Shown here: positions 1 to 64,000 of the stretch, one piece after another
Numbering within the stretch: position 1 is the first letter of the stretch
Layout: each line of letters opens with the position of its first letter
Assembly (NCBI GenBank): GCA_020052615.1
Contig: JAGVOT010000054.1
Span: 1 to 64,000, forward strand
Direction: 5' to 3'
DNA length: 64,000 bases
DNA from: Nitrospirota bacterium
GTDB lineage: Bacteria > Nitrospirota > UBA9217
Notes under the pieces: model-generated
Database searches by the model: none
Told to the model about the DNA's origin: nothing
The model's input: only the letters and a program-made list of their open reading frames with translations
Position numbers and translations under genes: made by a program

Positions 1-645
1 CCGTTTGGCGCGGATGCCCGTCGGCCGCGGCTTGCCGATCGCCTGGTTCGCCACCTGCCGTGCGACATCCAGAAGCGTTTCCTTGTAGGTTACCTCGTCG
101 GCCAGGCCGATCTCCTTCGCTTTTTTCGCGTAGACGCTTTTGCCCGGCAGGATCATTTCGAGGGAGTTGGCGAGCCCGACGAGCCGCGGGAGCCGCTGGG
201 TGCCGCCGAAACCGGGGATGATGCCGATCTTCACCTCGGGAGGCCCGAGGGCCGTCCTCGGGTCGTTGCTGATCACGCGATGGGAGCAGGCAAGGGCAAG
301 CTCCAAACCTCCGCCCAGGCAGGGGCCGTGGATGGCGGCGACGGTCGGGATTGTCAGCGACTCGAGCTTGCTCAGGACCGACTGGCCTTTGCGGCTCAGT
401 TCCTCGCCCCTGCTCGCGTCGGTGATGTCCCGGATCTCGGCAATGTCGGCGCCGGCGATGAAGATGTCGGGTTTGCCGCTCCTGATGATCAGCGCCCTGA
501 TCCCATGATCTGCCGTGAGATCCACAAGGACCTGATCCAGCTCGTTCATCACCGCAGTGGTGAGCTTGTTGACCTTCTCTCCCGGCAGGTCGAAGGTCAG
601 GACGGCGATGCCGTTTTTATCTATTGCATGGCTGAATGCGGACAT
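1..645 (-). CDS. Enoyl-CoA hydratase/isomerase, FadJ/FadB-type N-terminal part (partial)
   Basis: Crotonase-fold protein that hydrates trans-2-enoyl-CoA in beta-oxidation. The reading frame starts at ATG 645 and is still open at base 1, so only the first 215 residues are present. Crotonase signatures are visible: IAGADIAEI, the oxyanion-hole stretch GPCLGGGLELALA, and LPEVKIGIIPGFGGTQRLPR. They fit the hydratase half of the multifunctional alpha subunit, which would continue into a 3-hydroxyacyl-CoA dehydrogenase outside the window; a stand-alone hydratase cannot be excluded. It lies downstream of a thiolase and an acyl-CoA ligase on the same strand, consistent with a fatty-acid degradation cluster. 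Confidence 0.85.
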   Translation of the reverse strand, partial: MSAFSHAIDKNGIAVLTFDLPGEKVNKLTTAVMNELDQVLVDLTADHGIRALIIRSGKPDIFIAGADIAEIRDITDASRGEELSRKGQSVLSKLESLTIPTVAAIHGPCLGGGLELALACSHRVISNDPRTALGPPEVKIGIIPGFGGTQRLPRLVGLANSLEMILPGKSVYAKKAKEIGLADEVTYKETLLDVARQVANQAIGKPRPTGIRAKR

Positions 646-797
646 GGCAAGAACCTCGCGACAGATTTATGAAAGAAAAGAAAAAGGCAAAAGCATTTTA
701 CCGCAGAGAAAACCTGAAAACGATTTCTTAAACGGCATACAGAAATATGTTCTGTTTCGTGTTTGACACATCTCAGCGGTCTGCGGTGAAGATATGC

Positions 798-2081
798 TTA
801 CATTCTCTCCACGATCATCGTTCCGCCCTGACCGCCGCCGATGCACAGGGTGGCAAGGCCGGTGGAGAGTCCGCGCCGCTCCATTTCCTTGAGCAGCGTG
901 ATCACGATGCGAAGGCCCGACGATCCGACGGGATGGCCGAGGGCGATGGCGCCGCCGTTCACGTTCAGGATCTCCCGCCGGAATTCGCCGATGGGCTTTT
1001 CCCCCGGCAGGTGTTTGTGAAAGAACTCCTTCGACACCGCCGCCTTTTCGCAGGCGATCACCTGGGCGGCGAAGGCCTCGTTCAGCTCGATGAGCTCGAT
1101 GTCCGACAGCTTCATGCCCGCCAGCTTCAGCGCCTTGTGCGTTGAAAATACCGGGCCGAGCCCCATCCGTGACGGGTCGTTCCCGGCAAAGGCGAAGGCC
1201 CTGATGCGCCCCAGGGCCTTGTGTCCCCGTTCCTTCGCCCGCTCCGCGCCCATAATGATGGCCGCTGCGCCGCCATCGGTGATGGGTGACGAGTTCCCCG
1301 GCGTCACGGTGCCGTATTTCCTGTCAAAGTAGGGCTTGAGCCGGGCCAGGTCATCCATGGTCTGATGCTTGCGGGGGCCGACATCCTCCTCGACCGGTTC
1401 GAACTTCGGCGGAACGTAAACGGGGGCGATCTCGTTCCTGAACTTGCCGGCCTCGTTCGCTAGGGCCCATTTCTGGTGGCTCCAGAGGGAGAATTCGTCC
1501 TGTTCCCGCCGGGTGGTCCCGAAATCCCGGGCAAGGTTCTCGGCGGTCTGTCCCATGTTCAGTCCCGAGATAGGGTCCGTAAGGCCCAGGGTGAGCCCTG
1601 CCACCGGCACCAGGTCCTTTGGCCTGATGGAGAGCGCAGCCGTTGCCTTGCCGAAGAGAGATTTTGACCTGCCGATCTTTGTGAATATCTCTTTCAGCCG
1701 TTTCGTCGTGTAAAATCCGAAGTTGGACATGGATTCCACCCCGGCGACGAGAACGGTGTCCGAAAGTCCCGCTCCGATCTGCCCATAGGCGCTTGCCATT
1801 GCCTGCATGCCTGACGCACAATTGCGCTGTACGCTGTAGGCGGGAACGCGCAGGGGGATGCCGGCCCGGAGCGCGATGACCCGGCCGATATTCGCCGCCT
1901 CTGCCGGCATGCCGGCGTTTCCCACGATCACCTCGTCCACCTGCTCCGCGTCGATGCCGGTCCGGGCCACGATCTCCTTGAGTATGAAGGCGCCCAGCGC
2001 ATCTGCGGTCAGATCCTTCAAGGCCGTGCCTGCCTTGGCGTAAGGTGTCCGGATCCCGTCTATGATGACGATGTCTTTCAT
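798..2081 (-). CDS. Acetyl-CoA acyltransferase (thiolase, FadI/FadA type)
   Basis: Thiolase of 427 residues, the usual family length. It cleaves 3-ketoacyl-CoA with CoA in the last beta-oxidation step, or condenses acetyl-CoA. The nucleophile is Cys88 in RNCASGMQAM. The C-terminal catalytic signatures GGAIALGHPVGSSG (His) and CIGGGQGG (second Cys) are intact. The length and the neighbouring hydratase gene favour a FadI-like partner of the trifunctional complex rather than a biosynthetic PhaA. It sits 93 bp downstream of the acyl-CoA ligase and 152 bp upstream of the hydratase, all on the minus strand. Confidence 0.92.
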   Translation of the reverse strand: MKDIVIIDGIRTPYAKAGTALKDLTADALGAFILKEIVARTGIDAEQVDEVIVGNAGMPAEAANIGRVIALRAGIPLRVPAYSVQRNCASGMQAMASAYGQIGAGLSDTVLVAGVESMSNFGFYTTKRLKEIFTKIGRSKSLFGKATAALSIRPKDLVPVAGLTLGLTDPISGLNMGQTAENLARDFGTTRREQDEFSLWSHQKWALANEAGKFRNEIAPVYVPPKFEPVEEDVGPRKHQTMDDLARLKPYFDRKYGTVTPGNSSPITDGGAAAIIMGAERAKERGHKALGRIRAFAFAGNDPSRMGLGPVFSTHKALKLAGMKLSDIELIELNEAFAAQVIACEKAAVSKEFFHKHLPGEKPIGEFRREILNVNGGAIALGHPVGSSGLRIVITLLKEMERRGLSTGLATLCIGGGQGGTMIVERM

Positions 2082-2097
2082 TACAACCTCTTTCGCG

Positions 2098-2168
2098 ATA
2101 CGTGAGAAGAAGCTTCATGTTTCACGTCTCACGTCCGACTTCTATCGCCTCACGTCTAACGTTTCACA
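2098..2168. repeat. Degenerate tandem CACGT-type repeat
   Basis: The gap between the ligase and thiolase genes holds several imperfect copies of a word like TTTCACGTCTCACGT (for example around 2117-2131, 2150-2157 and 2160-2166) plus a reverse-complement copy near 2099. There is no coding signal. It looks like a degenerate short repeat of unknown role. Confidence 0.5.
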
Positions 2169-2174
2169 TTGCGT

Positions 2175-3896
2175 TCAGATCTTCTCCTTGATGCCGTGCT
2201 TTGCCCGCTCCTCGTCGCGCAGGACCCGGCGGAGGACCTTGCCGACGAGGGTCTTCGGGAGCTGGTCGCGGAACTCCACTTCCTTCGGGACCTTGAACTT
2301 GGACAGCTCGACCTTGCAGAACTCGATGATTTCCGCCGCCGTGGCGGTCTGACCCTCTTTCAGCACGATATAGGCCTTGATCTTCTCTCCCATGAACTCC
2401 TCGTGCGGGAGGCCAATGACCACGGAGTCCTTCACTTTGGGATGGGTGAAAAGCACTTCCTCGATCTCCCGGGGATAAACGTTCTCCCCGACGGTCTTGA
2501 TCATGTCCTTGATGCGGTCCACGATCATGAAATATCCCTCCGGATCCATCTTCGCGATATCGCCCGTGTGGAGCCATCCGCCCCGGAGTGTCTTCGCCGT
2601 CTCATCCGGCTTGTTCCAGTAGCCTTTCATGACCTGCGGTCCCCGGACGACCAGTTCGCCTGCCTCGCCGAGGGGCAGTTCCCGCGTTCCCGTCTCGACG
2701 TCCATGATCTTCGCCTCGGTGTCGGGCCAGGGCAGGCCGATGGTGCCGGTCTTCCGCCTGCCGAAAATGGGGTTCGCATGGGTGACCGGTGACGCCTCGG
2801 TCAGCCCGTAGCCTTCCACGATCCGCGCCTTGGTGAGCTGTTCGAACATGTCCTGCACCTCGTGCATGAGCGGTCCGGCGCCGCTGATTGCCGCCTTGAT
2901 GGAGGTCAGGTCGTACTTCTTGATCTTCCGAAAGTGTCCGATGGCCTGATACATGGCCTGGATGCCGGGGAAGACCGTGGGGCGGTGCTTCTGGATCGCA
3001 TCGAGCACTTCCTTCGTATGGAACTTCGGCAGCATGATGAGCTCGGCGCCGATGAGAAGGCCGAGGTTCATTGCCGTGGTCATGCCGTAGACATGGAAGA
3101 AGGGGATGACCGAGAGGATGCGCTCTTCGCCCTCGTTCCGAACGGTGAGCCAGGTCCTGCACTGCACGGCGTTCACGACCAGGTTCCGGTGGGTCAGGAT
3201 GGCCCCCTTGGGAATCCCCGTAGTTCCTCCGGTGTACTGGAGGATGGCCGTATCCTGAGCGGAGACGGGAACGTCAGGCCGGGCATCGGACGCATGGGTG
3301 ACAAGCTCGACGAAATCATGGATCGGCGGGACCCGTTTGACCGATACCCATTGCTTCTCGATCTTCGCCTTGATCGGGTACAGCAGGTTCAACGGAAAGG
3401 GGAGATAATCCTTGATGCCGCAGAGGATGAGGGTCTTGACCGAGGTCTTCGGGAGCGCCTGGCTGATGACCGGGTAGAACATGTCCACGGCGACAAGGAC
3501 CTCAGCGCCGCTGTCCTTGAGCTGAACTTCGAGCTCGTGCGCGTGATAGAGGGGATTGGTCGTGACGGCGATGGCCCCGAGTCGCAGGGTCCCGTAGTAG
3601 GCGATGACCATCTGGGGGATGTTGGGGAGCATGAGCGCGACGCGGTCGCCCTTTTTCACCCCGAGGCCCGCCAAGGCATGGGAAAAACGGTTGACCAGCC
3701 GGTCGAGTTCGGCATAGGTGATCTTTGTACCGAAGAACAGCAGCGCGGTATGGTCGGGGAATTTGCGGGTCGTTTCCTCAAGGACTCCGCCGAGGGTCAG
3801 GTCCGGATAGGTCAGCGTTGCCGATACACCCGGCTCGTAGAACTGGACCCAGGGAGGCGACTGCGTTTTTCTGGCGGCATCCGTAGTGATATCCAT
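2175..3896 (-). CDS. fadD: Long-chain fatty-acid--CoA ligase (AMP-forming)
   Basis: Acyl-adenylate-forming enzyme of 573 residues that activates fatty acids to acyl-CoA at the cytoplasmic membrane. The AMP-binding P-loop YTGGTTGIPKGA, the GYGLTEASP motif, GWLHTGDIAKMDPEGY with the following DRIKDMIK linker, and the C-terminal catalytic lysine region PKTLVGKVLRR are all present. The start is set at ATG 3896 because AAGGAGGTT lies just upstream; a longer frame to 3950 lacks such a site. It is the first of three minus-strand fatty-acid genes. Exact chain-length preference cannot be read from the sequence. Confidence 0.92.
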   Translation of the reverse strand: MDITTDAARKTQSPPWVQFYEPGVSATLTYPDLTLGGVLEETTRKFPDHTALLFFGTKITYAELDRLVNRFSHALAGLGVKKGDRVALMLPNIPQMVIAYYGTLRLGAIAVTTNPLYHAHELEVQLKDSGAEVLVAVDMFYPVISQALPKTSVKTLILCGIKDYLPFPLNLLYPIKAKIEKQWVSVKRVPPIHDFVELVTHASDARPDVPVSAQDTAILQYTGGTTGIPKGAILTHRNLVVNAVQCRTWLTVRNEGEERILSVIPFFHVYGMTTAMNLGLLIGAELIMLPKFHTKEVLDAIQKHRPTVFPGIQAMYQAIGHFRKIKKYDLTSIKAAISGAGPLMHEVQDMFEQLTKARIVEGYGLTEASPVTHANPIFGRRKTGTIGLPWPDTEAKIMDVETGTRELPLGEAGELVVRGPQVMKGYWNKPDETAKTLRGGWLHTGDIAKMDPEGYFMIVDRIKDMIKTVGENVYPREIEEVLFTHPKVKDSVVIGLPHEEFMGEKIKAYIVLKEGQTATAAEIIEFCKVELSKFKVPKEVEFRDQLPKTLVGKVLRRVLRDEERAKHGIKEKI

Positions 3897-4020
3897 CGTG
3901 AACCTCCTTGTCGTCGGCCGGATAAGAATGCTGCAGATGGCGTGCTGCAATATTGAGGATAAAATCAGTCCTTAATATTCTATCCTTATTATATCACCTT
4001 CGGGAGAGTTCAGGGGGTGG

Positions 4021-5277
4021 TCAGCGGCGGGGCCTGGAGGACCGGTCAGGCGTGCGCCGTCTGGCGGGTTGAGAAGGACGCAGCGCGCGTTCCTGTTCGC
4101 TCTTCTGACGTTCCTCGTGCGTTCGCCGGATTTCCCGCACGTACAGGCTCTCTTCGGCCCATTCGACGGGTATCTTCTGGCCGATGTACGCTTCGATGGC
4201 CTCGAGGGAAAAGACATATTCCTCATCAGCGAGGCTTAAGGCCTTGCCGGTGGCTCCGGCCCTGCCGGTGCGGCCGATGCGGTGCACATAATCCTCGGCG
4301 TCCTGGGGGAGGTCATAGTTGATCACATGGGTGATGTCCTTCACATCGATGCCGCGGCTTGCCACATCGGTGGCCACGAGAAGGGGCAGCCGGCCTTCCT
4401 TGAAATCAGCAAGGATCCTCAGCCGCTTCTTCTGCTCGATGTCCCCGGTGATGGCCTGGGATCTCCAGTTGTTGCGATTCAGCCGCTCCACGACCATGTC
4501 GGCGGCGCGGCGGGTATTCACGAAAATGAGGGCGCGTCCGGGCTGCTCCTTCTGCAGGAGGCCGAGGAGGAGGGGGACCTTCTCATGTTTTCCCACGTGG
4601 TAAAGGACCTGCTCCACCTTTTCGACCGTCACCTGCTCGGGCGTTATGGATATCTTTTCGGGAAGGTTCATGTGCTCGTAGGCAAGTTCCATGACCCGGT
4701 AGGAGAGAGTCGCCGAGAAGAGCATGGACTGGCGCTTCGAGTAATCAGGCAGTTTTTTCAGGAGATACCGCAGATCGTCGATGAAGCCCATGTCGAACAT
4801 GCGGTCTGCCTCATCGATGATCAGGTAGCGGGTCTTCTTGAGGCTGTAGACGTGCTGCTTGAAATAGTCGATGAGCCTGCCGGGCGTTCCGATGAGCACG
4901 TCGACGCCGTTCTGAAGCGCTGTCCGCTGCTTGTCGTAGTCGATGCCGCCATAGACGGCGAGACAGCGGAAGCCGGTGAACTTGCCGAGCCGTTCCGCCT
5001 CATGGAATATCTGGTCCGCAAGCTCGCGGGTCGGAGCGATGATCAGGGCCTGGGGAGAGTTCCCGAGATCGACGGCGGGGTTGCGGACCATGCGGGTGAA
5101 GAGCGAGATGAGGAACGCCGCGGTCTTTCCGGTCCCGGTCTGCGCCTGAGCGGCGACGTCTTCGCCGCGGATCGCGCGGGGAAGGACGGCCTCCTGTACG
5201 GGCGTACATGTCTTGAACGTCGAATGCTCTATGCCCTGCCGGACCTCATAGGGGAGGTCGAGTTCACTGAAGTCCAT
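4021..5277 (-). CDS. DEAD-box ATP-dependent RNA helicase (RhlE/RhlB-like)
   Basis: RNA helicase of 418 residues that remodels RNA in ribosome assembly or mRNA decay. All core motifs are present: Q motif FKTCTPVQ, Walker A AQTGTGKT, PTRELADQ, TPGRLIDY, DEAD, SAT, FVNTRRAAD, DVASRGID and HRIGRTGRAG. The tail after the second RecA domain is short and strongly basic (RRTHEER, then Arg/Ser/Pro-rich), typical of an RNA-binding extension. ATG 5277 is preferred because AGGAATGGAG precedes it; the in-frame extension to 5364 has no such support. Confidence 0.93.
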   Translation of the reverse strand: MDFSELDLPYEVRQGIEHSTFKTCTPVQEAVLPRAIRGEDVAAQAQTGTGKTAAFLISLFTRMVRNPAVDLGNSPQALIIAPTRELADQIFHEAERLGKFTGFRCLAVYGGIDYDKQRTALQNGVDVLIGTPGRLIDYFKQHVYSLKKTRYLIIDEADRMFDMGFIDDLRYLLKKLPDYSKRQSMLFSATLSYRVMELAYEHMNLPEKISITPEQVTVEKVEQVLYHVGKHEKVPLLLGLLQKEQPGRALIFVNTRRAADMVVERLNRNNWRSQAITGDIEQKKRLRILADFKEGRLPLLVATDVASRGIDVKDITHVINYDLPQDAEDYVHRIGRTGRAGATGKALSLADEEYVFSLEAIEAYIGQKIPVEWAEESLYVREIRRTHEERQKSEQERALRPSQPARRRTPDRSSRPRR

Positions 5278-5748
5278 GATGCTCCATTCCTGGTGAAGAC
5301 ATTTCGTCAACAAAATAACCGTACTACTATACCATAAGTGCTTGCTGCGGGAAAGGGAAAACAACGGCGCGATGCGCGGAACATCCTGTGTGCTGTTGAC
5401 AGAACTGAACGAGCGTGCGAGACAATGACCATTCTTACATCGTGCCGATCACCTGCATCTCTTCTTTTGAGGGGACGACGAGCATCGTGTCGTTTCCTGC
5501 CGGCGGCGCAAAAGAAAGCGCGGTTTGGCGGGGAAAGCGCATTTTTTATCGAAAACGGCGTTGCGCGTCTCTCCCGGTGATCGAACCGCTGCGGAATCTC
5601 ATTGGGAAAAATGCGCCGAAGGGGAAACAAGTATTAATGGTATAATAAGCTAATTTCCCAAACTATTCTGTCCCAATTTTTATCGGTGGTGATACAGGTG
5701 TTGATAAATAGTCTAACCCCATGAGAAGTAATTTTTTTATTTTTTCTG
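5278..5748. other. Intergenic region with no recognised gene
   Basis: About 470 bp between the divergent helicase and HTH-MNT genes. Open frames here are short and show no recognisable protein features. The sequence turns AT-rich after about 5630, where promoter-like elements for the plus-strand gene appear. Nothing else could be assigned. Confidence 0.5.
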
Positions 5749-5778
5749 TTGACAAAATATACACTCTTGTTGTATATT
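5749..5778 (+). promoter_or_regulatory. Sigma70-type promoter for the HTH-MNT/HEPN pair
   Basis: TTGACA (5749-5754), an 18-bp spacer, and TATATT (5773-5778) preceded by TG. It lies 22 bp upstream of the start codon of the next gene, in locally AT-rich DNA. Confidence 0.65.
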
Positions 5779-5799
5779 CGTCCACAGAGGTGAGGGAAA

Positions 5800-6366
5800 T
5801 TGCTAAGCAAACTCTTCTCTTCGACGAGAGCAGAGCTTTTAAGTTTGTTCTTTAACAATCCGGATGAAAAGTTCTACCTCAGGGAGATCGCCCGCCACAT
5901 CAGCAAGGACGCGGCCGGGATCAAGCGAGAGTTGGACACCCTGGTGAAGATAGGGCTTCTGGGGGTCGAGAAGCGGGGCGTGCAGAAGTACTACTCGGCC
6001 GACAAGAACTCGCCGATCTTCTCCGAAATGAAGGGTCTCATCTTCAAGACGACAGGCATCCAGGGTTCCATCAAGGCGGTCCTGTCGAGGCTGAAAGGGG
6101 TTCAGGTAGCGTTCATCTACGGTTCCTACGCCAAGGGGGCCGAAAAAGAGGACAGCAACATCAACCTCATGGTCATCGGCCAGGTAAACATCACGGAGCT
6201 GAATGACGTGGTCATGGGACTCGAAGAAAAGATGAAGCGTGAGATCGATTATCTGGCATTCGACGAACAGGAATACCGGAAGCGGAAGGATGCAAAGGAC
6301 CCGTTCATCCGGGAGATCGTGAAAGGCAAAAAGATATTCCTGCTGGGTAAGGAAGATGACATATGA
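5800..6366 (+). CDS. Winged-helix + MNT nucleotidyltransferase-fold protein (degenerate active site)
   Basis: 188-residue protein with an N-terminal winged helix (residues 1-70; FYLREIARHISKDAAGIKREL) and a C-terminal minimal-nucleotidyltransferase fold (about 100-160). The MNT signature GSYAKGAEKEDSNINL retains GS at 108-109, but the metal-binding DxD is Asn120-Ile-Asn122, so catalysis is doubtful. The start is TTG 5800 behind AGGTGAGG. The following HEPN gene overlaps by 11 bp, giving the typical MNT-HEPN pair. The HTH suggests the protein regulates its own operon. A function as antitoxin is family-based inference. Confidence 0.8.
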   Translation: MLSKLFSSTRAELLSLFFNNPDEKFYLREIARHISKDAAGIKRELDTLVKIGLLGVEKRGVQKYYSADKNSPIFSEMKGLIFKTTGIQGSIKAVLSRLKGVQVAFIYGSYAKGAEKEDSNINLMVIGQVNITELNDVVMGLEEKMKREIDYLAFDEQEYRKRKDAKDPFIREIVKGKKIFLLGKEDDI

Positions 6367-6838
6367 AGCGCTCCAAGAGATGGGACTGGAAGAGCGAACC
6401 GCGGAGACCCAGGAGGTCATGGGGCTCATGATGCGGGCTGAACGCGATCTTGCCACCGCCCGGCTGCTCCAGGACAAGGATGAGGAATGGTCCTTCGCAG
6501 CGGCATACCAGGCAATGGCGCGTTCAGGAAGGGCGCTGCTCCTCTCTGAAGGCTACCGGCCCAAGGGATCGCGGAGCAGGGACACTCACAAAACGGTGGT
6601 CACCGCGTCAGGGATCATCCTTGGCGAGAAATATAAGAGCCTCATCAACAAGTTCGACCGGATGCGAAGAAAATACCAGAACTTCATGGTCGAGGCGGGA
6701 AGCATGGTTTCCCGGTATGAGGCAGGACAGGCGATCCGGGACTCCGAGGAGTTCTGCAGCCTGGTGACCGCCCGGCTCAGGGAAAAGTACTCGCAGATGT
6801 CGCTGCTGAACGACGCACCACAGCTTGTATCTAGATAA
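6356..6838 (+). CDS. HEPN-domain protein, partner of the MNT protein
   Basis: 160-residue all-alpha protein with a HEPN-like pattern: ERDLATARLL, then FAAAYQAMARSGRALLLSEGY, His78, and a final helical stretch from about residue 95. Active HEPN RNases carry an Rx4-6H motif in the last helices; here that stretch reads DRMRRKYQNFMVEAG without His, so RNase activity is doubtful. Translation is coupled to the MNT gene, whose last codons it overlaps. Possible roles are a remnant toxin, a regulatory adaptor or a structural partner of the MNT protein. Confidence 0.75.
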   Translation: MTYEALQEMGLEERTAETQEVMGLMMRAERDLATARLLQDKDEEWSFAAAYQAMARSGRALLLSEGYRPKGSRSRDTHKTVVTASGIILGEKYKSLINKFDRMRRKYQNFMVEAGSMVSRYEAGQAIRDSEEFCSLVTARLREKYSQMSLLNDAPQLVSR

Positions 6839-6883
6839 CGCCGCTTAGATATATCGCGGTAACCGAAAGGGGGTGGATACTCA

Positions 6884-6943
6884 ATGCCGGCAAAGAAAAA
6901 GGCTGCCAAGAAGAAGGCAAAGAAGAAAGCGAAGAAGAAGTAG
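6884..6943 (+). CDS. Lysine-rich 19-residue miniprotein A
   Basis: Tiny ORF encoding MPAKKKAAKKKAKKKAKKK, made almost only of Lys and Ala. GGGGG lies about 12 bases upstream of the ATG. A second ORF with the same MPAKKKA start and the same length lies 148 bp downstream, which argues that both are translated. The composition recalls histone H1-like or AlgP-type basic tails, so nucleic-acid binding is plausible but unproven. A 10-bp GC-rich hairpin follows the stop codon. Confidence 0.55.
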   Translation: MPAKKKAAKKKAKKKAKKK

Positions 6944-6975
6944 CTTTTCTCCTCTACCCCACCAATGATGGGGAG

Positions 6976-7000
6976 CGCCGGGGGACCTGGTCCCCCGGCG
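6976..7000 (+). other. GC-rich perfect hairpin between the miniprotein ORFs
   Basis: CGCCGGGGGA, loop CCTGG, TCCCCCGGCG: a perfect 10-bp stem with a 5-base loop, 33 bp after the stop of miniprotein A. There is no T-run, so it is more likely an RNA-stabilising or attenuating structure than a standard intrinsic terminator. Confidence 0.6.
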
Positions 7001-7091
7001 ACATTCACCGGACGATCCGCTCATGGTTCATGCGGGCGGTTCTCTATAGCTGTAGATTGATCCTCAAACAGAAAGGACGGTGATCACTACC

Positions 7092-7151
7092 ATGCCAGCC
7101 AAAAAGAAAGCCCCGGCCAAGAAGGCCAAGAAGGCCACGAAGAAGAAATAA
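7092..7151 (+). CDS. Lysine-rich 19-residue miniprotein B
   Basis: Second tiny ORF, MPAKKKAPAKKAKKATKKK, paralogous to the ORF at 6884. The purine-rich AAAGGACGG lies about 12 bases upstream. A strong intrinsic terminator follows, ending this transcript before the DivIC-like gene. The Lys/Ala/Pro repeats resemble the C-terminal tails of bacterial histone H1-like proteins. Function unknown. Confidence 0.55.
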   Translation: MPAKKKAPAKKAKKATKKK

Positions 7152-7193
7152 CCGTGTTCCACCGAACGGTGTTACCGGCATCAGCAATGAACA

Positions 7194-7229
7194 AATACCA
7201 CGAGGCTCGCCTTCGTGGTATTGTTTTTT
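7194..7229 (+). terminator. Intrinsic terminator after miniprotein B
   Basis: AATACCACGA (7194-7203) pairs perfectly with TCGTGGTATT (7213-7222) around a short loop, followed by G and six T. Classic Rho-independent terminator. Confidence 0.85.
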
Positions 7230-7420
7230 CATCGGACCGTGCGGACAGGATTTTTCTCCTTGCGTCGCGGCTTGATTACCGTCATAATCGATGTCGGATC
7301 GATCGCGCACGGTGGTCCGGAAGATCTTCAGAATTGCATTAAGGACGTTATGAAGAACGTGTCCGTCTGATGGGGCTCCCGGAGAGCGGGGCACAGGGCG
7401 GCTCCTGTCCTTTTCGTGTT

Positions 7421-7753
7421 ATGGCCAAACGGAACTATCTGCAGACCCACAGGAAAACCCGGGCCGCCTGGATCAAAAGGCTGTCGGTGATCGCGGGCGC
7501 TGTCGCGGGGCTCGCTTTCCTCTGGTCCCTCATTGTCGGTGAAATGGGCGTCGTGAAGTATTTCCGGATGAGCGCCCACGCCCGTATCCTCCGGGGCGAG
7601 ATCGAGCACATGAAAAAGGACAACGCCCGGCTCTCCCGGGAGGTCGAAGCCCTCAGGACCGATCCCGCGTACATCGAGCGGATGGCACGCGACAAGATCG
7701 GATTCGCCCGGCCCGGCGAAGTGGTCTATTATTACGGCGATGCCGCGAAATAG
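7421..7753 (+). CDS. Septum formation initiator, DivIC/FtsB family
   Basis: 110-residue bitopic membrane protein. A basic cytoplasmic N-terminus is followed by one transmembrane helix (about 22-42), then a periplasmic coiled coil (RGEIEHMKKDNARLSREVEAL) and the family's DPAYIERMARDKIGFARPGE signature. Such proteins bridge FtsL and FtsQ/DivIB in the divisome. ATG 7421 is chosen because it gives the usual length; an in-frame ATG at 7370 would add 17 residues, and neither has a strong ribosome-binding site. Promoter elements of the next gene follow 43 bp downstream. Confidence 0.85.
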   Translation: MAKRNYLQTHRKTRAAWIKRLSVIAGAVAGLAFLWSLIVGEMGVVKYFRMSAHARILRGEIEHMKKDNARLSREVEALRTDPAYIERMARDKIGFARPGEVVYYYGDAAK

Positions 7754-7796
7754 CATCTTCATGCAGGGCGTACCCCCGGTCGAGCTGAAAATTCGT

Positions 7797-7825
7797 TTGA
7801 CATTACCGCGCGGCTCTCTTAAGAT
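7797..7825 (+). promoter_or_regulatory. Near-consensus sigma70 promoter for the GH57 gene
   Basis: TTGACA (7797-7802), exactly 17 bp, TAAGAT (7820-7825), 36 bp upstream of the GH57 start codon. Confidence 0.75.
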
Positions 7826-7861
7826 GCCTCGACAGCAGAGTTGATCCGGTATATACACGCC

Positions 7862-10069
7862 ATGTCCGATCATCCCCTCTCCATAGCCTTCGTCTGGCAC
7901 ATGCATCAACCCTACTACAAGGATGACCTTACGGGCAGCTATATCCTGCCCTGGGTGCGGATGCACGGGATCAAGGATTATTATGACATGCCCGCCCTCC
8001 TGAACGATTTTCCCGCCGTCCACCAGACCTTCAACCTCGTTCCCTCTCTTCTCAAGCAGATCCAGGACTACGTCGGGAACGACGTCCATGACAAGTTCCT
8101 GTCCCTTGCGCTCAGGCCTGCAGATGAACTGGCGCATGAAGACAAGGTGTTCCTGCTGAAGAACTCGTTCATGGCGAACTGGGACACGATGATCCGTCCC
8201 TATCCCGCGTACTGGCGGCTCCTGGACCGGCGGGGGAAGAGCGTATCGCCCAATGATCTTGAGAATGCCACGCGGTATTTCACGAACCAGGACTATCGCG
8301 ACCTGCAGGTGTGGTTCAACCTAACGTGGTTCGATCCGCTGTTCAAGCAGAACGATCCGCTCATAAAGGGATTGCTCGAAAAGGGGTCCGGATTCACCGA
8401 GGACGAGAAGCGTCTTCTCCTCAAAAAACAGCGCGAGGTCATGGCGCTCATTATCCCGGAGTATAAAAAGCTGGCGGAGCAGGGCAGGATCGAACTTACC
8501 ACGACCCCGTTCTACCATCCCATCCTGCCGCTCCTGGCAGACACGGACCTTGCCCGCGTCGCGACGCCTGATATACACCTGCCCATGAACCGATTCACGC
8601 ATCCCGAGGACGCGAAGGTGCAGGTGGAACGCGCCCTGGTCTATCATGAACAGCTGTTCGGCACGCGTCCTGCCGGCATGTGGCCGTCGGAAGGCTCCGT
8701 GGCCGAGGAGATCATCCCCCTGCTGGCCGATTCCGGCATCCGGTGGATCGGCACGGACGAGGGCATTCTGTCCCGCTCCCTGGGCGTCCCGATCGACCGA
8801 GACTTCAGCGGCGTCATGAAGAACCCGGAAATGCTGTACAAACCGTACATCGCCGGCAAGGGCGACAAGACCGTTTCCATCGTGTTCCGCGACCATACCC
8901 TTTCCGATCTCGTGGGATTCGTGTACTCCAAGTGGGATTCCCGGAGTGCCGTCAACGACCTCATTGAACGGCTGCATCGGATCCGGAAAAGCGTGGGAAA
9001 CAAGCCTCACCTCGTATCGATCATTCTGGACGGCGAGAACGCCTGGGAGTACTACCCGAACGACGGCAGGGACTTCTTCCTGGGTCTCTACGAACGACTG
9101 AGCAGGGAAGAGGGATTGCGATGCGTCACGGTCGGGGAATACCTCAAACAGCATCCGGCGGAGGACCGTATCGAGCGGCTGCACGCAGGTTCGTGGATCT
9201 ACTCTAATTTCCGCATCTGGATCGGCCATGAAGAGGACAACCGGGCCTGGGACCTTCTGGGCCTGACCCGGGAAGCCCTGGTGCAGTACGCCAACCGGAA
9301 CGGCGATCCCGACAAGCTCGCGACGGCCTGGGAGGAGATCTACATCGCCGAGGGGAGCGATTGGTGCTGGTGGTACGGCGATGATCATTTCTCCGAGAAT
9401 GACGAGGAATTCGATCTTCTGTTCCGCACCCACCTGATGAACGTCTTCCGAATCATCGGCATTGATGTGCCCGATGAACTTCGCGTCCCCATCCTGCGCG
9501 AGGACCGCGAAGCCCGTCCGACGGTGGACCTGACGGCGCTCATCTCGCCGACCATCGACGGCCAGGTGTCGAATTATTTCGAGTGGCTCTCGGCGGGATT
9601 CTATGATGTCGCCCGCGGCGGGGGCGCCATGCACCGGGGCGCCAGCGTCATTGAGCACATCTACTACGGATTCGATCTCCGGAACCTTTTCATCCGGCTG
9701 GATCCGAGCCGGAGCCTCCAGGAAGATACGGCGGCGGACCTTTCCTTCTTCGTGAACTTCCTGCTTCCCAGGGGGCTGGACGTCGAGATCCGCGTGATAC
9801 CCTCCGGGGAGCGCCGGGCGACCGCGGCCCTGTATCGGGCAGAGGACGGCGGCCGGAAAGAGGTTGCCGCCATCAACAGCGTTGCCGCGAACGAGATCAT
9901 CGAACTTGCGATCCCCTTTGAGCTTCTCGGCGCCAAGCCGAACGACGAGGTACATTGTTTTATCACGGTCGAACGGAAGGGCTCGGAGATCGAGAAGTGG
10001 CCCTACCGCGGCTTCATTCAGGTCAAGGTCCCGAACGAGGACTTCGAGGCCATGATGTGGCAGGTGTAA
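7862..10069 (+). CDS. Glycoside hydrolase family 57 protein
   Basis: 735-residue GH57 enzyme acting on alpha-glucans (amylase, glucanotransferase or related). Family regions are visible: FVWHMHQPYYKDD near the N-terminus, GMWPSEGSVAEE with the candidate nucleophile Glu277, and SIILDGENAWEYY with the candidate acid Asp390. The C-terminal part (about 500-735) is likely a beta-rich accessory domain. ATG 7862 is preferred to an upstream TTG at 7841. There is no signal peptide, so it should be cytoplasmic and probably works on storage glycogen. Exact specificity is unknown. Confidence 0.88.
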   Translation: MSDHPLSIAFVWHMHQPYYKDDLTGSYILPWVRMHGIKDYYDMPALLNDFPAVHQTFNLVPSLLKQIQDYVGNDVHDKFLSLALRPADELAHEDKVFLLKNSFMANWDTMIRPYPAYWRLLDRRGKSVSPNDLENATRYFTNQDYRDLQVWFNLTWFDPLFKQNDPLIKGLLEKGSGFTEDEKRLLLKKQREVMALIIPEYKKLAEQGRIELTTTPFYHPILPLLADTDLARVATPDIHLPMNRFTHPEDAKVQVERALVYHEQLFGTRPAGMWPSEGSVAEEIIPLLADSGIRWIGTDEGILSRSLGVPIDRDFSGVMKNPEMLYKPYIAGKGDKTVSIVFRDHTLSDLVGFVYSKWDSRSAVNDLIERLHRIRKSVGNKPHLVSIILDGENAWEYYPNDGRDFFLGLYERLSREEGLRCVTVGEYLKQHPAEDRIERLHAGSWIYSNFRIWIGHEEDNRAWDLLGLTREALVQYANRNGDPDKLATAWEEIYIAEGSDWCWWYGDDHFSENDEEFDLLFRTHLMNVFRIIGIDVPDELRVPILREDREARPTVDLTALISPTIDGQVSNYFEWLSAGFYDVARGGGAMHRGASVIEHIYYGFDLRNLFIRLDPSRSLQEDTAADLSFFVNFLLPRGLDVEIRVIPSGERRATAALYRAEDGGRKEVAAINSVAANEIIELAIPFELLGAKPNDEVHCFITVERKGSEIEKWPYRGFIQVKVPNEDFEAMMWQV

Positions 10070-10146
10070 CGGCCGTTGTACCTGCGCGAACAGAAAAAAG
10101 AGGCTTCTGCCTTGGTATACGAAAGTGGCACAAGAGTTAAAAAAAC

Positions 10147-10174
10147 TTGAACTTTTTGATATATATGATATACT
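10147..10174 (+). promoter_or_regulatory. Promoter for the 10211 gene
   Basis: TTGAAC (10147-10152), 16 bp, TATACT (10169-10174) in a strikingly AT-rich 60-bp patch just upstream of AAGGAGG. Confidence 0.55.
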
Positions 10175-10210
10175 TATTTTTGGTATAACAAATAAATCAA
10201 GGAGGACCAC

Positions 10211-10510
10211 ATGAAAATCGATATAACGTTCTTCATCAGCATTGCCGCCATTGCCATCATGCTGTACTGCCTCTATCTCGTGATGACGCTCAAGCAAAAA
10301 GTACCGGGCGGCATCGTCGGCAAAAAGTGGAGCTTTCTCATGGCGCTTGTTTCCATGTTCACCGTCGGGTATCTGGCCACCCCGTTTTTCGGGATCATAC
10401 CTGAGGGCGTCCTGCGCCTGATCGTTTCCGGCATATTCTTCTTCGGCGCGATTTACGTCGTTATCACGGTGAAGCTGATCTACCAGATCATCAAAGAACT
10501 TTCCGAGTAA
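10211..10510 (+). CDS. Small integral membrane protein, unknown
   Basis: 99-residue protein with about three hydrophobic helices: FFISIAAIAIMLYCLYLVM, then FLMALVSMFTVGYLATPFF, and GIFFFGAIYVVITVKLIYQI. Lysines follow the first helix and the C-terminus is acidic. AAGGAGG stands five bases before the ATG and a promoter lies upstream. The next gene follows 16 bp downstream, so the two are probably co-transcribed. I do not recognise the family. Confidence 0.7.
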   Translation: MKIDITFFISIAAIAIMLYCLYLVMTLKQKVPGGIVGKKWSFLMALVSMFTVGYLATPFFGIIPEGVLRLIVSGIFFFGAIYVVITVKLIYQIIKELSE

Positions 10511-10526
10511 GGGACAAGGCGGCCCC

Positions 10527-10964
10527 ATGGACCCGAAAAAAGTTTACCAGAAGACCGAAAAAGGCGAGGAAGAACTGCGGACCCGGAAATACGGGCTCCC
10601 ACAGAACCTGAGACAGGTCCTCATCTTCGTCGACGGCAAGTCGAACATCACCAAGGTTCTGGAGAAGGCGAGCGGATTCCCGAACGTCGGCCAGACCCTC
10701 GATGAGCTTGCCGTGCAGGGATTCATTCAGCTTGACGAAACCGTCACGTTTGCCGGCATAAAGGATGAACTGATCGCCACGGCACGGCAGACCCTTGGCG
10801 CCGACGCAGAGAAGGTCATCGCCAAGATCAAGGATTCCCCGGACACGAAAGAGGGCCTTCAGGCGACCATGACCAGCTGCAAGAAGTTCGTTAAGCTGGT
10901 CATTGATGAAAAAAAAGCCGAAGAGCTGATCCGGAAGTGCTCGGAGATCATGTCACGGCTGTGA
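10527..10964 (+). CDS. Conserved hypothetical protein, winged-helix-like N-terminus
   Basis: 145-residue soluble protein. The first 70 residues (VYQKTEKGEEELRTRKYGL, then LRQVLIFVDGKSNI and LDELAVQGFIQL) resemble the small winged-helix module found beside two-component and c-di-GMP proteins, in which a run of short helices ends in a beta wing. The rest (80-145) is helical. No catalytic motif is seen. It lies 16 bp after the membrane-protein gene. Function unknown. Confidence 0.65.
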   Translation: MDPKKVYQKTEKGEEELRTRKYGLPQNLRQVLIFVDGKSNITKVLEKASGFPNVGQTLDELAVQGFIQLDETVTFAGIKDELIATARQTLGADAEKVIAKIKDSPDTKEGLQATMTSCKKFVKLVIDEKKAEELIRKCSEIMSRL

Positions 10965-11125
10965 CAGTCGTCTCGTTTTTAACCTTTAGTAAGGCTCTGT
11001 CCTTCCAAGTCATCCGCACGCAGCTGATCTTTAGAGGCTCCTTTTAATCAACCGTCAGCGATCATTGCCTCATCGTTTTCGCCAGCTCCCGGTCGCATAA
11101 AACCTCCTAATATCATCATATTTGC

Positions 11126-11153
11126 TTGACAATATAAGGTATTTTTGTATAAT
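11126..11153 (+). promoter_or_regulatory. Consensus promoter for glyQ
   Basis: TTGACA (11126-11131), 16 bp, TATAAT (11148-11153): both hexamers match the consensus exactly. A leader of about 55 nt would precede the TTG start of glyQ. Confidence 0.85.
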
Positions 11154-11214
11154 AGCACTCTATTTTTTCAGCAAATATCGATTCCTTCTCGGTTTCCCGA
11201 ATAGAGGCAATCAT

Positions 11215-12087
11215 TTGACATTTCAAGAGCTTATCCTAACCTTGCAGGATTACTGGGCGTCAAAAGGGTGCGTCATCCATCAGCCCTACGACCTCGAGGT
11301 CGGAGCCGGGACCTTTCATCCCGCCACCTTCCTGCGCGTGCTCGGTCCTGAACCCTGGAAAACCGCGTATGTCCAGCCCTCACGGCGTCCGACAGACGGC
11401 CGCTACGGCGAAAATCCCAACCGCATGCAGCACTACTACCAGTTCCAGGTCATACTGAAGCCCCATCCGGAGAACGTCCAGGAGCTCTATCTTGACAGCC
11501 TGGTCCGGCTCGGCATCAATCCCCTGAAGCACGACATCCGGTTCGTCGAGGACGACTGGGAATCGCCGACCCTCGGCGCCTGGGGCCTGGGGTGGGAGGT
11601 GTGGCTCGACGGCATGGAGGTCACGCAGTTCACCTACTTCCAGCAGGTCGGCGGTATCGATCTCAAACCGGTTTCCGCAGAGCTTACCTACGGCATCGAG
11701 CGGCTCGCCATGTACCTTCAGGGGGTGAACAATGTCTTTGACCTCGCCTGGACGAAGGATGTGAAATACGGCGACGTGCACCATGAGACCGAAGTGCAGT
11801 TCTCAAAATACAACTTCGAACTCTCCGACCGGGAGATGCTCTTCCGGCAGTTCGAGGCCTATGAGAAAGAATGCGAAAAGCTGATCAAGGCAGGGGTCGT
11901 GTATCCTGCCTATGACCACTGCCTCAAATGTTCACATACGTTCAACCTCCTGGACGCGGCAGGCGCCATCAGCGTCACCGAGCGGACCGGCTACATCGGC
12001 CGGGTGCGGAAACTGGCGCGGCTCTGCGCCCATGCGTACCTGGCGGACCGGGAGGCGAAGGGTTTTCCGATGTTGAAGAAACCGTAG
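11215..12087 (+). CDS. glyQ: Glycyl-tRNA synthetase alpha subunit
   Basis: Catalytic alpha chain of the heterotetrameric bacterial GlyRS, charging tRNA-Gly. The 290-residue length and the sequence [17 protein letters not shown], then [17 protein letters not shown] and [16 protein letters not shown] are diagnostic. The start is TTG 11215 behind AGAGG; upstream in-frame codons overlap the promoter and cannot be translated. The beta subunit gene follows after 199 bp, an unusually large gap for this operon, filled by a hairpin and a long inverted repeat. Confidence 0.95.
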
Positions 12088-12109
12088 GGGCAACCCTGCG
12101 TGGTTGCCC
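12088..12109 (+). other. Hairpin immediately after glyQ
   Basis: GGGCAACC, loop CTGCGT, GGTTGCCC, directly after the stop codon and without a clear T-run. It may stabilise or attenuate the glyQ transcript before glyS. Confidence 0.45.
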
Positions 12110-12152
12110 TTCATTGTGGAATACGGATCGCAGAGTTAAGGCAAAACAAGGC

Positions 12153-12260
12153 GTTTCTCGCAAAGCGCGCAAAGGGCGCCAAGAAATGCTCTGGGGATCC
12201 TTGGTTCTAAAGCAAGGAACAGGATTCTTTTTGCGGTCTTTGCGAGCTTGGCGAGAAACA
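12153..12260. repeat. Long imperfect inverted repeat in the glyQ-glyS gap
   Basis: The left arm GTTTCTCGCAAAGCGCGC and the reverse complement of the right arm, GTTTCTCGCCAAGCTCGC, extend over about 35 bp with a few mismatches. Between them lies a smaller hairpin built on CCTTG and CAAGG. It ends about 25 bp before the glyS start. It is noncoding and looks like a dispersed intergenic hairpin element. Confidence 0.6.
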
Positions 12261-12286
12261 GGCTTTCGGTTCTCAGGAGTTTCATT

Positions 12287-14374
12287 TTGACTAAAGAGTT
12301 CCTATTAGAGATCGGCACCGAAGAGGTCCCGTCCCGCTTCGTCGGCCCCGCGCTGGAGAAGATGAAGGAGCTGTTCGCGCAGCTCCTTGCGTCCGGCAGG
12401 GTCGCGTCGAGCGGCGAGATCAAGGCCTACGGCACGCCGCGCCGCCTGGTCCTGTACGCATCCGGGCTGGACGAGCGACAGGCCGACCTGTCCCGGGAAG
12501 TGCTCGGGCCGCCGAAGAAGATCGCCTATGACGGTTCCGGCAAGCCGACCAAGGCAGCGCTCGTTTTCGCCGAGAAGAACAATGTCAGCGTCGAGGCCCT
12601 GGGCGTGAAGACCACCGAAAAGGGCGAGTATGTCGTCGCACGCATCGACGAAAAGGGCGGCGATACGGCGGCGTGGCTCGGCCAGGTGCTGCCGGGATTC
12701 ATCCTTTCCATCCCGTTCCCCAAATCCATGCGATGGATGGACAAGGACATCCGGTTCGCCCGTCCCATCCACTGGGTACTGGCAATCTCCGGCGGCGCCG
12801 TGGTGGAATTCGAACTGAACGGCCTCAGGAGCGGGAACGTTTCGCGCGGCCACCGGTTCATGAGCCCCGGCGCTTTTCTGGTGAAGGATTTCAAGTCCTA
12901 TCAGCTCCAGGCGGAGCCGAACTTCGTGGTGATCGATCCCGAAGTGCGGAAGGCCCGCATCGTGAAGCAGATCGACGAACTGGCGAAGACGAAGAACGGG
13001 ACGGTGCTCGAGGACAGCGGGCTCGTGGACGAGGTGACGAACCTCGTGGAATTCCCTGTCGCGGTCATGGGCGCGTTCAACAAGGATTTCCTCCGGGTGC
13101 CGAAGGAAGTGCTTGTCACCGCCATGCGGGAGCACCAGCGCTATTTCAGCATCGTCGACCACTCGGGGAACCTTCTCCCGTATTTCATCACCATCAGCAA
13201 CACCCGCGCCGAGGACATGGCAGTGGTCCAGGCCGGGAACGAACGGGTCCTGACGGCGCGCATGTCCGACGCCGCTTATTTCTTCGACCACGACGTGAAG
13301 GTGCCGCTTGCCGATCGTGTTGAAGGACTGAAGAAGGTGACCTATCAGGAAAAGCTCGGCACGGTCCACGACAAGGTGGAACGGGTAAAGAAGCTTGCCG
13401 TTCATCTTGCCGGCATCATGAAGGCCGATGCCGCGATCGCCGGCCGCGCGGCTTATCTTGCCAAGGCGGACCTGCTTTCCGGCGTGGTCGGCGAGTTCCC
13501 CAAGCTCCAGGGCGTCATGGGCAGCACGTACGCCCTATTGTCCGGCGAGGACCCGCGGGCCGCAGCTGCCATCGCCGAACACTATCTCCCGCGTTTCGCC
13601 GGGGACGCCCTCCCCGGGTCGCTCGAGGGGATGTGCGTCGGCATTGCCGACCGGATCGACACCATCACCGGCTGTTTTTCCGCGGGGCTCCTCCCGAGCG
13701 GTTCCGAGGATCCCTACGGCCTGCGCAGGCAGTCCGTGGCCATCCTTGCCATGCTCTTCGACCGAAGCCTGCACCTGTCGCTCGCGGCGCTTGTCGCTGA
13801 GGCGTGCAAGGGATATGGCCTCAAGAAGAGCGAACTCGCCCGGATCGAGACGGACATCCTCGATTTTCTCCGGCAGCGGCTTGCGGGCATGCTGACCACC
13901 GAAGGGCTCCGGTCCGACGTCGTGGACGCCGCGCTCTCGGGCGCCTTCGACGATCCGCTGGTTGCGAAGGAAAAGGTCAGGGCCCTCGATGCGTGGAGGA
14001 CCTCGGAAGACTACCGGCCGCTGGTGACTGCGCTCAAACGGGCGGGGAACATCGTGCCGAAGGACTTCACGGGCACGGTGAAGAAGGGTCTGCTCAAGGA
14101 CGACGCCGAGAAGGAACTGTTCACCGCCTATACGGACATCAAGGACCGGGTGAAGGCGAAGGCCGTATCGCTCGATTTTCGCGGCGCCCTCGCTGACATC
14201 GCTTCGCTCCGGAGGCCGGTCGATGCGTTTTTCGACAAGGTCATGGTGATGGACAAGGACGCCGAGGTGAAGAACAACCGTCTGGCGCTGCTTGCCGGCA
14301 TTGCCGGATTGTTCGCGGGGATCGCGGATTTCTCTAGATTGGTGTTAAGCGCCGAGGAATCAAAGAGCCAATAA
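12287..14374 (+). CDS. glyS: Glycyl-tRNA synthetase beta subunit
   Basis: 695-residue beta chain with tRNA-recognition domains, the expected length. It opens FLLEIGTEEVPSRFVGPAL, the family hallmark, and contains GHRFMSPG and VLTARMSDAAYFF. The start is TTG 12287 with AGGAG just upstream, matching the TTG start of glyQ. It pairs with the alpha subunit for glycylation of tRNA-Gly. A second inverted repeat follows downstream before ppdK. Confidence 0.95.
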   Translation: MTKEFLLEIGTEEVPSRFVGPALEKMKELFAQLLASGRVASSGEIKAYGTPRRLVLYASGLDERQADLSREVLGPPKKIAYDGSGKPTKAALVFAEKNNVSVEALGVKTTEKGEYVVARIDEKGGDTAAWLGQVLPGFILSIPFPKSMRWMDKDIRFARPIHWVLAISGGAVVEFELNGLRSGNVSRGHRFMSPGAFLVKDFKSYQLQAEPNFVVIDPEVRKARIVKQIDELAKTKNGTVLEDSGLVDEVTNLVEFPVAVMGAFNKDFLRVPKEVLVTAMREHQRYFSIVDHSGNLLPYFITISNTRAEDMAVVQAGNERVLTARMSDAAYFFDHDVKVPLADRVEGLKKVTYQEKLGTVHDKVERVKKLAVHLAGIMKADAAIAGRAAYLAKADLLSGVVGEFPKLQGVMGSTYALLSGEDPRAAAAIAEHYLPRFAGDALPGSLEGMCVGIADRIDTITGCFSAGLLPSGSEDPYGLRRQSVAILAMLFDRSLHLSLAALVAEACKGYGLKKSELARIETDILDFLRQRLAGMLTTEGLRSDVVDAALSGAFDDPLVAKEKVRALDAWRTSEDYRPLVTALKRAGNIVPKDFTGTVKKGLLKDDAEKELFTAYTDIKDRVKAKAVSLDFRGALADIASLRRPVDAFFDKVMVMDKDAEVKNNRLALLAGIAGLFAGIADFSRLVLSAEESKSQ

Positions 14375-14380
14375 ACAGAT

Positions 14381-14448
14381 CGGCCGCGAAGACACGAAGG
14401 CACTAAGAAAAGAGCCATAACTTCGTGTCCTGGTGTCTTTGCGGCGGA
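14381..14448. repeat. Imperfect inverted repeat between glyS and ppdK
   Basis: The left arm CCGCGAAGACACGAAGGCAC pairs imperfectly with the right arm, whose reverse complement begins CCGCAAAGACACCAGGACAC. Same architecture as the element before glyS but a different word. It lies 38 bp upstream of the ppdK start. Confidence 0.6.
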
Positions 14449-14486
14449 ACGTATGAATCTCAACTGTTATTCGGGAGGAACGTACC

Positions 14487-17171
<2,685 letters not shown>

Positions 17172-17198
17172 ATCCGTTAATGGAGAGATCGATCCAGG

Positions 17199-17223
17199 GC
17201 GGCCACCAGGCCGCCTTTTTTTT
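17199..17223 (+). terminator. Intrinsic terminator of ppdK
   Basis: GGCGGCC, loop ACCA, GGCCGCC, then seven T. It starts 27 bp after the ppdK stop. Confidence 0.92.
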
Positions 17224-17332
17224 GTCCTTTTATTGCCCGTTGCCGGAAGGATGCCAACGCTCCCTTCCGTCCCGGCCTGTCACGATCCGCAGCCGAGGTC
17301 ACTGCCGTCTGGATTGCCTGTCCCGCCGGGTG

Positions 17333-17360
17333 TATAATGAATACAGGACAAGTCCTGTAT
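17333..17360 (+). promoter_or_regulatory. -10 element with adjacent 9-bp palindrome (putative operator)
   Basis: TATAAT (17333-17338) is followed two bases later by a perfect palindrome, ATACAGGAC-AA-GTCCTGTAT (17341-17360), covering the expected transcription start. There is no good -35, suggesting an activator or an unusual promoter. The palindrome position fits a repressor operator for the DUF1059 gene; the regulator is unknown. Confidence 0.6.
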
Positions 17361-17386
17361 TAATGCACAGCAGGAGGATGACGAGC

Positions 17387-17710
17387 ATGAAGATCTTCAC
17401 GTGTGACAGGTTGAACAGCGGATGCACGTGGTCGATGACCGCGCGCACCGAGGAACTGCTTATGGACCGGGTCGCGCTTCATCTGCGGGCCGCCCATGAT
17501 GCAGCGGAGCTTTCCCCGGAGCTGGTGGGCAGGATCAAGAACCTCTTTCGCAGCCCCTGGCTCGACGACGCAGCCGGATCGGTCGATGCCATCATGCGGG
17601 AATACAACTGCGACCGGGAACCGCGATGCACCTGGGAGTTCATTGCCCAGGCGGAATCCATGCTGACGGGCAACCGGGCGGTTCATGAGCGTGAACTGGT
17701 GGGTCGTTGA
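17387..17710 (+). CDS. DUF1059-like small metal-binding protein
   Basis: 107-residue protein beginning MKIFTCDRLNSGCTWSMTA with the DUF1059 pattern: a Cys near the N-terminus, Cys-x-Trp, then VALHLRAAHDAAELS with conserved His residues. The C-terminal half (60-107) is an extension with two further Cys. ATG 17387 lies 9 bases after AGGAGG; a nearer in-frame ATG at 17378 would touch the ribosome-binding site. A palindromic operator candidate precedes it. The biochemical role is not established for the family. Confidence 0.7.
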   Translation: MKIFTCDRLNSGCTWSMTARTEELLMDRVALHLRAAHDAAELSPELVGRIKNLFRSPWLDDAAGSVDAIMREYNCDREPRCTWEFIAQAESMLTGNRAVHERELVGR

Positions 17711-17816
17711 CGCTGTGTGCAGGAGCGGCAGCTCTTTTTGCTGGAATTTCCCCGCGGACATCGAGTACAATCGCGGTACCGGTCCGGCGTGACCGGGAGA
17801 AAGGCTGTTTGCACCC

Positions 17817-18902
17817 ATGGGAAATGACGCAGCGAAAGCGATCCGGGAGATTCGCATCAATCCGGTCGTACCGGGCGAGTCGGTCCTGATCGCGACGGCC
17901 AGGAGCCTCAGGCCGAAGAAGGAAGAGCCGCCGGCGCCGCACGACGCGCGTTCGCATGTCGAGACCTGCCCGTTCTGCCGGGGGAACGAGGACAGGACGC
18001 CGCCGCCGATCGCCCAGGTTCCTGAATCAGGCGAGTGGCGTCTCCGCATCGTCGAGAACCTCTATCCCGTTCTGGGCGATGATCAGCAGAATCCGAACCT
18101 CGCATTCGGCCTCCAGCAGACCATTGACGGATACGGCCGGCACGAGGTCGTGATCGATCACGGGTCGCACGGCATCCGGATCCACGAGATGGGCGGGGAA
18201 CACCTGGGCCTGCTCTTCTCGACCTATCGGGACCGCATGGGGGAGCTCTATCGGGCGAACCCGTCGGTCCGCGCGGTTCTGGTGTTCAAGAACTTTGGCC
18301 TGGCGGCAGGTGCGAGCATCAGCCATACGCACAGCCAGATCGTGGCCATGCCGGTCGTTCCGTACAACATCGAGTCGGAGGTCCAAAACAGCGCCGCCCA
18401 TTACGAGAAGACAGGACAATGCATTTACTGCAGCCTGATAAACGAAGCGCTGACCTTTGAGGCAACGTTCTATGACCGGGAGTCAGGCGTTGTCCGGAGA
18501 AAGATCAGTGTCGGCCAGTATATCATCGAACGGGGCAGGCGCTTCATCGCCATCAAGCCTTTCGCGAGCAGGTTCGAGTGGGAGGTGCAGATCCTGCCGT
18601 TCGACCATGAGGCGGATTTCTCGAACCTGTCCGCCGATGATGCCGCCGACCTCGGCAGGGTCTTTCGAAGAACCATGGCCCGGCTGAACTCCGTTCTCGG
18701 CGGAGCTCAGTACAACTTCTTCATCCACTCGCTGCCGCATGGCCCCGGCGCGAATGCGCACCGGCCGTCCTATCACTGGCACATCGAGATCTGTCCCCGC
18801 ACCAGCGTTCCCACGGGATTCGAACTGGGATCGGGGCTCTTCATGAACACGATCAGCCCCGAAGATGCCGCTGCCCGGCTCAGGAGCGTGGAACTTGGCT
18901 AA
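17817..18902 (+). CDS. galT: Galactose-1-phosphate uridylyltransferase family (GalT)
   Basis: 361-residue HIT-superfamily nucleotidylyltransferase. Zinc-site motifs CPFCRGNE and CIYC are present, as is the active-site triad SHTHSQI (His170, His172) and a C-terminal SYHWHIEICP. It exchanges UMP between UDP-glucose and a hexose-1-phosphate. The HTHSQ variant instead of the classic HPHPQ means ADP- or GDP-sugar specificity is possible. The next gene overlaps its last codons. Confidence 0.85.
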   Translation: MGNDAAKAIREIRINPVVPGESVLIATARSLRPKKEEPPAPHDARSHVETCPFCRGNEDRTPPPIAQVPESGEWRLRIVENLYPVLGDDQQNPNLAFGLQQTIDGYGRHEVVIDHGSHGIRIHEMGGEHLGLLFSTYRDRMGELYRANPSVRAVLVFKNFGLAAGASISHTHSQIVAMPVVPYNIESEVQNSAAHYEKTGQCIYCSLINEALTFEATFYDRESGVVRRKISVGQYIIERGRRFIAIKPFASRFEWEVQILPFDHEADFSNLSADDAADLGRVFRRTMARLNSVLGGAQYNFFIHSLPHGPGANAHRPSYHWHIEICPRTSVPTGFELGSGLFMNTISPEDAAARLRSVELG

Positions 18903-19308
18903 AGTCAGGCCCACGGCGGTCATTATTGGCGCCCTTGTTGATAATGTGGCCACGATGTTCATCATGATGCTCATGATGACCGCGCTGTCCTCGACAGGCA
19001 TCTCCGAGGATGAGATCATCAGCCGGATGAAGGGCCGCAGCGGCCTGCTCTTGAGCCTGATCATCGGGCTGGGATGCACCGGCCTCGGGGGACATGTCTC
19101 GGGCCGGATGGCGCAGCGATCCGAGGTCCTGCATGGAGCGCTGGTCGCCGGGATCGGCATGGTGCTGGCGCTGGCTTGGCGGGACAGCGATCTCCCGAAC
19201 TGGTACGACATCATCGGATTTGCCGGCGTGCTGCCGGCAGGTATGCTGGGCGGCCATTTGGCAGCACAGCGGCGGCAGTCCGGCGGAGCAGCGACCGGAA
19301 AAGACTGA
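18895..19308 (+). CDS. Small multi-pass membrane protein, unknown
   Basis: 137-residue hydrophobic protein with about four helices, including AVIIGALVDNVATMFIMMLMM, GLLLSLIIGLGCTGLGG, LVAGIGMVLALAW and IIGFAGVLPAGMLGGHLA. The Gly-rich helices resemble small membrane proteins that seem to act as scaffolds. It starts at TTG 18895, overlapping the galT stop by 8 bp, with AGGAG upstream, so it is translationally coupled to galT. Function unknown. Confidence 0.7.
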   Translation: MAKVRPTAVIIGALVDNVATMFIMMLMMTALSSTGISEDEIISRMKGRSGLLLSLIIGLGCTGLGGHVSGRMAQRSEVLHGALVAGIGMVLALAWRDSDLPNWYDIIGFAGVLPAGMLGGHLAAQRRQSGGAATGKD

Positions 19309-19399
19309 GGTGCTGATTCACCTTCTCTCATGACCGATAGTTATGATTAGCTCGACCGCAGACCTGTGGTATACTGCTGCAAAAGCTGCACCTGATCAC

Positions 19400-20542
19400 A
19401 TGAAATCAATCGACGAAAAATACATGACCATGGCCCTGAGGTTGGCCGCCCGGGCTGCGGGACGGACGAGCCCGAACCCCCTGGTCGGTGCCGTGGTGGT
19501 CAAGAACGGCCGCGTGGTCGCAAAGGGCTGGCACAAGAAAGCCGGCGAGCCCCATGCCGAGGCGATCGCGCTTGCCAAGGCCGGAAAGGCGGCACAGGGC
19601 GCCACGCTCTATGTGACGCTCGAACCGTGTTCCCACACGAACAAACGGACGCCGCCCTGTACCCCCCTGGTCATACAGAGCGGCGTGAAACGCGTGGTCA
19701 TTGCCATGATCGATCCGAACCCGAAGGTGTCCGGCGGCGGAATCAAGGCGATCAGGAAGGCGGGCATCGAGGTCGTCACGGGCGTCCTGGAATCGGAGGC
19801 CCGGATCCTGAACGAGGCGTTCATAAAACATGTCGCGAAGAAGGTCCCTTTCGTCACGCTCAAGGTCGCGCAGACGCTTGACGGCAGGATCGCGACGGCG
19901 ACGGGCGAGTCGAAATGGATCACGGGCGAACGGGAGCGGGAGGAGGGGCACCGTCTCCGGGACCGGAACGACGCCATTCTGGTCGGCATCAACACGGTCC
20001 TGAAGGACGACCCGGCGCTCACCGCGCGGATCCCCGGAGGGCGCGACCCGATCCGGGTCATTGTCGACAGCAGGCTGCGCATCCCGCTGGCCGCGAAGGT
20101 GTTGACCCAGCGCTCACCGGCAAGGACCATTGTTGCTACGCTTACGAGCGCTCCGAAGACAAAGGTGAACAAGATCCAGGCCGCCGGTGCGGATATCCTC
20201 TTCGCAAAGAGCGAGAAAGGCCGCGTCAGTCTTCGTGATCTCATGGGCCAGCTCGGCAGGAGGGGGATCATGTCCGTCCTGATCGAGGGCGGCGCGGAGA
20301 TCAACGCGTCGGCGCTCAAGGCCGGCATCGTCGATAAGATCATAGCCATCATCGCGCCCACGCTCATGACCGGCAGGGACTCGCTCTGCTCCATCGGCGG
20401 GGTTTCGCCGGCGAGGCTGAGCCAGGCGGTCCATATCGGCGGCGTTTCGACGCGCGTGATCGATCGGGACCTGATCGTTGAGGGATATGTGTTGAAGAAG
20501 GCAGGGGGGAAGGCGGGAAGAGGGCGGGAAGTGGTTCGATAA
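19400..20542 (+). CDS. ribD: Riboflavin biosynthesis bifunctional deaminase/reductase
   Basis: 380-residue RibD: N-terminal pyrimidine deaminase (1-145) with zinc ligands in PHAEAIAL (His52, Glu54) and YVTLEPCSHTNKRTPPC (Cys77, Cys87), then a DHFR-like reductase domain (150-365) with TLDGRIATATGESKWITG and LIEGGAEINASALKAG. It converts the GTP cyclohydrolase II product in flavin synthesis. ATG 19400 gives the canonical N-terminus. No FMN riboswitch is visible upstream. The last few residues are Gly/Arg-rich and degenerate. Confidence 0.93.
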   Translation: MKSIDEKYMTMALRLAARAAGRTSPNPLVGAVVVKNGRVVAKGWHKKAGEPHAEAIALAKAGKAAQGATLYVTLEPCSHTNKRTPPCTPLVIQSGVKRVVIAMIDPNPKVSGGGIKAIRKAGIEVVTGVLESEARILNEAFIKHVAKKVPFVTLKVAQTLDGRIATATGESKWITGEREREEGHRLRDRNDAILVGINTVLKDDPALTARIPGGRDPIRVIVDSRLRIPLAAKVLTQRSPARTIVATLTSAPKTKVNKIQAAGADILFAKSEKGRVSLRDLMGQLGRRGIMSVLIEGGAEINASALKAGIVDKIIAIIAPTLMTGRDSLCSIGGVSPARLSQAVHIGGVSTRVIDRDLIVEGYVLKKAGGKAGRGREVVR

Positions 20543-20620
20543 ACTCACCACGGTGAGCAACGTCGAACCGGTAGGATGGACGAGCGCTCGGACCTTTCCG
20601 TTCAGGGGCCTTTCAGAGCT

Positions 20621-21298
20621 ATGCAGATCACCGTTCACGACATCACGAATGCACTGGCCACGCATGAGATCACGCACGTCCTCCTCGACATGGACGGCAC
20701 GCTCCTGGACAAGTACTTCGACGACTACTTCTGGGAGCATCTGGTCCCCGAGCGATACGCCGACAAGCACAAGATCACCTTTGGAAAGGCGAGAGAGGAA
20801 CTCCTCGCAAAGTACAAATCCCACGAAGAGACGCTGAACTGGACGGATATCGACTTCTGGTCGCACGAACTGGGCCTCGATATCCTGGCGCTCAAAGAGC
20901 AGATCCGCCATCTTGTCGAGGTCCACCCCCACGTTGAAAATTTCCTCCAGCTGATGCGGTCGCGCGGGAAAAAGGTGCATATTGCCACGAACGCCCATGA
21001 CAAGGTCCTGGCCCTGAAGCTCCGGAAGACGGAGATCGGAAAGTACCTGACCGGCGCGATCACGTCCGCCGAGATAGGCTTCCCGAAAGAGAAGCTGGAA
21101 TTCTGGAAGCGTGCTGAGAAAAAGATCGGCTTTCGCCGGGAGAACACCCTGTTCGTCGACGACACCCTGGCCGTGCTCAGGACGGCAGAACAGTACGGCA
21201 TCAGGTACATCGTTTACAAAGCAAAGGGGAATTCGAAGGTCCCGCCCGGCAACAGCCGGGACTTTGCGACGGTCATGGACTTCAACGAATTGATGTAG
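20621..21298 (+). CDS. HAD-superfamily hydrolase, YrfG-like nucleotidase
   Basis: 225-residue HAD phosphatase. Motif I is LLDMDGTLLDKYFDDYFW, motif II THE-like IATNAHD, motif III GFPKEK and motif IV LFVDDTLAVL. The FDxYFW sequence after motif I and ETLNW are shared with E. coli YrfG, a GMP/IMP 5'-nucleotidase, so a purine nucleotidase role is likely. ATG 20621 is preferred to an upstream in-frame start at 20576. It lies between ribD and selD; any functional link is not evident. Confidence 0.82.
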   Translation: MQITVHDITNALATHEITHVLLDMDGTLLDKYFDDYFWEHLVPERYADKHKITFGKAREELLAKYKSHEETLNWTDIDFWSHELGLDILALKEQIRHLVEVHPHVENFLQLMRSRGKKVHIATNAHDKVLALKLRKTEIGKYLTGAITSAEIGFPKEKLEFWKRAEKKIGFRRENTLFVDDTLAVLRTAEQYGIRYIVYKAKGNSKVPPGNSRDFATVMDFNELM

Positions 21299-21308
21299 CT
21301 AACTAATC

Positions 21309-21339
21309 ATGACACTCCCGTTCGGTCTTCTGTTATAAT
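21309..21339 (+). promoter_or_regulatory. Candidate selD promoter
   Basis: A perfect TATAAT (21334-21339) lies 44 bp upstream of the selD start. The best -35 is ATGACA (21309-21314) with a long 19-bp spacer. Confidence 0.45.
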
Positions 21340-21382
21340 GAGGGTTAAACGGCGGAGTACCTATTACAACTAAGGAAGGAAC

Positions 21383-22435
21383 ATGGCCTTGTTCTGGAAA
21401 AAGAAGACATTGACCAGCATGTCCCGCACCTGCGGCTGAGCGGCGAAGATCGGTCCGGCGGACCTGTCGGACGTGCTCTCTTCGATCTGTCCCGTTCATA
21501 ACCCGAACCTGCTGGTAGGGTTCGAAACGAGCGACGACGCGGCCGTGTACCGCGTCTCGCCCGACGTGGCGATCATCAGTACCGTGGACTTCATCACGCC
21601 GCCGGTGGACGATCCTGTCTGGTTCGGCAGGATCGCGGCCGCGAACGCCCTGTCGGACGTCTATGCCATGGGGGGGAAGCCGCTGGTGGCCCTCAACCTG
21701 GTCATGTACCCGTCGAAAAAGCTCGATATGGGGATCCTGAAGGGGATCCTGACCGGCGGCTTCGAGAAGGTCCAGGAGGCGGGGGCAGCGCTGGCAGGCG
21801 GGCATTCGGTCGATGATCTGGAGCCGAAGTACGGCCTTGCCGTGACCGGCAGCGTCCATCCCGACAAGGTGCTCACCAACGCCAATGCAAAGCCCGGCGA
21901 CGCCCTGATACTCACCAAACCGCTCGGAACAGGCGTGCTGTTCAACGCCTGCCGTTCGAAGAAGCTCCCGCTTCGCGACCTCGAAGCCATCCTTCCCAAG
22001 ATCGCCATGTTGAACAAGGCCGCCATGGAGTCCGCCCTCGCCTATGATGTGCATTCCTGCACGGACATCACCGGATTCGGCATCCTGGGCCATACCTTTG
22101 AGATGGCCAAAGGGAGCAAGGTCAGGATCGAACTCACCTATGAGCTGCTGCCTTTCCATCCCCACGCCCTCGACATGTACCGCAGGGGCGAGACGACGGG
22201 GAGCAATAAAGCGAACCGCGAGATTGTTGAAGGTTTCTGGAAGAAAAAGCGGCAGATGAGCCGCGACGAGGAAGAACTGCTCTTGGATCCACAGACCTCA
22301 GGCGGGCTCTTGTACTCGCTCCCTGCTTCGCAGGCCGAGGAACTGGTGAAGAAGCTCAGGCTTGCCGGCGTGGAGGATGCTCGTATTGTCGGCGAGGTTT
22401 TTTCCGCAGATAGACCTGCCGTGGTGATCCGCTAA
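21383..22435 (+). CDS. selD: Selenide, water dikinase (SelD), itself a selenoprotein (in-frame TGA)
   Basis: Makes selenophosphate from selenide and ATP for Sec-tRNA and selenouridine synthesis. Starting at ATG 21383 behind AAGGAAGG, the frame meets TGA at 21437-21439 and then runs openly to 22435, giving 350 residues with Sec19. The context RTCG-Sec-AAKIGPADL matches the catalytic Cys/Sec of SelD exactly. Downstream landmarks include DDAAVY, DFITPPVDDPVWFGRIAAAN, ALAGGHSVDD and DPQTSGGLL. A start after the TGA, such as 21473, would delete the catalytic residue. A hairpin follows the TGA. Confidence 0.93.
21448..21468 (+). promoter_or_regulatory. Candidate bacterial SECIS hairpin in selD
   Basis: GATCGGTCC, loop GGC, GGACCTGTC: a stem with one mismatch and one G-U pair, beginning 9 nt after the TGA. 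Its position fits the SelB-binding SECIS of bacterial selenoprotein mRNAs. Confidence 0.55.
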
Positions 22436-22563
22436 GGACTGTTCCCTCTCTGTCTTTCGCTCCATTGTTTTTCGTCTTGATAATTCGCTGTTCACATGAT
22501 ATGCTTTTTGTGCTCACATCCTGATCCTAGAGAACAGAATCCGGCACTTTTTGGAGGTGGACC

Positions 22564-23538
22564 ATGATGAACAAGGTCGTACGTGTGCTTCTGTGTTTTG
22601 CGTTTTTCGGTGTGTCGCTGGCGAATGCGGAACAGTATCCTTCAAAAGTGATCACCATCATCGTACCGTACTCGGCCGGCGGACCGACCGACACGGTTGC
22701 CCGGCTCGTCGGCAAGGCCATGAGCGGACCGCTCAAGACGCAGATGATCATTGAGAACGTCGAAGGAGCGGGAGGCACGATCGCCGGAACCAAGGCAGCC
22801 GGATCTGCGCCTGACGGCTACACGCTGTTCCTTCACCACATTGGCATGTCCACGGCCCCGGCGCTTTACCGCAAACTGCCCTTCGATCCCCAGAAGGACT
22901 TCGAGCCCATCGGGCTGATCGGCGACGTGCCGATGACCCTCGTGGCAAGGAAGGATTTTCCCGCCAAGGACATGAAGGAACTCATCGCCTATGTGAAGGC
23001 CAACAAGGATAAGGTGAACCTGGCGAATGCGGGGCTCGGCGCCGCGTCGCACCTCTGCGGCATGCTCTTCATGTCGGCGCTCCAGACGGAGTTCACAACG
23101 ATACCGTATAAAGGCACCGGCCCGGCCATGAACGACCTCCTCGGCGGCCAGGTGGACTTCATGTGCGACCAGACCACGAATACCACGAGCCACATCAAGG
23201 CCGGCAAGGTCAAGGTCTACGGCGTGACGACCAGGAAGCGCGTTGCCTCGCTGCCCGACGTGCCGACCCTGCAGGAGTCCGGCCTGCCGGGCTTCGAGGT
23301 GGCCGTCTGGAACGGGCTGTACGCGCCGAAGAACACCCCGAAGGCGGTCATCGACACGCTGGCGAAGGCGCTGCAGCAGGCGCTGACCGACCCGTCGCTG
23401 ATCCAGCGGTTCGCCGAACTCGGCACCGACGTTGCCACGAAGGACCGTGCGACGCCCGAGGCGCTGCGCGCCCAATTGAAGTCGGAGACCGAGAAGTGGG
23501 GCCCGATCATCAAGAAGGCGGGCGTGTACGCGGATTAA
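22564..23538 (+). CDS. Tripartite tricarboxylate transporter substrate-binding protein (TctC/Bug family)
   Basis: 324-residue periplasmic receptor. Signal peptide 1-22 (hydrophobic VLLCFAFFGVSLANA, cleavage before EQYPS). Bug-family signatures: YSAGGPTDTVARL, GAGGTIAGTKAA, APDGYTLF, the YKGTGPAMNDLLGGQVD loop and RVASLPDVPTLQESG. It delivers a carboxylate substrate to the TctAB membrane complex encoded next; the substrate cannot be deduced. GGAGGT precedes the ATG. A strong hairpin separates it from tctB, which may let the receptor be made in excess. Confidence 0.92.
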   Translation: MMNKVVRVLLCFAFFGVSLANAEQYPSKVITIIVPYSAGGPTDTVARLVGKAMSGPLKTQMIIENVEGAGGTIAGTKAAGSAPDGYTLFLHHIGMSTAPALYRKLPFDPQKDFEPIGLIGDVPMTLVARKDFPAKDMKELIAYVKANKDKVNLANAGLGAASHLCGMLFMSALQTEFTTIPYKGTGPAMNDLLGGQVDFMCDQTTNTTSHIKAGKVKVYGVTTRKRVASLPDVPTLQESGLPGFEVAVWNGLYAPKNTPKAVIDTLAKALQQALTDPSLIQRFAELGTDVATKDRATPEALRAQLKSETEKWGPIIKKAGVYAD

Positions 23539-23566
23539 GACGGGAATATCATTTTTTTACAATAAC

Positions 23567-23644
23567 TGACGACACGGAAAAGGCTATGAAGGAGCGTGCT
23601 CTTTCATAGCCTTTTCGGCTCTTCTCTGTGTCCTCAGTGTCCTG
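23567..23644 (+). other. Strong hairpin inside the TctCBA operon
   Basis: GAAAAGGCTATGAAGGAGC pairs with GCTCTTTCATAGCCTTTTC (core 23577-23617), flanked by weaker outer arms (ACTGACGACAC and GTGTCCTCAGT). It may act as a partial terminator or as 3' protection of the tctC message. Confidence 0.7.
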
Positions 23645-23668
23645 GTTGACGCAATTGCAGGGGAGAAC

Positions 23669-24124
23669 ATGGCACTGCGTAATCCCAAAGACTTCTGGAC
23701 CGGCATCATCTATGTCGCGGTCGGCACGCTGTTCATCGTTATTGCACGAGACTATACGATGGGCACGGCGCTCAAAATGGGGCCGGCCTATTTCCCCACG
23801 ATCCTGAGCGTCCTGCTGATCCTGATCGGATGCGCCTCGCTCGTCCGTTCGTTCATCAAACCGGGCAGCCCCATCGGCGGTCTTGCGATCAAGGGACTGC
23901 TCATCGTCAGCGTCTCCATCATCCTCTTCGGTCTTCTCCTGCGCAGCGCCGGCCTGATCATCGCGCTGCCCCTGCTCGTTGTCGGCAGCGCTGCGGCCAG
24001 CAGCAGGTTCACCTGGCGGTATTCGATCGTCCTTGCGGCGGGGCTTACCGTGTTCTGCTGGCTAGTCTTCCTGAAGGGGCTCGGCGTTCCCATCCCGCTC
24101 CTGGGCCCCTGGTTCGGCAGATAA
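23669..24124 (+). CDS. Tripartite tricarboxylate transporter small membrane subunit TctB
   Basis: 151-residue protein with about four transmembrane helices. The pattern DFWTGIIYVAVGTLFIVIA at the N-terminus, MGPAYFPTILSVLLILIG and the terminal FLKGLGVPIPLLGPWF are typical of TctB. It forms the membrane complex with TctA, whose gene starts 1 bp after its stop codon. GGGGAG precedes the ATG. Confidence 0.9.
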   Translation: MALRNPKDFWTGIIYVAVGTLFIVIARDYTMGTALKMGPAYFPTILSVLLILIGCASLVRSFIKPGSPIGGLAIKGLLIVSVSIILFGLLLRSAGLIIALPLLVVGSAAASSRFTWRYSIVLAAGLTVFCWLVFLKGLGVPIPLLGPWFGR

Positions 24125-24125
24125 C

Positions 24126-25628
24126 ATGGACCTTCTCTCCAATCTCGGACTCGGCCTTGCGACCGCGGTGACGCCGGAGAACCTGCTCTACTGTCTGGCA
24201 GGCGTGTTCCTGGGCACGCTGATCGGCGTTCTGCCTGGTCTCGGGCCCACGGCGACGATCGCCATGCTCCTGCCGGTCACCTTCACCCTTCCGCCGGTCT
24301 CGGCGCTGATCATGCTGGCGGGCATCTATTACGGATCGCAGTACGGCGGGTCCACGACCTCCATCCTGGTCAATGTGCCCGGCGAGGCCGCATCGGTGGT
24401 CACGACCCTGGACGGATACCAGATGGCGCGGCAGGGCCGCGCGGGGGTCGCGCTGGCAACGTCGGCCATCTCCTCCTTCTTCGCGGGGACCGTCGCGACC
24501 TGCCTCTTGGCGCTCTTCGCGCCGCCGCTCGCCGAACTGGCTCTCAAGTTCGGACCTTCAGAATACTTCTCGCTCATGGTGCTCGGCCTGCTTGCCTCCG
24601 TGGTCCTGGCGCAGGGTTCGCTGCTCCATGCCGTGGGCATGGTCGTGCTGGGCCTGCTGCTGGGCCTGATCGGAACGGACGTCAATTCCGGCGTCCGGCG
24701 GTTCACCTTCGATGTCCCGCAGCTCGCCGACGGCATCGGGTTCGTGGTGGTCGCCATGGGCATGTTCGGACTAGCCGAGATCATCCGGAACCTGGGGTGC
24801 GAGGACTGCCGGTCGGTCGAGGTGCCGAAGATCACGAGCCTGATGCCGACGCGGGAGGACTGGAAGCGCATGGTCCCCTCGATCCTGCGGGGCACGACCA
24901 TCGGGTCCCTGCTCGGCATCCTGCCCGGGAGCGGATCGATCCTGGGCGCCTTTGCCGCCTATTCCATCGAGAAGAAGATCTCGAAGCACGGGGCCGGGTT
25001 CGGCAAAGGCATGATCGAGGGCGTCGCCGCTCCCGAGTCGGCGAACAACGCGGGCGCACAGACGTCCTTCATCCCCATGCTGACGCTCGGCATTCCGTCG
25101 AACCCGGTGATGGCGCTCATGGTCGGCGCGATGATCATCCAGGGGATCTCGCCCGGTCCGTCGGTCATGACCGACCAGCCGGCACTCTTCTGGGGCATCA
25201 TCGCCTCCATGTGGATCGGCAACCTCTTCCTGATCATCCTGAACCTTCCGATGATCGGCATGTGGGTGCGCATCGCCACGGTGCCGTACCATCATTTGTT
25301 CCCCACCATCCTCGTCTTCTGCGGAATCGGGGTATTCAGCCTCAAGAACACCGAGTTCGATATATTCTTCATGGCGATCTTCGGATTGCTGGGCTACCTC
25401 TTTACCAAGCTGGACTGCGAGCCCGCGCCGATGCTTCTCGCGTTCATCCTTGGCCCGCTGATGGAGGAGTACCTGCGCCGGGCCATGCTGCTGTCGCGCG
25501 GCGACTGGACCGTTTTCTTCACGCGGCCCATCAGCGCGACCTTGCTGTCGCTGGGACTCCTTGCCATCATTGCCGCGAGCCTCCCGGCGCTGGTCAGGAA
25601 GCGGGACGAGGCCTTCCGAAAGGATTGA
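24126..25628 (+). CDS. Tripartite tricarboxylate transporter large membrane subunit TctA
   Basis: 500-residue, roughly 12-helix permease, the usual size. The family motifs LPGLGPTATIAMLLP, YYGSQYGGSTTSIL and NVPGEAASVVTTLDGY are near the N-terminus; GILPGSGSILGAF and PESANNAGAQTSFIPML are in the second inverted repeat. It provides the ion-coupled transport path for substrate delivered by TctC. It starts directly after tctB, so translation is coupled. No regulator gene is adjacent. Confidence 0.95.
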   Translation: MDLLSNLGLGLATAVTPENLLYCLAGVFLGTLIGVLPGLGPTATIAMLLPVTFTLPPVSALIMLAGIYYGSQYGGSTTSILVNVPGEAASVVTTLDGYQMARQGRAGVALATSAISSFFAGTVATCLLALFAPPLAELALKFGPSEYFSLMVLGLLASVVLAQGSLLHAVGMVVLGLLLGLIGTDVNSGVRRFTFDVPQLADGIGFVVVAMGMFGLAEIIRNLGCEDCRSVEVPKITSLMPTREDWKRMVPSILRGTTIGSLLGILPGSGSILGAFAAYSIEKKISKHGAGFGKGMIEGVAAPESANNAGAQTSFIPMLTLGIPSNPVMALMVGAMIIQGISPGPSVMTDQPALFWGIIASMWIGNLFLIILNLPMIGMWVRIATVPYHHLFPTILVFCGIGVFSLKNTEFDIFFMAIFGLLGYLFTKLDCEPAPMLLAFILGPLMEEYLRRAMLLSRGDWTVFFTRPISATLLSLGLLAIIAASLPALVRKRDEAFRKD

Positions 25629-25678
25629 CCGCGTTACGGCGTCAACGATCATTCTTGAACAACATTTTGACACTGATC

Positions 25679-25756
25679 AAATCGGATAAGAGCCGGATAA
25701 GGGCGGATTTATTACGTTATACATTTATCCGATTTTATCCGGTGTTAATCCGCTTC
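25679..25756. repeat. Imperfect inverted repeat after tctA
   Basis: The left arm ATCGGATAAGAGCCGGATAA and the reverse complement of the right arm, AGCGGATTAACACCGGATAA, align over about 32 bp. Built from the repeated word CCGGATAA. Noncoding; it might also serve as a weak terminator for the operon. Confidence 0.55.
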
Positions 25757-25815
25757 TTCCGTGTCTAAATGCTTTTTTCAGGTTAATTGTTCCATGGTTG
25801 TCGGGAACCGCCCGT

Positions 25816-26256
25816 ATGATAAGCTATCACGAAATATCCACGGCCGATCCTGAATACGCCCTGGAGAAGGAACTGAGGGACAGGGTCCTGCGAAGGCCCC
25901 TGGGCCTCAGGCTGTCGGAGGACGATCTCCGCGGGGAGGACGAGCAGGTCCACCTGGCGGCCATGGATGACCGGGGCAGGGTGATCGGCTGTGTGCTGGT
26001 CGCCTTTTCCGGGAACGCCGCGAAGGTGCGGCAGCTTGCGGTCGAAGAGGCGTCCCGGGCCAGGGGGGTCGGGGTCGGGCTCATGAAGCGGGCGGAACAG
26101 GCCATCCTTGCCCGGAACATCCGGACGGTGACGCTCCACGGCCGCGTAACGGCCCGCGGTTTTTTTGAGAAACTGGGCTATACAGCGGTTTCCGATGTCT
26201 TTACCGAGGTCACGATCCCCCATCTCAAGATGCAAAAAAACCTTACAGGAGGATGA
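25816..26256 (+). CDS. GNAT-family N-acetyltransferase
   Basis: 146-residue acetyl-CoA-dependent acetyltransferase. The core motif A is VRQLAVEEASRARGVGVGLM, with the acetyl-CoA pyrophosphate loop in RARGVGVG; motif B is TVTLHGRVTARGFFEKLGY. The N-terminal ALEKELRDRVLRRPLGL pattern resembles ElaA/YitI-type acetyltransferases. ATG 25816 is used. Its stop overlaps the first in-frame ATG of the next (selenoprotein) gene, suggesting coupling. The substrate is unknown. Confidence 0.85.
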   Translation: MISYHEISTADPEYALEKELRDRVLRRPLGLRLSEDDLRGEDEQVHLAAMDDRGRVIGCVLVAFSGNAAKVRQLAVEEASRARGVGVGLMKRAEQAILARNIRTVTLHGRVTARGFFEKLGYTAVSDVFTEVTIPHLKMQKNLTGG

Positions 26257-26258
26257 AG

Positions 26259-26504
26259 ATGCTTATCCGGCTCTACTTCAACGACCCCCAGGGCGGACGG
26301 TGAGATCACATCAGTTCCGTGGTCACGGAACTGAAAAAGAAGCATGGGTATGACGTCGAGATCGTCAAGAAGTCGTCCTTCGGTCTGATGCAGCGGATGT
26401 CCCTGCCGAAGTTCCCCTCCGTCGAGATCGACGGTCAGGTCGTCTTCGAGGGCTGCGACATCTCCGAGGAGCAGCTCGAGGCCGCGATCAAACAGAGGTC
26501 CTGA
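26259..26504 (+). CDS. Thioredoxin-fold selenoprotein (in-frame TGA)
   Basis: Read through TGA 26301-26303, this frame encodes an 81-residue protein with Sec15 in GGR-Sec-DHI. The layout is a small thioredoxin fold: strand MLIRLYF, Sec at the head of helix 1, strand YDVEIVK, a cis-Pro-like FPSVEIDG (Pro53), strand VVFEGC, and a last helix. The resolving Cys of a CxxU motif is replaced by Gly12, leaving Cys66 as the only other thiol. ATG 26259 lies six bases after AGGAGG; the ATG at 26253 is too close. A near-perfect SECIS-like hairpin follows. Without Sec the 14-codon stub would be meaningless, and the downstream frame lacks its first strand. Confidence 0.85.
26312..26333 (+). promoter_or_regulatory. 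SECIS-like hairpin with GGUC loop
   Basis: CAGTTCCG, loop TGGTCA, CGGAACTG: a perfect 8-bp stem (two more loop pairs are possible) starting 8 nt after the TGA. The apical loop contains GGUC, as in the E. coli fdhF SECIS recognised by SelB. Confidence 0.75.
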
Positions 26505-26566
26505 CCGGCGAAGGGGTATGACGAAAATCATATCATGCGCGCCGGCGCGATGGTATACTTCTTTCC

Positions 26567-27571
26567 ATGCATGGTTCCCAACGCTCCATCCGCACGATCC
26601 GGTACGCCGTCCAGATCGCGTTCCTGCTGATCACCCTCTCTGCCGGCTGGGAGTTCCATCAGTTCGTGCTCCACTTCGAGGAACCCGGCAGGCCCTTTGT
26701 CACCCGCCCGCCTTCGGTGGACGCCTATCTTCCCATCGGCGCGCTCATGGCCTTCAAGTACTTCGTCATGACCGGCACCGTGGAGCCCATCCATCCGTCG
26801 GGCCTCATCCTGTTCATCGCCATCATCGGCGTTTCGCTGCTGCTCAAAAAGGGGTTTTGCGGCTGGATCTGCCCGGTCGGCACCGTCTCCCAGTATGCCT
26901 GGATGGCCGGCGAGAAGATCTTCGGCAGGAACTTCCGGATCGAGCAGTACGCCGACATCGGCCTCCGGTCCATCAAATACGTCATCCTTTCCCTCTTCTT
27001 CTGGGTGATCGTCGTTGCCATGGGAACCACGATGATCTCCATGTTCTTCATGTCCGACTACTATCTCGTGGCGGACGTCAAGATGCTGAAGTTCTTCACC
27101 GACATGACCAGCCTGACCTTCTGGGTGCTTGCCGGACTCGTCGTACTGTCGGTGCTCTATAAGAATTTCTGGTGCCGTTACCTCTGCCCCTACGGCGCGC
27201 TCCTCGGCATCATCAGCAGGTGGAGCCCGCTCAAGATACGCAGGAACGAGGAGAAGTGCATCCACTGCCACGCCTGCACGAAGGCCTGCCCCGCGCTCAT
27301 CGACGTGGAGAAGAAGGATGTCGTCAAATCCGGGGAGTGCTTCGGCTGCATGACCTGCGTGAGCCGCTGCCCGTCGCCGGGCGCACTCGATATGACCGTA
27401 AAGGCCGGAGGGAACGTCCGGGTCCTGCGGCCCTATCTCTATCCCCTTCTCCTCGTCGTCCTGCTCTATCTTGTCATCGGCATCGGCATGCTCACGGGTA
27501 ACTGGCATTCCCAAATCCCCTACGAGCAGTACCAGCGTCTCATTCCCGAGGTCAATAAGCTTTCGCACTGA
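26567..27571 (+). CDS. NapH-like 4Fe-4S membrane protein
   Basis: 334-residue polytopic ferredoxin-like protein. About five or six transmembrane helices carry the NapH/CcoG-type loops CGWICPVGTVSQY and CRYLCPYGALLG. A cytoplasmic domain then has two 4Fe-4S cluster motifs, CIHCHACTKACP (about 228-239) and CFGCMTCVSRCP (about 257-268). A final helix precedes a short tail. It probably passes quinol electrons across or along the membrane to a soluble or periplasmic partner. It lies 62 bp downstream of the selenoprotein gene, which could be that partner; this is inference. Confidence 0.85.
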   Translation: MHGSQRSIRTIRYAVQIAFLLITLSAGWEFHQFVLHFEEPGRPFVTRPPSVDAYLPIGALMAFKYFVMTGTVEPIHPSGLILFIAIIGVSLLLKKGFCGWICPVGTVSQYAWMAGEKIFGRNFRIEQYADIGLRSIKYVILSLFFWVIVVAMGTTMISMFFMSDYYLVADVKMLKFFTDMTSLTFWVLAGLVVLSVLYKNFWCRYLCPYGALLGIISRWSPLKIRRNEEKCIHCHACTKACPALIDVEKKDVVKSGECFGCMTCVSRCPSPGALDMTVKAGGNVRVLRPYLYPLLLVVLLYLVIGIGMLTGNWHSQIPYEQYQRLIPEVNKLSH

Positions 27572-27789
27572 CCGCATCCTCCCTTCAGTCCAAGTCTGAT
27601 ATACTGACCTCAGGTGAGCATCCGCAGGTGCGGACGAAAGTCCAACAATCGAGGTACATCCGCGCCGCGAAGAAGAACAACACGAAAAAACGAAATTTCC
27701 GCAGTAGGCAAAACAAGGATGCAGGATTTCACAGCGTTCTCTGCGGCAAGACGTATGACCATGTTTTCCTGCCGAAAAAGGGGAGGATC

Positions 27790-28782
27790 ATGAAAGCCTT
27801 CGTCACCGGCGGTACGGGATTTATCGGCAGTCATGTCGTCGATCTCCTCCTGGAGAACGGCCATTCCGTCAGGCTCCTGTCGCGCCGGACGGATGTTCCC
27901 GTCCCCTGGAAGGGCAGGGACATTTCGGTCGCGCCGGGTGACCTCCGGGACCCCGGGCAGGTGGTCGAAGCCATGCAGGGCACGGACGTGGTGTTTCATA
28001 TCGGCGAGGTCAGAAGCACGACGGCGGGCAATGCCGTGCTGAACGCCGGCCTGGTGGAGCGCATGGTCATGGCCTTGAAGCCGCTCGGCGTGAAGCGGAT
28101 GGTCTTTGTAAGCTCTCTCTCGGTGGCCGGCATTCCTGTGGCGATCCCGGCGACCGAGGACACGCCGGCCGGCCAGGTCCTTCGCGACCAGTACACGGAG
28201 TATAAACGGAAAGCCGAGGAGATCATTCGTCATGCTCCCGCAGGAGTCGAGCATGCCATCGTGCGGCCGGGCATTGTGTACGGCCCTCGTTCGCGACACC
28301 TGGGCGGGCTGGTCCAAACCATCAGACGGTTAGGGCCGGTCGGTCTGCCGTTCATCGGCCCGGGAACGAACCTCATGCCGCTCATCCACGTGCAGGACCT
28401 CGCCCGGGCCATATTCCTTGCGGGTACCGTTCCGGGCGCTGCCGATCAGACAATGAACATCACCGACGGCGAGCGGCGCGCCTGGCTCGATTTTTTTACG
28501 GCCATTGCCGAAGCAAATGGCAGGCGGTTCCGGATCATACCCGTTCACCCTGCCCTGGCAAGACTTCCGGCCCTGTTCTTCGATCTGTTCACCGGGATCT
28601 TCGGACAGTCTCTTGACCTCCCGTCCTATGTTTCCTATATTTCCCGGGATGTCCACTTCGACAACGGCAGGGCGAGGTCCCTCCTCGGTTGGGAGGTCGA
28701 ATGCCGGGACCTGCGCGATGCCGTGCGCGACATGGCGGCGTGGTATGCGAAGAAAAAGGAGCAGGGTCATGGATACGCTTGA
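27790..28782 (+). CDS. NAD(P)-dependent epimerase/dehydratase (3beta-HSD-like)
   Basis: 330-residue extended SDR. The Rossmann motif VTGGTGFIGSHVVDLL is at the N-terminus, the active-site YTEYK (YxxxK) near residue 137, followed by IVRPGIVYGP. Substrate-domain features such as LMPLIHVQDLARAI match sugar-nucleotide or steroid/hopanoid-type dehydratases. GGGGAGG precedes ATG 27790. No sugar or lipid operon surrounds it, so the substrate is open. Confidence 0.85.
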   Translation: MKAFVTGGTGFIGSHVVDLLLENGHSVRLLSRRTDVPVPWKGRDISVAPGDLRDPGQVVEAMQGTDVVFHIGEVRSTTAGNAVLNAGLVERMVMALKPLGVKRMVFVSSLSVAGIPVAIPATEDTPAGQVLRDQYTEYKRKAEEIIRHAPAGVEHAIVRPGIVYGPRSRHLGGLVQTIRRLGPVGLPFIGPGTNLMPLIHVQDLARAIFLAGTVPGAADQTMNITDGERRAWLDFFTAIAEANGRRFRIIPVHPALARLPALFFDLFTGIFGQSLDLPSYVSYISRDVHFDNGRARSLLGWEVECRDLRDAVRDMAAWYAKKKEQGHGYA

Positions 28783-28951
28783 CGCGATACTGGCCAGAAT
28801 GCGAGTCATAGGCGTCTTCAGCAGGCTGCATCATATCTCCTGTCTGTTCTTCCTCCATTTTCCCTCTTGAAATCTGATCAACAGTGTCGTACTATGTCCC
28901 ACGTTTTGCTGTTCATGGCCGCCAGTAACGCCACAGGGGGACGGGACGTTC

Positions 28952-29584
28952 TTGATAAAAACCTTATTTATTGCACTGTTGTCTCTTTCGTCATTTCCGG
29001 CGTTCGCCGCCGACGATGGGATCGAAATCGCCAGTGTCGACCGCAAATTCTATCTCCGGGAACGTGCCGTCCTTGCCCCCGCGGTGCGCGAAAAGCGCGA
29101 GCTCTACGAGGTCACCGGGTGCGGGGAAAGTGAACTTCGCGACCAGATGACCCGGCAGGGTACGGCGTGGAGCGACGGCAAGAAATACGATTCCGTGACC
29201 AGGTGGCGCGTGACGTGGGACTACGGGCACGACAGGTCATTGCAGTCCTGCAGTGCCGAGGCATTCCAGGCAACCGCGGAGATAACGATCCGCTATCCCA
29301 AGTGGGTCGGGAGAGACAACGCCCCCCAGGAGCTTGCGGACAAATGGGAAGGATATATAGCGAGTCTCATCGTCCATGAGGAGGGGCATCGCGACATGGT
29401 GTTGGAAGCGGTCGAGGATGTTACCCGCGCGGTCGCCCAGCTGCCTGCCGCACCGACCTGTGCTGAACTCGACCGGCAGGTCCGGTCCCTCTGTCATGAA
29501 CGGATGGCGAAGCTGAACGCCGATGCGAAGGAGTACGACATTGAGACCCTCCACGGCGCAGAGCAGGGCGCTGTATTCCCGTGA
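28952..29584 (+). CDS. DUF922 secreted putative Zn-protease
   Basis: 210-residue exported protein. Signal peptide MIKTLFIALLSLSSFPAFA, then a DUF922 domain whose helix IVHEEGHRDMV contains HExGH (His142, Glu143, His146), a metzincin-like zinc motif. The domain's WRVTWDY strand and the C-terminal CAELDRQVRSLCHE Cys pair fit the family. It starts at TTG 28952. A terminator follows 44 bp downstream. Proteolytic activity is predicted, not demonstrated, for the family. Confidence 0.82.
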   Translation: MIKTLFIALLSLSSFPAFAADDGIEIASVDRKFYLRERAVLAPAVREKRELYEVTGCGESELRDQMTRQGTAWSDGKKYDSVTRWRVTWDYGHDRSLQSCSAEAFQATAEITIRYPKWVGRDNAPQELADKWEGYIASLIVHEEGHRDMVLEAVEDVTRAVAQLPAAPTCAELDRQVRSLCHERMAKLNADAKEYDIETLHGAEQGAVFP

Positions 29585-29627
29585 TCGATGTGCTTCGCTG
29601 ATACTGCAGGGTTCGCTCGAAACACAG

Positions 29628-29660
29628 AAGGCCGGTCAATTCCTGACCGGCCTTTTCTTG
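29628..29660 (+). terminator. Intrinsic terminator of the DUF922 gene
   Basis: AAGGCCGGTCA, loop ATTCC, TGACCGGCCTT, then TTCTTGTT: a perfect 11-bp stem with a T-rich tail. Confidence 0.85.
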
Positions 29661-29685
29661 TTCCGGAACACGCCCCATGACGGGC

Positions 29686-29721
29686 CGAAAAACAAAAAGC
29701 AGACCGGATATCGGTCTGCTT
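29686..29721 (-). terminator. Intrinsic terminator of the 29795 minus-strand gene
   Basis: On the minus strand AAGCAGACCG, loop ATATC, CGGTCTGCTT is followed by TTTGTTTTTC. It closely resembles the terminator of the paralogous gene at 30488. Confidence 0.85.
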
Positions 29722-29794
29722 AATGGTCAGGTGACGAATTGCCCGCGCTGCTGAGCAGCCCCAGCTCATCGTCTCGTGAGGGAAGAGCCAGCGG

Positions 29795-30208
29795 CTACTC
29801 TATTAAATCCTTAGGGGCGAGCAGATTGTCCCAGATCCTGGTGTTCTCGTCCTCTCGTACCATGCCGCCGGCAGCAACGCCTTCAGCGCTCTTCTCCGCA
29901 AGCATCGGCTTGACGACAAATTCGTCATTGTAGAGTGCGGTGCCGCTGTCTACCCGCAAATCCTGCTCGATCGGGATGAGGGTGCTGTAATCCTTCTTGG
30001 CCGTCGGGGAAATCACATCCTCGGGTCTGTACAAAAGATCCCCAACGAACCGCTTCGGGTGCGAGTGCCCCGGCGCTACCTCTTCAAGGTACATCAGTGT
30101 TCCCGTGTCCTTGCTCTCCCATGTTATGGGTTCCAGCGTGTCAGCGAGGACCACTCCGACGGCGAAAACGAACAGCATTGCTACTGCTATGGTAACGATC
30201 TTCTTCAT
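29795..30208 (-). CDS. Small secreted protein, paralog A
   Basis: 137-residue protein with a signal peptide (KKIVTIAVAMLFVFAVGVVLA, cleavage before DTLEP). The mature part ends with GTALYNDEFVV, then GVAAGGMVREDENTRIWDNLL. The same C-terminal pattern occurs in the gene at 30553. It starts at ATG 30208 behind AGAGGTGA. It has its own promoter and terminator. I do not recognise the family; a periplasmic or outer-surface role is inferred from the signal peptide. Confidence 0.7.
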   Translation of the reverse strand: MKKIVTIAVAMLFVFAVGVVLADTLEPITWESKDTGTLMYLEEVAPGHSHPKRFVGDLLYRPEDVISPTAKKDYSTLIPIEQDLRVDSGTALYNDEFVVKPMLAEKSAEGVAAGGMVREDENTRIWDNLLAPKDLIE

Positions 30209-30287
30209 ACAAATCACCTCTTTTCCGAGCTACATCGTTATGGCACTATCGCCTCCTTTCCTAACTATAGATTTATAGCATATTACA

Positions 30288-30315
30288 AGTTTAGCACTCG
30301 CCGGGCTCTTGTCAA
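30288..30315 (-). promoter_or_regulatory. Promoter of secreted protein A
   Basis: On the minus strand TTGACA (30315-30310), 16 bp, TAAACT (30293-30288), about 80 bp upstream of the start codon. Confidence 0.6.
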
Positions 30316-30487
30316 GGACGATCCCGGGAAAGGGCCATTTCGGGAAAAGTTCCTGGCGGTACCATAGGTGGTATGCTCATTCTAGGCATTCTGGGCCGGA
30401 TAAGCTGGAAAGCAGCCATGGCGCGGATGCTCCAGAACCGGAAATGCAGCTCAGAACGCCCTGTCCAGGTGTCGGCGCATGGAGTCG

Positions 30488-30519
30488 AAAAAAAAAGCAG
30501 GCCGGATATCCGGCCTGCT
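30488..30519 (-). terminator. Intrinsic terminator of secreted protein B
   Basis: A perfect palindrome AGCAGGCCGGAT-ATCCGGCCTGCT (30496-30519), followed on the minus strand by at least eight T. Confidence 0.9.
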
Positions 30520-30552
30520 CGCTGATCAACAGGGGACTTGTTGCGGGAATTG

Positions 30553-30900
30553 TTACTCCGATAAACCGGTTGGTTTGAGAAGTTCGTCCCAGATCCTGGC
30601 GTTCTCATCATCCTTTGCCATGCCGCCTGCCGCCGCACCTACGGAACCGGAATCTGCCACCATTTCATCCTTCATCACGTGTGCTTTGTACAGAGCTGTT
30701 CCTGTTTCCACCTGATAGTCAGAAGATTTGTAGTTGCTTGTGAAATCCCTGGCAGGAATCGCGGTGTCGATCGGGAACGCACCGAGAAACACTTCCCTCC
30801 CTGCTTCATCCTTCACTGCGATCGGGAACTCATCCGCATAGGCCAGCCCGAAAGCGAGCGTCACGATCATTACTGCTGCTATTGTCATAAGGGTCTTCAT
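30553..30900 (-). CDS. Small secreted protein, paralog B
   Basis: 115-residue protein with a signal peptide (KTLMTIAAVMIVTLAFGLAYA, cleavage before DEFPI). Its C-terminus, GTALYKAHVMKDEMV then GAAAGGMAKDDENARIWDEL, is clearly homologous to the gene at 29795, while the middle regions diverge. It starts at ATG 30900 with the same AGAGGTGAT ribosome-binding site. The pair probably arose by tandem duplication including promoter, leader and terminator. Function unknown. Confidence 0.7.
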   Translation of the reverse strand: MKTLMTIAAVMIVTLAFGLAYADEFPIAVKDEAGREVFLGAFPIDTAIPARDFTSNYKSSDYQVETGTALYKAHVMKDEMVADSGSVGAAAGGMAKDDENARIWDELLKPTGLSE

Positions 30901-30941
30901 AGAGATCACCTCTTTCGCGAACTGCATTACTTCTTGTTTCA

Positions 30942-30969
30942 AATATAGCACCGGTCTGGTGATTGTCAA
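30942..30969 (-). promoter_or_regulatory. Promoter of secreted protein B
   Basis: On the minus strand TTGACA (30969-30964), 16 bp, TATATT (30947-30942). Same spacing as the paralog's promoter. Confidence 0.7.
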
Positions 30970-31101
30970 GAAGATTCGCAACAACTAAACAATGAGGGGA
31001 ATTATGTTACGAATAGTAATAGATTGCTATGCTTGCCATACCGCCGTGAAGGGGTACGCGGTCCAGCCAGCGAGGATAGTGATGGAAAAAGGGGAAGATC
31101 G

Positions 31102-33738
31102 TCATGCCGGGCTTGTTCGCCGCACAAAGAACTTCCGCGCCTCCTCCGCCAAAAGAAGGAAGACAGCGAAGGGGATGAGGGCGAGCCACAGGGTGAGGGG
31201 GAGCGGAGCCGTGCCGAAGAGGGCATGACCCCAGGGATGGTAGACAATGAAGAACTGGAGCAGCAGTTCGACGGCCACGCCGAGGAATATCAGCTTGTTC
31301 GTGGTCCATCCGATGGTGAAGATCGACTCCCGGAGGGAGCGGCAGGCGAAGACATTGGCCACCTGGCAGACGATAATGGCCGTGAGGCAGGCCGTGGTCG
31401 CCTGGAGATAGAGCGGATCGGTAAGCGCCAGCGCCTGACCCCAGGTCCAGCCGCCCTTCGCCAGGACCCAGAAAAAGCCGAACATGCAGGCAGCGGCCTC
31501 GATGCAACCGAGAAAGACGTACGCCCGCGAGATGACCGGAAGGCCGATGAGCCGTTCCGCCGGATCGCGCGGAGGGAGCTTCATCACGCCGGGCGTGGGC
31601 CTTTCCGAGCCCAGGGCCAGGGCCGGCAGCATGTCGGTCCCGAGGTCGACGGCAAGGATCTGCATGATCGTGAGCGGCAGCGGGATCCGGAACAGGATGT
31701 AGGCAAGGTAGGGGACCGCCTCGGGGATGTTGGACGCGAAAATGTAGGTGATGAATTTCCTGATGTTCTCGTACACCGTGCGGCCCTCCTCCACGGCATT
31801 GATGATGGTGGCGAAGTTGTCGTCCAGGAGGATCATGTCGGCGGACTCCTTGGCCACGTCCGTGCCCGTGATGCCCATGGCGATGCCGATGTCGGCGCGC
31901 TTCAGGGCCGGGGCGTCGTTCACGCCGTCGCCGGTCACGGCCACGCGCTCTCCCTGGTCCTTGAGCGCGCTCACCACCCGGAGCTTGTACTTGGGCGTCA
32001 TGCGGGTGAAGAGCACCTCGGGCCTTGCCAGAACGCTGCGCAGGCCCGCGTCGGAAAGCTTCGCGAAGTCGGCGCCTTCGACCACCACGGGTTCGGCCGC
32101 AACAAGCCCGATCTCCCGGGCGACGGAAACGGCGGTCCTCGACGCGTCGCCGGTGATCATGATGATGCGGATGCCGGCCTCGCGGCACTTCCGGAGCGCT
32201 TCGGGAACCTCGGGCCGCGGCGGGTCCTCGAGGCCGATGAAGCCGGCGAAGGTCAGTTCCCGCTCGGCATCGCCAGCGGTCGATACGTCCTCTCCGGCCG
32301 GGACCTCCCGTTCGGCGAAGGCAAGGACCCGGAGCCCCTTGTCCATGAGACGGCGGAACAGGTCGGATGCCTCGCCTATCAGGCCGTCATCGAAGGCGAC
32401 CTTCGTGCCGTCCCGGTAACAATTCGTGCAGACCGACAGGACGCTCTCCGGCGCGCCCTTGGTCAGCACGAAGGTCCCGCCGCCCAGCCTGGTCAATGTG
32501 CTCATGCGTTTGCGCTCGGAGTCGAAGGGGAACTCGCGGAGCCGGCCGCCCGGGCTGCGTTTCAGCACATCCCGGGCCTTGCTGTACAGGGCGACCTCCG
32601 TCGGTTCGCCTTTGAGCGCTCCGCCGTTCTCTTTCGTGTTGTTGCAGTGCAGCGCCACGGTAAAGATCCGGTCTCTCCCTTCGTCGCTCCTCGCGCAGAG
32701 TGAGACCGCCTCCTTCACCTCCATGCGGTTCTGCGTGAGCGTGCCGGTCTTGTCGGTGCAGATGACCGAGACCGAACCGAGCGTCTCGACGGAGGTGAGC
32801 GTCTTGATCAGGGCGTTGCGCTTCGCCATGCGCTGGCTGCCCATGGCAAGGGCGAGGGTGACCGTGGGCAGCATGCCCTCGGGAATGAGGGCGACCGTGA
32901 TGCCCACGGCGAAGATGAAATTGTCCCAGAAGCTCCTGCCGATGACAAAACCCAGGGCGAAGAAGAATATCCCCACCACCCCGGCGATGGCCGCCACGAG
33001 CCGCGTGGCCTTGATGATCTCCTTCTGGAGGGGCGAGAGCCCGGGTGTTACCGCGCCAGTGAGCTGGGCGATCCTGCCGAACTCCGTCCGCATGCCCGTG
33101 GCATAGACGACGCCTGTGCCGTTGCCGCTCACCACCGTGGTGCCGGCGAAGGCGATATTGGAGCTGTTGATGGGGTCGCCCGGGACCGGCTTCGTGTCGC
33201 GCGGCGCAGGCTCCGATTCGCCGGTGAGCGAGGCATTGTTCGCCCGGAGCCCGTTGGCCTCCACGAGCCTGAGGTCAGCCGGGACCTTGTCCCCCTCGGC
33301 GATCAGGATGATGTCGCCCGGGACCACGTCCTCGGCCGGCATCTCGCGCTCCCGGCCGCCGCGCCGGACAGTGACCTTGAAGGGCAGAAGTTTCTTGAGC
33401 GCTTCGAGGGCCTTCTCGGCCCGGTATTCCTGGATGAAGGTGAAGACGGCGTTGATCACGATCACGCCGACGATGGCAAGGCCCAGGGTGAGCATGCCCT
33501 CGCCGGGCTGGAAATATTCCGACAGGAACGAGAGTGCCGCGGCTATCCAGAGGATCACGGCGAGGAAGTGGGTGAACTGCCCGAGGAACCGGAGCGGGAG
33601 GGGTCGCTTTCGCGCCGCCTTGATGGCATTGGGTCCGAACTCGGCAAGGCGCCGGCCGGCCTCTTCCGCCGACAGGCCCTGGCTGGAGGTGACGAGGGAG
33701 CGAAAGACATCTTCCCGGGTGAGCTCGTTGATCTTCAT
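31102..33738 (-). CDS. P-type cation-transporting ATPase (P2 type)
   Basis: 878-residue ion pump. In order: N-terminal cation-ATPase domain, actuator motif TGESEP, TM4 IPEGMLPTVTLA, phosphorylated Asp329 in ICTDKTGTLTQNRM, nucleotide-binding KGAPE, hinge TGDGVNDAPALKRADIG, and a C-terminal six-helix block with NIPEAVPYLAY and DLGTDMLPALALG. NNASLTGESEP and the IPLPLTIMQILAVDLGTDM stretch resemble Na+/K+-type (P2C) pumps more than SERCA. Ion specificity is not certain. It lies 46 bp downstream of a tandem universal stress protein gene on the same strand. Confidence 0.9.
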   Translation of the reverse strand: MKINELTREDVFRSLVTSSQGLSAEEAGRRLAEFGPNAIKAARKRPLPLRFLGQFTHFLAVILWIAAALSFLSEYFQPGEGMLTLGLAIVGVIVINAVFTFIQEYRAEKALEALKKLLPFKVTVRRGGREREMPAEDVVPGDIILIAEGDKVPADLRLVEANGLRANNASLTGESEPAPRDTKPVPGDPINSSNIAFAGTTVVSGNGTGVVYATGMRTEFGRIAQLTGAVTPGLSPLQKEIIKATRLVAAIAGVVGIFFFALGFVIGRSFWDNFIFAVGITVALIPEGMLPTVTLALAMGSQRMAKRNALIKTLTSVETLGSVSVICTDKTGTLTQNRMEVKEAVSLCARSDEGRDRIFTVALHCNNTKENGGALKGEPTEVALYSKARDVLKRSPGGRLREFPFDSERKRMSTLTRLGGGTFVLTKGAPESVLSVCTNCYRDGTKVAFDDGLIGEASDLFRRLMDKGLRVLAFAEREVPAGEDVSTAGDAERELTFAGFIGLEDPPRPEVPEALRKCREAGIRIIMITGDASRTAVSVAREIGLVAAEPVVVEGADFAKLSDAGLRSVLARPEVLFTRMTPKYKLRVVSALKDQGERVAVTGDGVNDAPALKRADIGIAMGITGTDVAKESADMILLDDNFATIINAVEEGRTVYENIRKFITYIFASNIPEAVPYLAYILFRIPLPLTIMQILAVDLGTDMLPALALGSERPTPGVMKLPPRDPAERLIGLPVISRAYVFLGCIEAAACMFGFFWVLAKGGWTWGQALALTDPLYLQATTACLTAIIVCQVANVFACRSLRESIFTIGWTTNKLIFLGVAVELLLQFFIVYHPWGHALFGTAPLPLTLWLALIPFAVFLLLAEEARKFFVRRTSPA

Positions 33739-33784
33739 GGATTTAGATAAGCCGAATCAGCCACGGAGGCGCGGAGGCGCGGCT

Positions 33785-34621
33785 TCATTTTCCCGGTTTC
33801 AGGATGATGAGGTTGCAGGGCGTATCCCGCAGGACCTCCTCCACCGGCGCCCGGCGCAGGAGTTGATCGATGACGCCGCGTCCGCTGGCGCCCATGATGA
33901 TGAGGTCCCGCCGGCGGGACGCCGCCTCAACGGCGATGTTCCTGCCCGCCTTGCCCGGCAACAGCCGCTTCTCGTGCTCAACGCCGAAGCTGTCGAGATG
34001 GCTAATGAAGCGGGACATGTCGGGCGGGACCTTCTCCTCCCATTCCACGGGGGTGAGGTGCGTCTCGCCGTGGAAGAACCTTGTGACGGGTTTTGTTACG
34101 TGAAAGAGATGGACCTTGGCCTCGAAGGCCTTGGCCAGCAGGGCGGTGAACTCGGCGCGCTCGGGGATGCTGTCGATCCGGTCCTTGACGGCGACAAGGA
34201 TCTCCCGGGGATGGATCCTGCCCATGTGGACGACGCGGACCAGCGCCACGGAGCACGAGAGGCCGGGCAGGAGCCTCCGCGCGGTCGTTCCTCCTTTGAT
34301 GAGGCGGTGCTTCACGTCCTCCCGCCGGGTGGCGGTGAAGACGAGGTCGATGCCCTCGGCGAGGACGATTGCGCGGATCCTTTCGATAGGATCGCCGGTC
34401 TCGAACCGGCAGTCGGCCTCGATGCCCAACTCCCGCGCCGTGTGCTGGAGCCGCCTGGCGGTCTCCCGGGCGATCTCGAAGGAGCTCTCCGTCTGTCCGG
34501 GCTCGCGGACGGAACACAGAATAAGCTTTGCCCCGGCCGCCCGCGCGAGATGTTTTGCATAGCGGCCCGCCACCTCGGAGTTCACGTGTTCGTTCACTGC
34601 GGACAGGATCTTTCGATACAT
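33785..34621 (-). CDS. Tandem-domain universal stress protein
   Basis: 278 residues forming two UspA-like domains (1-140 and 142-278). The second ends with the nucleotide-binding pattern MGASGRGVIDQLLRRAPVEEVL, close to the G2xG9xG(S/T) motif; the first has a diverged version around RREDVKHRLIKGGTTARRLL. It is probably cytoplasmic, binding ATP under stress. It lies 46 bp upstream of the P-type ATPase gene, so co-transcription and a role in tuning that pump are plausible. Confidence 0.85.
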   Translation of the reverse strand: MYRKILSAVNEHVNSEVAGRYAKHLARAAGAKLILCSVREPGQTESSFEIARETARRLQHTARELGIEADCRFETGDPIERIRAIVLAEGIDLVFTATRREDVKHRLIKGGTTARRLLPGLSCSVALVRVVHMGRIHPREILVAVKDRIDSIPERAEFTALLAKAFEAKVHLFHVTKPVTRFFHGETHLTPVEWEEKVPPDMSRFISHLDSFGVEHEKRLLPGKAGRNIAVEAASRRRDLIIMGASGRGVIDQLLRRAPVEEVLRDTPCNLIILKPGK

Positions 34622-34784
34622 GAATCAAGCATAGCATCGGAACGCCTATTGCGCAACGCGGGAAACCTCATGGCGAATAGCCCAGGACCGAGATGCGTAT
34701 CGGGGCATAAGCTGCAGGGAGGTGGCCGTTCAGGTCAGGGGGAGTGATCGCCGGAGAAAGGCAGAGAAGGTCCGGGCAGCCAGG

Positions 34785-35252
34785 TCATTTACCGTTGCCG
34801 CTGCCGTTTCCGTTGTTATTGCGGATCCGCTTCGTTGCGAACATGAAATCAACATAACCGAAGATCTGTGTTTTCGTCTCGTCGGAGACCTGCCGGAGCT
34901 TTCTGATCAACTGGATCTCCGCGGGGGTCATGATCCTCTCGAGATATTCGCACTGTTCGTGGGAAAGGGGGAATTTCCGCTGTCCATTAACGTTAGTTGA
35001 CGCCGTGGGGGCAAGGAAAAAACCCTTTACCTCTGTGGGGACCTTCTCCTGGTGGGCGGACAGGATCAGGTGCGGCGCGCTGATGTCCAGCTTTTTCGCG
35101 ATCATGCCGAGGGTCTTGTCCTTGGGGAGATGCCCCTTGTTCAGGATAACGCGCAGGAGTTCGGAACTTATCCCGAGCACCTCGGACGCATCCTTCAGGC
35201 TCCGCAGGCCCTTTTTTTCCAGGGCATCCTTGATCGTATCGGAGATGTTCAC
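34785..35252 (-). CDS. HTH (XRE-like) DNA-binding protein
   Basis: 155 residues from a GTG at 35252 that follows AGGAGAAAGG. The N-terminal helix-turn-helix reads SLKDASEVLGISSELLRVILN, then KDKTLGMIAKKLDISAPHL, like XRE/Cro repressors. The C-terminal half contains RIMTPAEIQLIRKLRQVSDET and ends in a low-complexity Asn/Gly tail. An ATG at 35291 would add 13 residues. It may control neighbouring genes, but its target is unknown. Confidence 0.7.
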   Translation of the reverse strand: MNISDTIKDALEKKGLRSLKDASEVLGISSELLRVILNKGHLPKDKTLGMIAKKLDISAPHLILSAHQEKVPTEVKGFFLAPTASTNVNGQRKFPLSHEQCEYLERIMTPAEIQLIRKLRQVSDETKTQIFGYVDFMFATKRIRNNNGNGSGNGK

Positions 35253-35568
35253 TAGTTTAGCCTTTCTCCTGATTTCTGTGATGCCGGCCATGCGCCGCCG
35301 CCACGGACCGGGGGAGAGTTCCAGCCTCCATCGATAGACCAAGAATACAACAAATAGCGCATAATGGCAAGAATAAATTGTTGTTCAGTGATATTTTTTT
35401 TGGTATTCCGATCAGTAAGCGAGGGCTTTCCCCGGAGTTGTCGGGGAGCTTTTTACGAAGGGACCGCATTTTTCGGTCCGGGACACATACGGCCGCATGG
35501 TTTCTTCTTTATAAAGGATTCGGGCCGGTGATAGAATGGCGGCACCTGTGGCTGCCGAAGGACGGACA

Positions 35569-35739
35569 TATGATCACGGCTACACGGTCCGGTGGCGGTC
35601 CTCAACGGCCCTGTTGAAGAGGACGGGCTCCTGCACCTGTCACGGCGTGGTGTTTGCCGGCGGCGTGCTCGGCACGGTCAAGCTGCTCGCGGCGCTGGCG
35701 GAACGGGCGATGAGCAGGATCAGACCGAAGAGGGCCTGA
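35569..35739 (+). pseudogene. Fragment of a GMC-type oxidoreductase
   Basis: The frame encodes GYTVRWRSSTALL followed by GVVFAGGVLGTVKLLAAL, which resembles the FAD-domain stretch of bacterial GMC oxidoreductases (VVFAGGVLGT..LL). Sequence before and after does not continue the family, and no start signal is present. It is interpreted as a short remnant. Confidence is limited because only about 50 residues can be compared. Confidence 0.45.
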
Positions 35740-35752
35740 CAGTGGGACAATC

Positions 35753-35840
35753 AAGTACGGAGTGGTAAGTGCGGAGTGGAAGGAAAGATCAGGGGAGTCA
35801 AGTGCGGAGCGGCAAGCGCGGAGTGCGGAGTGGCGAAAGA
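35753..35840. repeat. Degenerate tandem repeat of AGTGCGGAGTGG-like words
   Basis: About seven imperfect copies of a GTGCGGAGTGG-like unit (for example 35756-35765, 35770-35779, 35801-35810, 35815-35831), with GAAAGATCAG recurring twice. It runs up to the stop codon of the 35841 minus-strand gene. Noncoding. Confidence 0.6.
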
Positions 35841-36200
35841 TCAGCGTCCGGCCAGCCAGTCCTTGGCCTCGACAACGTTGTCGAAGGCCGTGAGCTTTCT
35901 TCCGCTGAACCTCATGACGGCGTTAAAGATGATCTGTTTCAGGCCGGTGACGCCGACGACCGCCGACGCCACGACGTAGGGCTTGTTGTGCATGACGAAA
36001 TCCTTCATGGCGTCTGACACCGTGCTGTTGAAGGCGGTGTTCGTCACATCGGTCAGCGTGAACACTGATTGTGGAACCTGCGTCTTGATGGTCGCCTTGG
36101 CCTGCTCGATGACCGCGAGGACCTCGTCGGCCTTGCAGTCCGCGAAGTTCAGGTGCAGGATCTTCTTTCCCTTGTGTTGGATGAACTGTACCCGTTCCAT
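35841..36200 (-). CDS. Conserved hypothetical protein, STAS-like fold possible
   Basis: 119 residues with alternating strands and helices: VQFIQHKGKKILHLNF, then ADEVLAVIEQAKATI, VFTLTDVTNTAFN, PYVVASAVVGVTGLK and KLTAFDNVVEAKDWLAGR at the end. The closing segment resembles SpoIIAA/STAS-like proteins (FDNVVEAKDWL). It starts at ATG 36200 behind GGAGGG. No catalytic motif; role unknown. Confidence 0.65.
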   Translation of the reverse strand: MERVQFIQHKGKKILHLNFADCKADEVLAVIEQAKATIKTQVPQSVFTLTDVTNTAFNSTVSDAMKDFVMHNKPYVVASAVVGVTGLKQIIFNAVMRFSGRKLTAFDNVVEAKDWLAGR

Positions 36201-36438
36201 GGCGGCCCTCCAATTATCAGCAAGTTTATAGCATACTTGTCAGTCTTATTCAAGGCCACTCTGCCGGCGCCGGCAGAAAATTCCTTTGCCAGTTCGATAA
36301 AAAAACCTTATCATTAAAGCTCCCTGCAATCCCGCCCCGGCGGGACAGGGAATCTTCGATCCTCAAGGTAATGATAATTGTATTGTTATCGCTCGCCGAT
36401 CCCGCGGACAACTGCGGGGAATGCGCCCGCTCTTGACC

Positions 36439-37293
36439 ATGCAAATTGAGAAACTAAGCCTGCACCACATGGACGCGCTTGCGCCGCTGCTCCGGGCGAT
36501 CACCGTGCCGATCTCGGAATACTGCTTTGCGAACCTCTATCTCTTTCGCGAGAGCCACGGGTACGAGGTCCTGTCGGACGGCGGCATCTTCATCAAAGGC
36601 AGGACCTATGACGGCTTCACCTACCTCATGCCGACGGTCTCCGCCTCGCAGCTCGACGCGGCCCGCCTGCAGCAGCTCCTGCGGGACGTCGACTTCCTCT
36701 TTCCCGTCCCCGAGGAGTGGCTCGGGGCATTCGACCCCGCCCAGTATGAGGTCTCGTTCCGCGAGGGCGACGCCGATTACCTTTACACCGTGGAGAAGAT
36801 GAGCACCCTTGCCGGCCGAAAGCTCCACAAGAAGAGAAATCTTCTAAAACAGTTCGTCGAGTCCTACAGGCATGAAGCCCTGCCGCTGACCACGTCCAGG
36901 CTGGTCGACGCCCGGCTGGTCCTCGACGGCTGGCAGAAGGAATCGAACCGCGACGCGGGTCAGACGGATTTCGGTCCCTGCCGCGAGGCCCTCGACCGGT
37001 ACGAAGAACTGGTCCTGTGCGGCGGCATCACCTACGCGGAGGGGGAACCGGCCGGGTTTGTCCTGGGCGAGGAGGTCAACGATGAGACCTACGTCCTGCA
37101 CTTCGCCAAGGCGCTCACGAAGTTCAAGGGCGTCTACCAGTTCATGTTCAACAACTTCGCGAAGATACTGCCGCCGAAATACAAATATCTGAACCTGGAG
37201 CAGGACCTGGACAAGGAGAACCTGCGGGTCTTTAAATCGTCCTACGTCCCCGATGCATTGGTGAAAAAGGCGCGGGTGCGGCTGCGGCGGTAG
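36439..37293 (+). CDS. DUF2156 (phosphatidylglycerol lysyltransferase C-terminal-like) protein
   Basis: 284-residue protein of two GNAT-like halves. The N-terminal ISEYCFANLYLF and the central KLHKKRNLLKQF match DUF2156 proteins. The C-terminal YQFMFNNFAKILPPKYKYLNLEQDLDKENL region, here described in parts, is the most conserved. Related domains transfer aminoacyl groups, but these stand-alone versions lack a membrane domain and their substrate is unknown. ATG 36439 is used; there is no strong ribosome-binding site. Upstream is a GATAA-N8-TTATC inverted repeat at 36373-36390. Confidence 0.8.
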   Translation: MQIEKLSLHHMDALAPLLRAITVPISEYCFANLYLFRESHGYEVLSDGGIFIKGRTYDGFTYLMPTVSASQLDAARLQQLLRDVDFLFPVPEEWLGAFDPAQYEVSFREGDADYLYTVEKMSTLAGRKLHKKRNLLKQFVESYRHEALPLTTSRLVDARLVLDGWQKESNRDAGQTDFGPCREALDRYEELVLCGGITYAEGEPAGFVLGEEVNDETYVLHFAKALTKFKGVYQFMFNNFAKILPPKYKYLNLEQDLDKENLRVFKSSYVPDALVKKARVRLRR

Positions 37294-37355
37294 TCATGCC
37301 TGCTGTTCGGCCATTGAGGTCCTGACCATAACACGACGGAAGGGGGTACATCTGT

Positions 37356-37823
37356 ATGGCTCACAAGAAGATCACCATGGAGCACGATAAAAAGATCGCT
37401 CTTGTCGCGCACGACAACAAGAAGCGTGATCTCGTGGAATGGGCAAAATACAATCGGGTGCTCCTGGCCCACCATACGATATATGCAACAGGAACGACCG
37501 GCGAGCTGCTGGAACAGGAACTCGGTTTTACCATTTCCAAGCTACAGAGCGGCCCGCTGGGCGGCGATCAGCAGATCGGCGCCAGGATCGCGAGCGGTGA
37601 GATCGACTTTCTTATCTTCTTCTGGGACCCCCTCGAGCCGCAGCCCCACGATCCCGATGTCAAGGCGCTCCTGCGGCTGGCGGTCGTCTGGAACATTCCG
37701 ATCGCCTGCAATCGCGCCTCGGCGGATTTCATGATCTCCTCCCCCCTGATGGACGATGATTATGATCGTCTTGTGCCCGATTACGATGTCTATCTGACCC
37801 GGAGGATACCGGGGAACGAATAA
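37356..37823 (+). CDS. mgsA: Methylglyoxal synthase
   Basis: 155-residue enzyme converting dihydroxyacetone phosphate to methylglyoxal and phosphate, a bypass of lower glycolysis under phosphate limitation. Key residues are present: His19-Asp20, ATGTTG, the catalytic Asp71 in [27 protein letters not shown]-like [11 protein letters not shown], and CNRASADF. Length and numbering match E. coli MgsA. AAGGGGG precedes the ATG. Expressed alone. Confidence 0.96.
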
Positions 37824-37906
37824 ACCGGACAAGGGGGGGTGTCGCGGCTCAGATGGGAAAATTGCGCAGGAGCCGGTCGTAGATCAAATTCCACTCAGGG
37901 AAAAAA

Positions 37907-37940
37907 GTTTTGACAGGATAGCTGGATTGACAGGATTTTC
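37907..37940. repeat. TTGACAGGAT word repeat
   Basis: Two near copies of TTGACAGGAT separated by AGCTGG, ahead of the DUF2339 gene. The same kind of ACAGGAT word repeat is often seen in intergenic regions of environmental genomes. Noncoding. Confidence 0.5.
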
Positions 37941-38013
37941 ACGATGAAATCTTTTTTATCGGACCTTATCCCGATCAGGGTTGTACCCGCATAAAAACAA
38001 GGAGACGATCCTC

Positions 38014-39666
38014 ATGAATCCCCGCGAAATTGAACAGCGTATTGCTGCCATCGAAGCGCGTCTTTCAGGCATCGAGGCGCATCTTTTGCGACAGGCGCCC
38101 CAGGCGCCGACGGCCGCCCGGCCGCAGCTGTCCGAGACCTCACGCGCAGCCCGGCCAGGCGTTTCCCCTGCGCTCCCTGCGCAACCGCTCAAGGAATCAA
38201 AACTTATCGGCAACATCCTCGGGTGGGGCGGGGCCATCGCGCTCCTGCTGGCGGCGTCGTATCTCATCCGGCTGGCGATCGACAGCGGGTGGCTGACGCC
38301 GATCAGGCAGACAGCCTTCGCGGCCGTTTTCGGGATGGTGCTGATCGCCTCCGGTTTTGTTCTCCGAAAGAACGACCGCGACTATGCCGGCCTGCTTCCG
38401 GCCGCAGGCGTCGCCGTCCTTTTCCTCACGATTTACGGCGGGCACCTGTACCATCACCTCCTCGGAGCTCAGGAGGCTGGCGCTGCCGTCATCATCGTGT
38501 GCGCCGCCTCGCTGTGGCTCTGCAGGGCCTTCGAGAGCGACCTGTTCGCCCTCTTCGCCGTGGCCGGATCGTACTTCGCCCCTTTCCTGCTCAGGGACGC
38601 CGCGGGCTCGCTGACCGACGTGGCGATCTACTACTCGGCATGGGGCGTGGTGTTCAGCGTCTTTTCCATCTGGCACGGCCGCAGGTTGATCTATCTCCTG
38701 GCGCTCTACCTCGCGCTCATCGGCTTTGACATGCTCTGGCGCGGCCGGGGAGGGGGCCAATGGCTCTCCGTACTGGCCTTTCAGACCGCCCAGTTCGCGA
38801 TCTTCGGCATCGCGACGGCTGTGTTCTCGGTCCGTCACAGCTCGCCCCTTGACCAGCGGGACGCGCTCGCTCACCTGCCGCCCCTGCTGCTATTCTATTT
38901 TCTGCAGTACAGCCTGCTCGTACAACATCTGCCTGAGCTTGCGCCCTGGATCGCCGTAGGCAGCCTGGCTGCTCTCGCGGCGATCTACGGAATCGCCCGC
39001 TACGCCCTGCAGGAGCCGCTCCCGGGCGGCGAGTTCCTGTTGTGGTGCTATACTGCGCTCGTGCTGTTCCACGCGGGCTACATCGAGTCCGTGCCGCATG
39101 CATGGGCGCCCTGGGTCGCCTTCATCCTGGTGCCCCTTGCCGCCATCGCAAGCATACGGGAAGAAGACGGATTCGGTTCGCGATGGCCGATCTGGATAGC
39201 CATCGGCATCATATTCGCGGTGAACTACCTGCGCATCCTCTTCAATACCGACATTCATGCCGTACCTGCGAAGCAATTGCTGCCGGTCGCCAATGCGCTC
39301 CTTCTCTATCTCGGCTATTGGTTCTGCCGCCAGAAGGACCTGCTCGGCGGCGCGATCATGCTTTTGCTCTCCCTGGGCCACATCTGCGCGATGGCAGCCG
39401 CGCTTCGCCTTCTCCCTGTACCGATCATCGAATCGGTCGCATGGGTTGTGCTCGCTATCGGGTGCCTGGGCCTGTCCTTGTATATGAAGGACCGGCTGCT
39501 CGGCCAGTCGTCCCTGGCGGTCTTCGGCGCGACAGCGGTCAAAGTGCTGCTCGTCGACCTGAGCGGAGCATCGACGATCGCGCGGATCATCGGGCTCGTT
39601 GTCATCGGGGTCACCTTCTATGTCGGCGGGATGCTCTACCAGCGGCTGCTGGCGAAGAACGAATGA
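38014..39666 (+). CDS. DUF2339 large membrane protein
   Basis: 550 residues. A short N-terminal coiled coil (IEQRIAAIEARLSGIEAHLL) and Pro/Ala-rich linker are followed by more than 15 predicted transmembrane helices starting at LGWGGAIALLLAASYLIRLA. Such N-terminal coil plus many helices typify DUF2339 proteins, of unknown function. AAGGAGA precedes ATG 38014. It is the last GC-rich core-like gene before the lower-GC accessory stretch. Confidence 0.82.
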   Translation: MNPREIEQRIAAIEARLSGIEAHLLRQAPQAPTAARPQLSETSRAARPGVSPALPAQPLKESKLIGNILGWGGAIALLLAASYLIRLAIDSGWLTPIRQTAFAAVFGMVLIASGFVLRKNDRDYAGLLPAAGVAVLFLTIYGGHLYHHLLGAQEAGAAVIIVCAASLWLCRAFESDLFALFAVAGSYFAPFLLRDAAGSLTDVAIYYSAWGVVFSVFSIWHGRRLIYLLALYLALIGFDMLWRGRGGGQWLSVLAFQTAQFAIFGIATAVFSVRHSSPLDQRDALAHLPPLLLFYFLQYSLLVQHLPELAPWIAVGSLAALAAIYGIARYALQEPLPGGEFLLWCYTALVLFHAGYIESVPHAWAPWVAFILVPLAAIASIREEDGFGSRWPIWIAIGIIFAVNYLRILFNTDIHAVPAKQLLPVANALLLYLGYWFCRQKDLLGGAIMLLLSLGHICAMAAALRLLPVPIIESVAWVVLAIGCLGLSLYMKDRLLGQSSLAVFGATAVKVLLVDLSGASTIARIIGLVVIGVTFYVGGMLYQRLLAKNE

Positions 39667-39770
39667 CGGCTATGGCTGATCGGAATCATACCCTTTAAAT
39701 GCCCCATCGTCAGCGTTGCGATAGTCGTGACTCAGGCATATATTCGTGTCAACGTATGCGGGAAAAGCAC

Positions 39771-39804
39771 TCCAATTCGGGAAATTCAAGGACACCGAAT
39801 TGGA
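39771..39804. repeat. Perfect 10-bp inverted repeat before mrr
   Basis: TCCAATTCGG (39771-39780), 14-base loop, CCGAATTGGA (39795-39804). It lies at the apparent 5' truncation point of the Mrr-like gene and inside the possible upstream extension of its frame, so it may mark a recombination junction. Confidence 0.55.
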
Positions 39805-39813
39805 AAAATTTAC

Positions 39814-40545
39814 ATGAAAAAAGCCAACCTGCTGGAATCTACTCGCAGAGGGTATTATCGAATCACTCCACGTGGTCAAGAACTTCTGCGTAAAAAACCT
39901 GCGGCTATCAACGTCAAAATTCTAAAGCAATATCCTGAGTTCCTGGAGTTCCAAAAACTCAAGGGGACGCGCAGTGGCGAGAAAACTACCACCGCTAAAG
40001 AATCACTTGACGCATCCACAGCAACACCCTCCGAAGCGCTTGAAGCTGCCTATGAGAATCTGCGCGATGAGCTAATCGATGAATTACTCGCCAAGCTCAA
40101 ACAATCCTCACCGTCATTCTTTGAGCGCATTGTTGTAGAGTTACTGGTGAAGATAGGCTACGGCGGATCACGCGCCGACGCAGGCAGGGCCATTGGGAAA
40201 AGTGGCGATGGCGGGATAGACGGCATAATCAAAGAAGACAAGCTCGGGCTTGATGTTGTTTATATTCAGGCAAAGCGCTGGGACAGCAATCCCGTTGGAA
40301 GGCCTGACGTCATGCAGTTTGCCGGTGCGCTGCAGGCGCAAAAGGCAAATAAAGGCATTTTTATCACGACCTCCAGGTTCACCGAGGATGCCCGCGGCTA
40401 CGTTTCTCAAATTGGAAGCAAGATAGTTTTGATTGACGGCGAGCGACTATCCCACTTGATGGTCGAACATGATGTTGGTGTTTCAACAGTATCACTTTAT
40501 CCAGTTAAAAAGATCGATGCCGACTATTTTGATGAAAGCATCTAA
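39814..40545 (+). CDS. Mrr-like restriction endonuclease, 5'-truncated
   Basis: 243 residues (from ATG 39814) with the end of the Mrr N-terminal winged helix (KKANLLESTRRGYYRITPRGQELL) and a full Mrr catalytic domain: ERIVVELLVKIGYGG, SGDGGIDGIIKED and VVYIQAKRW (a D..QxK variant of PD-(D/E)xK). Full-length Mrr proteins have about 70 more residues before this point; the frame upstream shows none of them. So the gene is probably a remnant, or encodes a catalytic fragment. Base composition is lower in GC than the flanks, suggesting transfer. Confidence 0.7.
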   Translation: MKKANLLESTRRGYYRITPRGQELLRKKPAAINVKILKQYPEFLEFQKLKGTRSGEKTTTAKESLDASTATPSEALEAAYENLRDELIDELLAKLKQSSPSFFERIVVELLVKIGYGGSRADAGRAIGKSGDGGIDGIIKEDKLGLDVVYIQAKRWDSNPVGRPDVMQFAGALQAQKANKGIFITTSRFTEDARGYVSQIGSKIVLIDGERLSHLMVEHDVGVSTVSLYPVKKIDADYFDESI

Positions 40546-40629
40546 CAAATCGTTCCATAGATTGCGACAAGAGAATCTTCGCACCCACTGACGTTTCCGA
40601 AGCTCCACAAAACTAGCAGAATTCTTCCA

Positions 40630-40657
40630 TTGACATGTGTACCATTTGTGGTACAAT
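40630..40657 (+). promoter_or_regulatory. Toxin-antitoxin promoter with overlapping operator
   Basis: TTGACA (40630-40635), 16 bp, TACAAT (40652-40657). A perfect inverted repeat TGTACCA-TTTG-TGGTACA (40638-40655) lies between and over the hexamers, the classic place for autorepression by the antitoxin. Confidence 0.8.
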
Positions 40658-40666
40658 GTAAACCAT

Positions 40667-41014
40667 ATGATTGACCACCCCTATGTCCTTATCGTTGTCT
40701 TTTACCGAGCCGAGTCCGGGAATGAACCCGTGCGGGAATGGCTCAAAGAGCTTTCAAGAGAAGACAAACGAAAAATTGGCGAGGACATTAAAACAGCTCA
40801 ACTTGGGTGGCCACTGGGAATGCCGCTCATCAGGAAAATCCAAAAAGATTTATGGGAAGTTCGCACAACACTTGATAGCGGTACTGCGAGGGTCTTCTTC
40901 ACGGTTGATGAACATATGATTTTACTGCACGGGTTCATCAAGAAATCGCAGAAAACACCACAACACGAACTTAAGACGGCGCTTGTGCGTCTTGGACATT
41001 ACAGGAGAGGCTAA
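40667..41014 (+). CDS. Type II toxin, RelE/HigB (Gp49-like) family
   Basis: 115-residue mRNA interferase-like toxin: FYRAESGNEPVREWLKEL at the N-terminus, LGMPLIRKIQKDLWEVRT in the core, and ARVFFTVDEHMILLHGFIKKSQKTP at the end, all typical of phage-derived Gp49-like/HigB proteins. ATG 40667 follows the promoter-operator closely. The antitoxin gene lies 2 bp downstream, the toxin-first order of HigBA systems. Confidence 0.88.
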   Translation: MIDHPYVLIVVFYRAESGNEPVREWLKELSREDKRKIGEDIKTAQLGWPLGMPLIRKIQKDLWEVRTTLDSGTARVFFTVDEHMILLHGFIKKSQKTPQHELKTALVRLGHYRRG

Positions 41015-41016
41015 CA

Positions 41017-41298
41017 ATGAAAAAAGCACGACGTGGTTCTAATTTTGATGATTTTCTTGAAGAGGAAGGTCTGCGGGCGGAAACGGAAGCCGTGGCGATC
41101 AAGAGAGTTCTTGCATATCGCATAGAATTAGAAATGAAGAAAGCAAAACTTTCAAAATCTGAAATGGCTGAGAAAATGCGTACCAGCCGCTCCGCCTTGG
41201 ATAGACTTCTTGATCCCGCCAACGCCTCCATCACACTGCAAACGCTCGAAAGGGCCGCTCTCGCTCTTGGGAAGCATCTCAAGATAGAACTGGCCTAA
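41017..41298 (+). CDS. Type II antitoxin, HigA-like XRE protein
   Basis: 93 residues. The helix-turn-helix AKLSKSEMAEKMRTSRSALDRLL is followed by ITLQTLERAALALGK, the usual HigA/XRE arrangement. The N-terminal 40 residues are charged and probably wrap the toxin. AGGAGAGG precedes the ATG. It should bind the TGTACCA palindrome upstream of the toxin gene. Confidence 0.88.
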   Translation: MKKARRGSNFDDFLEEEGLRAETEAVAIKRVLAYRIELEMKKAKLSKSEMAEKMRTSRSALDRLLDPANASITLQTLERAALALGKHLKIELA

Positions 41299-41359
41299 CC
41301 AGACGGTTCGTCGTAAACCAACAGGGTCAGGTCCTTTGTGTTGAAATTTCCAGGAGGCT

Positions 41360-41640
41360 ATGCTACTTCGCAACATGACCCGTCCTCTTCGCATTGAATA
41401 CCCTGGTGCCGTATACCACATTACCTCTCGCGGTAACAAAAAGAAGGCCGTCTTCAAAGACGACCAGGATCGCGAGAATTTCCTTAATACGCTACAGCAT
41501 GTCAACAAGCGTTATATAATAAGTGGCTGTGCCACGCTTACTGTCTGATGACCAACCACTACCATCTTTTGATCGAAACACCGGACGGCAATCTATCCCT
41601 CGGCATGTGACAAATTAACAGCGTTTATACTCAGTGTCGC
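41360..41640 (+). pseudogene. REP-associated tyrosine transposase (RAYT, Y1_Tnp) remnant
   Basis: Starts MLLRNMTRPLRIEYPGAVYH, then ITSRGNKKKAVF, the family hallmark. Near 41520-41545 the frame shifts, and the next block (CHAYCLMTNHYHLLIETPDG, containing the HUH-like NHYHLL) lies in another frame. That frame meets TGA at 41608 and similarity ends soon after. The catalytic Tyr region is missing. AGGAGG is still present before the ATG. It is a broken, 3'-truncated copy. Confidence 0.85.
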
Positions 41641-41702
41641 GCCCGAAGGCGGCGCGTGACGCGCGGGTTTATCTGAACCGGAAACAGCTTTGGAGGTAAA
41701 TC

Positions 41703-43457
41703 ATGATATCGGTCAGCTGCCGGATCTTCATAGCGATGATATTAGCACCTGGAGTTTTATTGATCTCATGCAGCAGCGGAGGAGGTGCCTCATCTTATTC
41801 TCAGGAGCAGAAACAGTTTTACGTGGATGCTGTGAACGGGAGCGACTCTAATGCGGGCACAATTTCTAATCCCTGGCAAACTCTGACAAAGGTGTCTGCA
41901 TCTGCTATTCCGTTCGGATCGACGATTTACCTTAGGCGCGGAAGCGTCTGGTATGAGCAACTGACGATTCCGTCTTCGGGCATCACGATCGATTCCTATG
42001 GAACCGGACCCTTGCCACGGATTGACGGGTCAAAAGAAATTACCGGTTGGACATCTGAAGGAGGCGGCCTTTACAGCAGCCCTGCTGTCACCCTTGACTC
42101 TGGCGAAGCACTCGGAAATCTCTCCGAGAACGGCGTAATGATGTCGTTTCAGACCTGGACAGCAGATGCCGCTACCACCTTCTCCGGAGCGCCAGCGGGA
42201 AGCTTCTCCTATCAGTATCCTTCCACGTTATATAGCAAACCGGCATCTGCGCCTTCAGCAAATGTATATCGTGCCAGCATCAAGATCTCCGGCATAACGG
42301 CAAAAACCAAAAGCGACATTATCGTAAAAAACGTCGAGATCACCCGTTTCAGCCTGCATGGCGTTCACTATGAGGATTGCATCCGCTGCGAGGTCTATAA
42401 TTCGATGCTAACCAGGGGCGGCGGCGCGGTCATTATGGCATCTCCCCTCTTGTACGCAGGGAACGGTGTCGAGTACGACAATTCCTCGCTGAACGGCGTA
42501 GTTGATGGCGTAACGATACAGGACATATTCGACAGCGGCATATCTCCCCAGACATGGGTTTCCAACCAGACGATGTCCTCAATCGCGATCAGGAATTCAC
42601 GGATAAGTTCCTGCGGATTCGCCGGGATCGAGGTTTCCGTTCTGAGCAACGGCGGCACGACTAACAGCACAATGACCGGGGTGCTGATCTCAGGGGTGAC
42701 GATAACGAACTCGGGTCGCGGATGGAGTGGCAGGCGGTACGGGACAGAAGGGTTCGGCATTCGCGTAATAGCCGACAACGAAGCTGGCAGTATAAGAAAC
42801 GTTAAAATCGACAATGCGACCATCTCCGGATCCATCGGGGATGGAGTTAAACTGGCAGGAGACATCGGGACTGTCAGCATGCACAGGATGAACATTACGG
42901 ATAATGCCAATGGGATCAGCGTGCAGGAGCCGACAGGGGCAAGCGCCAAATTGCGGCTGACCTCCTCACTAATCCATCATAATAGAGGCTTCGGTGTCTT
43001 CTATGACTCTCCCACTGCCGCAGGGTTCGAGCTTTATCAGAACACGCTCTCGGATAACAACACGATCAATATGGCTGTCTTTAATTGGAGCGGCAGCGGA
43101 ACAGCGAAGATCCAGAATAATATCTTTTACGGTTCATCACCGATGACGCACCTCTATTCCGCGCCCACGCTGGCCGGAGCCGTTATCGATAACAACTGCT
43201 ATAAAGACCTGATGAATATGATCGGTTACGCGGGGATGACCTATTCTACAGTCGCCGATTTCCGCGCAGCAACCGGCTTCGAATCTCAAGGAATCGGTGG
43301 AGATGTTGCCATGACCGATCCCGTGAATGGGAACTTTGCATTGGTGAGTTCGTCGGCATGTAAGTCCCTGGGAAGCTCTTTCGTTGGCGTTGCAGAGGAT
43401 TATTCAGGATATCTGTTCGCTTCTCCACCATCAAGCGGCGCGTATCAATACCATTGA
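41703..43457 (+). CDS. Right-handed beta-helix repeat lipoprotein
   Basis: 584-residue exported protein with a lipobox, LLISC at residues 19-23, so membrane-anchored. After FYVDAVNGSDSNAGTI, the start of pectate-lyase-like and DUF1565 domains, come many short strands with Asn/Gly/Ile periodicity (VKNVEITRFSLHGV, SIAIRNSRISSCGFAGI and others), typical of a parallel beta helix (about 100-480). Probably a surface carbohydrate-binding or -cleaving protein; no catalytic residues can be assigned. TTTGGAGGT precedes the ATG. It is richer in AT than the core genes. Confidence 0.82.
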   Translation: MISVSCRIFIAMILAPGVLLISCSSGGGASSYSQEQKQFYVDAVNGSDSNAGTISNPWQTLTKVSASAIPFGSTIYLRRGSVWYEQLTIPSSGITIDSYGTGPLPRIDGSKEITGWTSEGGGLYSSPAVTLDSGEALGNLSENGVMMSFQTWTADAATTFSGAPAGSFSYQYPSTLYSKPASAPSANVYRASIKISGITAKTKSDIIVKNVEITRFSLHGVHYEDCIRCEVYNSMLTRGGGAVIMASPLLYAGNGVEYDNSSLNGVVDGVTIQDIFDSGISPQTWVSNQTMSSIAIRNSRISSCGFAGIEVSVLSNGGTTNSTMTGVLISGVTITNSGRGWSGRRYGTEGFGIRVIADNEAGSIRNVKIDNATISGSIGDGVKLAGDIGTVSMHRMNITDNANGISVQEPTGASAKLRLTSSLIHHNRGFGVFYDSPTAAGFELYQNTLSDNNTINMAVFNWSGSGTAKIQNNIFYGSSPMTHLYSAPTLAGAVIDNNCYKDLMNMIGYAGMTYSTVADFRAATGFESQGIGGDVAMTDPVNGNFALVSSSACKSLGSSFVGVAEDYSGYLFASPPSSGAYQYH

Positions 43458-43625
43458 TTTCAGCGGCGGGCCGGATGATTTTAAGTTCGTCGCTGCCTGT
43501 GCCAACAGTCGTGTTCCCCTCCTGTATCCCATAAAATCCTTTGAAATCCCTCCTCGACTATGCTAATTTGTGTCCCATTGAAATTGAGGATGCTCCGGCA
43601 GGTCCGGAACGGGGGAGGGTATTCG

Positions 43626-44363
43626 ATGCTTTCTGAACAGGAGATGAAGCGGTACACCCGGCAGATGATGATCGAGGGCTGGGGCGAAGCGGGGCAGAAG
43701 AAGCTGAAGAACTCCACGGTCTTCATCGCCGGCGCGGGCGGGCTGGGCTCGCCGGTCTCGATCTACCTTGCCGTGGCGGGCATCGGCAATATCCGCATCT
43801 GTGATTTCGATTCTCCCGACTGGTCGAACCTGAACCGCCAGATCCTCCATGACCAGACAAGGATCGGGACGAACAAGGCCGTTTCGGGCAAGATGACCCT
43901 TGAGCGGCTGAACCAGGACATCACCGTCACGGCCTTCACCGACAAGATCGTTGCGGAGAACGTGGACGAACTCGTGGGGAACGCGGACATCATCCTGGAC
44001 TGCATGGACAACTTCCCGACGCGGTATCTCCTGAACGAGTCTGCCCGGCGCAAGAAGATCCCGCTGGTCTACGGCAGCATCTGGGGCATCGACGGCAGGC
44101 TTTCGTTCATCCATTCGCCCGAGACGCCCTGCCTCCAGTGCATTTTCCCCGAGGCCCCGCCCAAGGAGGTCTTCCCGGTGCTCGGCGCCACGCCGGCGGT
44201 CATCGGTTCGCTCCAGGCGCTCGAGACGCTCAAGTACCTTTCGGGCATGGGCACGACGCTGAAGGGACAGCTGCTTGTCTGGGAAGGGGCGACCACGGAC
44301 TTCAAGAAGTACAAGATCAGGAAGGACCCCGACTGCCCGGCCTGCGGGAACGGGAAGAACTAG
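43626..44363 (+). CDS. E1-like ThiF/MoeB/HesA family adenylyltransferase
   Basis: 245-residue enzyme that adenylates the C-terminus of a ubiquitin-like sulfur carrier (ThiS/MoaD type). The nucleotide-binding GAGGLGSPVSIYLAVAG, the DFDSPDWSNLNRQ segment and LDCMDNFPTRYLLN are canonical. Two zinc Cys pairs, CLQC and CPAC, are present. ATG 43626 is used. The 3' 185 bp are duplicated at 47875, and no sulfur-carrier gene is adjacent. Confidence 0.9.
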   Translation: MLSEQEMKRYTRQMMIEGWGEAGQKKLKNSTVFIAGAGGLGSPVSIYLAVAGIGNIRICDFDSPDWSNLNRQILHDQTRIGTNKAVSGKMTLERLNQDITVTAFTDKIVAENVDELVGNADIILDCMDNFPTRYLLNESARRKKIPLVYGSIWGIDGRLSFIHSPETPCLQCIFPEAPPKEVFPVLGATPAVIGSLQALETLKYLSGMGTTLKGQLLVWEGATTDFKKYKIRKDPDCPACGNGKN

Positions 44364-44375
44364 GAAGAGATATAT
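44190..44375. repeat. Direct repeat copy 1 (3' end of the E1-like gene)
   Basis: About 185 bp covering the end of the E1-like gene recur at 47875-48060 with only a few substitutions and a 1-base deletion. The patatin-like gene lies between the two copies. Confidence 0.9.
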
Positions 44376-44391
44376 TAAGAAGCGCCTTCGA

Positions 44392-44428
44392 GGGCGGCCG
44401 GGACCTCCGGCCGCCCATTCTATTTTTT
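44392..44428 (+). terminator. Intrinsic terminator of the E1-like gene
   Basis: GGGCGGCCGG, loop GACCT, CCGGCCGCCC, then ATTCTATTTTTT. A diverged copy follows the second direct repeat. Confidence 0.85.
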
Positions 44429-44761
44429 CATGTAGGCAGGGTACCCCAAAAATACCCCGCCGAAATCCTTGTATTTCAATACCGCTTATACTATTCTCTC
44501 TCCACGGGAGGCACTTCTTTAACGCAAGCGGCTTTACCAGCACTTTTCCCCCTCCCCGTGCATGACCGCTTTACCGTATTCTTTTGTAAACTCCGAAAGA
44601 CAGTATGCTTTTGTTATTCCGATCCGCGAATGACGCGGAATCGCGTACTCAACGGTTGACCGCGGGACCGCGCTAAACCAGTACCGGGGCCGACCGCGAC
44701 ATTATCGCCGGCTACACCCGGAGAACAACCGGAAGTCAGATGATGCCATGAGGTGAAGAAC
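44429..44761. other. Noncoding stretch before the patatin-like gene
   Basis: About 330 bp without recognisable coding potential. It holds a small hairpin (CCGCG-AATGA-CGCGG near 44624-44640) and ends in the GAGGTG ribosome-binding site of the next gene. No clear promoter hexamers were found. Confidence 0.4.
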
Positions 44762-47680
44762 ATGCTGACGAAGATGCTGTCCGCCGACAGGAATACGGAA
44801 GGATGGATGCGCGCCCTGACAGGGGCTTTGCTCGCGTGTCTGTTCGCGGGAGCGGCTTACGGCGCCGACACGACGGAACCCCTGCACAGGGAGAAGGACG
44901 GCCTTAACTTTTCGCTGGCCATAAGCGGCGGTATCAGCCTTGGCATGTACGAATCGGGCGTGAACTGGGCCTTCATAAAGCACCTGAGGAACATGCGCGA
45001 CTGCAGCAATCGGTCGGATGCCGGCCGGGAATGCGTCGACGAACAGTTGAGCGGGATTAAGACCCCGTATATCCGCTCCATATCCGGCGCGTCTGCAGGG
45101 GGCGTGAATGCGCTGCTGTCGGCCGTTGCCTGGTGCGTCAAAGATGACGCGTCGACGCGGGTCCGCGATAACGTCGCAAGCGACATCAACGACAACATCT
45201 TCAAAAAAACCTGGGTGGGCATCGGCGTCGATGAGCTTCTTCCATCGCACAAGGAGAAAACCGGTACTCCCTACAGCAAGGAAGATCTGCTCTTTACGCG
45301 GAATGCGTTCAACGAAACGGTGACGAGGCTCTCGAACATGCTGGACCAGGATATCTATCGGGGCGACTGCGATGTGCCACTTGCCCTGACGCTGACTCGC
45401 ATCCGTCCGGAGAAGATCTCAACGGCGGGCATCGCCGTGAACAACAGCAGATTCACCCTGCCGGTAAGGTTCGTTTCGGACAGCCTCCATCCGGGAAAGA
45501 TCAAGCTCATCTCGAATATCGTGGACCCCAACGACCCGTACTGGGGCAATATCATCTACCTGCCGGGTACGAAAACGCGCTCGAAGACCGATGGCGTTGA
45601 ATTCACCCTCCGGATTAAGGACGTGATCAGTGCCGTCCTCGCGTCATCGTCCTATCCCCTGGCCTTCGGGAATACGAATCTGAAATACTGCTTCCAGGAC
45701 AAAATGAAGGGTACGGCATCCCCCGCGCAGGACGCCGGCGGGACCTGCCCGGACGGCTACGCGCTCCGAGAAAAAGGTGATGACTTCATCGATGGCGGCG
45801 TATTCGACAATGTTCCGCTGGGTGTAGCCAAGGCCCTGGCGGAACCCTGCGGCATGCAGAAAGAAACGCTGCGCCGGGTAAATTATATTTACATCGATCC
45901 CGGGAACATGCGCGACCCGGACGGCCGAAAGCCGACGATCGTCTCGGATGCTTCGGGAACAGAACAGGCGGAGATCAGCGGCGGATCGCGGGGCAATCTG
46001 CTGGAGCAAATGAAGTTCCTGAACGGGGCCATAAAAACAGGGCTCGACTACGAACTGTACAATGTCCTGCGGAGCGGCGACTGGAACCACCGGGCTGAAC
46101 TCATCGCCGACACGTTCATCGACGCACTTAAGGTGCCGAGGGAGAAGATCGACCCCTTTCGCTGCGGCCTGGTGCCTCCGGATTGTACGGCGCTCTTCCG
46201 CAACCTGCCGAAAGACCTGACGGACGAAAACTATCGCGACCTGCGGCTGCATGCCGCGGTCTGTTTGCGCAACCGGTCCTACGATCTGGAGAATGCCTTC
46301 AAGATCCGGAAGAGCGGCACGGCTGAGACAGAGGCGATCCGCGAGCAACTGATCGCCTGGCTGCATTCGCTGAACGACAGCACATCGCGCAAGAAGAGGG
46401 ACCGGTCACAGATGCTTCGGGCCATCGAACAAGCGGCGGAGGACGGCGGTGGCGAACGCATGGTCCTGCTGTCCTCGAGGTTCTCCAGGATCACCGGCGA
46501 TTATCTCGCGCACTTCGGCGCCTTTCTTGACAAGCAGTTCCGGAACTACGACTACTATACCGGCGTTTACGACGCAGTGTACGGCATAGTCAATTTCCGT
46601 TGCCAGGGAAACTGTTCCCCGGACTGTCTGGGCAGTCAGACAAGGAACCTATACCGAGAACTGAACGTCGGAGTGGACCCGTCGGCCGCGCACGTTTTTC
46701 TGTCCCTTGCGGAGAGGGAACATCGGGATGAGATCGGTGCGCCGGGAGGTCCGTGGAGCTGGGTAGCTGACGAACATGCTGCGAACGGACCCCACTACCT
46801 TGCGGGCATTTCCCGGAAGAAGGACCCGATGGAAGCCCTTCTGCTGGCGATTGAGAACAAGGGAAAGGACGCCGGGAAGAAGGGGCCGATGGACACGCTC
46901 CTGCTGGCACTTGAGAACAAGGGAACGGATCCCGAGAAGAAGGACGGGTTCGTCAATTTTCTGCGGATCCTGAAAGAGCAGGGGTACCCTCCTGATCCGA
47001 CGCTCAACGAGATGCTGAAACGGGTCGATAAGAGCGCAATGAGCATGTTCTACCCGCTGACGGCGCAGGCAAGCGTACGGTTAAAGGACATTGTCGCCGA
47101 CGGCAACGGCGAAGCCGACGGCGATCAGCTCTCAACGGGAACACGGGCCGCGCTGCTCGCCCTGAACACACGGATCGATGACGAACAGCGGTTCGAGTTC
47201 GCGCGGTCCACGGTCCCGCCGAAGCAGGCATGGGGATGGTATATCCTGCCGAACGAGCTGTCGGCGGACGTCGTGAACGGCGGCGCGTTCTTTTCATGGG
47301 AGCCCCGCTGGAACAGGAACAACTCCACGTCGGTCAATTTCAAGATCACGCCTTATGTGCAGGATACCGATGGAAACGATACCTTTCGCATGTCGCAGCT
47401 TGATGTCTACTATACAAGAAAAAGAAAGGATGAAACGATCAGTTCCTGGGGCATCGGCCCGAGCGTGTATCAGGCGTGGCATAGTTATCAAAAGTCGACC
47501 AGTCTGCATGATCATTATGGCATAAGCGCCTTCGTGGGGGCCATCGGCGACAAATTTCGCCTGACCGTCGGGCTGAGGAACGTCCATGCAAGCGATTATC
47601 CGGCGGCTTCGAACAATTTCTATATCCTGCTCGGTGTGACGGATATCCCCGGCATGAGCTACTGGTTCTTCTCAAAGTAA
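44762..47680 (+). CDS. Patatin-like phospholipase, large, probably exported
   Basis: 972 residues from ATG 44762 behind GAGGTG. A signal peptide-like segment (RALTGALLACLFAGAAYGA) precedes a patatin domain: oxyanion loop SLAISGGISLGMYESG, nucleophile elbow SISGASAGGVNALL (GxSxG) and the Asp of DFIDGGVFDNVPLG (DGG). The middle is helical and carries a duplicated unit, PMEALLLAIENKGKD and PMDTLLLALENKGTD. The last 200 residues are rich in aromatic alternating strands and could form an outer-membrane barrel. The protein probably hydrolyses lipids in the envelope. Its gene lies between two 185-bp direct repeats. Confidence 0.85.
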   Translation: MLTKMLSADRNTEGWMRALTGALLACLFAGAAYGADTTEPLHREKDGLNFSLAISGGISLGMYESGVNWAFIKHLRNMRDCSNRSDAGRECVDEQLSGIKTPYIRSISGASAGGVNALLSAVAWCVKDDASTRVRDNVASDINDNIFKKTWVGIGVDELLPSHKEKTGTPYSKEDLLFTRNAFNETVTRLSNMLDQDIYRGDCDVPLALTLTRIRPEKISTAGIAVNNSRFTLPVRFVSDSLHPGKIKLISNIVDPNDPYWGNIIYLPGTKTRSKTDGVEFTLRIKDVISAVLASSSYPLAFGNTNLKYCFQDKMKGTASPAQDAGGTCPDGYALREKGDDFIDGGVFDNVPLGVAKALAEPCGMQKETLRRVNYIYIDPGNMRDPDGRKPTIVSDASGTEQAEISGGSRGNLLEQMKFLNGAIKTGLDYELYNVLRSGDWNHRAELIADTFIDALKVPREKIDPFRCGLVPPDCTALFRNLPKDLTDENYRDLRLHAAVCLRNRSYDLENAFKIRKSGTAETEAIREQLIAWLHSLNDSTSRKKRDRSQMLRAIEQAAEDGGGERMVLLSSRFSRITGDYLAHFGAFLDKQFRNYDYYTGVYDAVYGIVNFRCQGNCSPDCLGSQTRNLYRELNVGVDPSAAHVFLSLAEREHRDEIGAPGGPWSWVADEHAANGPHYLAGISRKKDPMEALLLAIENKGKDAGKKGPMDTLLLALENKGTDPEKKDGFVNFLRILKEQGYPPDPTLNEMLKRVDKSAMSMFYPLTAQASVRLKDIVADGNGEADGDQLSTGTRAALLALNTRIDDEQRFEFARSTVPPKQAWGWYILPNELSADVVNGGAFFSWEPRWNRNNSTSVNFKITPYVQDTDGNDTFRMSQLDVYYTRKRKDETISSWGIGPSVYQAWHSYQKSTSLHDHYGISAFVGAIGDKFRLTVGLRNVHASDYPAASNNFYILLGVTDIPGMSYWFFSK

Positions 47681-47874
47681 TTTTCGACGAACGGAACAGG
47701 TCTGATCATGCGGACCGGTGACTAGGGGTGAGAAGCGGACCGCCAGACATAGAGACCGTTCATGATCGAGTGCGAGCTGTACGTTGCGGGAGTGGGCCAC
47801 GGCCCTCCGATAGGACCGAATGATAAAGCGACAAGACGGGATGCGAATCATGGGCTTTCATCCTGACCCACGCT

Positions 47875-48060
47875 ACGCCGGCGGTCATCGGCTCTCTCCA
47901 GGCGCTGGAGAACTCAAGTACCTTTCGGGCATGGGCACGACGCTGAAGGGACAGCTGCTTGTCTGGGACGGGGCGACCACGGACTTCAAGAAGTACAAGA
48001 TCAGGAAGGACCCCGACTGCCCGGCCTGCGGGAACGGGAAGAACTAGGAAAAGATACAGA
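47875..48060. pseudogene. Direct repeat copy 2: frameshifted 3' fragment of the E1-like gene
   Basis: Nearly identical to 44190-44375. The copy begins inside the gene, has lost one base in the GAGACGCTC stretch, and still ends with PDCPACGNGKN and a stop at 48047. There is no 5' part, so it is a pseudogene fragment. A hairpin terminator like that of the intact gene follows (48075-48106). Confidence 0.9.
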
Positions 48061-48074
48061 TACGCCTTCACGGC

Positions 48075-48106
48075 CGGCCGGGTTCTCCGGCCGCCTTCTT
48101 TTTTCT
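48075..48106 (+). terminator. Intrinsic terminator after the E1-like fragment
   Basis: CGGCCGG, loop GTTCT, CCGGCCG, then CCTTCTTTTTTC. Homologous in position to the terminator at 44392. Confidence 0.75.
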
Positions 48107-48253
48107 CGCCGAACTACCTTCATGAGGCACCTCACAGTATTTGCTACCGTTTGCACAGCCTTGGAACGGACCCCTCCGCACCTCCCCTTGGTACCAAAAG
48201 TAGGCGCCTCTAGGCGAGGGAGGCTGGGTGGGGTAGGCCACGTCATGCTTGCA

Positions 48254-48314
48254 TAGCGCTTACCCGGCGGAAATGGAAACCGCAGATCGAGCGGGTGATG
48301 GCGGGCCGGAAGCC
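48254..48314 (-). pseudogene. Remnant of a B12/radical SAM (DUF4070) gene C-terminus
   Basis: On the minus strand this encodes PAITRSICGFHFRRV, closely matching LAITLSIYGFHFRQV at the end of the radical SAM protein encoded at 57719-59227. At the DNA level about 50 bp align well with 57769-57825. No other part of the gene is present, so it is debris of a paralog. Confidence 0.6.
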
Positions 48315-48328
48315 GCTTCAGCAGCCTG

Positions 48329-48481
48329 CTACTTCAGTATCTTTCGTCCCTGGATGATCCTGATCAGCACCACAACGATCGCGATCACCAGCAGAACATG
48401 GATATATCCGCCTATCACGTGGCCGCTGATCAATCCCAGCAGCCAGAGCACCACAAGAACCACAAAGATCGTCCACAACAT
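48329..48481 (-). CDS. Small membrane protein, lmo0937/DUF5670 family
   Basis: 50-residue hydrophobic protein beginning MLWTIFVVLVVLWLLGLISG, with a second helix VLLVIAIVVVLIRIIQG and a basic end. This matches the lmo0937-type family of two-helix stress-associated membrane peptides. GAGGAGG lies six bases before the ATG. It is 111 bp downstream of the 48593 gene on the same strand and may share its transcript. Confidence 0.85.
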   Translation of the reverse strand: MLWTIFVVLVVLWLLGLISGHVIGGYIHVLLVIAIVVVLIRIIQGRKILK

Positions 48482-48592
48482 ATTGTCCTCCTCTGTAGCC
48501 TTTTGTCTCCTTGCGGAGTGGATCGTGAAAAAAGGGGCGTCCGAGGCTCAGCCTCCTGACGCCCGTTATACGTGGAAAACGCGGACCAGCGT

Positions 48593-48943
48593 CTATTTCG
48601 CCTTTTTTGTTTTAGTTGAACCGGGCTCCTGCTTGAGCTCCGCGATCTGTGCATCGAGCTTTTTTATCTTCGCCACGATGTCCTTCACCTGGGGATCGAG
48701 CGCGGGGTTCTTCACCCGGGAGCCCATGAGCGCGTAGACCCGGGCGCCCAGGTCGGCGACCCCCTCATGGACCTTCGTCTTGAGCGCGAAGATCTTGTAT
48801 TGCCGTTTTCCCTCGTCCGTCAGGTCACCGGCCGTCTTCTGCGCGACAATGGCCCCTTTCTTCATCGCCGCCATGCCCTTCTCCATGCCTTTCTGCAGGT
48901 CCTTCTTGATGCCGTCCCAATCGATGCTTTCAAAATACCCCAT
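48593..48943 (-). CDS. Conserved hypothetical helical protein
   Basis: 116 residues, mostly amphipathic helix: WDGIKKDLQKGMEKGMAAM, then KIFALKTKVHEGVADLGARVY and a C-terminal coiled coil VKDIVAKIKKLDAQIAELKQ with a Lys-rich tail. There is no signal peptide or catalytic motif. GAAGGGAG precedes the ATG. Similar small proteins often lie near envelope-stress genes; function unknown. Confidence 0.7.
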   Translation of the reverse strand: MGYFESIDWDGIKKDLQKGMEKGMAAMKKGAIVAQKTAGDLTDEGKRQYKIFALKTKVHEGVADLGARVYALMGSRVKNPALDPQVKDIVAKIKKLDAQIAELKQEPGSTKTKKAK

Positions 48944-49124
48944 GGTCGTACTCCCTTCGTTTCACGAGGGCAGCTTGGCATGTAACGCTGCCGTATTGTA
49001 TACTTATAGTATTAGTATAGCGCACGCACGGTCAGGGATCGGGGACCGCGAATGTGAGATCAGGGCGAAGCCAGGGGCTTTCACGCCCCGGCATTGCCCT
49101 TTGCATGATCATGGGGAGGAACGC

Positions 49125-50759
49125 ATGGCTGTAATGATCGATCCGGAGAAAAGCAGCCTGTTGCGGGCGACACCGCGCCTCATACAGATACTGCGCGTGC
49201 TCGGCCGGCACAAGTTCCTGGGAGCTCTGCGCGGCAAGAGGCATTGGCCGGCGCCGAAAGAGGTGCGGGAGACCTTCGAGGAACTGGGCCTCACCTTTCT
49301 CAAGTTCGGGCAAGTGCTTGCCATGCGGCGCGACCTGCTGCCGGACGCCTACATCGATGAATTGGAACTGCTCCACGACCAGCTGCCGGCAATGGGCATC
49401 GACGCCGTGCGCTCAACGATCGAAGCCGGACTGGGCGCCCCTTTGCAGGAGCTGTTCGCGTCGTTCAATGAAACGCCGATAGCCGCCGCCACCATCGCCC
49501 AGGTGCATGAGGCGACGCTGAAGGACGGCCGTCACGTGGCAGTGAAGGTACAGCGGCCCGGTCTTGAAAAGATGATCGACACGGACATCGCGGCGCTGAG
49601 GTACCTGGTGGCGCTGGGAGAAAGCCTCTTCCCGCGTCTCCGGGCGCTCGACCTCCCCGTTGTGGTGCGTGAATTTGCCAACACGCTGAACCGGGAAACC
49701 GATTTCAGCCACGAGGCGCGTTCCATCGTGCTCTTTCGCACCGCCCTCGCCGATGTCCCCGACCTCTGGATCCCCGATGTCGTGGCCGAGCGTTCGGGCG
49801 AAACCGTGCTCACCCTGGAGTTCTCGGCAGGCGAACGGGTGGATGTCTACGCCAGGCTGCACCCGGAAGCGATGCCGAAGGTGATCAACACCCTGGTACG
49901 GCTGATGCTGCAGACGATCTTCGAAGAAGGGCTGTTCCACGCCGACCCGCATCCCGGCAATGTCCTGGTCCTGCCTGACGGGCGGCTCAGCCTTCTCGAT
50001 TTCGGCATGACGGGAGAGCTCGACGAGACGATGCGCGATTCGCTGACCCTCCTGCTCGAAGCGGTCGTCAAGGGCGATGCCCGGGCCGCAAAAGAGGCGT
50101 ATCTGGAGATGGCGCCGTCCAGCGTGAACGTCAACCGCGCGGGGCTGCTGGTGGACATCAAGGCGGTGCTCTACGAGATCCACCGAAGCGACCTGGCGGA
50201 TGTTTCCGTCGGGGAGGCCTTCGATTCGCTGCTGCGTGCCGGAAGCCGGAACGGGGTCCATAATCCCGGCGAATTCTTCCTGCTGACGCGTGCGTTCGTC
50301 ATCCTGGAATCGATGATACGCCAGCTCGATCCGCGCCATAACTATATGGGATCATTTCGCGAAGAGATCTCACGCCTCTCCTCGCTGCACTTCTCCGGGG
50401 AGCGGATCAAGGAAAAGACGACCAAGCTTGTGCGTGAACTGGAGCGCCTGCTCAGCGATGCGCCGAGCGACACGCGGCGCATCCTGAGGCGCGTCGCCGA
50501 AGGCAATCTGGGCAGGCTGCAGGTCCCGGCTGTAGAGGCCCTGGGCGGCAGCATCAACCGCAACCTCAAACGGCTCACCGATGCCATCGCGGCCGCGGCG
50601 CTCTTGATCGGCGGTTCGATGCTGGTGAATGCCGCGTCCGACGCAGGCTGGCATCATTATTTCGGAGAAGCGCTGATCGCCGTAGGGCTTGTCGCCACGG
50701 TCTTTGTCGGCCTGGCTGCCTTGCGCGGCGACCAGGGGCGGGGCCAGGGCAGGCGCTGA
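49125..50759 (+). CDS. ABC1/AarF/UbiB family atypical kinase
   Basis: 544-residue UbiB-like protein. The family motifs are present in order: KFGQVLAMR (KxGQ), AAATIAQVHEA, VAVKVQRPG with the lysine, FHADPHPGNVLV and LLDFGMTGEL. Two C-terminal hydrophobic helices (AAAALLIGGSMLVNAA, EALIAVGLVATVFVGLAAL) anchor it in the membrane. UbiB proteins assist ubiquinone or other isoprenoid-lipid metabolism. ATG 49125 follows GGGGAGG; a longer frame from 48780 overlaps the opposite-strand gene and is unsupported. Confidence 0.9.
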   Translation: MAVMIDPEKSSLLRATPRLIQILRVLGRHKFLGALRGKRHWPAPKEVRETFEELGLTFLKFGQVLAMRRDLLPDAYIDELELLHDQLPAMGIDAVRSTIEAGLGAPLQELFASFNETPIAAATIAQVHEATLKDGRHVAVKVQRPGLEKMIDTDIAALRYLVALGESLFPRLRALDLPVVVREFANTLNRETDFSHEARSIVLFRTALADVPDLWIPDVVAERSGETVLTLEFSAGERVDVYARLHPEAMPKVINTLVRLMLQTIFEEGLFHADPHPGNVLVLPDGRLSLLDFGMTGELDETMRDSLTLLLEAVVKGDARAAKEAYLEMAPSSVNVNRAGLLVDIKAVLYEIHRSDLADVSVGEAFDSLLRAGSRNGVHNPGEFFLLTRAFVILESMIRQLDPRHNYMGSFREEISRLSSLHFSGERIKEKTTKLVRELERLLSDAPSDTRRILRRVAEGNLGRLQVPAVEALGGSINRNLKRLTDAIAAAALLIGGSMLVNAASDAGWHHYFGEALIAVGLVATVFVGLAALRGDQGRGQGRR

Positions 50760-50818
50760 TGCTTCTGCCTCCCTTTATCGTCCGATAGCGTAATTGAAAT
50801 ACCGGGAAAGCGGATGCA

Positions 50819-53002
50819 ATGAAAAGCCTCAACAAAACGAAACCACCATCGGGTGACGCCGTAACCAAACTGCGTAGCCGGGCGGAAAAGCTTGTGCGCG
50901 CGAGAACGGACAACGTTCATGCGCCCCGTTCCAGGGAAAAGGCGATACAGCTCGTCCACGAACTTGAGGTCCACCAGGTCGAGCTGGAGATGCAGAACGA
51001 GGAGCTTCGCCGGGCCAGGACCGCGCTGGAAACATCCCTGGGAAAGTACACCGATCTTTACGATTTCGCCCCGGTCGGCTACTTTACCCTCGATCGGATC
51101 GGGCTCATCAGCGCTGTGAACCTCAGCGGCGCCGGCCTCCTGGGGGGAGACCGCTCCCGGCTGATCGGCCGGCGTTTTGGGCAGTTCGTCACCGCGCAGG
51201 ACCGGCCGGCCTTCACCGCATTCCTTGGGGCGGTCTTTGCCGGTAAGGGCACGGAGACGATCGAAGCGTCGCTCCTGATCAAGGGAAAGCGTCCGCTCAT
51301 CGTGCAGATCGAAGCCCTGGCCGCTGCTTCCGGGAAGGAGTGCCGCCTAGCGGTCATCGACATAACGGAGCGCAGGCGGGCCGAGGATGCCTGGCGGGAG
51401 AGCGAAGCCCGGATGTACCGGCTCACCGAAATGGCGGCCGACGCCATTATCATGCTGAATGACAGCGGGACGGTCACGTTCTGCAATGCCGCGGCGGAAC
51501 AGATGTTCGGCTGCCCCGGCGCCGAGATCACCCGCTGCGATTTCCACCGGTCCTTTATACCCGAACGGTTCCGCACTGCCGCGAAACAGGGCTTTGACCG
51601 CTTCAAGGAGCAGGGCACGGGGCCGTTGATCAATAAAACCACGGAGGTCACGGCGCTCCGGAAGGACGGAACGGAATTTCCCCTGGAGCTTTCCCTCTCA
51701 GGCCTCAGGATCAAGGGGGAGTGGCATGCCATCGCGATCATGAGGGATGTCACCGAACGCAAACAGCTGGATAAGGATGTCCAGGATGCCCGGGAATATG
51801 CCGAGAGCATTGTGGAAACCGTGCGAAGGCCGCTGGTCGTGCTTGACTCCGACCTGCGCATCGTCTCGGCCAATCCGAGCTTTTTCAGCACCTTCAAGGT
51901 CGCCCCCGCGGAGACCGTCGGGAGATCGATTTACGACCTCGGCAACCGGCAATGGGACATTCCCCGGCTGCGGGTGCTTCTTGAGGGCCTGCTCCACCGG
52001 AATACCGCTTTCAACCGCTTTGAGGTCGAACATGATTTCCCCGGCATCGGCCGCAAGATCATCCTGCTCAATGCCCGGCGGATCTTCCGGAAGAACAGCG
52101 GCACACCGAGCATTCTCCTGGCCATGGAGGACATCACTGAACGCAGGCGGTCGGAGGAGCGGATCAGCGAGGTCATGCGGCAGCAGCAGGCCATTCTCGA
52201 CAATATCCCGAACATCGCCTGGCTCAAGGACCGGGAGGGACGCTACGTTGCGGTGAACAAACCCTTCGGCAGGCTGTTCGGCATGGCGCCAAAGGACCTG
52301 GTCGGGAAGAGCGATCGTGATATTTATCCGCCGGAGCTCGCGGAGAAATACGAGAAGGACTTCCGGGAGGTCATGGAGACCGGCACGCGCAAATATATCG
52401 AAGAATCGATCGTCGATCCGGAGGGGAAGACGCGGTACGTCGAAAAGACCGAAACACCGTTTTCTGATGACGGGGGAGCGATCATCGGGGTCATCGGCAT
52501 TACCCATGACATTACCGACCGCAAGGAAGTAGAGGTAAAGCTCCGTCACCATAGCACCCACGATATGCTGACCGGCCTGTATAACCGGGCTTTCTTCGAA
52601 GAAGAACTGGACCGTCTTGCCCGGGGCAGACAGTTTCCCCTGAGCATCGTGATGGCCGATGTGAACGGCCTGAAAAAGGTCAATGATACCCTGGGGCATG
52701 ACGCGGGGGATGCTCTGCTCCGGTCGGCGGCCCGGATCCTCCTGGGAGCGTTCCGGGCCGAGGACATTGTTGCGCGTTTCGGGGGAGACGAGTTCATCGT
52801 TCTTCTTCCGGGAACCGACATAAAGGTTGCGGAGGATTCGGTCAAGAGGATCATGAGCTGCACTGAGGTTGCGAACGGACAGGTCAGCATCGCTTTCGGG
52901 ATCGCGTCGGCGGGACACAAAGATCAGATCGTTGAGGCCCTGAAGTTAAGCGACGAGAGGATGTACCAGCATAAATCCGGCCGAAAGGATCTGCAGGTAT
53001 AA
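50819..53002 (+). CDS. Multi-PAS diguanylate cyclase
   Basis: 727-residue cytoplasmic signalling protein without transmembrane helices. An N-terminal coiled coil (LVHELEVHQVELEMQNEELRR) is followed by four PAS domains (about 80-185, 200-315, 320-447, 450-565) and a GGDEF domain. The active-site GGDEF is at 655-659, with an inhibitory I-site RAED five residues upstream, so it should make c-di-GMP with feedback control. The third PAS (FEVEHDFPGIGRKIILLNARR) is of the kind found beside CheR/CheB. It lies just before a paralogous gene with three copies of that PAS. Confidence 0.92.
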   Translation: MKSLNKTKPPSGDAVTKLRSRAEKLVRARTDNVHAPRSREKAIQLVHELEVHQVELEMQNEELRRARTALETSLGKYTDLYDFAPVGYFTLDRIGLISAVNLSGAGLLGGDRSRLIGRRFGQFVTAQDRPAFTAFLGAVFAGKGTETIEASLLIKGKRPLIVQIEALAAASGKECRLAVIDITERRRAEDAWRESEARMYRLTEMAADAIIMLNDSGTVTFCNAAAEQMFGCPGAEITRCDFHRSFIPERFRTAAKQGFDRFKEQGTGPLINKTTEVTALRKDGTEFPLELSLSGLRIKGEWHAIAIMRDVTERKQLDKDVQDAREYAESIVETVRRPLVVLDSDLRIVSANPSFFSTFKVAPAETVGRSIYDLGNRQWDIPRLRVLLEGLLHRNTAFNRFEVEHDFPGIGRKIILLNARRIFRKNSGTPSILLAMEDITERRRSEERISEVMRQQQAILDNIPNIAWLKDREGRYVAVNKPFGRLFGMAPKDLVGKSDRDIYPPELAEKYEKDFREVMETGTRKYIEESIVDPEGKTRYVEKTETPFSDDGGAIIGVIGITHDITDRKEVEVKLRHHSTHDMLTGLYNRAFFEEELDRLARGRQFPLSIVMADVNGLKKVNDTLGHDAGDALLRSAARILLGAFRAEDIVARFGGDEFIVLLPGTDIKVAEDSVKRIMSCTEVANGQVSIAFGIASAGHKDQIVEALKLSDERMYQHKSGRKDLQV

Positions 53003-53039
53003 GAGGATCAAAAGGCCCAGGGGTCCGCGTGATGACGGG

Positions 53040-55655
53040 ATGGTGGAGCAGACGCTGACAGAGGTTCTTCAGGACAAGAGAACATCGACCATGAGAATTG
53101 ACAAAGACAAGAGACGATCGACAGGCTCCGAACAGCGGAACCATGCGGACAAGCGGCCGCAGGCGAAAAAGGCCAAACCGCATTCCCCCCGGACCGGGGA
53201 GGAGACGCAGAAGCTCGTTCATGAACTTGAGACCCACCAGGTCGAATTGAAGACGCAGAATGAAGAGCTGCGCCGGGCCCATGATGAACTGGAACTGTCG
53301 CGAAACAAGTATGCCGAACTCTATGATTTTGCGCCGGTCGGCTATTTCACCTTTGACAGGAGCGGGCTGATCCGGGAAGTGAATCTTGTCGGCGCTCAAC
53401 TGCTGGGGATCGAGAGGGGGCAGCTCGCCGGTAAACCCTTTGCCGTCATTATCGCAGATGCAGACGGGAGGAAGGTCTTTTCTCATCATCTTGAAAGCGT
53501 TCTGGAAAGAACGGGAATACAGAGATGTGACCTCTGGCTCAGGAAGAAAGACGGTACGGTGATCCTTGGACAACTTCAGAGCGTCACCCTGGACACGACG
53601 GGAAGCAAGGACAGTTACATCTTTTCATCGATCGTTGACGGCACTGCCGGCAAACAGCTGGAAACGGAGATCCAGGATGCCCGGGAATACGCGGAAAACA
53701 TCGTGGAGACCGTTCGAGAACCGCTGGTCGTGCTGAATTCGGACCTGAAGGTCCTCACCGCCAACCACCGGTTCTACGATGCCTTCAAGGTAACGCCCAG
53801 GGAAACGATCGGGAATTTCATCTACGACCTCGGGAACCGCCAATGGGACATTCCCAAGCTGCGGGTGCTCTTCGAGAAGATCCTTCCGCACGATACCGTG
53901 ATCAATCGCTACGAGGTCGAACATGACTTCCCCGGTATCGGCCGCAAGACCATCCTGCTGAACGCCCGGCAGATCTTCCGGAAAAAGATCGGCTCGCACA
54001 TCATCCTCCTCGCCATGGAAGACATCACCGACCGCAAGCAGGCGGAAGCGGAGATCCAGGATGCCCGGGAATATGCGGAAAACATCGTGGAGACCGTGCG
54101 CGAGCCGCTGGTGGTGCTGAATGCAGACCTGAAGGTCCTCACGGCCAACCACAGCTTCTACGATATTTTCAAAGTAACTCCCGAGGAAACGATCGGGAAT
54201 TTCATCTACGACCTCGGGAACCGCCAATGGGACATCCCCAGGCTGCGGGTGCTTGTTGAGGAGATCCTTCCCAAAGATACGGTGATCAATGGCTATGAAG
54301 TGGAGCATGATTTTCCCGGCATCGGCCGGAAGATCATCCTGCTGAACGCAAGGCAGATCTTCCGGGAAAATATCGGCTCACGCATTATCCTCCTGGCCAT
54401 GGAAGACATCACGGAACGCAAGCAGCTGGAAGCGGAGATCCAAGATGCCCTGAAATATGCTGAAAATATCGTGGAGACCGTGCGCGAGCCGCTCGTGGTG
54501 CTGAATGCCGACCTGAAGGTCCTGACCGCCAACCGCGGATTTTACGATACCTTCAAAGTAACGCCTGAGGACACGATCGGGAATTTCATCTACGATCTCG
54601 GGAACCGGCAATGGGACATTCCCAAGTTGCGGGTGCTTTTTGAAGCGATCCTCCCCCATGATACGGTGTTCAATGGCTATGAAGTGGAGCATGATTTTCC
54701 CGGCATCGGCCGGAAGATCATTCTGCTCAACGCCCGCCAGATCTTCCGGAAGAATATCGGCTCGCACATTATTCTGCTGGCCATGGAAGACATTACGGAG
54801 CGCAAGCTGGTGGAGGAGCGGATCAGCGAAGTCATCCGGCAGCAGGAGGCAATTCTTAACAATATCCCCAACAGCGCCTGGCTCAAGGACCGGAAGGGAA
54901 CGTATGTCGCGGTAAACGATCCTTTCGGAAAAGCGATCGGCAAGGCGCCGAAGGAAGTGGTCGGGAAGAACGTGTATGATGTCTATCCCCGCGAAATTGC
55001 CGTGAAATACGAGAAGAATTCCCGGGAGGCCATGGCGACCGGCAAGCGCACCTATTTCGAAGAGTCCGGTGCCGGTCGGGACGGGAAAATGCAGCACACG
55101 GAGAGGATCGAAACTCCCATCTTCAATGACGCGGGAGCGGTCATCGGGATCATCGGCATTGCCCATGACATTACCGATCGCAAGGAAGTTGAAATAACGC
55201 TCCGCCACGACAGCACGCACGATATGTTGACCGGCCTCTATAACCGGGCGTTTTTCGATGAAGAGCTGGAGCGGCTTTCCCATGGCAGGATGTTCCCCCT
55301 GAGCATCGTCATGGCGGATGTGAACGGACTGAAAACGGTCAATGACACCCTGGGGCATGAAGCGGGGGATGATCTGATCCGGTCGGCGGCACGGCTCATC
55401 CTGGAAGCATTTCGGGCCGAGGACATCGTTGCACGTATCGGGGGAGACGAGTTTGCCGTTCTCCTCCCGGGTACGGACAAAACCGTTGCGGAGGAATCCG
55501 TCAAAAGGATCATGGGCTGCCCGGAGATCACCAATGGCCGGCTGAGCATCGCCTTCGGGATCGCCTCCGCGGAGAACAAAGAACAGCTTGCGGAAGCATT
55601 AAAGCTGAGCGATGAGAGGATGTATCGGGACAAATCGAAGCAAAAGGAAGCGTAG
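53040..55655 (+). CDS. Multi-PAS diguanylate cyclase with triplicated PAS unit
   Basis: 871-residue paralog of the preceding protein. N-terminal coil and first PAS (about 60-205), then three nearly identical 128-residue PAS units (210-337, 338-465, 466-593), a further PAS (600-715) and GGDEF at 801-805 preceded by the I-site RAED. The start may be ATG 53040 or ATG 53091; neither has a clear ribosome-binding site. It probably makes c-di-GMP in response to signals bound by its PAS array. An HD-GYP gene follows 21 bp downstream. Confidence 0.9.
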   Translation: MVEQTLTEVLQDKRTSTMRIDKDKRRSTGSEQRNHADKRPQAKKAKPHSPRTGEETQKLVHELETHQVELKTQNEELRRAHDELELSRNKYAELYDFAPVGYFTFDRSGLIREVNLVGAQLLGIERGQLAGKPFAVIIADADGRKVFSHHLESVLERTGIQRCDLWLRKKDGTVILGQLQSVTLDTTGSKDSYIFSSIVDGTAGKQLETEIQDAREYAENIVETVREPLVVLNSDLKVLTANHRFYDAFKVTPRETIGNFIYDLGNRQWDIPKLRVLFEKILPHDTVINRYEVEHDFPGIGRKTILLNARQIFRKKIGSHIILLAMEDITDRKQAEAEIQDAREYAENIVETVREPLVVLNADLKVLTANHSFYDIFKVTPEETIGNFIYDLGNRQWDIPRLRVLVEEILPKDTVINGYEVEHDFPGIGRKIILLNARQIFRENIGSRIILLAMEDITERKQLEAEIQDALKYAENIVETVREPLVVLNADLKVLTANRGFYDTFKVTPEDTIGNFIYDLGNRQWDIPKLRVLFEAILPHDTVFNGYEVEHDFPGIGRKIILLNARQIFRKNIGSHIILLAMEDITERKLVEERISEVIRQQEAILNNIPNSAWLKDRKGTYVAVNDPFGKAIGKAPKEVVGKNVYDVYPREIAVKYEKNSREAMATGKRTYFEESGAGRDGKMQHTERIETPIFNDAGAVIGIIGIAHDITDRKEVEITLRHDSTHDMLTGLYNRAFFDEELERLSHGRMFPLSIVMADVNGLKTVNDTLGHEAGDDLIRSAARLILEAFRAEDIVARIGGDEFAVLLPGTDKTVAEESVKRIMGCPEITNGRLSIAFGIASAENKEQLAEALKLSDERMYRDKSKQKEA
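53667..54818 (+). repeat. Three in-frame tandem 384-bp repeats (PAS units)
   Basis: Units begin at 53667, 54051 and 54435, each opening GAGATCCA(G/A)GATGCC and exactly 384 bp apart. Most differences look synonymous or conservative, indicating recent amplification. A single diverged copy lies in the upstream gene at 51776-52159. Confidence 0.93.
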
Positions 55656-55676
55656 GCAAGGGCAAGGGAGAGCACG

Positions 55677-57623
55677 ATGAAGCGCACTGGTGCAATCAAG
55701 AAAGCATCGGCCCGGATACCCGCTTCCCGCGAGGCGGGGGCGGAGCAGGCGCTCATAACTTCGGAGCTTCGGTACCGCCGCCTCTTCGAAACCGCCCAGG
55801 ACGGCATTTTGATCCTGAACGCCGAAACGGGTTTGATCAACGACGTCAACCCCTATCTGATCTATATGCTTGGCTACTCGCGCGAGGAATTCGTGGAAAA
55901 GAAGCTCTGGGAGGTCGGCGCGTTCAAGGATGTCGAGGCCAGCAGGCATGCCTTCGAGGAACTGCAGAAGAACGAGTTCATCCGCTACGATGATATGCCG
56001 CTGAAGACCAAGGACGGCCGCCTGGTCCAGGTGGAATTCGTCAGCAACGTGTATCTGGTCGGCGATGAAAAGGTCATCCAGTGCAACATCCGCGATATCA
56101 GCGACCGCAAGCGGGCCGAGGCGGCCTTGAAGGCGAAAGAGGAGGCCCACTGGTCGCTGATCGAAAATTTACCCGTCGGTGTTGTCGTCCATTCCCCCGA
56201 TACCCGGATCGTCCTGTGCAACCCCGAAGCCGCGCTGGTACTGGGGATGTCATCGGACTCCCTGCTGGGAAAGGCGGCCCGCGACCCGGACTGGCACTTT
56301 GTACGCGAGGACGGCACCCGGATGCCCCTGGATGAGTTTCCCGTTTGCCAGGTGATCGCCACGGGACAGGTGTTGAAGAACTTCGTCATGGGGATCGTCC
56401 GGGGCCGCAACGGAGAGCACACGTGGGTGCTGGTGAACGCCTATCCCGAGTTTGGAAGCGGCGAGCGTTTGCGTCAGGTCGTCGTGATGTTCACGGATAT
56501 CAGCAATATCAAGTTAGCGGAGGAAAAGATCCAGCGGAATCTCGAGCATCTGACCGCCCTGGTTGAGATCGACCGCGCCATCAATTTCAGCTTCGAACTG
56601 AATCTCAGCCTGACAACGCTCCTCACCCATGTCATCGTCCAGTCGGGAGTTGACGCAGCCGACGTACTGCTGTTCAATCCCGCGTCCCGGAAGCTGGAAT
56701 ATGTCGCCGGGCGCGGTTTTCATACCAACGCCATCGAACACGCTCGCCAGCCCCTGGGCGAGGGCTATGCCGGGCGGGCCGCACAGGAACGCACCATCGT
56801 TCATATCCCTGATCTGGCAAAAGAGCATGACAGCTTTCTGCGCGGGATCCTCCTGGCGGGCGAGGACTTTGTCGGCTATTACGGAGTGCCGTTGATAGCG
56901 AAAGGGCAGGTCATGGGGGTGTTGGAGGTCTTTCAGCGCACTCCGCTCGTCCGCGATGAAGAATGGCTTGACTTTCTCAAGGCCCTGGCCGCCCAGGCCG
57001 CGATCGCCATCGATAATGTCACCCTCTTCGATAATCTGCAGCGCTCCAACGCCGAACTTGCTCATGCGTATGACGCCACCATCGAGGGCTGGGCACGGGC
57101 ACTGGAATTGCGCGACAACGAGACAGAAGGGCACACGCAGCGGTCTGCTGATCTGACCGTCAGGCTGGCGCGTTTGTTCGGACTGAGCGAAGCGGAGCTG
57201 GTGCAGGTCCGCTGGGGCGCGCTGCTCCATGACATCGGCAAGATGGGCATACCCGACGGGATCCTGCTCAAACACGATGCACTGACCGAAGCGGAATGGG
57301 TCGTGATGAGAAAACACCCGGTCTTTGCCTTCGAAATGCTCTCCCCCATCCGTTACCTGCGCCTGGCGCTCGACATCCCCTGTGCCCATCATGAAAAGTG
57401 GGACGGCACGGGCTACCCGCTCGGTCTGAAAGGCGAACAGATCCCTCTTGCGGCGCGCATCTTTGCGGTGGTCGACGTCTGGGATGCGCTCCGGTCCGAT
57501 CGTCACTACCATGCCTCCTGGCCCGTGGAAAAAGTTCGCGAACACCTCCGGTCGTTGGCAGGTACGCACTTTGATCCGCACGTGGTGAACAGATGTCTTG
57601 ACTCGGACGTTCTCAGGGAGTGA
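55677..57623 (+). CDS. PAS-PAS-GAF-HD-GYP c-di-GMP phosphodiesterase
   Basis: 648-residue protein. PAS 1 (30-145; RYRRLFETAQDGILIL), PAS 2 (155-285), GAF (300-455), then HD-GYP. Catalytic motifs are complete: ELRDNETEGHTQR, His518-Asp519 in HDIGKMGIPD, and His571-His572 in AHHEKWDGTGYP. It should degrade c-di-GMP to GMP. Placed 21 bp after two diguanylate cyclase genes, it completes a small make-and-break c-di-GMP module. Confidence 0.93.
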   Translation: MKRTGAIKKASARIPASREAGAEQALITSELRYRRLFETAQDGILILNAETGLINDVNPYLIYMLGYSREEFVEKKLWEVGAFKDVEASRHAFEELQKNEFIRYDDMPLKTKDGRLVQVEFVSNVYLVGDEKVIQCNIRDISDRKRAEAALKAKEEAHWSLIENLPVGVVVHSPDTRIVLCNPEAALVLGMSSDSLLGKAARDPDWHFVREDGTRMPLDEFPVCQVIATGQVLKNFVMGIVRGRNGEHTWVLVNAYPEFGSGERLRQVVVMFTDISNIKLAEEKIQRNLEHLTALVEIDRAINFSFELNLSLTTLLTHVIVQSGVDAADVLLFNPASRKLEYVAGRGFHTNAIEHARQPLGEGYAGRAAQERTIVHIPDLAKEHDSFLRGILLAGEDFVGYYGVPLIAKGQVMGVLEVFQRTPLVRDEEWLDFLKALAAQAAIAIDNVTLFDNLQRSNAELAHAYDATIEGWARALELRDNETEGHTQRSADLTVRLARLFGLSEAELVQVRWGALLHDIGKMGIPDGILLKHDALTEAEWVVMRKHPVFAFEMLSPIRYLRLALDIPCAHHEKWDGTGYPLGLKGEQIPLAARIFAVVDVWDALRSDRHYHASWPVEKVREHLRSLAGTHFDPHVVNRCLDSDVLRE

Positions 57624-57718
57624 AACGAGGAAGGACGAAGAAGCGCCTGCTTCCGGCTGCGGTGAAAAAGCCCTGGTTCATTTATCTGATCCTGACGGCG
57701 TCTTCGGGTATGCCTGAT

Positions 57719-59227
57719 TCAGACGCGCGCCGCCCGGAGCCTCTTCTCGTGCCGCCGGAAGACCTGGCGGAAGTGGAAGCCGTAGATCGAGAGGGTGATG
57801 GCGAGCGGGAAGAGCCGCGGTTTCCGCACGAGGGACCAGAAGAAGAGCTTCCAGTACTCGTACCGCTCCCTGCCGATGATGCCGAGCCGCACAACGGACT
57901 GGACCATGGCCCGGAGATACATGATCCGGAAGCGGGCCTGCATTTTCTTCGGCGGCTGGTACTCCTGCAGGAACTTCCTTACCCGGGCGTAGTAGTTCTT
58001 GGGGGAATAGATCGTGCTGAGGATCCTCCGGTAGCCGTTGACCAGCGTTTCGCTGCTCATCTTCGGGATGAAGTTGAGCGTGAAGTCCGTGTTGTCGCCC
58101 GTCGCGGTCGTGATGATGCGGCCTTCCCGCTCAAGGCGGCGGTAGAGCCTGGTGCCGGTCGGGGCGTTCAGCAGCCCCACCATGGCGGTCACGATCCCGC
58201 TTTCCTGGATGAAGGCGATAAGCCGCTCGAAGATCGTTGCCGGGTCCTGGTCGAATCCCACGATGAAGCCCGCCTGGACCTCGAGACCGGCGCGCTGGAC
58301 CTTCCTGACGTCCGCGATCAGATCGCGGTTCCGGTTCTGGAACTTGCTGCACTCGGAGAGGCTCTCCTCGTTCGGCGACTCGATGCCCACGAACACCTGG
58401 TCGAAACCTGCCCGGACCATGAGGCCCATCAGCTCCTCGTCATCGGCCAGGTTGATCGACACCTCCGTAAAGAGCGTGAAGGGCCGCCCGTGCTGCTCCA
58501 TCCAGGCAATGATGGCGGGCAGCACTTCCTTCTTGAGCTTTCCCTTGTTCCCGATGAAATTGTCGTCGACGATGAAGACGCTGCTGCGCCAGCCCCGCCG
58601 GTAGAGCTCGTCGAGCTCGCCCACGATCTGTGCCGCGTCCTTGGTCCGCGGCGACCGGCCGTAGAGCACCGTGATGTCGCAAAATTCGCAGTCGAAGGGG
58701 CAGCCGCGGGAATACTGGATGTTCATCGAGGCGTAGTGCTTCATGTGCAGGAGGTCGAAGCGCGGCAGGGGCGTCCGCGTGACGTCCGCCCAGCGGTCGG
58801 ACGTATAGACCCGCTGCGGCCGGCCAAGGGCGAGGTCCGCGAGGAAGAGCGGCAGGGTGATCTCGGCTTCGTTCAGCACGAGGTGGTCTACCGCCGGGTA
58901 GTCCCCATGATGGGCGGTGAAGAGCGGTCCTCCGGCGACCACCGGGACGCCCGATTGCTGGCACCGTTCGATGACCGCGTCGGCCGAGGCCTTCTGGATG
59001 GACATGGCCGAGATCAGCACATAGTCCGCCCACCGGAGGTCCGCGTCGGTCAGCTTCCCGGTGTTCAGGTCGACGAGGCGCTGCTTCCATTCCGGAGGGA
59101 GCATGGCGGCCACGGTCAGGAGGCCCAGGGGCGGCAGGCTCGCTTTCTTGGCGATGAACTTCAGGGCATAGGTGAAGCTCCAGAAGGTGACGGGATACTG
59201 CGGATAGACGAGCAGGATGTTCATCAT
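57719..59227 (-). CDS. B12-binding radical SAM protein with DUF4070 C-terminus
   Basis: 502-residue enzyme. An N-terminal cobalamin-binding domain (LLVYPQYPVTFWSFTYAL) is followed by a radical SAM core with the 4Fe-4S Cys triad at 176, 180 and 183 (RGCPFDCEFCDI) and a C-terminal DUF4070 segment ending in YGFHFRQVFRRH. Relatives include HpnP, the hopanoid C-2 methylase, and many uncharacterised methylases, so a lipid or cofactor methylation role is possible. ATG 59227 lies just after AAGGAGCTC. A TATAAT-like -10 is at 59349-59344 on the minus strand. Confidence 0.88.
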   Translation of the reverse strand: MMNILLVYPQYPVTFWSFTYALKFIAKKASLPPLGLLTVAAMLPPEWKQRLVDLNTGKLTDADLRWADYVLISAMSIQKASADAVIERCQQSGVPVVAGGPLFTAHHGDYPAVDHLVLNEAEITLPLFLADLALGRPQRVYTSDRWADVTRTPLPRFDLLHMKHYASMNIQYSRGCPFDCEFCDITVLYGRSPRTKDAAQIVGELDELYRRGWRSSVFIVDDNFIGNKGKLKKEVLPAIIAWMEQHGRPFTLFTEVSINLADDEELMGLMVRAGFDQVFVGIESPNEESLSECSKFQNRNRDLIADVRKVQRAGLEVQAGFIVGFDQDPATIFERLIAFIQESGIVTAMVGLLNAPTGTRLYRRLEREGRIITTATGDNTDFTLNFIPKMSSETLVNGYRRILSTIYSPKNYYARVRKFLQEYQPPKKMQARFRIMYLRAMVQSVVRLGIIGRERYEYWKLFFWSLVRKPRLFPLAITLSIYGFHFRQVFRRHEKRLRAARV

Positions 59228-59616
59228 GAGCTCCTTGCGATGCACGGGCGGAGATGATCGCTTATGCTGAGGCCCGGCCGGAAGATTTTACCTGGGGCAG
59301 ACTGTCGAAGCGAAGTGCATGACCGCTGCGGTATTATTGATCTATTATACCAAAAACACAACAACTATTAGTTGCAGAGAATGATCGCGGGAACGGCGGG
59401 CACGTTCCCGGCCCGGGGCAGCCAAGGGCAGGATGCCGCAGGGGTTGCCATTTTCTCAAGTTTATAGTACGCTTTTTTTCAAGAGGGGGCTGCACCGGCT
59501 TTTTTCCGCAACAGAACGCCACAGCGATCAAAGCGCATCGCACCAGAGCAGATGGGGATGTGAGGCCGGTGCCTCCCGCGCCTGCGCCTGAGCGGGCCGG
59601 TGTAACGAGGATCATC
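59228..59616. other. Divergent intergenic region (radical SAM / FAD oxidoreductase)
   Basis: 390 bp. It contains a minus-strand -10 TATAAT (59349-59344), a small palindrome CAACTA-T-TAGTTG near its -35 (about 59361-59373), and a perfect hairpin CGGGAACG-GCGGGCA-CGTTCCCG at 59388-59410 without a T-run. No clear plus-strand promoter was found. Confidence 0.5.
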
Positions 59617-60741
59617 ATGAAAAAACGGTTCGTTATCGTCGGCGGCGGACACGCCCACCTTACGCTGCTCGCCCATCTCGACCGGTGCGTCAGCCGGGGG
59701 CACCGCGTGACCGTGGTGAACAGATCGGCGTATCATTATTACTCCGGCATGGGCCCGGGGCTGCTGGCCGGGACGTATGGCCCCCGGGACGTGAGGTTCC
59801 ACATCAAGCGGATGACCGAGGACCGCGGCGCCCGGTTCATCGAGGATGCCGTTGTGCGCATCGATGCGCGGGACCGGTCGCTGAAGCTCGCCTCAGGGGC
59901 GGTGATCTCCTATGATGTCGTTTCCTTCAACACCGGCAGCGAGGTGCCTGCGCTGATTCGGGGGGCCACGGGGCCGGCGGTCTTTCCGGTGAAGCCCATC
60001 GCAAACCTGATAAGAGCGCAGCATGCCCTCATCGAACTTCTTGCCGGACGGACCGCTGACATCGTCGTGATCGGAGGCGGCCCGGCAGGTCTGGAAATAG
60101 CAGGCAATGTCTGGCGGCTCGCGGCCGATCGGGGGGGCAGGGCGCGGATAACGCTCCTGGCCGGCAGCCGGCTGATGGCCCGTTTTCCCGACCGGGTGAG
60201 GACGCTGGCGCTCCGTTCCCTGCAGCGGCGGGGGGTCGAGGTCGTCGAGGGTGCCCACGCCGCCGCGTTGGATAAGAACAGGGTAATCATGGACGACGGC
60301 ACGGCACGGTCGTTCGACGCGGTCTTCCTGGCACTGGGCGTCGCGCCGTCCACGCTCTTCCGGGATTCAGGACTGCCGACAGGACCAGACGGCGGCCTCC
60401 TCGTCAACCGCTTCCTCCAGTGCACGGCCCATCCCGAGATCTTCGGCGGCGGCGACTGCATCTCCCTCGAGGGCAACGCGCTCGCCAAGGTGGGCGTCTA
60501 CGCGGTGCGCCAGAACCCGGTCCTGATGGGGAACACCTGCGCTGCCCTTGACGGCGGACCCCTGGTCCCCTTCGTGCCGCAGAAGCGCTACCTTTTGATC
60601 TTCAACCTGGGGGACGGCACGGCGATCCTGCACCGGAACGGAGTCACCATGGACGGGCGGTTCGCCTGGCGGCTGAAGGACCGGATCGACCGGGGGTTCA
60701 TGGGGAAATTCCAGCTCTCCGGGGAGCTGGACGAGGAATGA
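59617..60741 (+). CDS. FAD-dependent pyridine nucleotide-disulfide oxidoreductase, SelD-partner type
   Basis: 374-residue flavoprotein. The first Rossmann motif VIVGGGHAHLTLLAHL and the following SAYHYYSGMGPGLLAG strongly resemble the oxidoreductase domain found N-terminally fused to SelD in many bacteria (TIGR03169-like). The second nucleotide motif VIGGGPAGLEIAGN is for NAD(P)H. FAD-site IFGGGDCISL lies near the C-terminus. It may also resemble sulfide:quinone reductases, and a quinone-linked role cannot be excluded. It is encoded 21 bp before a Sec-containing rhodanese fusion, suggesting they act together in selenium or sulfur redox chemistry. Confidence 0.85.
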   Translation: MKKRFVIVGGGHAHLTLLAHLDRCVSRGHRVTVVNRSAYHYYSGMGPGLLAGTYGPRDVRFHIKRMTEDRGARFIEDAVVRIDARDRSLKLASGAVISYDVVSFNTGSEVPALIRGATGPAVFPVKPIANLIRAQHALIELLAGRTADIVVIGGGPAGLEIAGNVWRLAADRGGRARITLLAGSRLMARFPDRVRTLALRSLQRRGVEVVEGAHAAALDKNRVIMDDGTARSFDAVFLALGVAPSTLFRDSGLPTGPDGGLLVNRFLQCTAHPEIFGGGDCISLEGNALAKVGVYAVRQNPVLMGNTCAALDGGPLVPFVPQKRYLLIFNLGDGTAILHRNGVTMDGRFAWRLKDRIDRGFMGKFQLSGELDEE

Positions 60742-60762
60742 AGGGATCGATAAGGAGAAGCC

Positions 60763-61596
60763 ATGGGCATTGCCGATTATTTCAAACCTGTTGACACGAT
60801 GACGCCCGGCGAGGTCCGGCAGTTCCTGGACCGGCACAAGCCCGACGACTACAACCTCGTGGACGTGCGCCAGCCGAAGGAGTATGAGCGCGGCCATATT
60901 CCCGGCAGCAGGCTGATCCCCGTCGCCGAGCTGCCCGGCCGTCTCGCCGAACTGGACCCGAAGAAGCCCACGATCGCCTATTGAGCATCGGGTCTGCGCA
61001 GCCGGGCGGCTGCGTCGGTGCTCAGAACCGAAGGGTTCAGCGAGGTGTATAGTATGGAAGGCGGCATGCATGCCTGGCAGGGCCTGACCGCGGCAGGCGC
61101 GCCCGAGGCCGGTATGTCCTTCTTTACCGTGGGCAGCCTGCCGGAGGAACTGATCGCGCTGGCGTGGACGCTCGAAGACGGGTCGCGGAAGTTCTATGCC
61201 TCCCTCGCCGTTACGCTCGCGGACAATGAAGCAGCGAAGCTCTTCACGGAACTGACAACTGCCGAGGAACACCACAAGGCGACCCTGCTCGGCCTGTATC
61301 GCGATGTCGCGGCCGCTGAGCCGGGCACTGATTTTCCCCGGGGCATCATCACGGCCGACGAGGACCGGATGGAAGGCGGCGTGAAGGTGAGCGAGGCCCT
61401 GGAATGGGCGAAGGGCAGGGATGCCTTTGCCCTGCTCGAACTTTCCATGGCCCTTGAGACGGATTCCTACGATCTCTATATCAAGATGGGCCGCAGGGTC
61501 GAAGGAGAAAAGGCGAAAACGGTCTTCGCCCGGCTGGTCGAGGAGGAGAAGGGGCATCTGGGCCGCATGGCCGCGCTCCTGGACAGGGACCTTTGA
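60763..61596 (+). CDS. Selenocysteine-containing rhodanese fused to a ferritin-like domain
   Basis: One 277-residue protein if TGA 60982-60984 is read as Sec74. Residues 1-110 are a rhodanese domain: YNLVDVRQPKEYERGHIPGS, then active loop TIAY-Sec-ASGLRSR, where the catalytic Cys is always found, and VYSMEGGMHAWQG. Residues 120-277 form a rubrerythrin/ferritin-like four-helix bundle with a diiron pattern Glu138, Glu168-x2-His171, Glu232, Glu262-x2-His265. The two halves are in the same frame with no start signal after the TGA, and AAGGAGA precedes ATG 60763. A long hairpin covers the TGA. Sulfur- or selenium-transfer coupled to redox at the diiron site is inferred. Confidence 0.9.
60982..61024 (+). 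promoter_or_regulatory. Extended SECIS-like hairpin including the UGA codon
   Basis: TGAGCATCG pairs with CGGTGCTCA (one G-T pair), followed by an asymmetric internal bulge (GGTCTG against T), then CGCAGCC, loop GGGC, GGCTGCG. It starts at the UGA itself and the apical loop lies about 20 nt downstream, as expected for a bacterial SECIS. Confidence 0.7.
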
Positions 61597-61823
61597 TCAA
61601 GCGTTTGCTGCGAGGTGAGCGCAAGCGCAACCTCAAGATCCGCCACAGGAAGGTCGAAGAACAAACTCTTTTCACCGCAGGGGGCGCAGCCAAAAGCAGG
61701 CGCTTTTAAGCGAGGACGGCAACGGACAGACCGTTCGCTTGGGTTTCTCTTCTGTCTCCTGACCGTCCTTCTCCCCTAGTCTCCTTCCGGTCTTTCCCGT
61801 AAAAAATGATCGCTCATGCGGTC
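61597..61823. other. Noncoding stretch after the Sec-rhodanese gene
   Basis: About 230 bp with no gene recognised. Open frames are short and lack ribosome-binding sites. No strong terminator was seen. Confidence 0.4.
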
Positions 61824-61878
61824 TTGACAGCGTCCCGGGGCGGCATTATTATAGAAACAGGACGGGTATTGTCCTATA
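61824..61878 (+). promoter_or_regulatory. Promoter with adjacent inverted repeat for the NmrA-like gene
   Basis: TTGACA (61824-61829), exactly 17 bp, TATTAT (61847-61852). Right after it AGGAC-N7-GTCCT (61859-61875), with further partial symmetry ATAG/CTAT outside, covers the likely start site and may be an operator. A leader of about 100 nt follows. Confidence 0.7.
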
Positions 61879-61966
61879 AAACCCGTTTGGCGGATCCCGA
61901 ACGGGTGCGTATCGTGGCGGGGAGTCACGATTTTCAGAGACCGCAACAGAAAGTGAGGACCTGATC

Positions 61967-62842
61967 ATGAAAAACGACAAATCAATAATACTGGTCAGCG
62001 GCGCGACCGGGAAACAGGGCGGCGCCGTGGCGCGGGAGCTCCTGTCGCACGGCTTCAAAGTCCGTGCCATGACGCGGAAGCCGGCCGATCCCGCGGCCAG
62101 GGAGCTTGCCGGACTTGGCGCGGATATCGTCAAGGCGGACCTGGACCTGCCCGAGACGCTCGATGACGCCCTTGCAGGCGTCTGGGGCGTCTTTGCGGTC
62201 CAGAACACCTGGGAGGCGGGTGTGGAGCGCGAGGAACTGCAGGGAAAGCGCTTCGCCGATATGGCAAAGAACGAGGGTGTGGAGCATTTCGTGTACAGCT
62301 CCGTCGGTTCCGCCCACCGGAGGACCGGGATCCCTCATTTCGACAACAAGGCCCGCGTCGAGGAGAGGGTGCGGGAGCTGGGTTTCCCGTCCTACGTGAT
62401 CCTCAGGCCGGTCTTTTTCATGGAGAACTGGATCTCGCCCTGGTTCAAGCCTGGGCTGGACGAGGGCAAGCTCGCCATCGCCCTGAAACCGGAGACCAGG
62501 CTGCAGATGGTCGCCGTGGAGGACATCGGCAGGTTCGGCCGGATCGCCTTTGAAAACTACAAGGCGCTGAACGGCCGCGCGATCGATATCGCCGGCGACG
62601 AACGGACGATGCCGGAGACCGCGGAGATACTCGGCCGCGCCCTGGGGAGGAAGATCGAGTTCGTCCCCCTGTCCATCGCCGACGTGCGCAGGCAGAGCGA
62701 GGACTACGCGCTCATGCTGGAGTGGTTCGACCGCGTTGGCTACAATGTCGACATCCATGGGCTGTTCCACGAGTTCGGCGTCCGGGCGCTGACCCTCGGG
62801 GAGTGGGCGGACAAGCGGCTCAGGCTGCGCGCAGCGGCCTGA
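61967..62842 (+). CDS. NmrA/HSCARG-like NAD(P)-binding protein
   Basis: 291-residue atypical SDR. The NAD(P)-binding motif VSGATGKQGGAVARELL is the NmrA variant. No YxxxK catalytic pair is evident; HFVYSSVGSAHR replaces the active-site region. FDNKARVEERVRELG and LRPVFFMENW are typical of the family. Such proteins sense NADPH/NADP ratio or reduce quinones. It has its own promoter with a palindromic site, so it is probably regulated by a redox or stress signal. The DsrC-like gene follows after 34 bp. Confidence 0.85.
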   Translation: MKNDKSIILVSGATGKQGGAVARELLSHGFKVRAMTRKPADPAARELAGLGADIVKADLDLPETLDDALAGVWGVFAVQNTWEAGVEREELQGKRFADMAKNEGVEHFVYSSVGSAHRRTGIPHFDNKARVEERVRELGFPSYVILRPVFFMENWISPWFKPGLDEGKLAIALKPETRLQMVAVEDIGRFGRIAFENYKALNGRAIDIAGDERTMPETAEILGRALGRKIEFVPLSIADVRRQSEDYALMLEWFDRVGYNVDIHGLFHEFGVRALTLGEWADKRLRLRAAA

Positions 62843-62876
62843 GCGCTGCCGGCGCGGATGTGAGGGAGAGTCGACC

Positions 62877-63221
62877 ATGCCGGAGATCGCAAAGGACCAT
62901 GTCCCCGTGGCCGTGGACGACAACGGGTTCCTCCTGGACGCATCGGAGTGGACGGAGGCTGCAGCGGCCGTCCTCGCCGCACGGGAAGGCATCGCGCAGC
63001 TATCGGAGGAACAGTTCGCCATCCTCCGGTCCCTGCGGGAATATTACCGGAGGCACCGGTTCTTCCCGATCGTGCGCGCCCTATGCCGGAGCGTCCATCA
63101 GCCCCGCACCTGCGTCACGGACCGGTTCTCCGATCCGGTCACGGCGTGGAAGATCGCGGGCCTGCCGAACCCCGGCGAGGAAGTCATCGGGTTCCGGTCA
63201 TGGGAACCGCTGGGCTACTGA
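62877..63221 (+). CDS. DsrC/TusE-family protein lacking the C-terminal cysteine
   Basis: 114-residue DsrC-like protein: VDDNGFLLDASEWTEAAAAV at the start, REGIAQLSEEQFAILRSLREYY in the middle and KIAGLPNPGEEVIG near the end. In TusE and DsrC the sequence KIAGLPKP is followed by xxC(V/I) at the extreme C-terminus; here it is replaced by an unrelated tail (GEEVIGFRSWEPLGY), so the swinging-arm Cys is absent. Two other Cys are at about 69 and 78. It probably no longer carries persulfide on the C-terminal arm and may act as a regulator or adaptor. GGGAGAG precedes the ATG. Confidence 0.85.
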   Translation: MPEIAKDHVPVAVDDNGFLLDASEWTEAAAAVLAAREGIAQLSEEQFAILRSLREYYRRHRFFPIVRALCRSVHQPRTCVTDRFSDPVTAWKIAGLPNPGEEVIGFRSWEPLGY

Positions 63222-63270
63222 TAATTCTATAAGTCATTGACTACGTCTCCGGGCGGAAAGGAGCGGCAAC

Positions 63271-64000
63271 ATGGAGCGCAGGACCCTGAGATCCGTTGCC
63301 CACATCACCGCATGGTATGCCCTGTTCGGCGGATTATGGATCGCCGTATCGGACCGCGTCCTGGAGACCCTCGCTGTCGATCCGCACCGGATCACCGTGC
63401 TCCAGACGTACAAGGGCTGGGCGTTCGTCGCCGTCAGCGCTTTGCTGATCGCCTTCCTGATCGGGCGGGAACTGCGCGAACGGGGACGGGTGGAGCGGCG
63501 GCTGCAGGGCGAACAGGAGCGGGCGCGGATGTACCTCGACGTGGCGGGCGTCATCCTCCTCGTCATGGGCAGGGATGAGCGCGTCACGCTCATCAACCGG
63601 AAGGGCGTCGAGGTCCTGGGCCTGCCCGAGAAGGAAATAGCGGAGAGGAACTGGTTCGACACCTTTGTTCCCGAGCGGGCCCGCGTCGAAGCGCGGGCGC
63701 TGTTCCGGCGGCTTGTCGCCGGGGAAGGGGGGGCCGGGCAAGCCGCGGAAAGCCCCGTGCTCTCGAAGGACGGAAGGGAGCGCAGCATAGCCTGGTACCA
63801 TGCTCCCGTCCGGGACGGCGCGGGCGGGATCAGCGGCGTGCTGAGCTCGGGCGAGGATGTCACCGGCCGCAGGCGCACGGAAGAGCAGGCGGCGTGCAGG
63901 CTGGACCAGCTCGCGACGATCCATGCGATGGATCTCATGATCACCTCGACCCAGGACCTCCGCGTCATCCTCAAACAGTTCCTCGACCTGGTCATCGCCC
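63271..64000 (+). CDS. Membrane-bound PAS/GAF sensor protein (partial)
   Basis: The frame is open to the end of the window (243 residues seen). Two transmembrane helices (ITAWYALFGGLWIAVSD and GWAFVAVSALLIAFLIG) bracket a short periplasmic loop. A coiled coil and PAS domain (about 85-200; DVAGVILLVMGRDERVTLIN) follow, ending in the first helix of a probable GAF domain (LATIHAMDLMITSTQDL). It starts at ATG 63271 behind AAAGGAG. The output domain, kinase or GGDEF/HD-GYP, lies outside. Confidence 0.8.
   Translation, partial: MERRTLRSVAHITAWYALFGGLWIAVSDRVLETLAVDPHRITVLQTYKGWAFVAVSALLIAFLIGRELRERGRVERRLQGEQERARMYLDVAGVILLVMGRDERVTLINRKGVEVLGLPEKEIAERNWFDTFVPERARVEARALFRRLVAGEGGAGQAAESPVLSKDGRERSIAWYHAPVRDGAGGISGVLSSGEDVTGRRRTEEQAACRLDQLATIHAMDLMITSTQDLRVILKQFLDLVIA

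Follow-up and report, generated by a model that had tools for sequence, protein, structure and literature searches.

A candidate selenocysteine rhodanese fused to a ferritin-like diiron-type domain in Nitrospirota, and its association with a SelD-type flavoprotein

Introduction

Selenocysteine (Sec)-containing rhodanese-like proteins are listed in five forms in a 2026 review (PMC13188914), so they are not very rare, which corrects the preliminary description of the locus reported here. These proteins share with our fusion protein a rhodanese fold containing Sec, and forms 2 and 4 also share its UxxG Sec motif. None of forms 1–5 is described with a ferritin-like fusion, the comparison with forms 1, 2, and 4 being by description only. 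The models NF041203 and NF045694 (TsoB) match the fusion far below their cut-offs (28 versus 115 and 22 versus 805 bits, respectively), and no NCBIfam model covers a Sec rhodanese/ferritin-like fusion. Rubrerythrin and ferritin-like proteins (PF02915; 2fzf, 1vjx) resemble the second half of the fusion, with a four-helix domain whose paired helices carry Glu and ExxH ligands. Unlike classical rubrerythrins, the fusion protein has its rhodanese at the N-terminus and stops after the bundle without a rubredoxin-type FeS4 domain, its chain being cysteine-free. BpPRF (5ve3) likewise joins a single-domain rhodanese to a non-heme iron enzyme, but its iron domain is mononuclear, of the metallo-β-lactamase type, and lies at the opposite end, and its rhodanese uses Cys rather than Sec.

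Two further systems pair related partners. NDH–SelD fusions are known in other bacteria (PMC4561486, PMC2398784), and the NDH-fused SelDs are reported as Cys types (PMC4561486). The flavoprotein encoded upstream of our fusion gene aligns end to end with the corresponding model, TIGR03169, at 272.5 bits, but this score is under the curated cut-off of 310; the flavoprotein is free-standing, whereas the SelD of this genome is separate and of the Sec type. In the CoA-disulfide/persulfide reductase–rhodanese fusions (3icr, 3nt6, 8a56), a rhodanese is likewise paired with an NAD(P)H flavoprotein, but in one chain with redox Cys; here, separate genes encode the two, and a single Cys is conserved in the flavoprotein. 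No report of a Sec rhodanese–rubrerythrin-like fusion, or of its pairing with a free SelD-type flavoprotein, was found in the open-access literature. Sec rhodaneses and NDH–SelD fusions are known; what appears to be new is the fusion, with 14 of 17 Sec proteins cysteine-free, and its association with a SelD-type flavoprotein.

A Sec-form rhodanese that travels with a free-standing relative of the SelD-fused flavoprotein offers a way to study both how toxic selenide is delivered to SelD in bacteria and what the flavoprotein domain on many SelDs does. In the fusion, Sec takes the position of the sole reactive thiol of a chain that also holds a candidate diiron center, and standard gene calling would split the gene.

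Results and Discussion

The window, the whole 64,000-nt stretch of Nitrospirota DNA that was analyzed, contains the following gene and parts:

60763–61596, forward strand: Sec rhodanese/ferritin-like diiron-type fusion gene, 277 aa with Sec74 (translation, Pfam, orthologs)
60982–60984, forward strand: in-frame TGA, read as Sec74, at the rhodanese catalytic Cys codon (shared by 17 distinct orthologs, with TGC/TGT instead in 14 fused homologs)
60805–61080, forward strand: rhodanese domain, residues 15–106 (PF00581, E 1.1e-22; Foldseek to 3tp9, 3iwh, 5ve3)
61147–61578, forward strand: rubrerythrin/ferritin-like domain, residues 129–272 (PF02915, E 6.4e-11; conservation; helices in the model)

Translation with the TGA as Sec affords 277 residues, with Sec74 within AYUASGLRSR, and an AAGGAG ribosome-binding-type site lies directly 5′ of the ATG. 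The TGA is the sole interruption of the frame, which continues for 203 residues to a natural stop at 61594–61596. Mechanical ORF calling gives two ORFs of 73 and 192 aa. The TGA at the catalytic Cys of the rhodanese loop, the open frame beyond it, and the splitting by ordinary gene calling had all been claimed in the preliminary description and are borne out. Seventeen distinct Nitrospirota orthologs carry TGA at the same codon (17/17). Fused homologs without the TGA (n = 14) have Cys at codon 74, encoded by TGC or TGT; these are the continuous Cys homologs that the preliminary description had proposed as support for Sec. Among the 17 Sec and 14 Cys fused sequences, the Sec/Cys switch is confined to this codon. 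The active-site loop of the Sec forms reads U[A/G]SG[V/L/M]RS, and that of the Cys forms is the canonical CRSGNRS. Full-length matches in the contig scan come from Nitrospirota only. The selenoprotein reading of the rhodanese/diiron-type fusion is supported by every sequence test run.

Both domains score well above their Pfam gathering thresholds (PF00581, 80.8 versus 22.2 bits; PF02915, 43.2 versus 22.8 bits). An AlphaFold model built from a 12-row alignment places a helical bundle after a rhodanese fold (mean pLDDT 82.7, pTM 0.76). In Foldseek searches, numerous rhodanese structures match the first domain, BpPRF and CoA-persulfide reductases among them; the P. furiosus ferritin-like protein 2fzf matches the second. 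The complete ferritin-like bundle with ExxH motifs at 168–171 and 262–265 had been recognized correctly at the outset, and both motifs are conserved. Glu138 (31/31 sequences), Glu168 (29/31), His171 (31/31), Glu204 (29/31), Glu232 (29/31), Glu262 (29/31), and His265 (28/31) form a putative diiron-type ligand set and would be expected to bind metal; Glu204, Glu232, and His265 are not strictly invariant across the wider family. Fourteen of the 17 Sec proteins are cysteine-free, and the others share no conserved cysteine. No intramolecular Se–S bridge is therefore possible in those 14, and their sole selenol would need an external thiol, persulfide or chalcogen donor, or the metal center, to close a catalytic cycle.

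The preliminary description did not mention a partner gene directly upstream, which encodes a SelD-type flavoprotein:

59560–60741, forward strand: Pyr_redox_2 flavoprotein related to TIGR03169 (Nterm_to_SelD), ending 21 nt before the fusion gene

The two genes probably form one operon. Because the match to TIGR03169 is full-length though below the cut-off, the flavoprotein is assigned to a related subfamily. Seven Sec loci of the sample have it as the next gene upstream in the same orientation, as does the broken contig L054; it is beside none of the sample's Cys loci. Strong matches (>250 bits) were found in 12 of the 296 Nitrospirota genomes searched, 11 of them among the 15 Sec-form genomes. 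The corresponding contrasts, 11/15 versus 1/281 other genomes (Fisher p 5e-16) and 11/15 versus 0/21 Cys-only fusion genomes (p 2e-6), are uncorrected for relatedness. The flavoprotein gene is adjacent to the fusion gene in seven of these 11 genomes and elsewhere in the genome in four. The one strong match in a genome that lacks the fusion gene is at C77:24549–25634 of G226. Genome G151 carries both fusion copies, Sec and Cys (C1:92686–93510 and C1:838828–839658), and the flavoprotein adjoins the Sec copy. The flavoprotein was also considered as an SQR or disulfide reductase; this assignment was rejected on the absence of a conserved Cys pair, its one conserved Cys lying in GGGDC. A B12-binding radical SAM protein (PF02310, PF04055, PF13282) is encoded at 57719–59245 on the reverse strand and matches several NCBIfam families, none at cut-off.

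We consider it probable that the locus encodes a functional selenoprotein in which a single-domain Sec rhodanese is joined to a four-helix rubrerythrin/ferritin-like diiron domain, with SelB-dependent read-through of the UGA at 60982. The sequences show recoding, the fusion, and the interchange of Sec and Cys, together with candidate diiron ligands and the linkage between the flavoprotein and the Sec form; the reaction itself may involve persulfides, the reduction of peroxide, or the delivery of selenium. The link to peroxide or oxygen reduction suggested in the preliminary description is likewise a hypothesis. In the proposed mechanism, the selenolate would take up a sulfur or selenium atom to give Sec-S(H) or Sec-Se(H) or, alternatively, would react with an oxidant to give a selenenic acid. 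With a cysteine-free chain, turnover of the Sec74 intermediate would fall to an external thiol or the diiron center. Electrons would come from the probably co-transcribed NAD(P)H flavoprotein, either directly or via a carrier. Redox handling of reactive sulfur or selenium species in oxidant-exposed anaerobes appears to be the likeliest function.

The flavoprotein partner, together with the known formation of perselenides by rhodaneses, makes selenium delivery a serious alternative, which we hold tentatively as a minority possibility. Sec74 would carry selenium as a perselenide, or would reduce oxidized selenium together with the flavoprotein, and would pass the selenium on to SelD, with the ferritin-like domain protecting or re-oxidizing it. 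It is conceivable, although doubtful, that the two genes thus constitute a system for controlled selenium reduction and delivery that feeds selenophosphate synthesis via a protein perselenide, in which a selenoprotein would itself serve as the selenium chaperone. The flavoprotein is akin to a domain that other bacteria fuse to SelD (PMC4561486, PMC2398784) and follows the Sec form rather than the Cys form, a lone selenol without a resolving Cys suits transfer, and rhodanese can form a perselenide for which a role in supplying SelD has been proposed (Ogasawara 2001, cited by PMC10298544 and PMC8538045). However, selD is 38 kb away and outside the operon, the flavoprotein falls under the TIGR03169 cut-off, and Cys-form genomes make Sec without it. 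A Sec-dependent supplier of selenium would also be circular, although many SelDs are themselves Sec proteins.

A persulfide dioxygenase-like enzyme, in which the rhodanese would load a persulfide for oxidation with oxygen at the diiron center, seems unlikely. The analogy is to the ETHE1–rhodanese fusion BpPRF, the nearest matched rhodanese with an iron-enzyme partner, which is an iron oxygenase. The iron domains of BpPRF and the fusion protein have unrelated folds, however, the hosts belong mostly to lineages that are presumably anaerobic, and a linked NAD(P)H flavoprotein points to reduction rather than oxygenation.

Returning to the selenoprotein reading, the TGA could in principle be a real stop, leaving either a 73-aa rhodanese fragment and a separate 192-aa ferritin-like gene that begins at GTG 61018, the two ORFs that mechanical calling yields, or a decaying pseudogene. 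This explanation is highly improbable and was rejected. Codons 75–85 (ASGxRSRAAAS), which lie between the TGA and GTG 61018 and would be untranslated in a two-gene arrangement, are among the most conserved positions in the alignment. The TGA is kept at one codon in 17 lineages with no other stop ever there, and the homologs, rather than ending before this position, run on through it, the Cys homologs reading straight across codon 74. Differences among orthologs cluster at third codon positions on either side of the TGA, and pN/pS for L018 versus L049 is 0.24/0.67 before it and 0.28/0.66 after it. Purifying selection at the protein level, as judged from these substitutions, acts both before and after the TGA. 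A sequencing or assembly error that turned TGC or TGT into TGA, a general possibility in any draft assembly and one raised in the preliminary description, is still harder to credit and is refuted by the same TGA at this codon in 17 distinct orthologs from several independent assemblies.

A tree of the Sec and Cys forms requires three Sec/Cys changes. The Cys form L051 (identical in sequence to L062; genome G273) is nested among Sec forms. Its genome, assembled as one contig, has selA and selB and gives no match for tRNA-Sec. Together with the apical stem that L051 keeps (see below), this suggests a recent replacement of Sec by Cys.

The sequence from the TGA onward holds the following element:

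60982–61024, forward strand: SECIS-like hairpin with a conserved apical stem, GCAGC (60998–61002) and GCUGC (61009–61013), and a hexaloop

The large hairpin that the preliminary description had seen to start at the UGA is real and significantly stable (81 nt, −39.6 kcal/mol, z −3.3; 0/200 shuffles equally stable), but only its upper stem is conserved across orthologs; the long base pairing that involves the UGA is peculiar to this sequence. The apical stem, at nt +16–20 and +27–31, is complete in 15/17 Sec genes and retains four of its five pairs in the other two. Arg79 is encoded by CGC in 17/17 Sec genes versus 3/15 Cys genes (p = 2e-6, Fisher, shared ancestry ignored), and Ser80 is AGC in all 17 Sec genes. 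The 15 distinct Cys genes use five codons for Arg79, and the stem is down to 3–4 pairs in all except L051, which still holds all five. Synonymous constraint on the apical stem, as measured by codon usage, is thus found only in Sec genes. Pair covariation is unusable here because the stem hardly varies, and an Rfam scan of the 64-kb window gave nothing at the gathering threshold, an outcome that speaks neither for nor against a bacterial SECIS element. We regard the apical stem as a SECIS-like element and a putative SelB target.

The genome also has the machinery to decode UGA as Sec. Profile searches find selA (612.8 bits) and selB (384.4 bits). Two distinct tRNA-Sec genes, each with a UCA anticodon, exceed the Rfam threshold with 64.1 and 52.9 bits, and selD lies in the window:

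L001:1497–1595, reverse strand: tRNA-Sec, contig C50 (Rfam match above cut-off)
L002:1500–1594, forward strand: tRNA-Sec, contig C130 (Rfam match above cut-off)
21383–22435 of the window, forward strand: selD, unfused, of the Sec type, with its own in-frame TGA (TCGU, within MSRTCGUAAKIG)

The preliminary description had looked to selA, selB, and selC in the same genome, and all are present in addition to selD. Among other Sec-form genomes, G141 (99% complete) has tRNA-Sec with selA and selB undetected, and selA is also undetected in G005, G006, and G216; these absences are probably assembly gaps. Co-occurrence of selA with the Sec form is uninformative, since selA is found in 32 of the 37 genomes with the family, Cys forms included. 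Second, lower-scoring tRNA-Sec copies occur in G141, G283, and G189. Genome G283 also has two selB genes (C36:16343–18187 and C35:116653–118506), one of which adjoins its second tRNA-Sec (C35:118549–118639), an arrangement that suggests a second Sec-decoding set.
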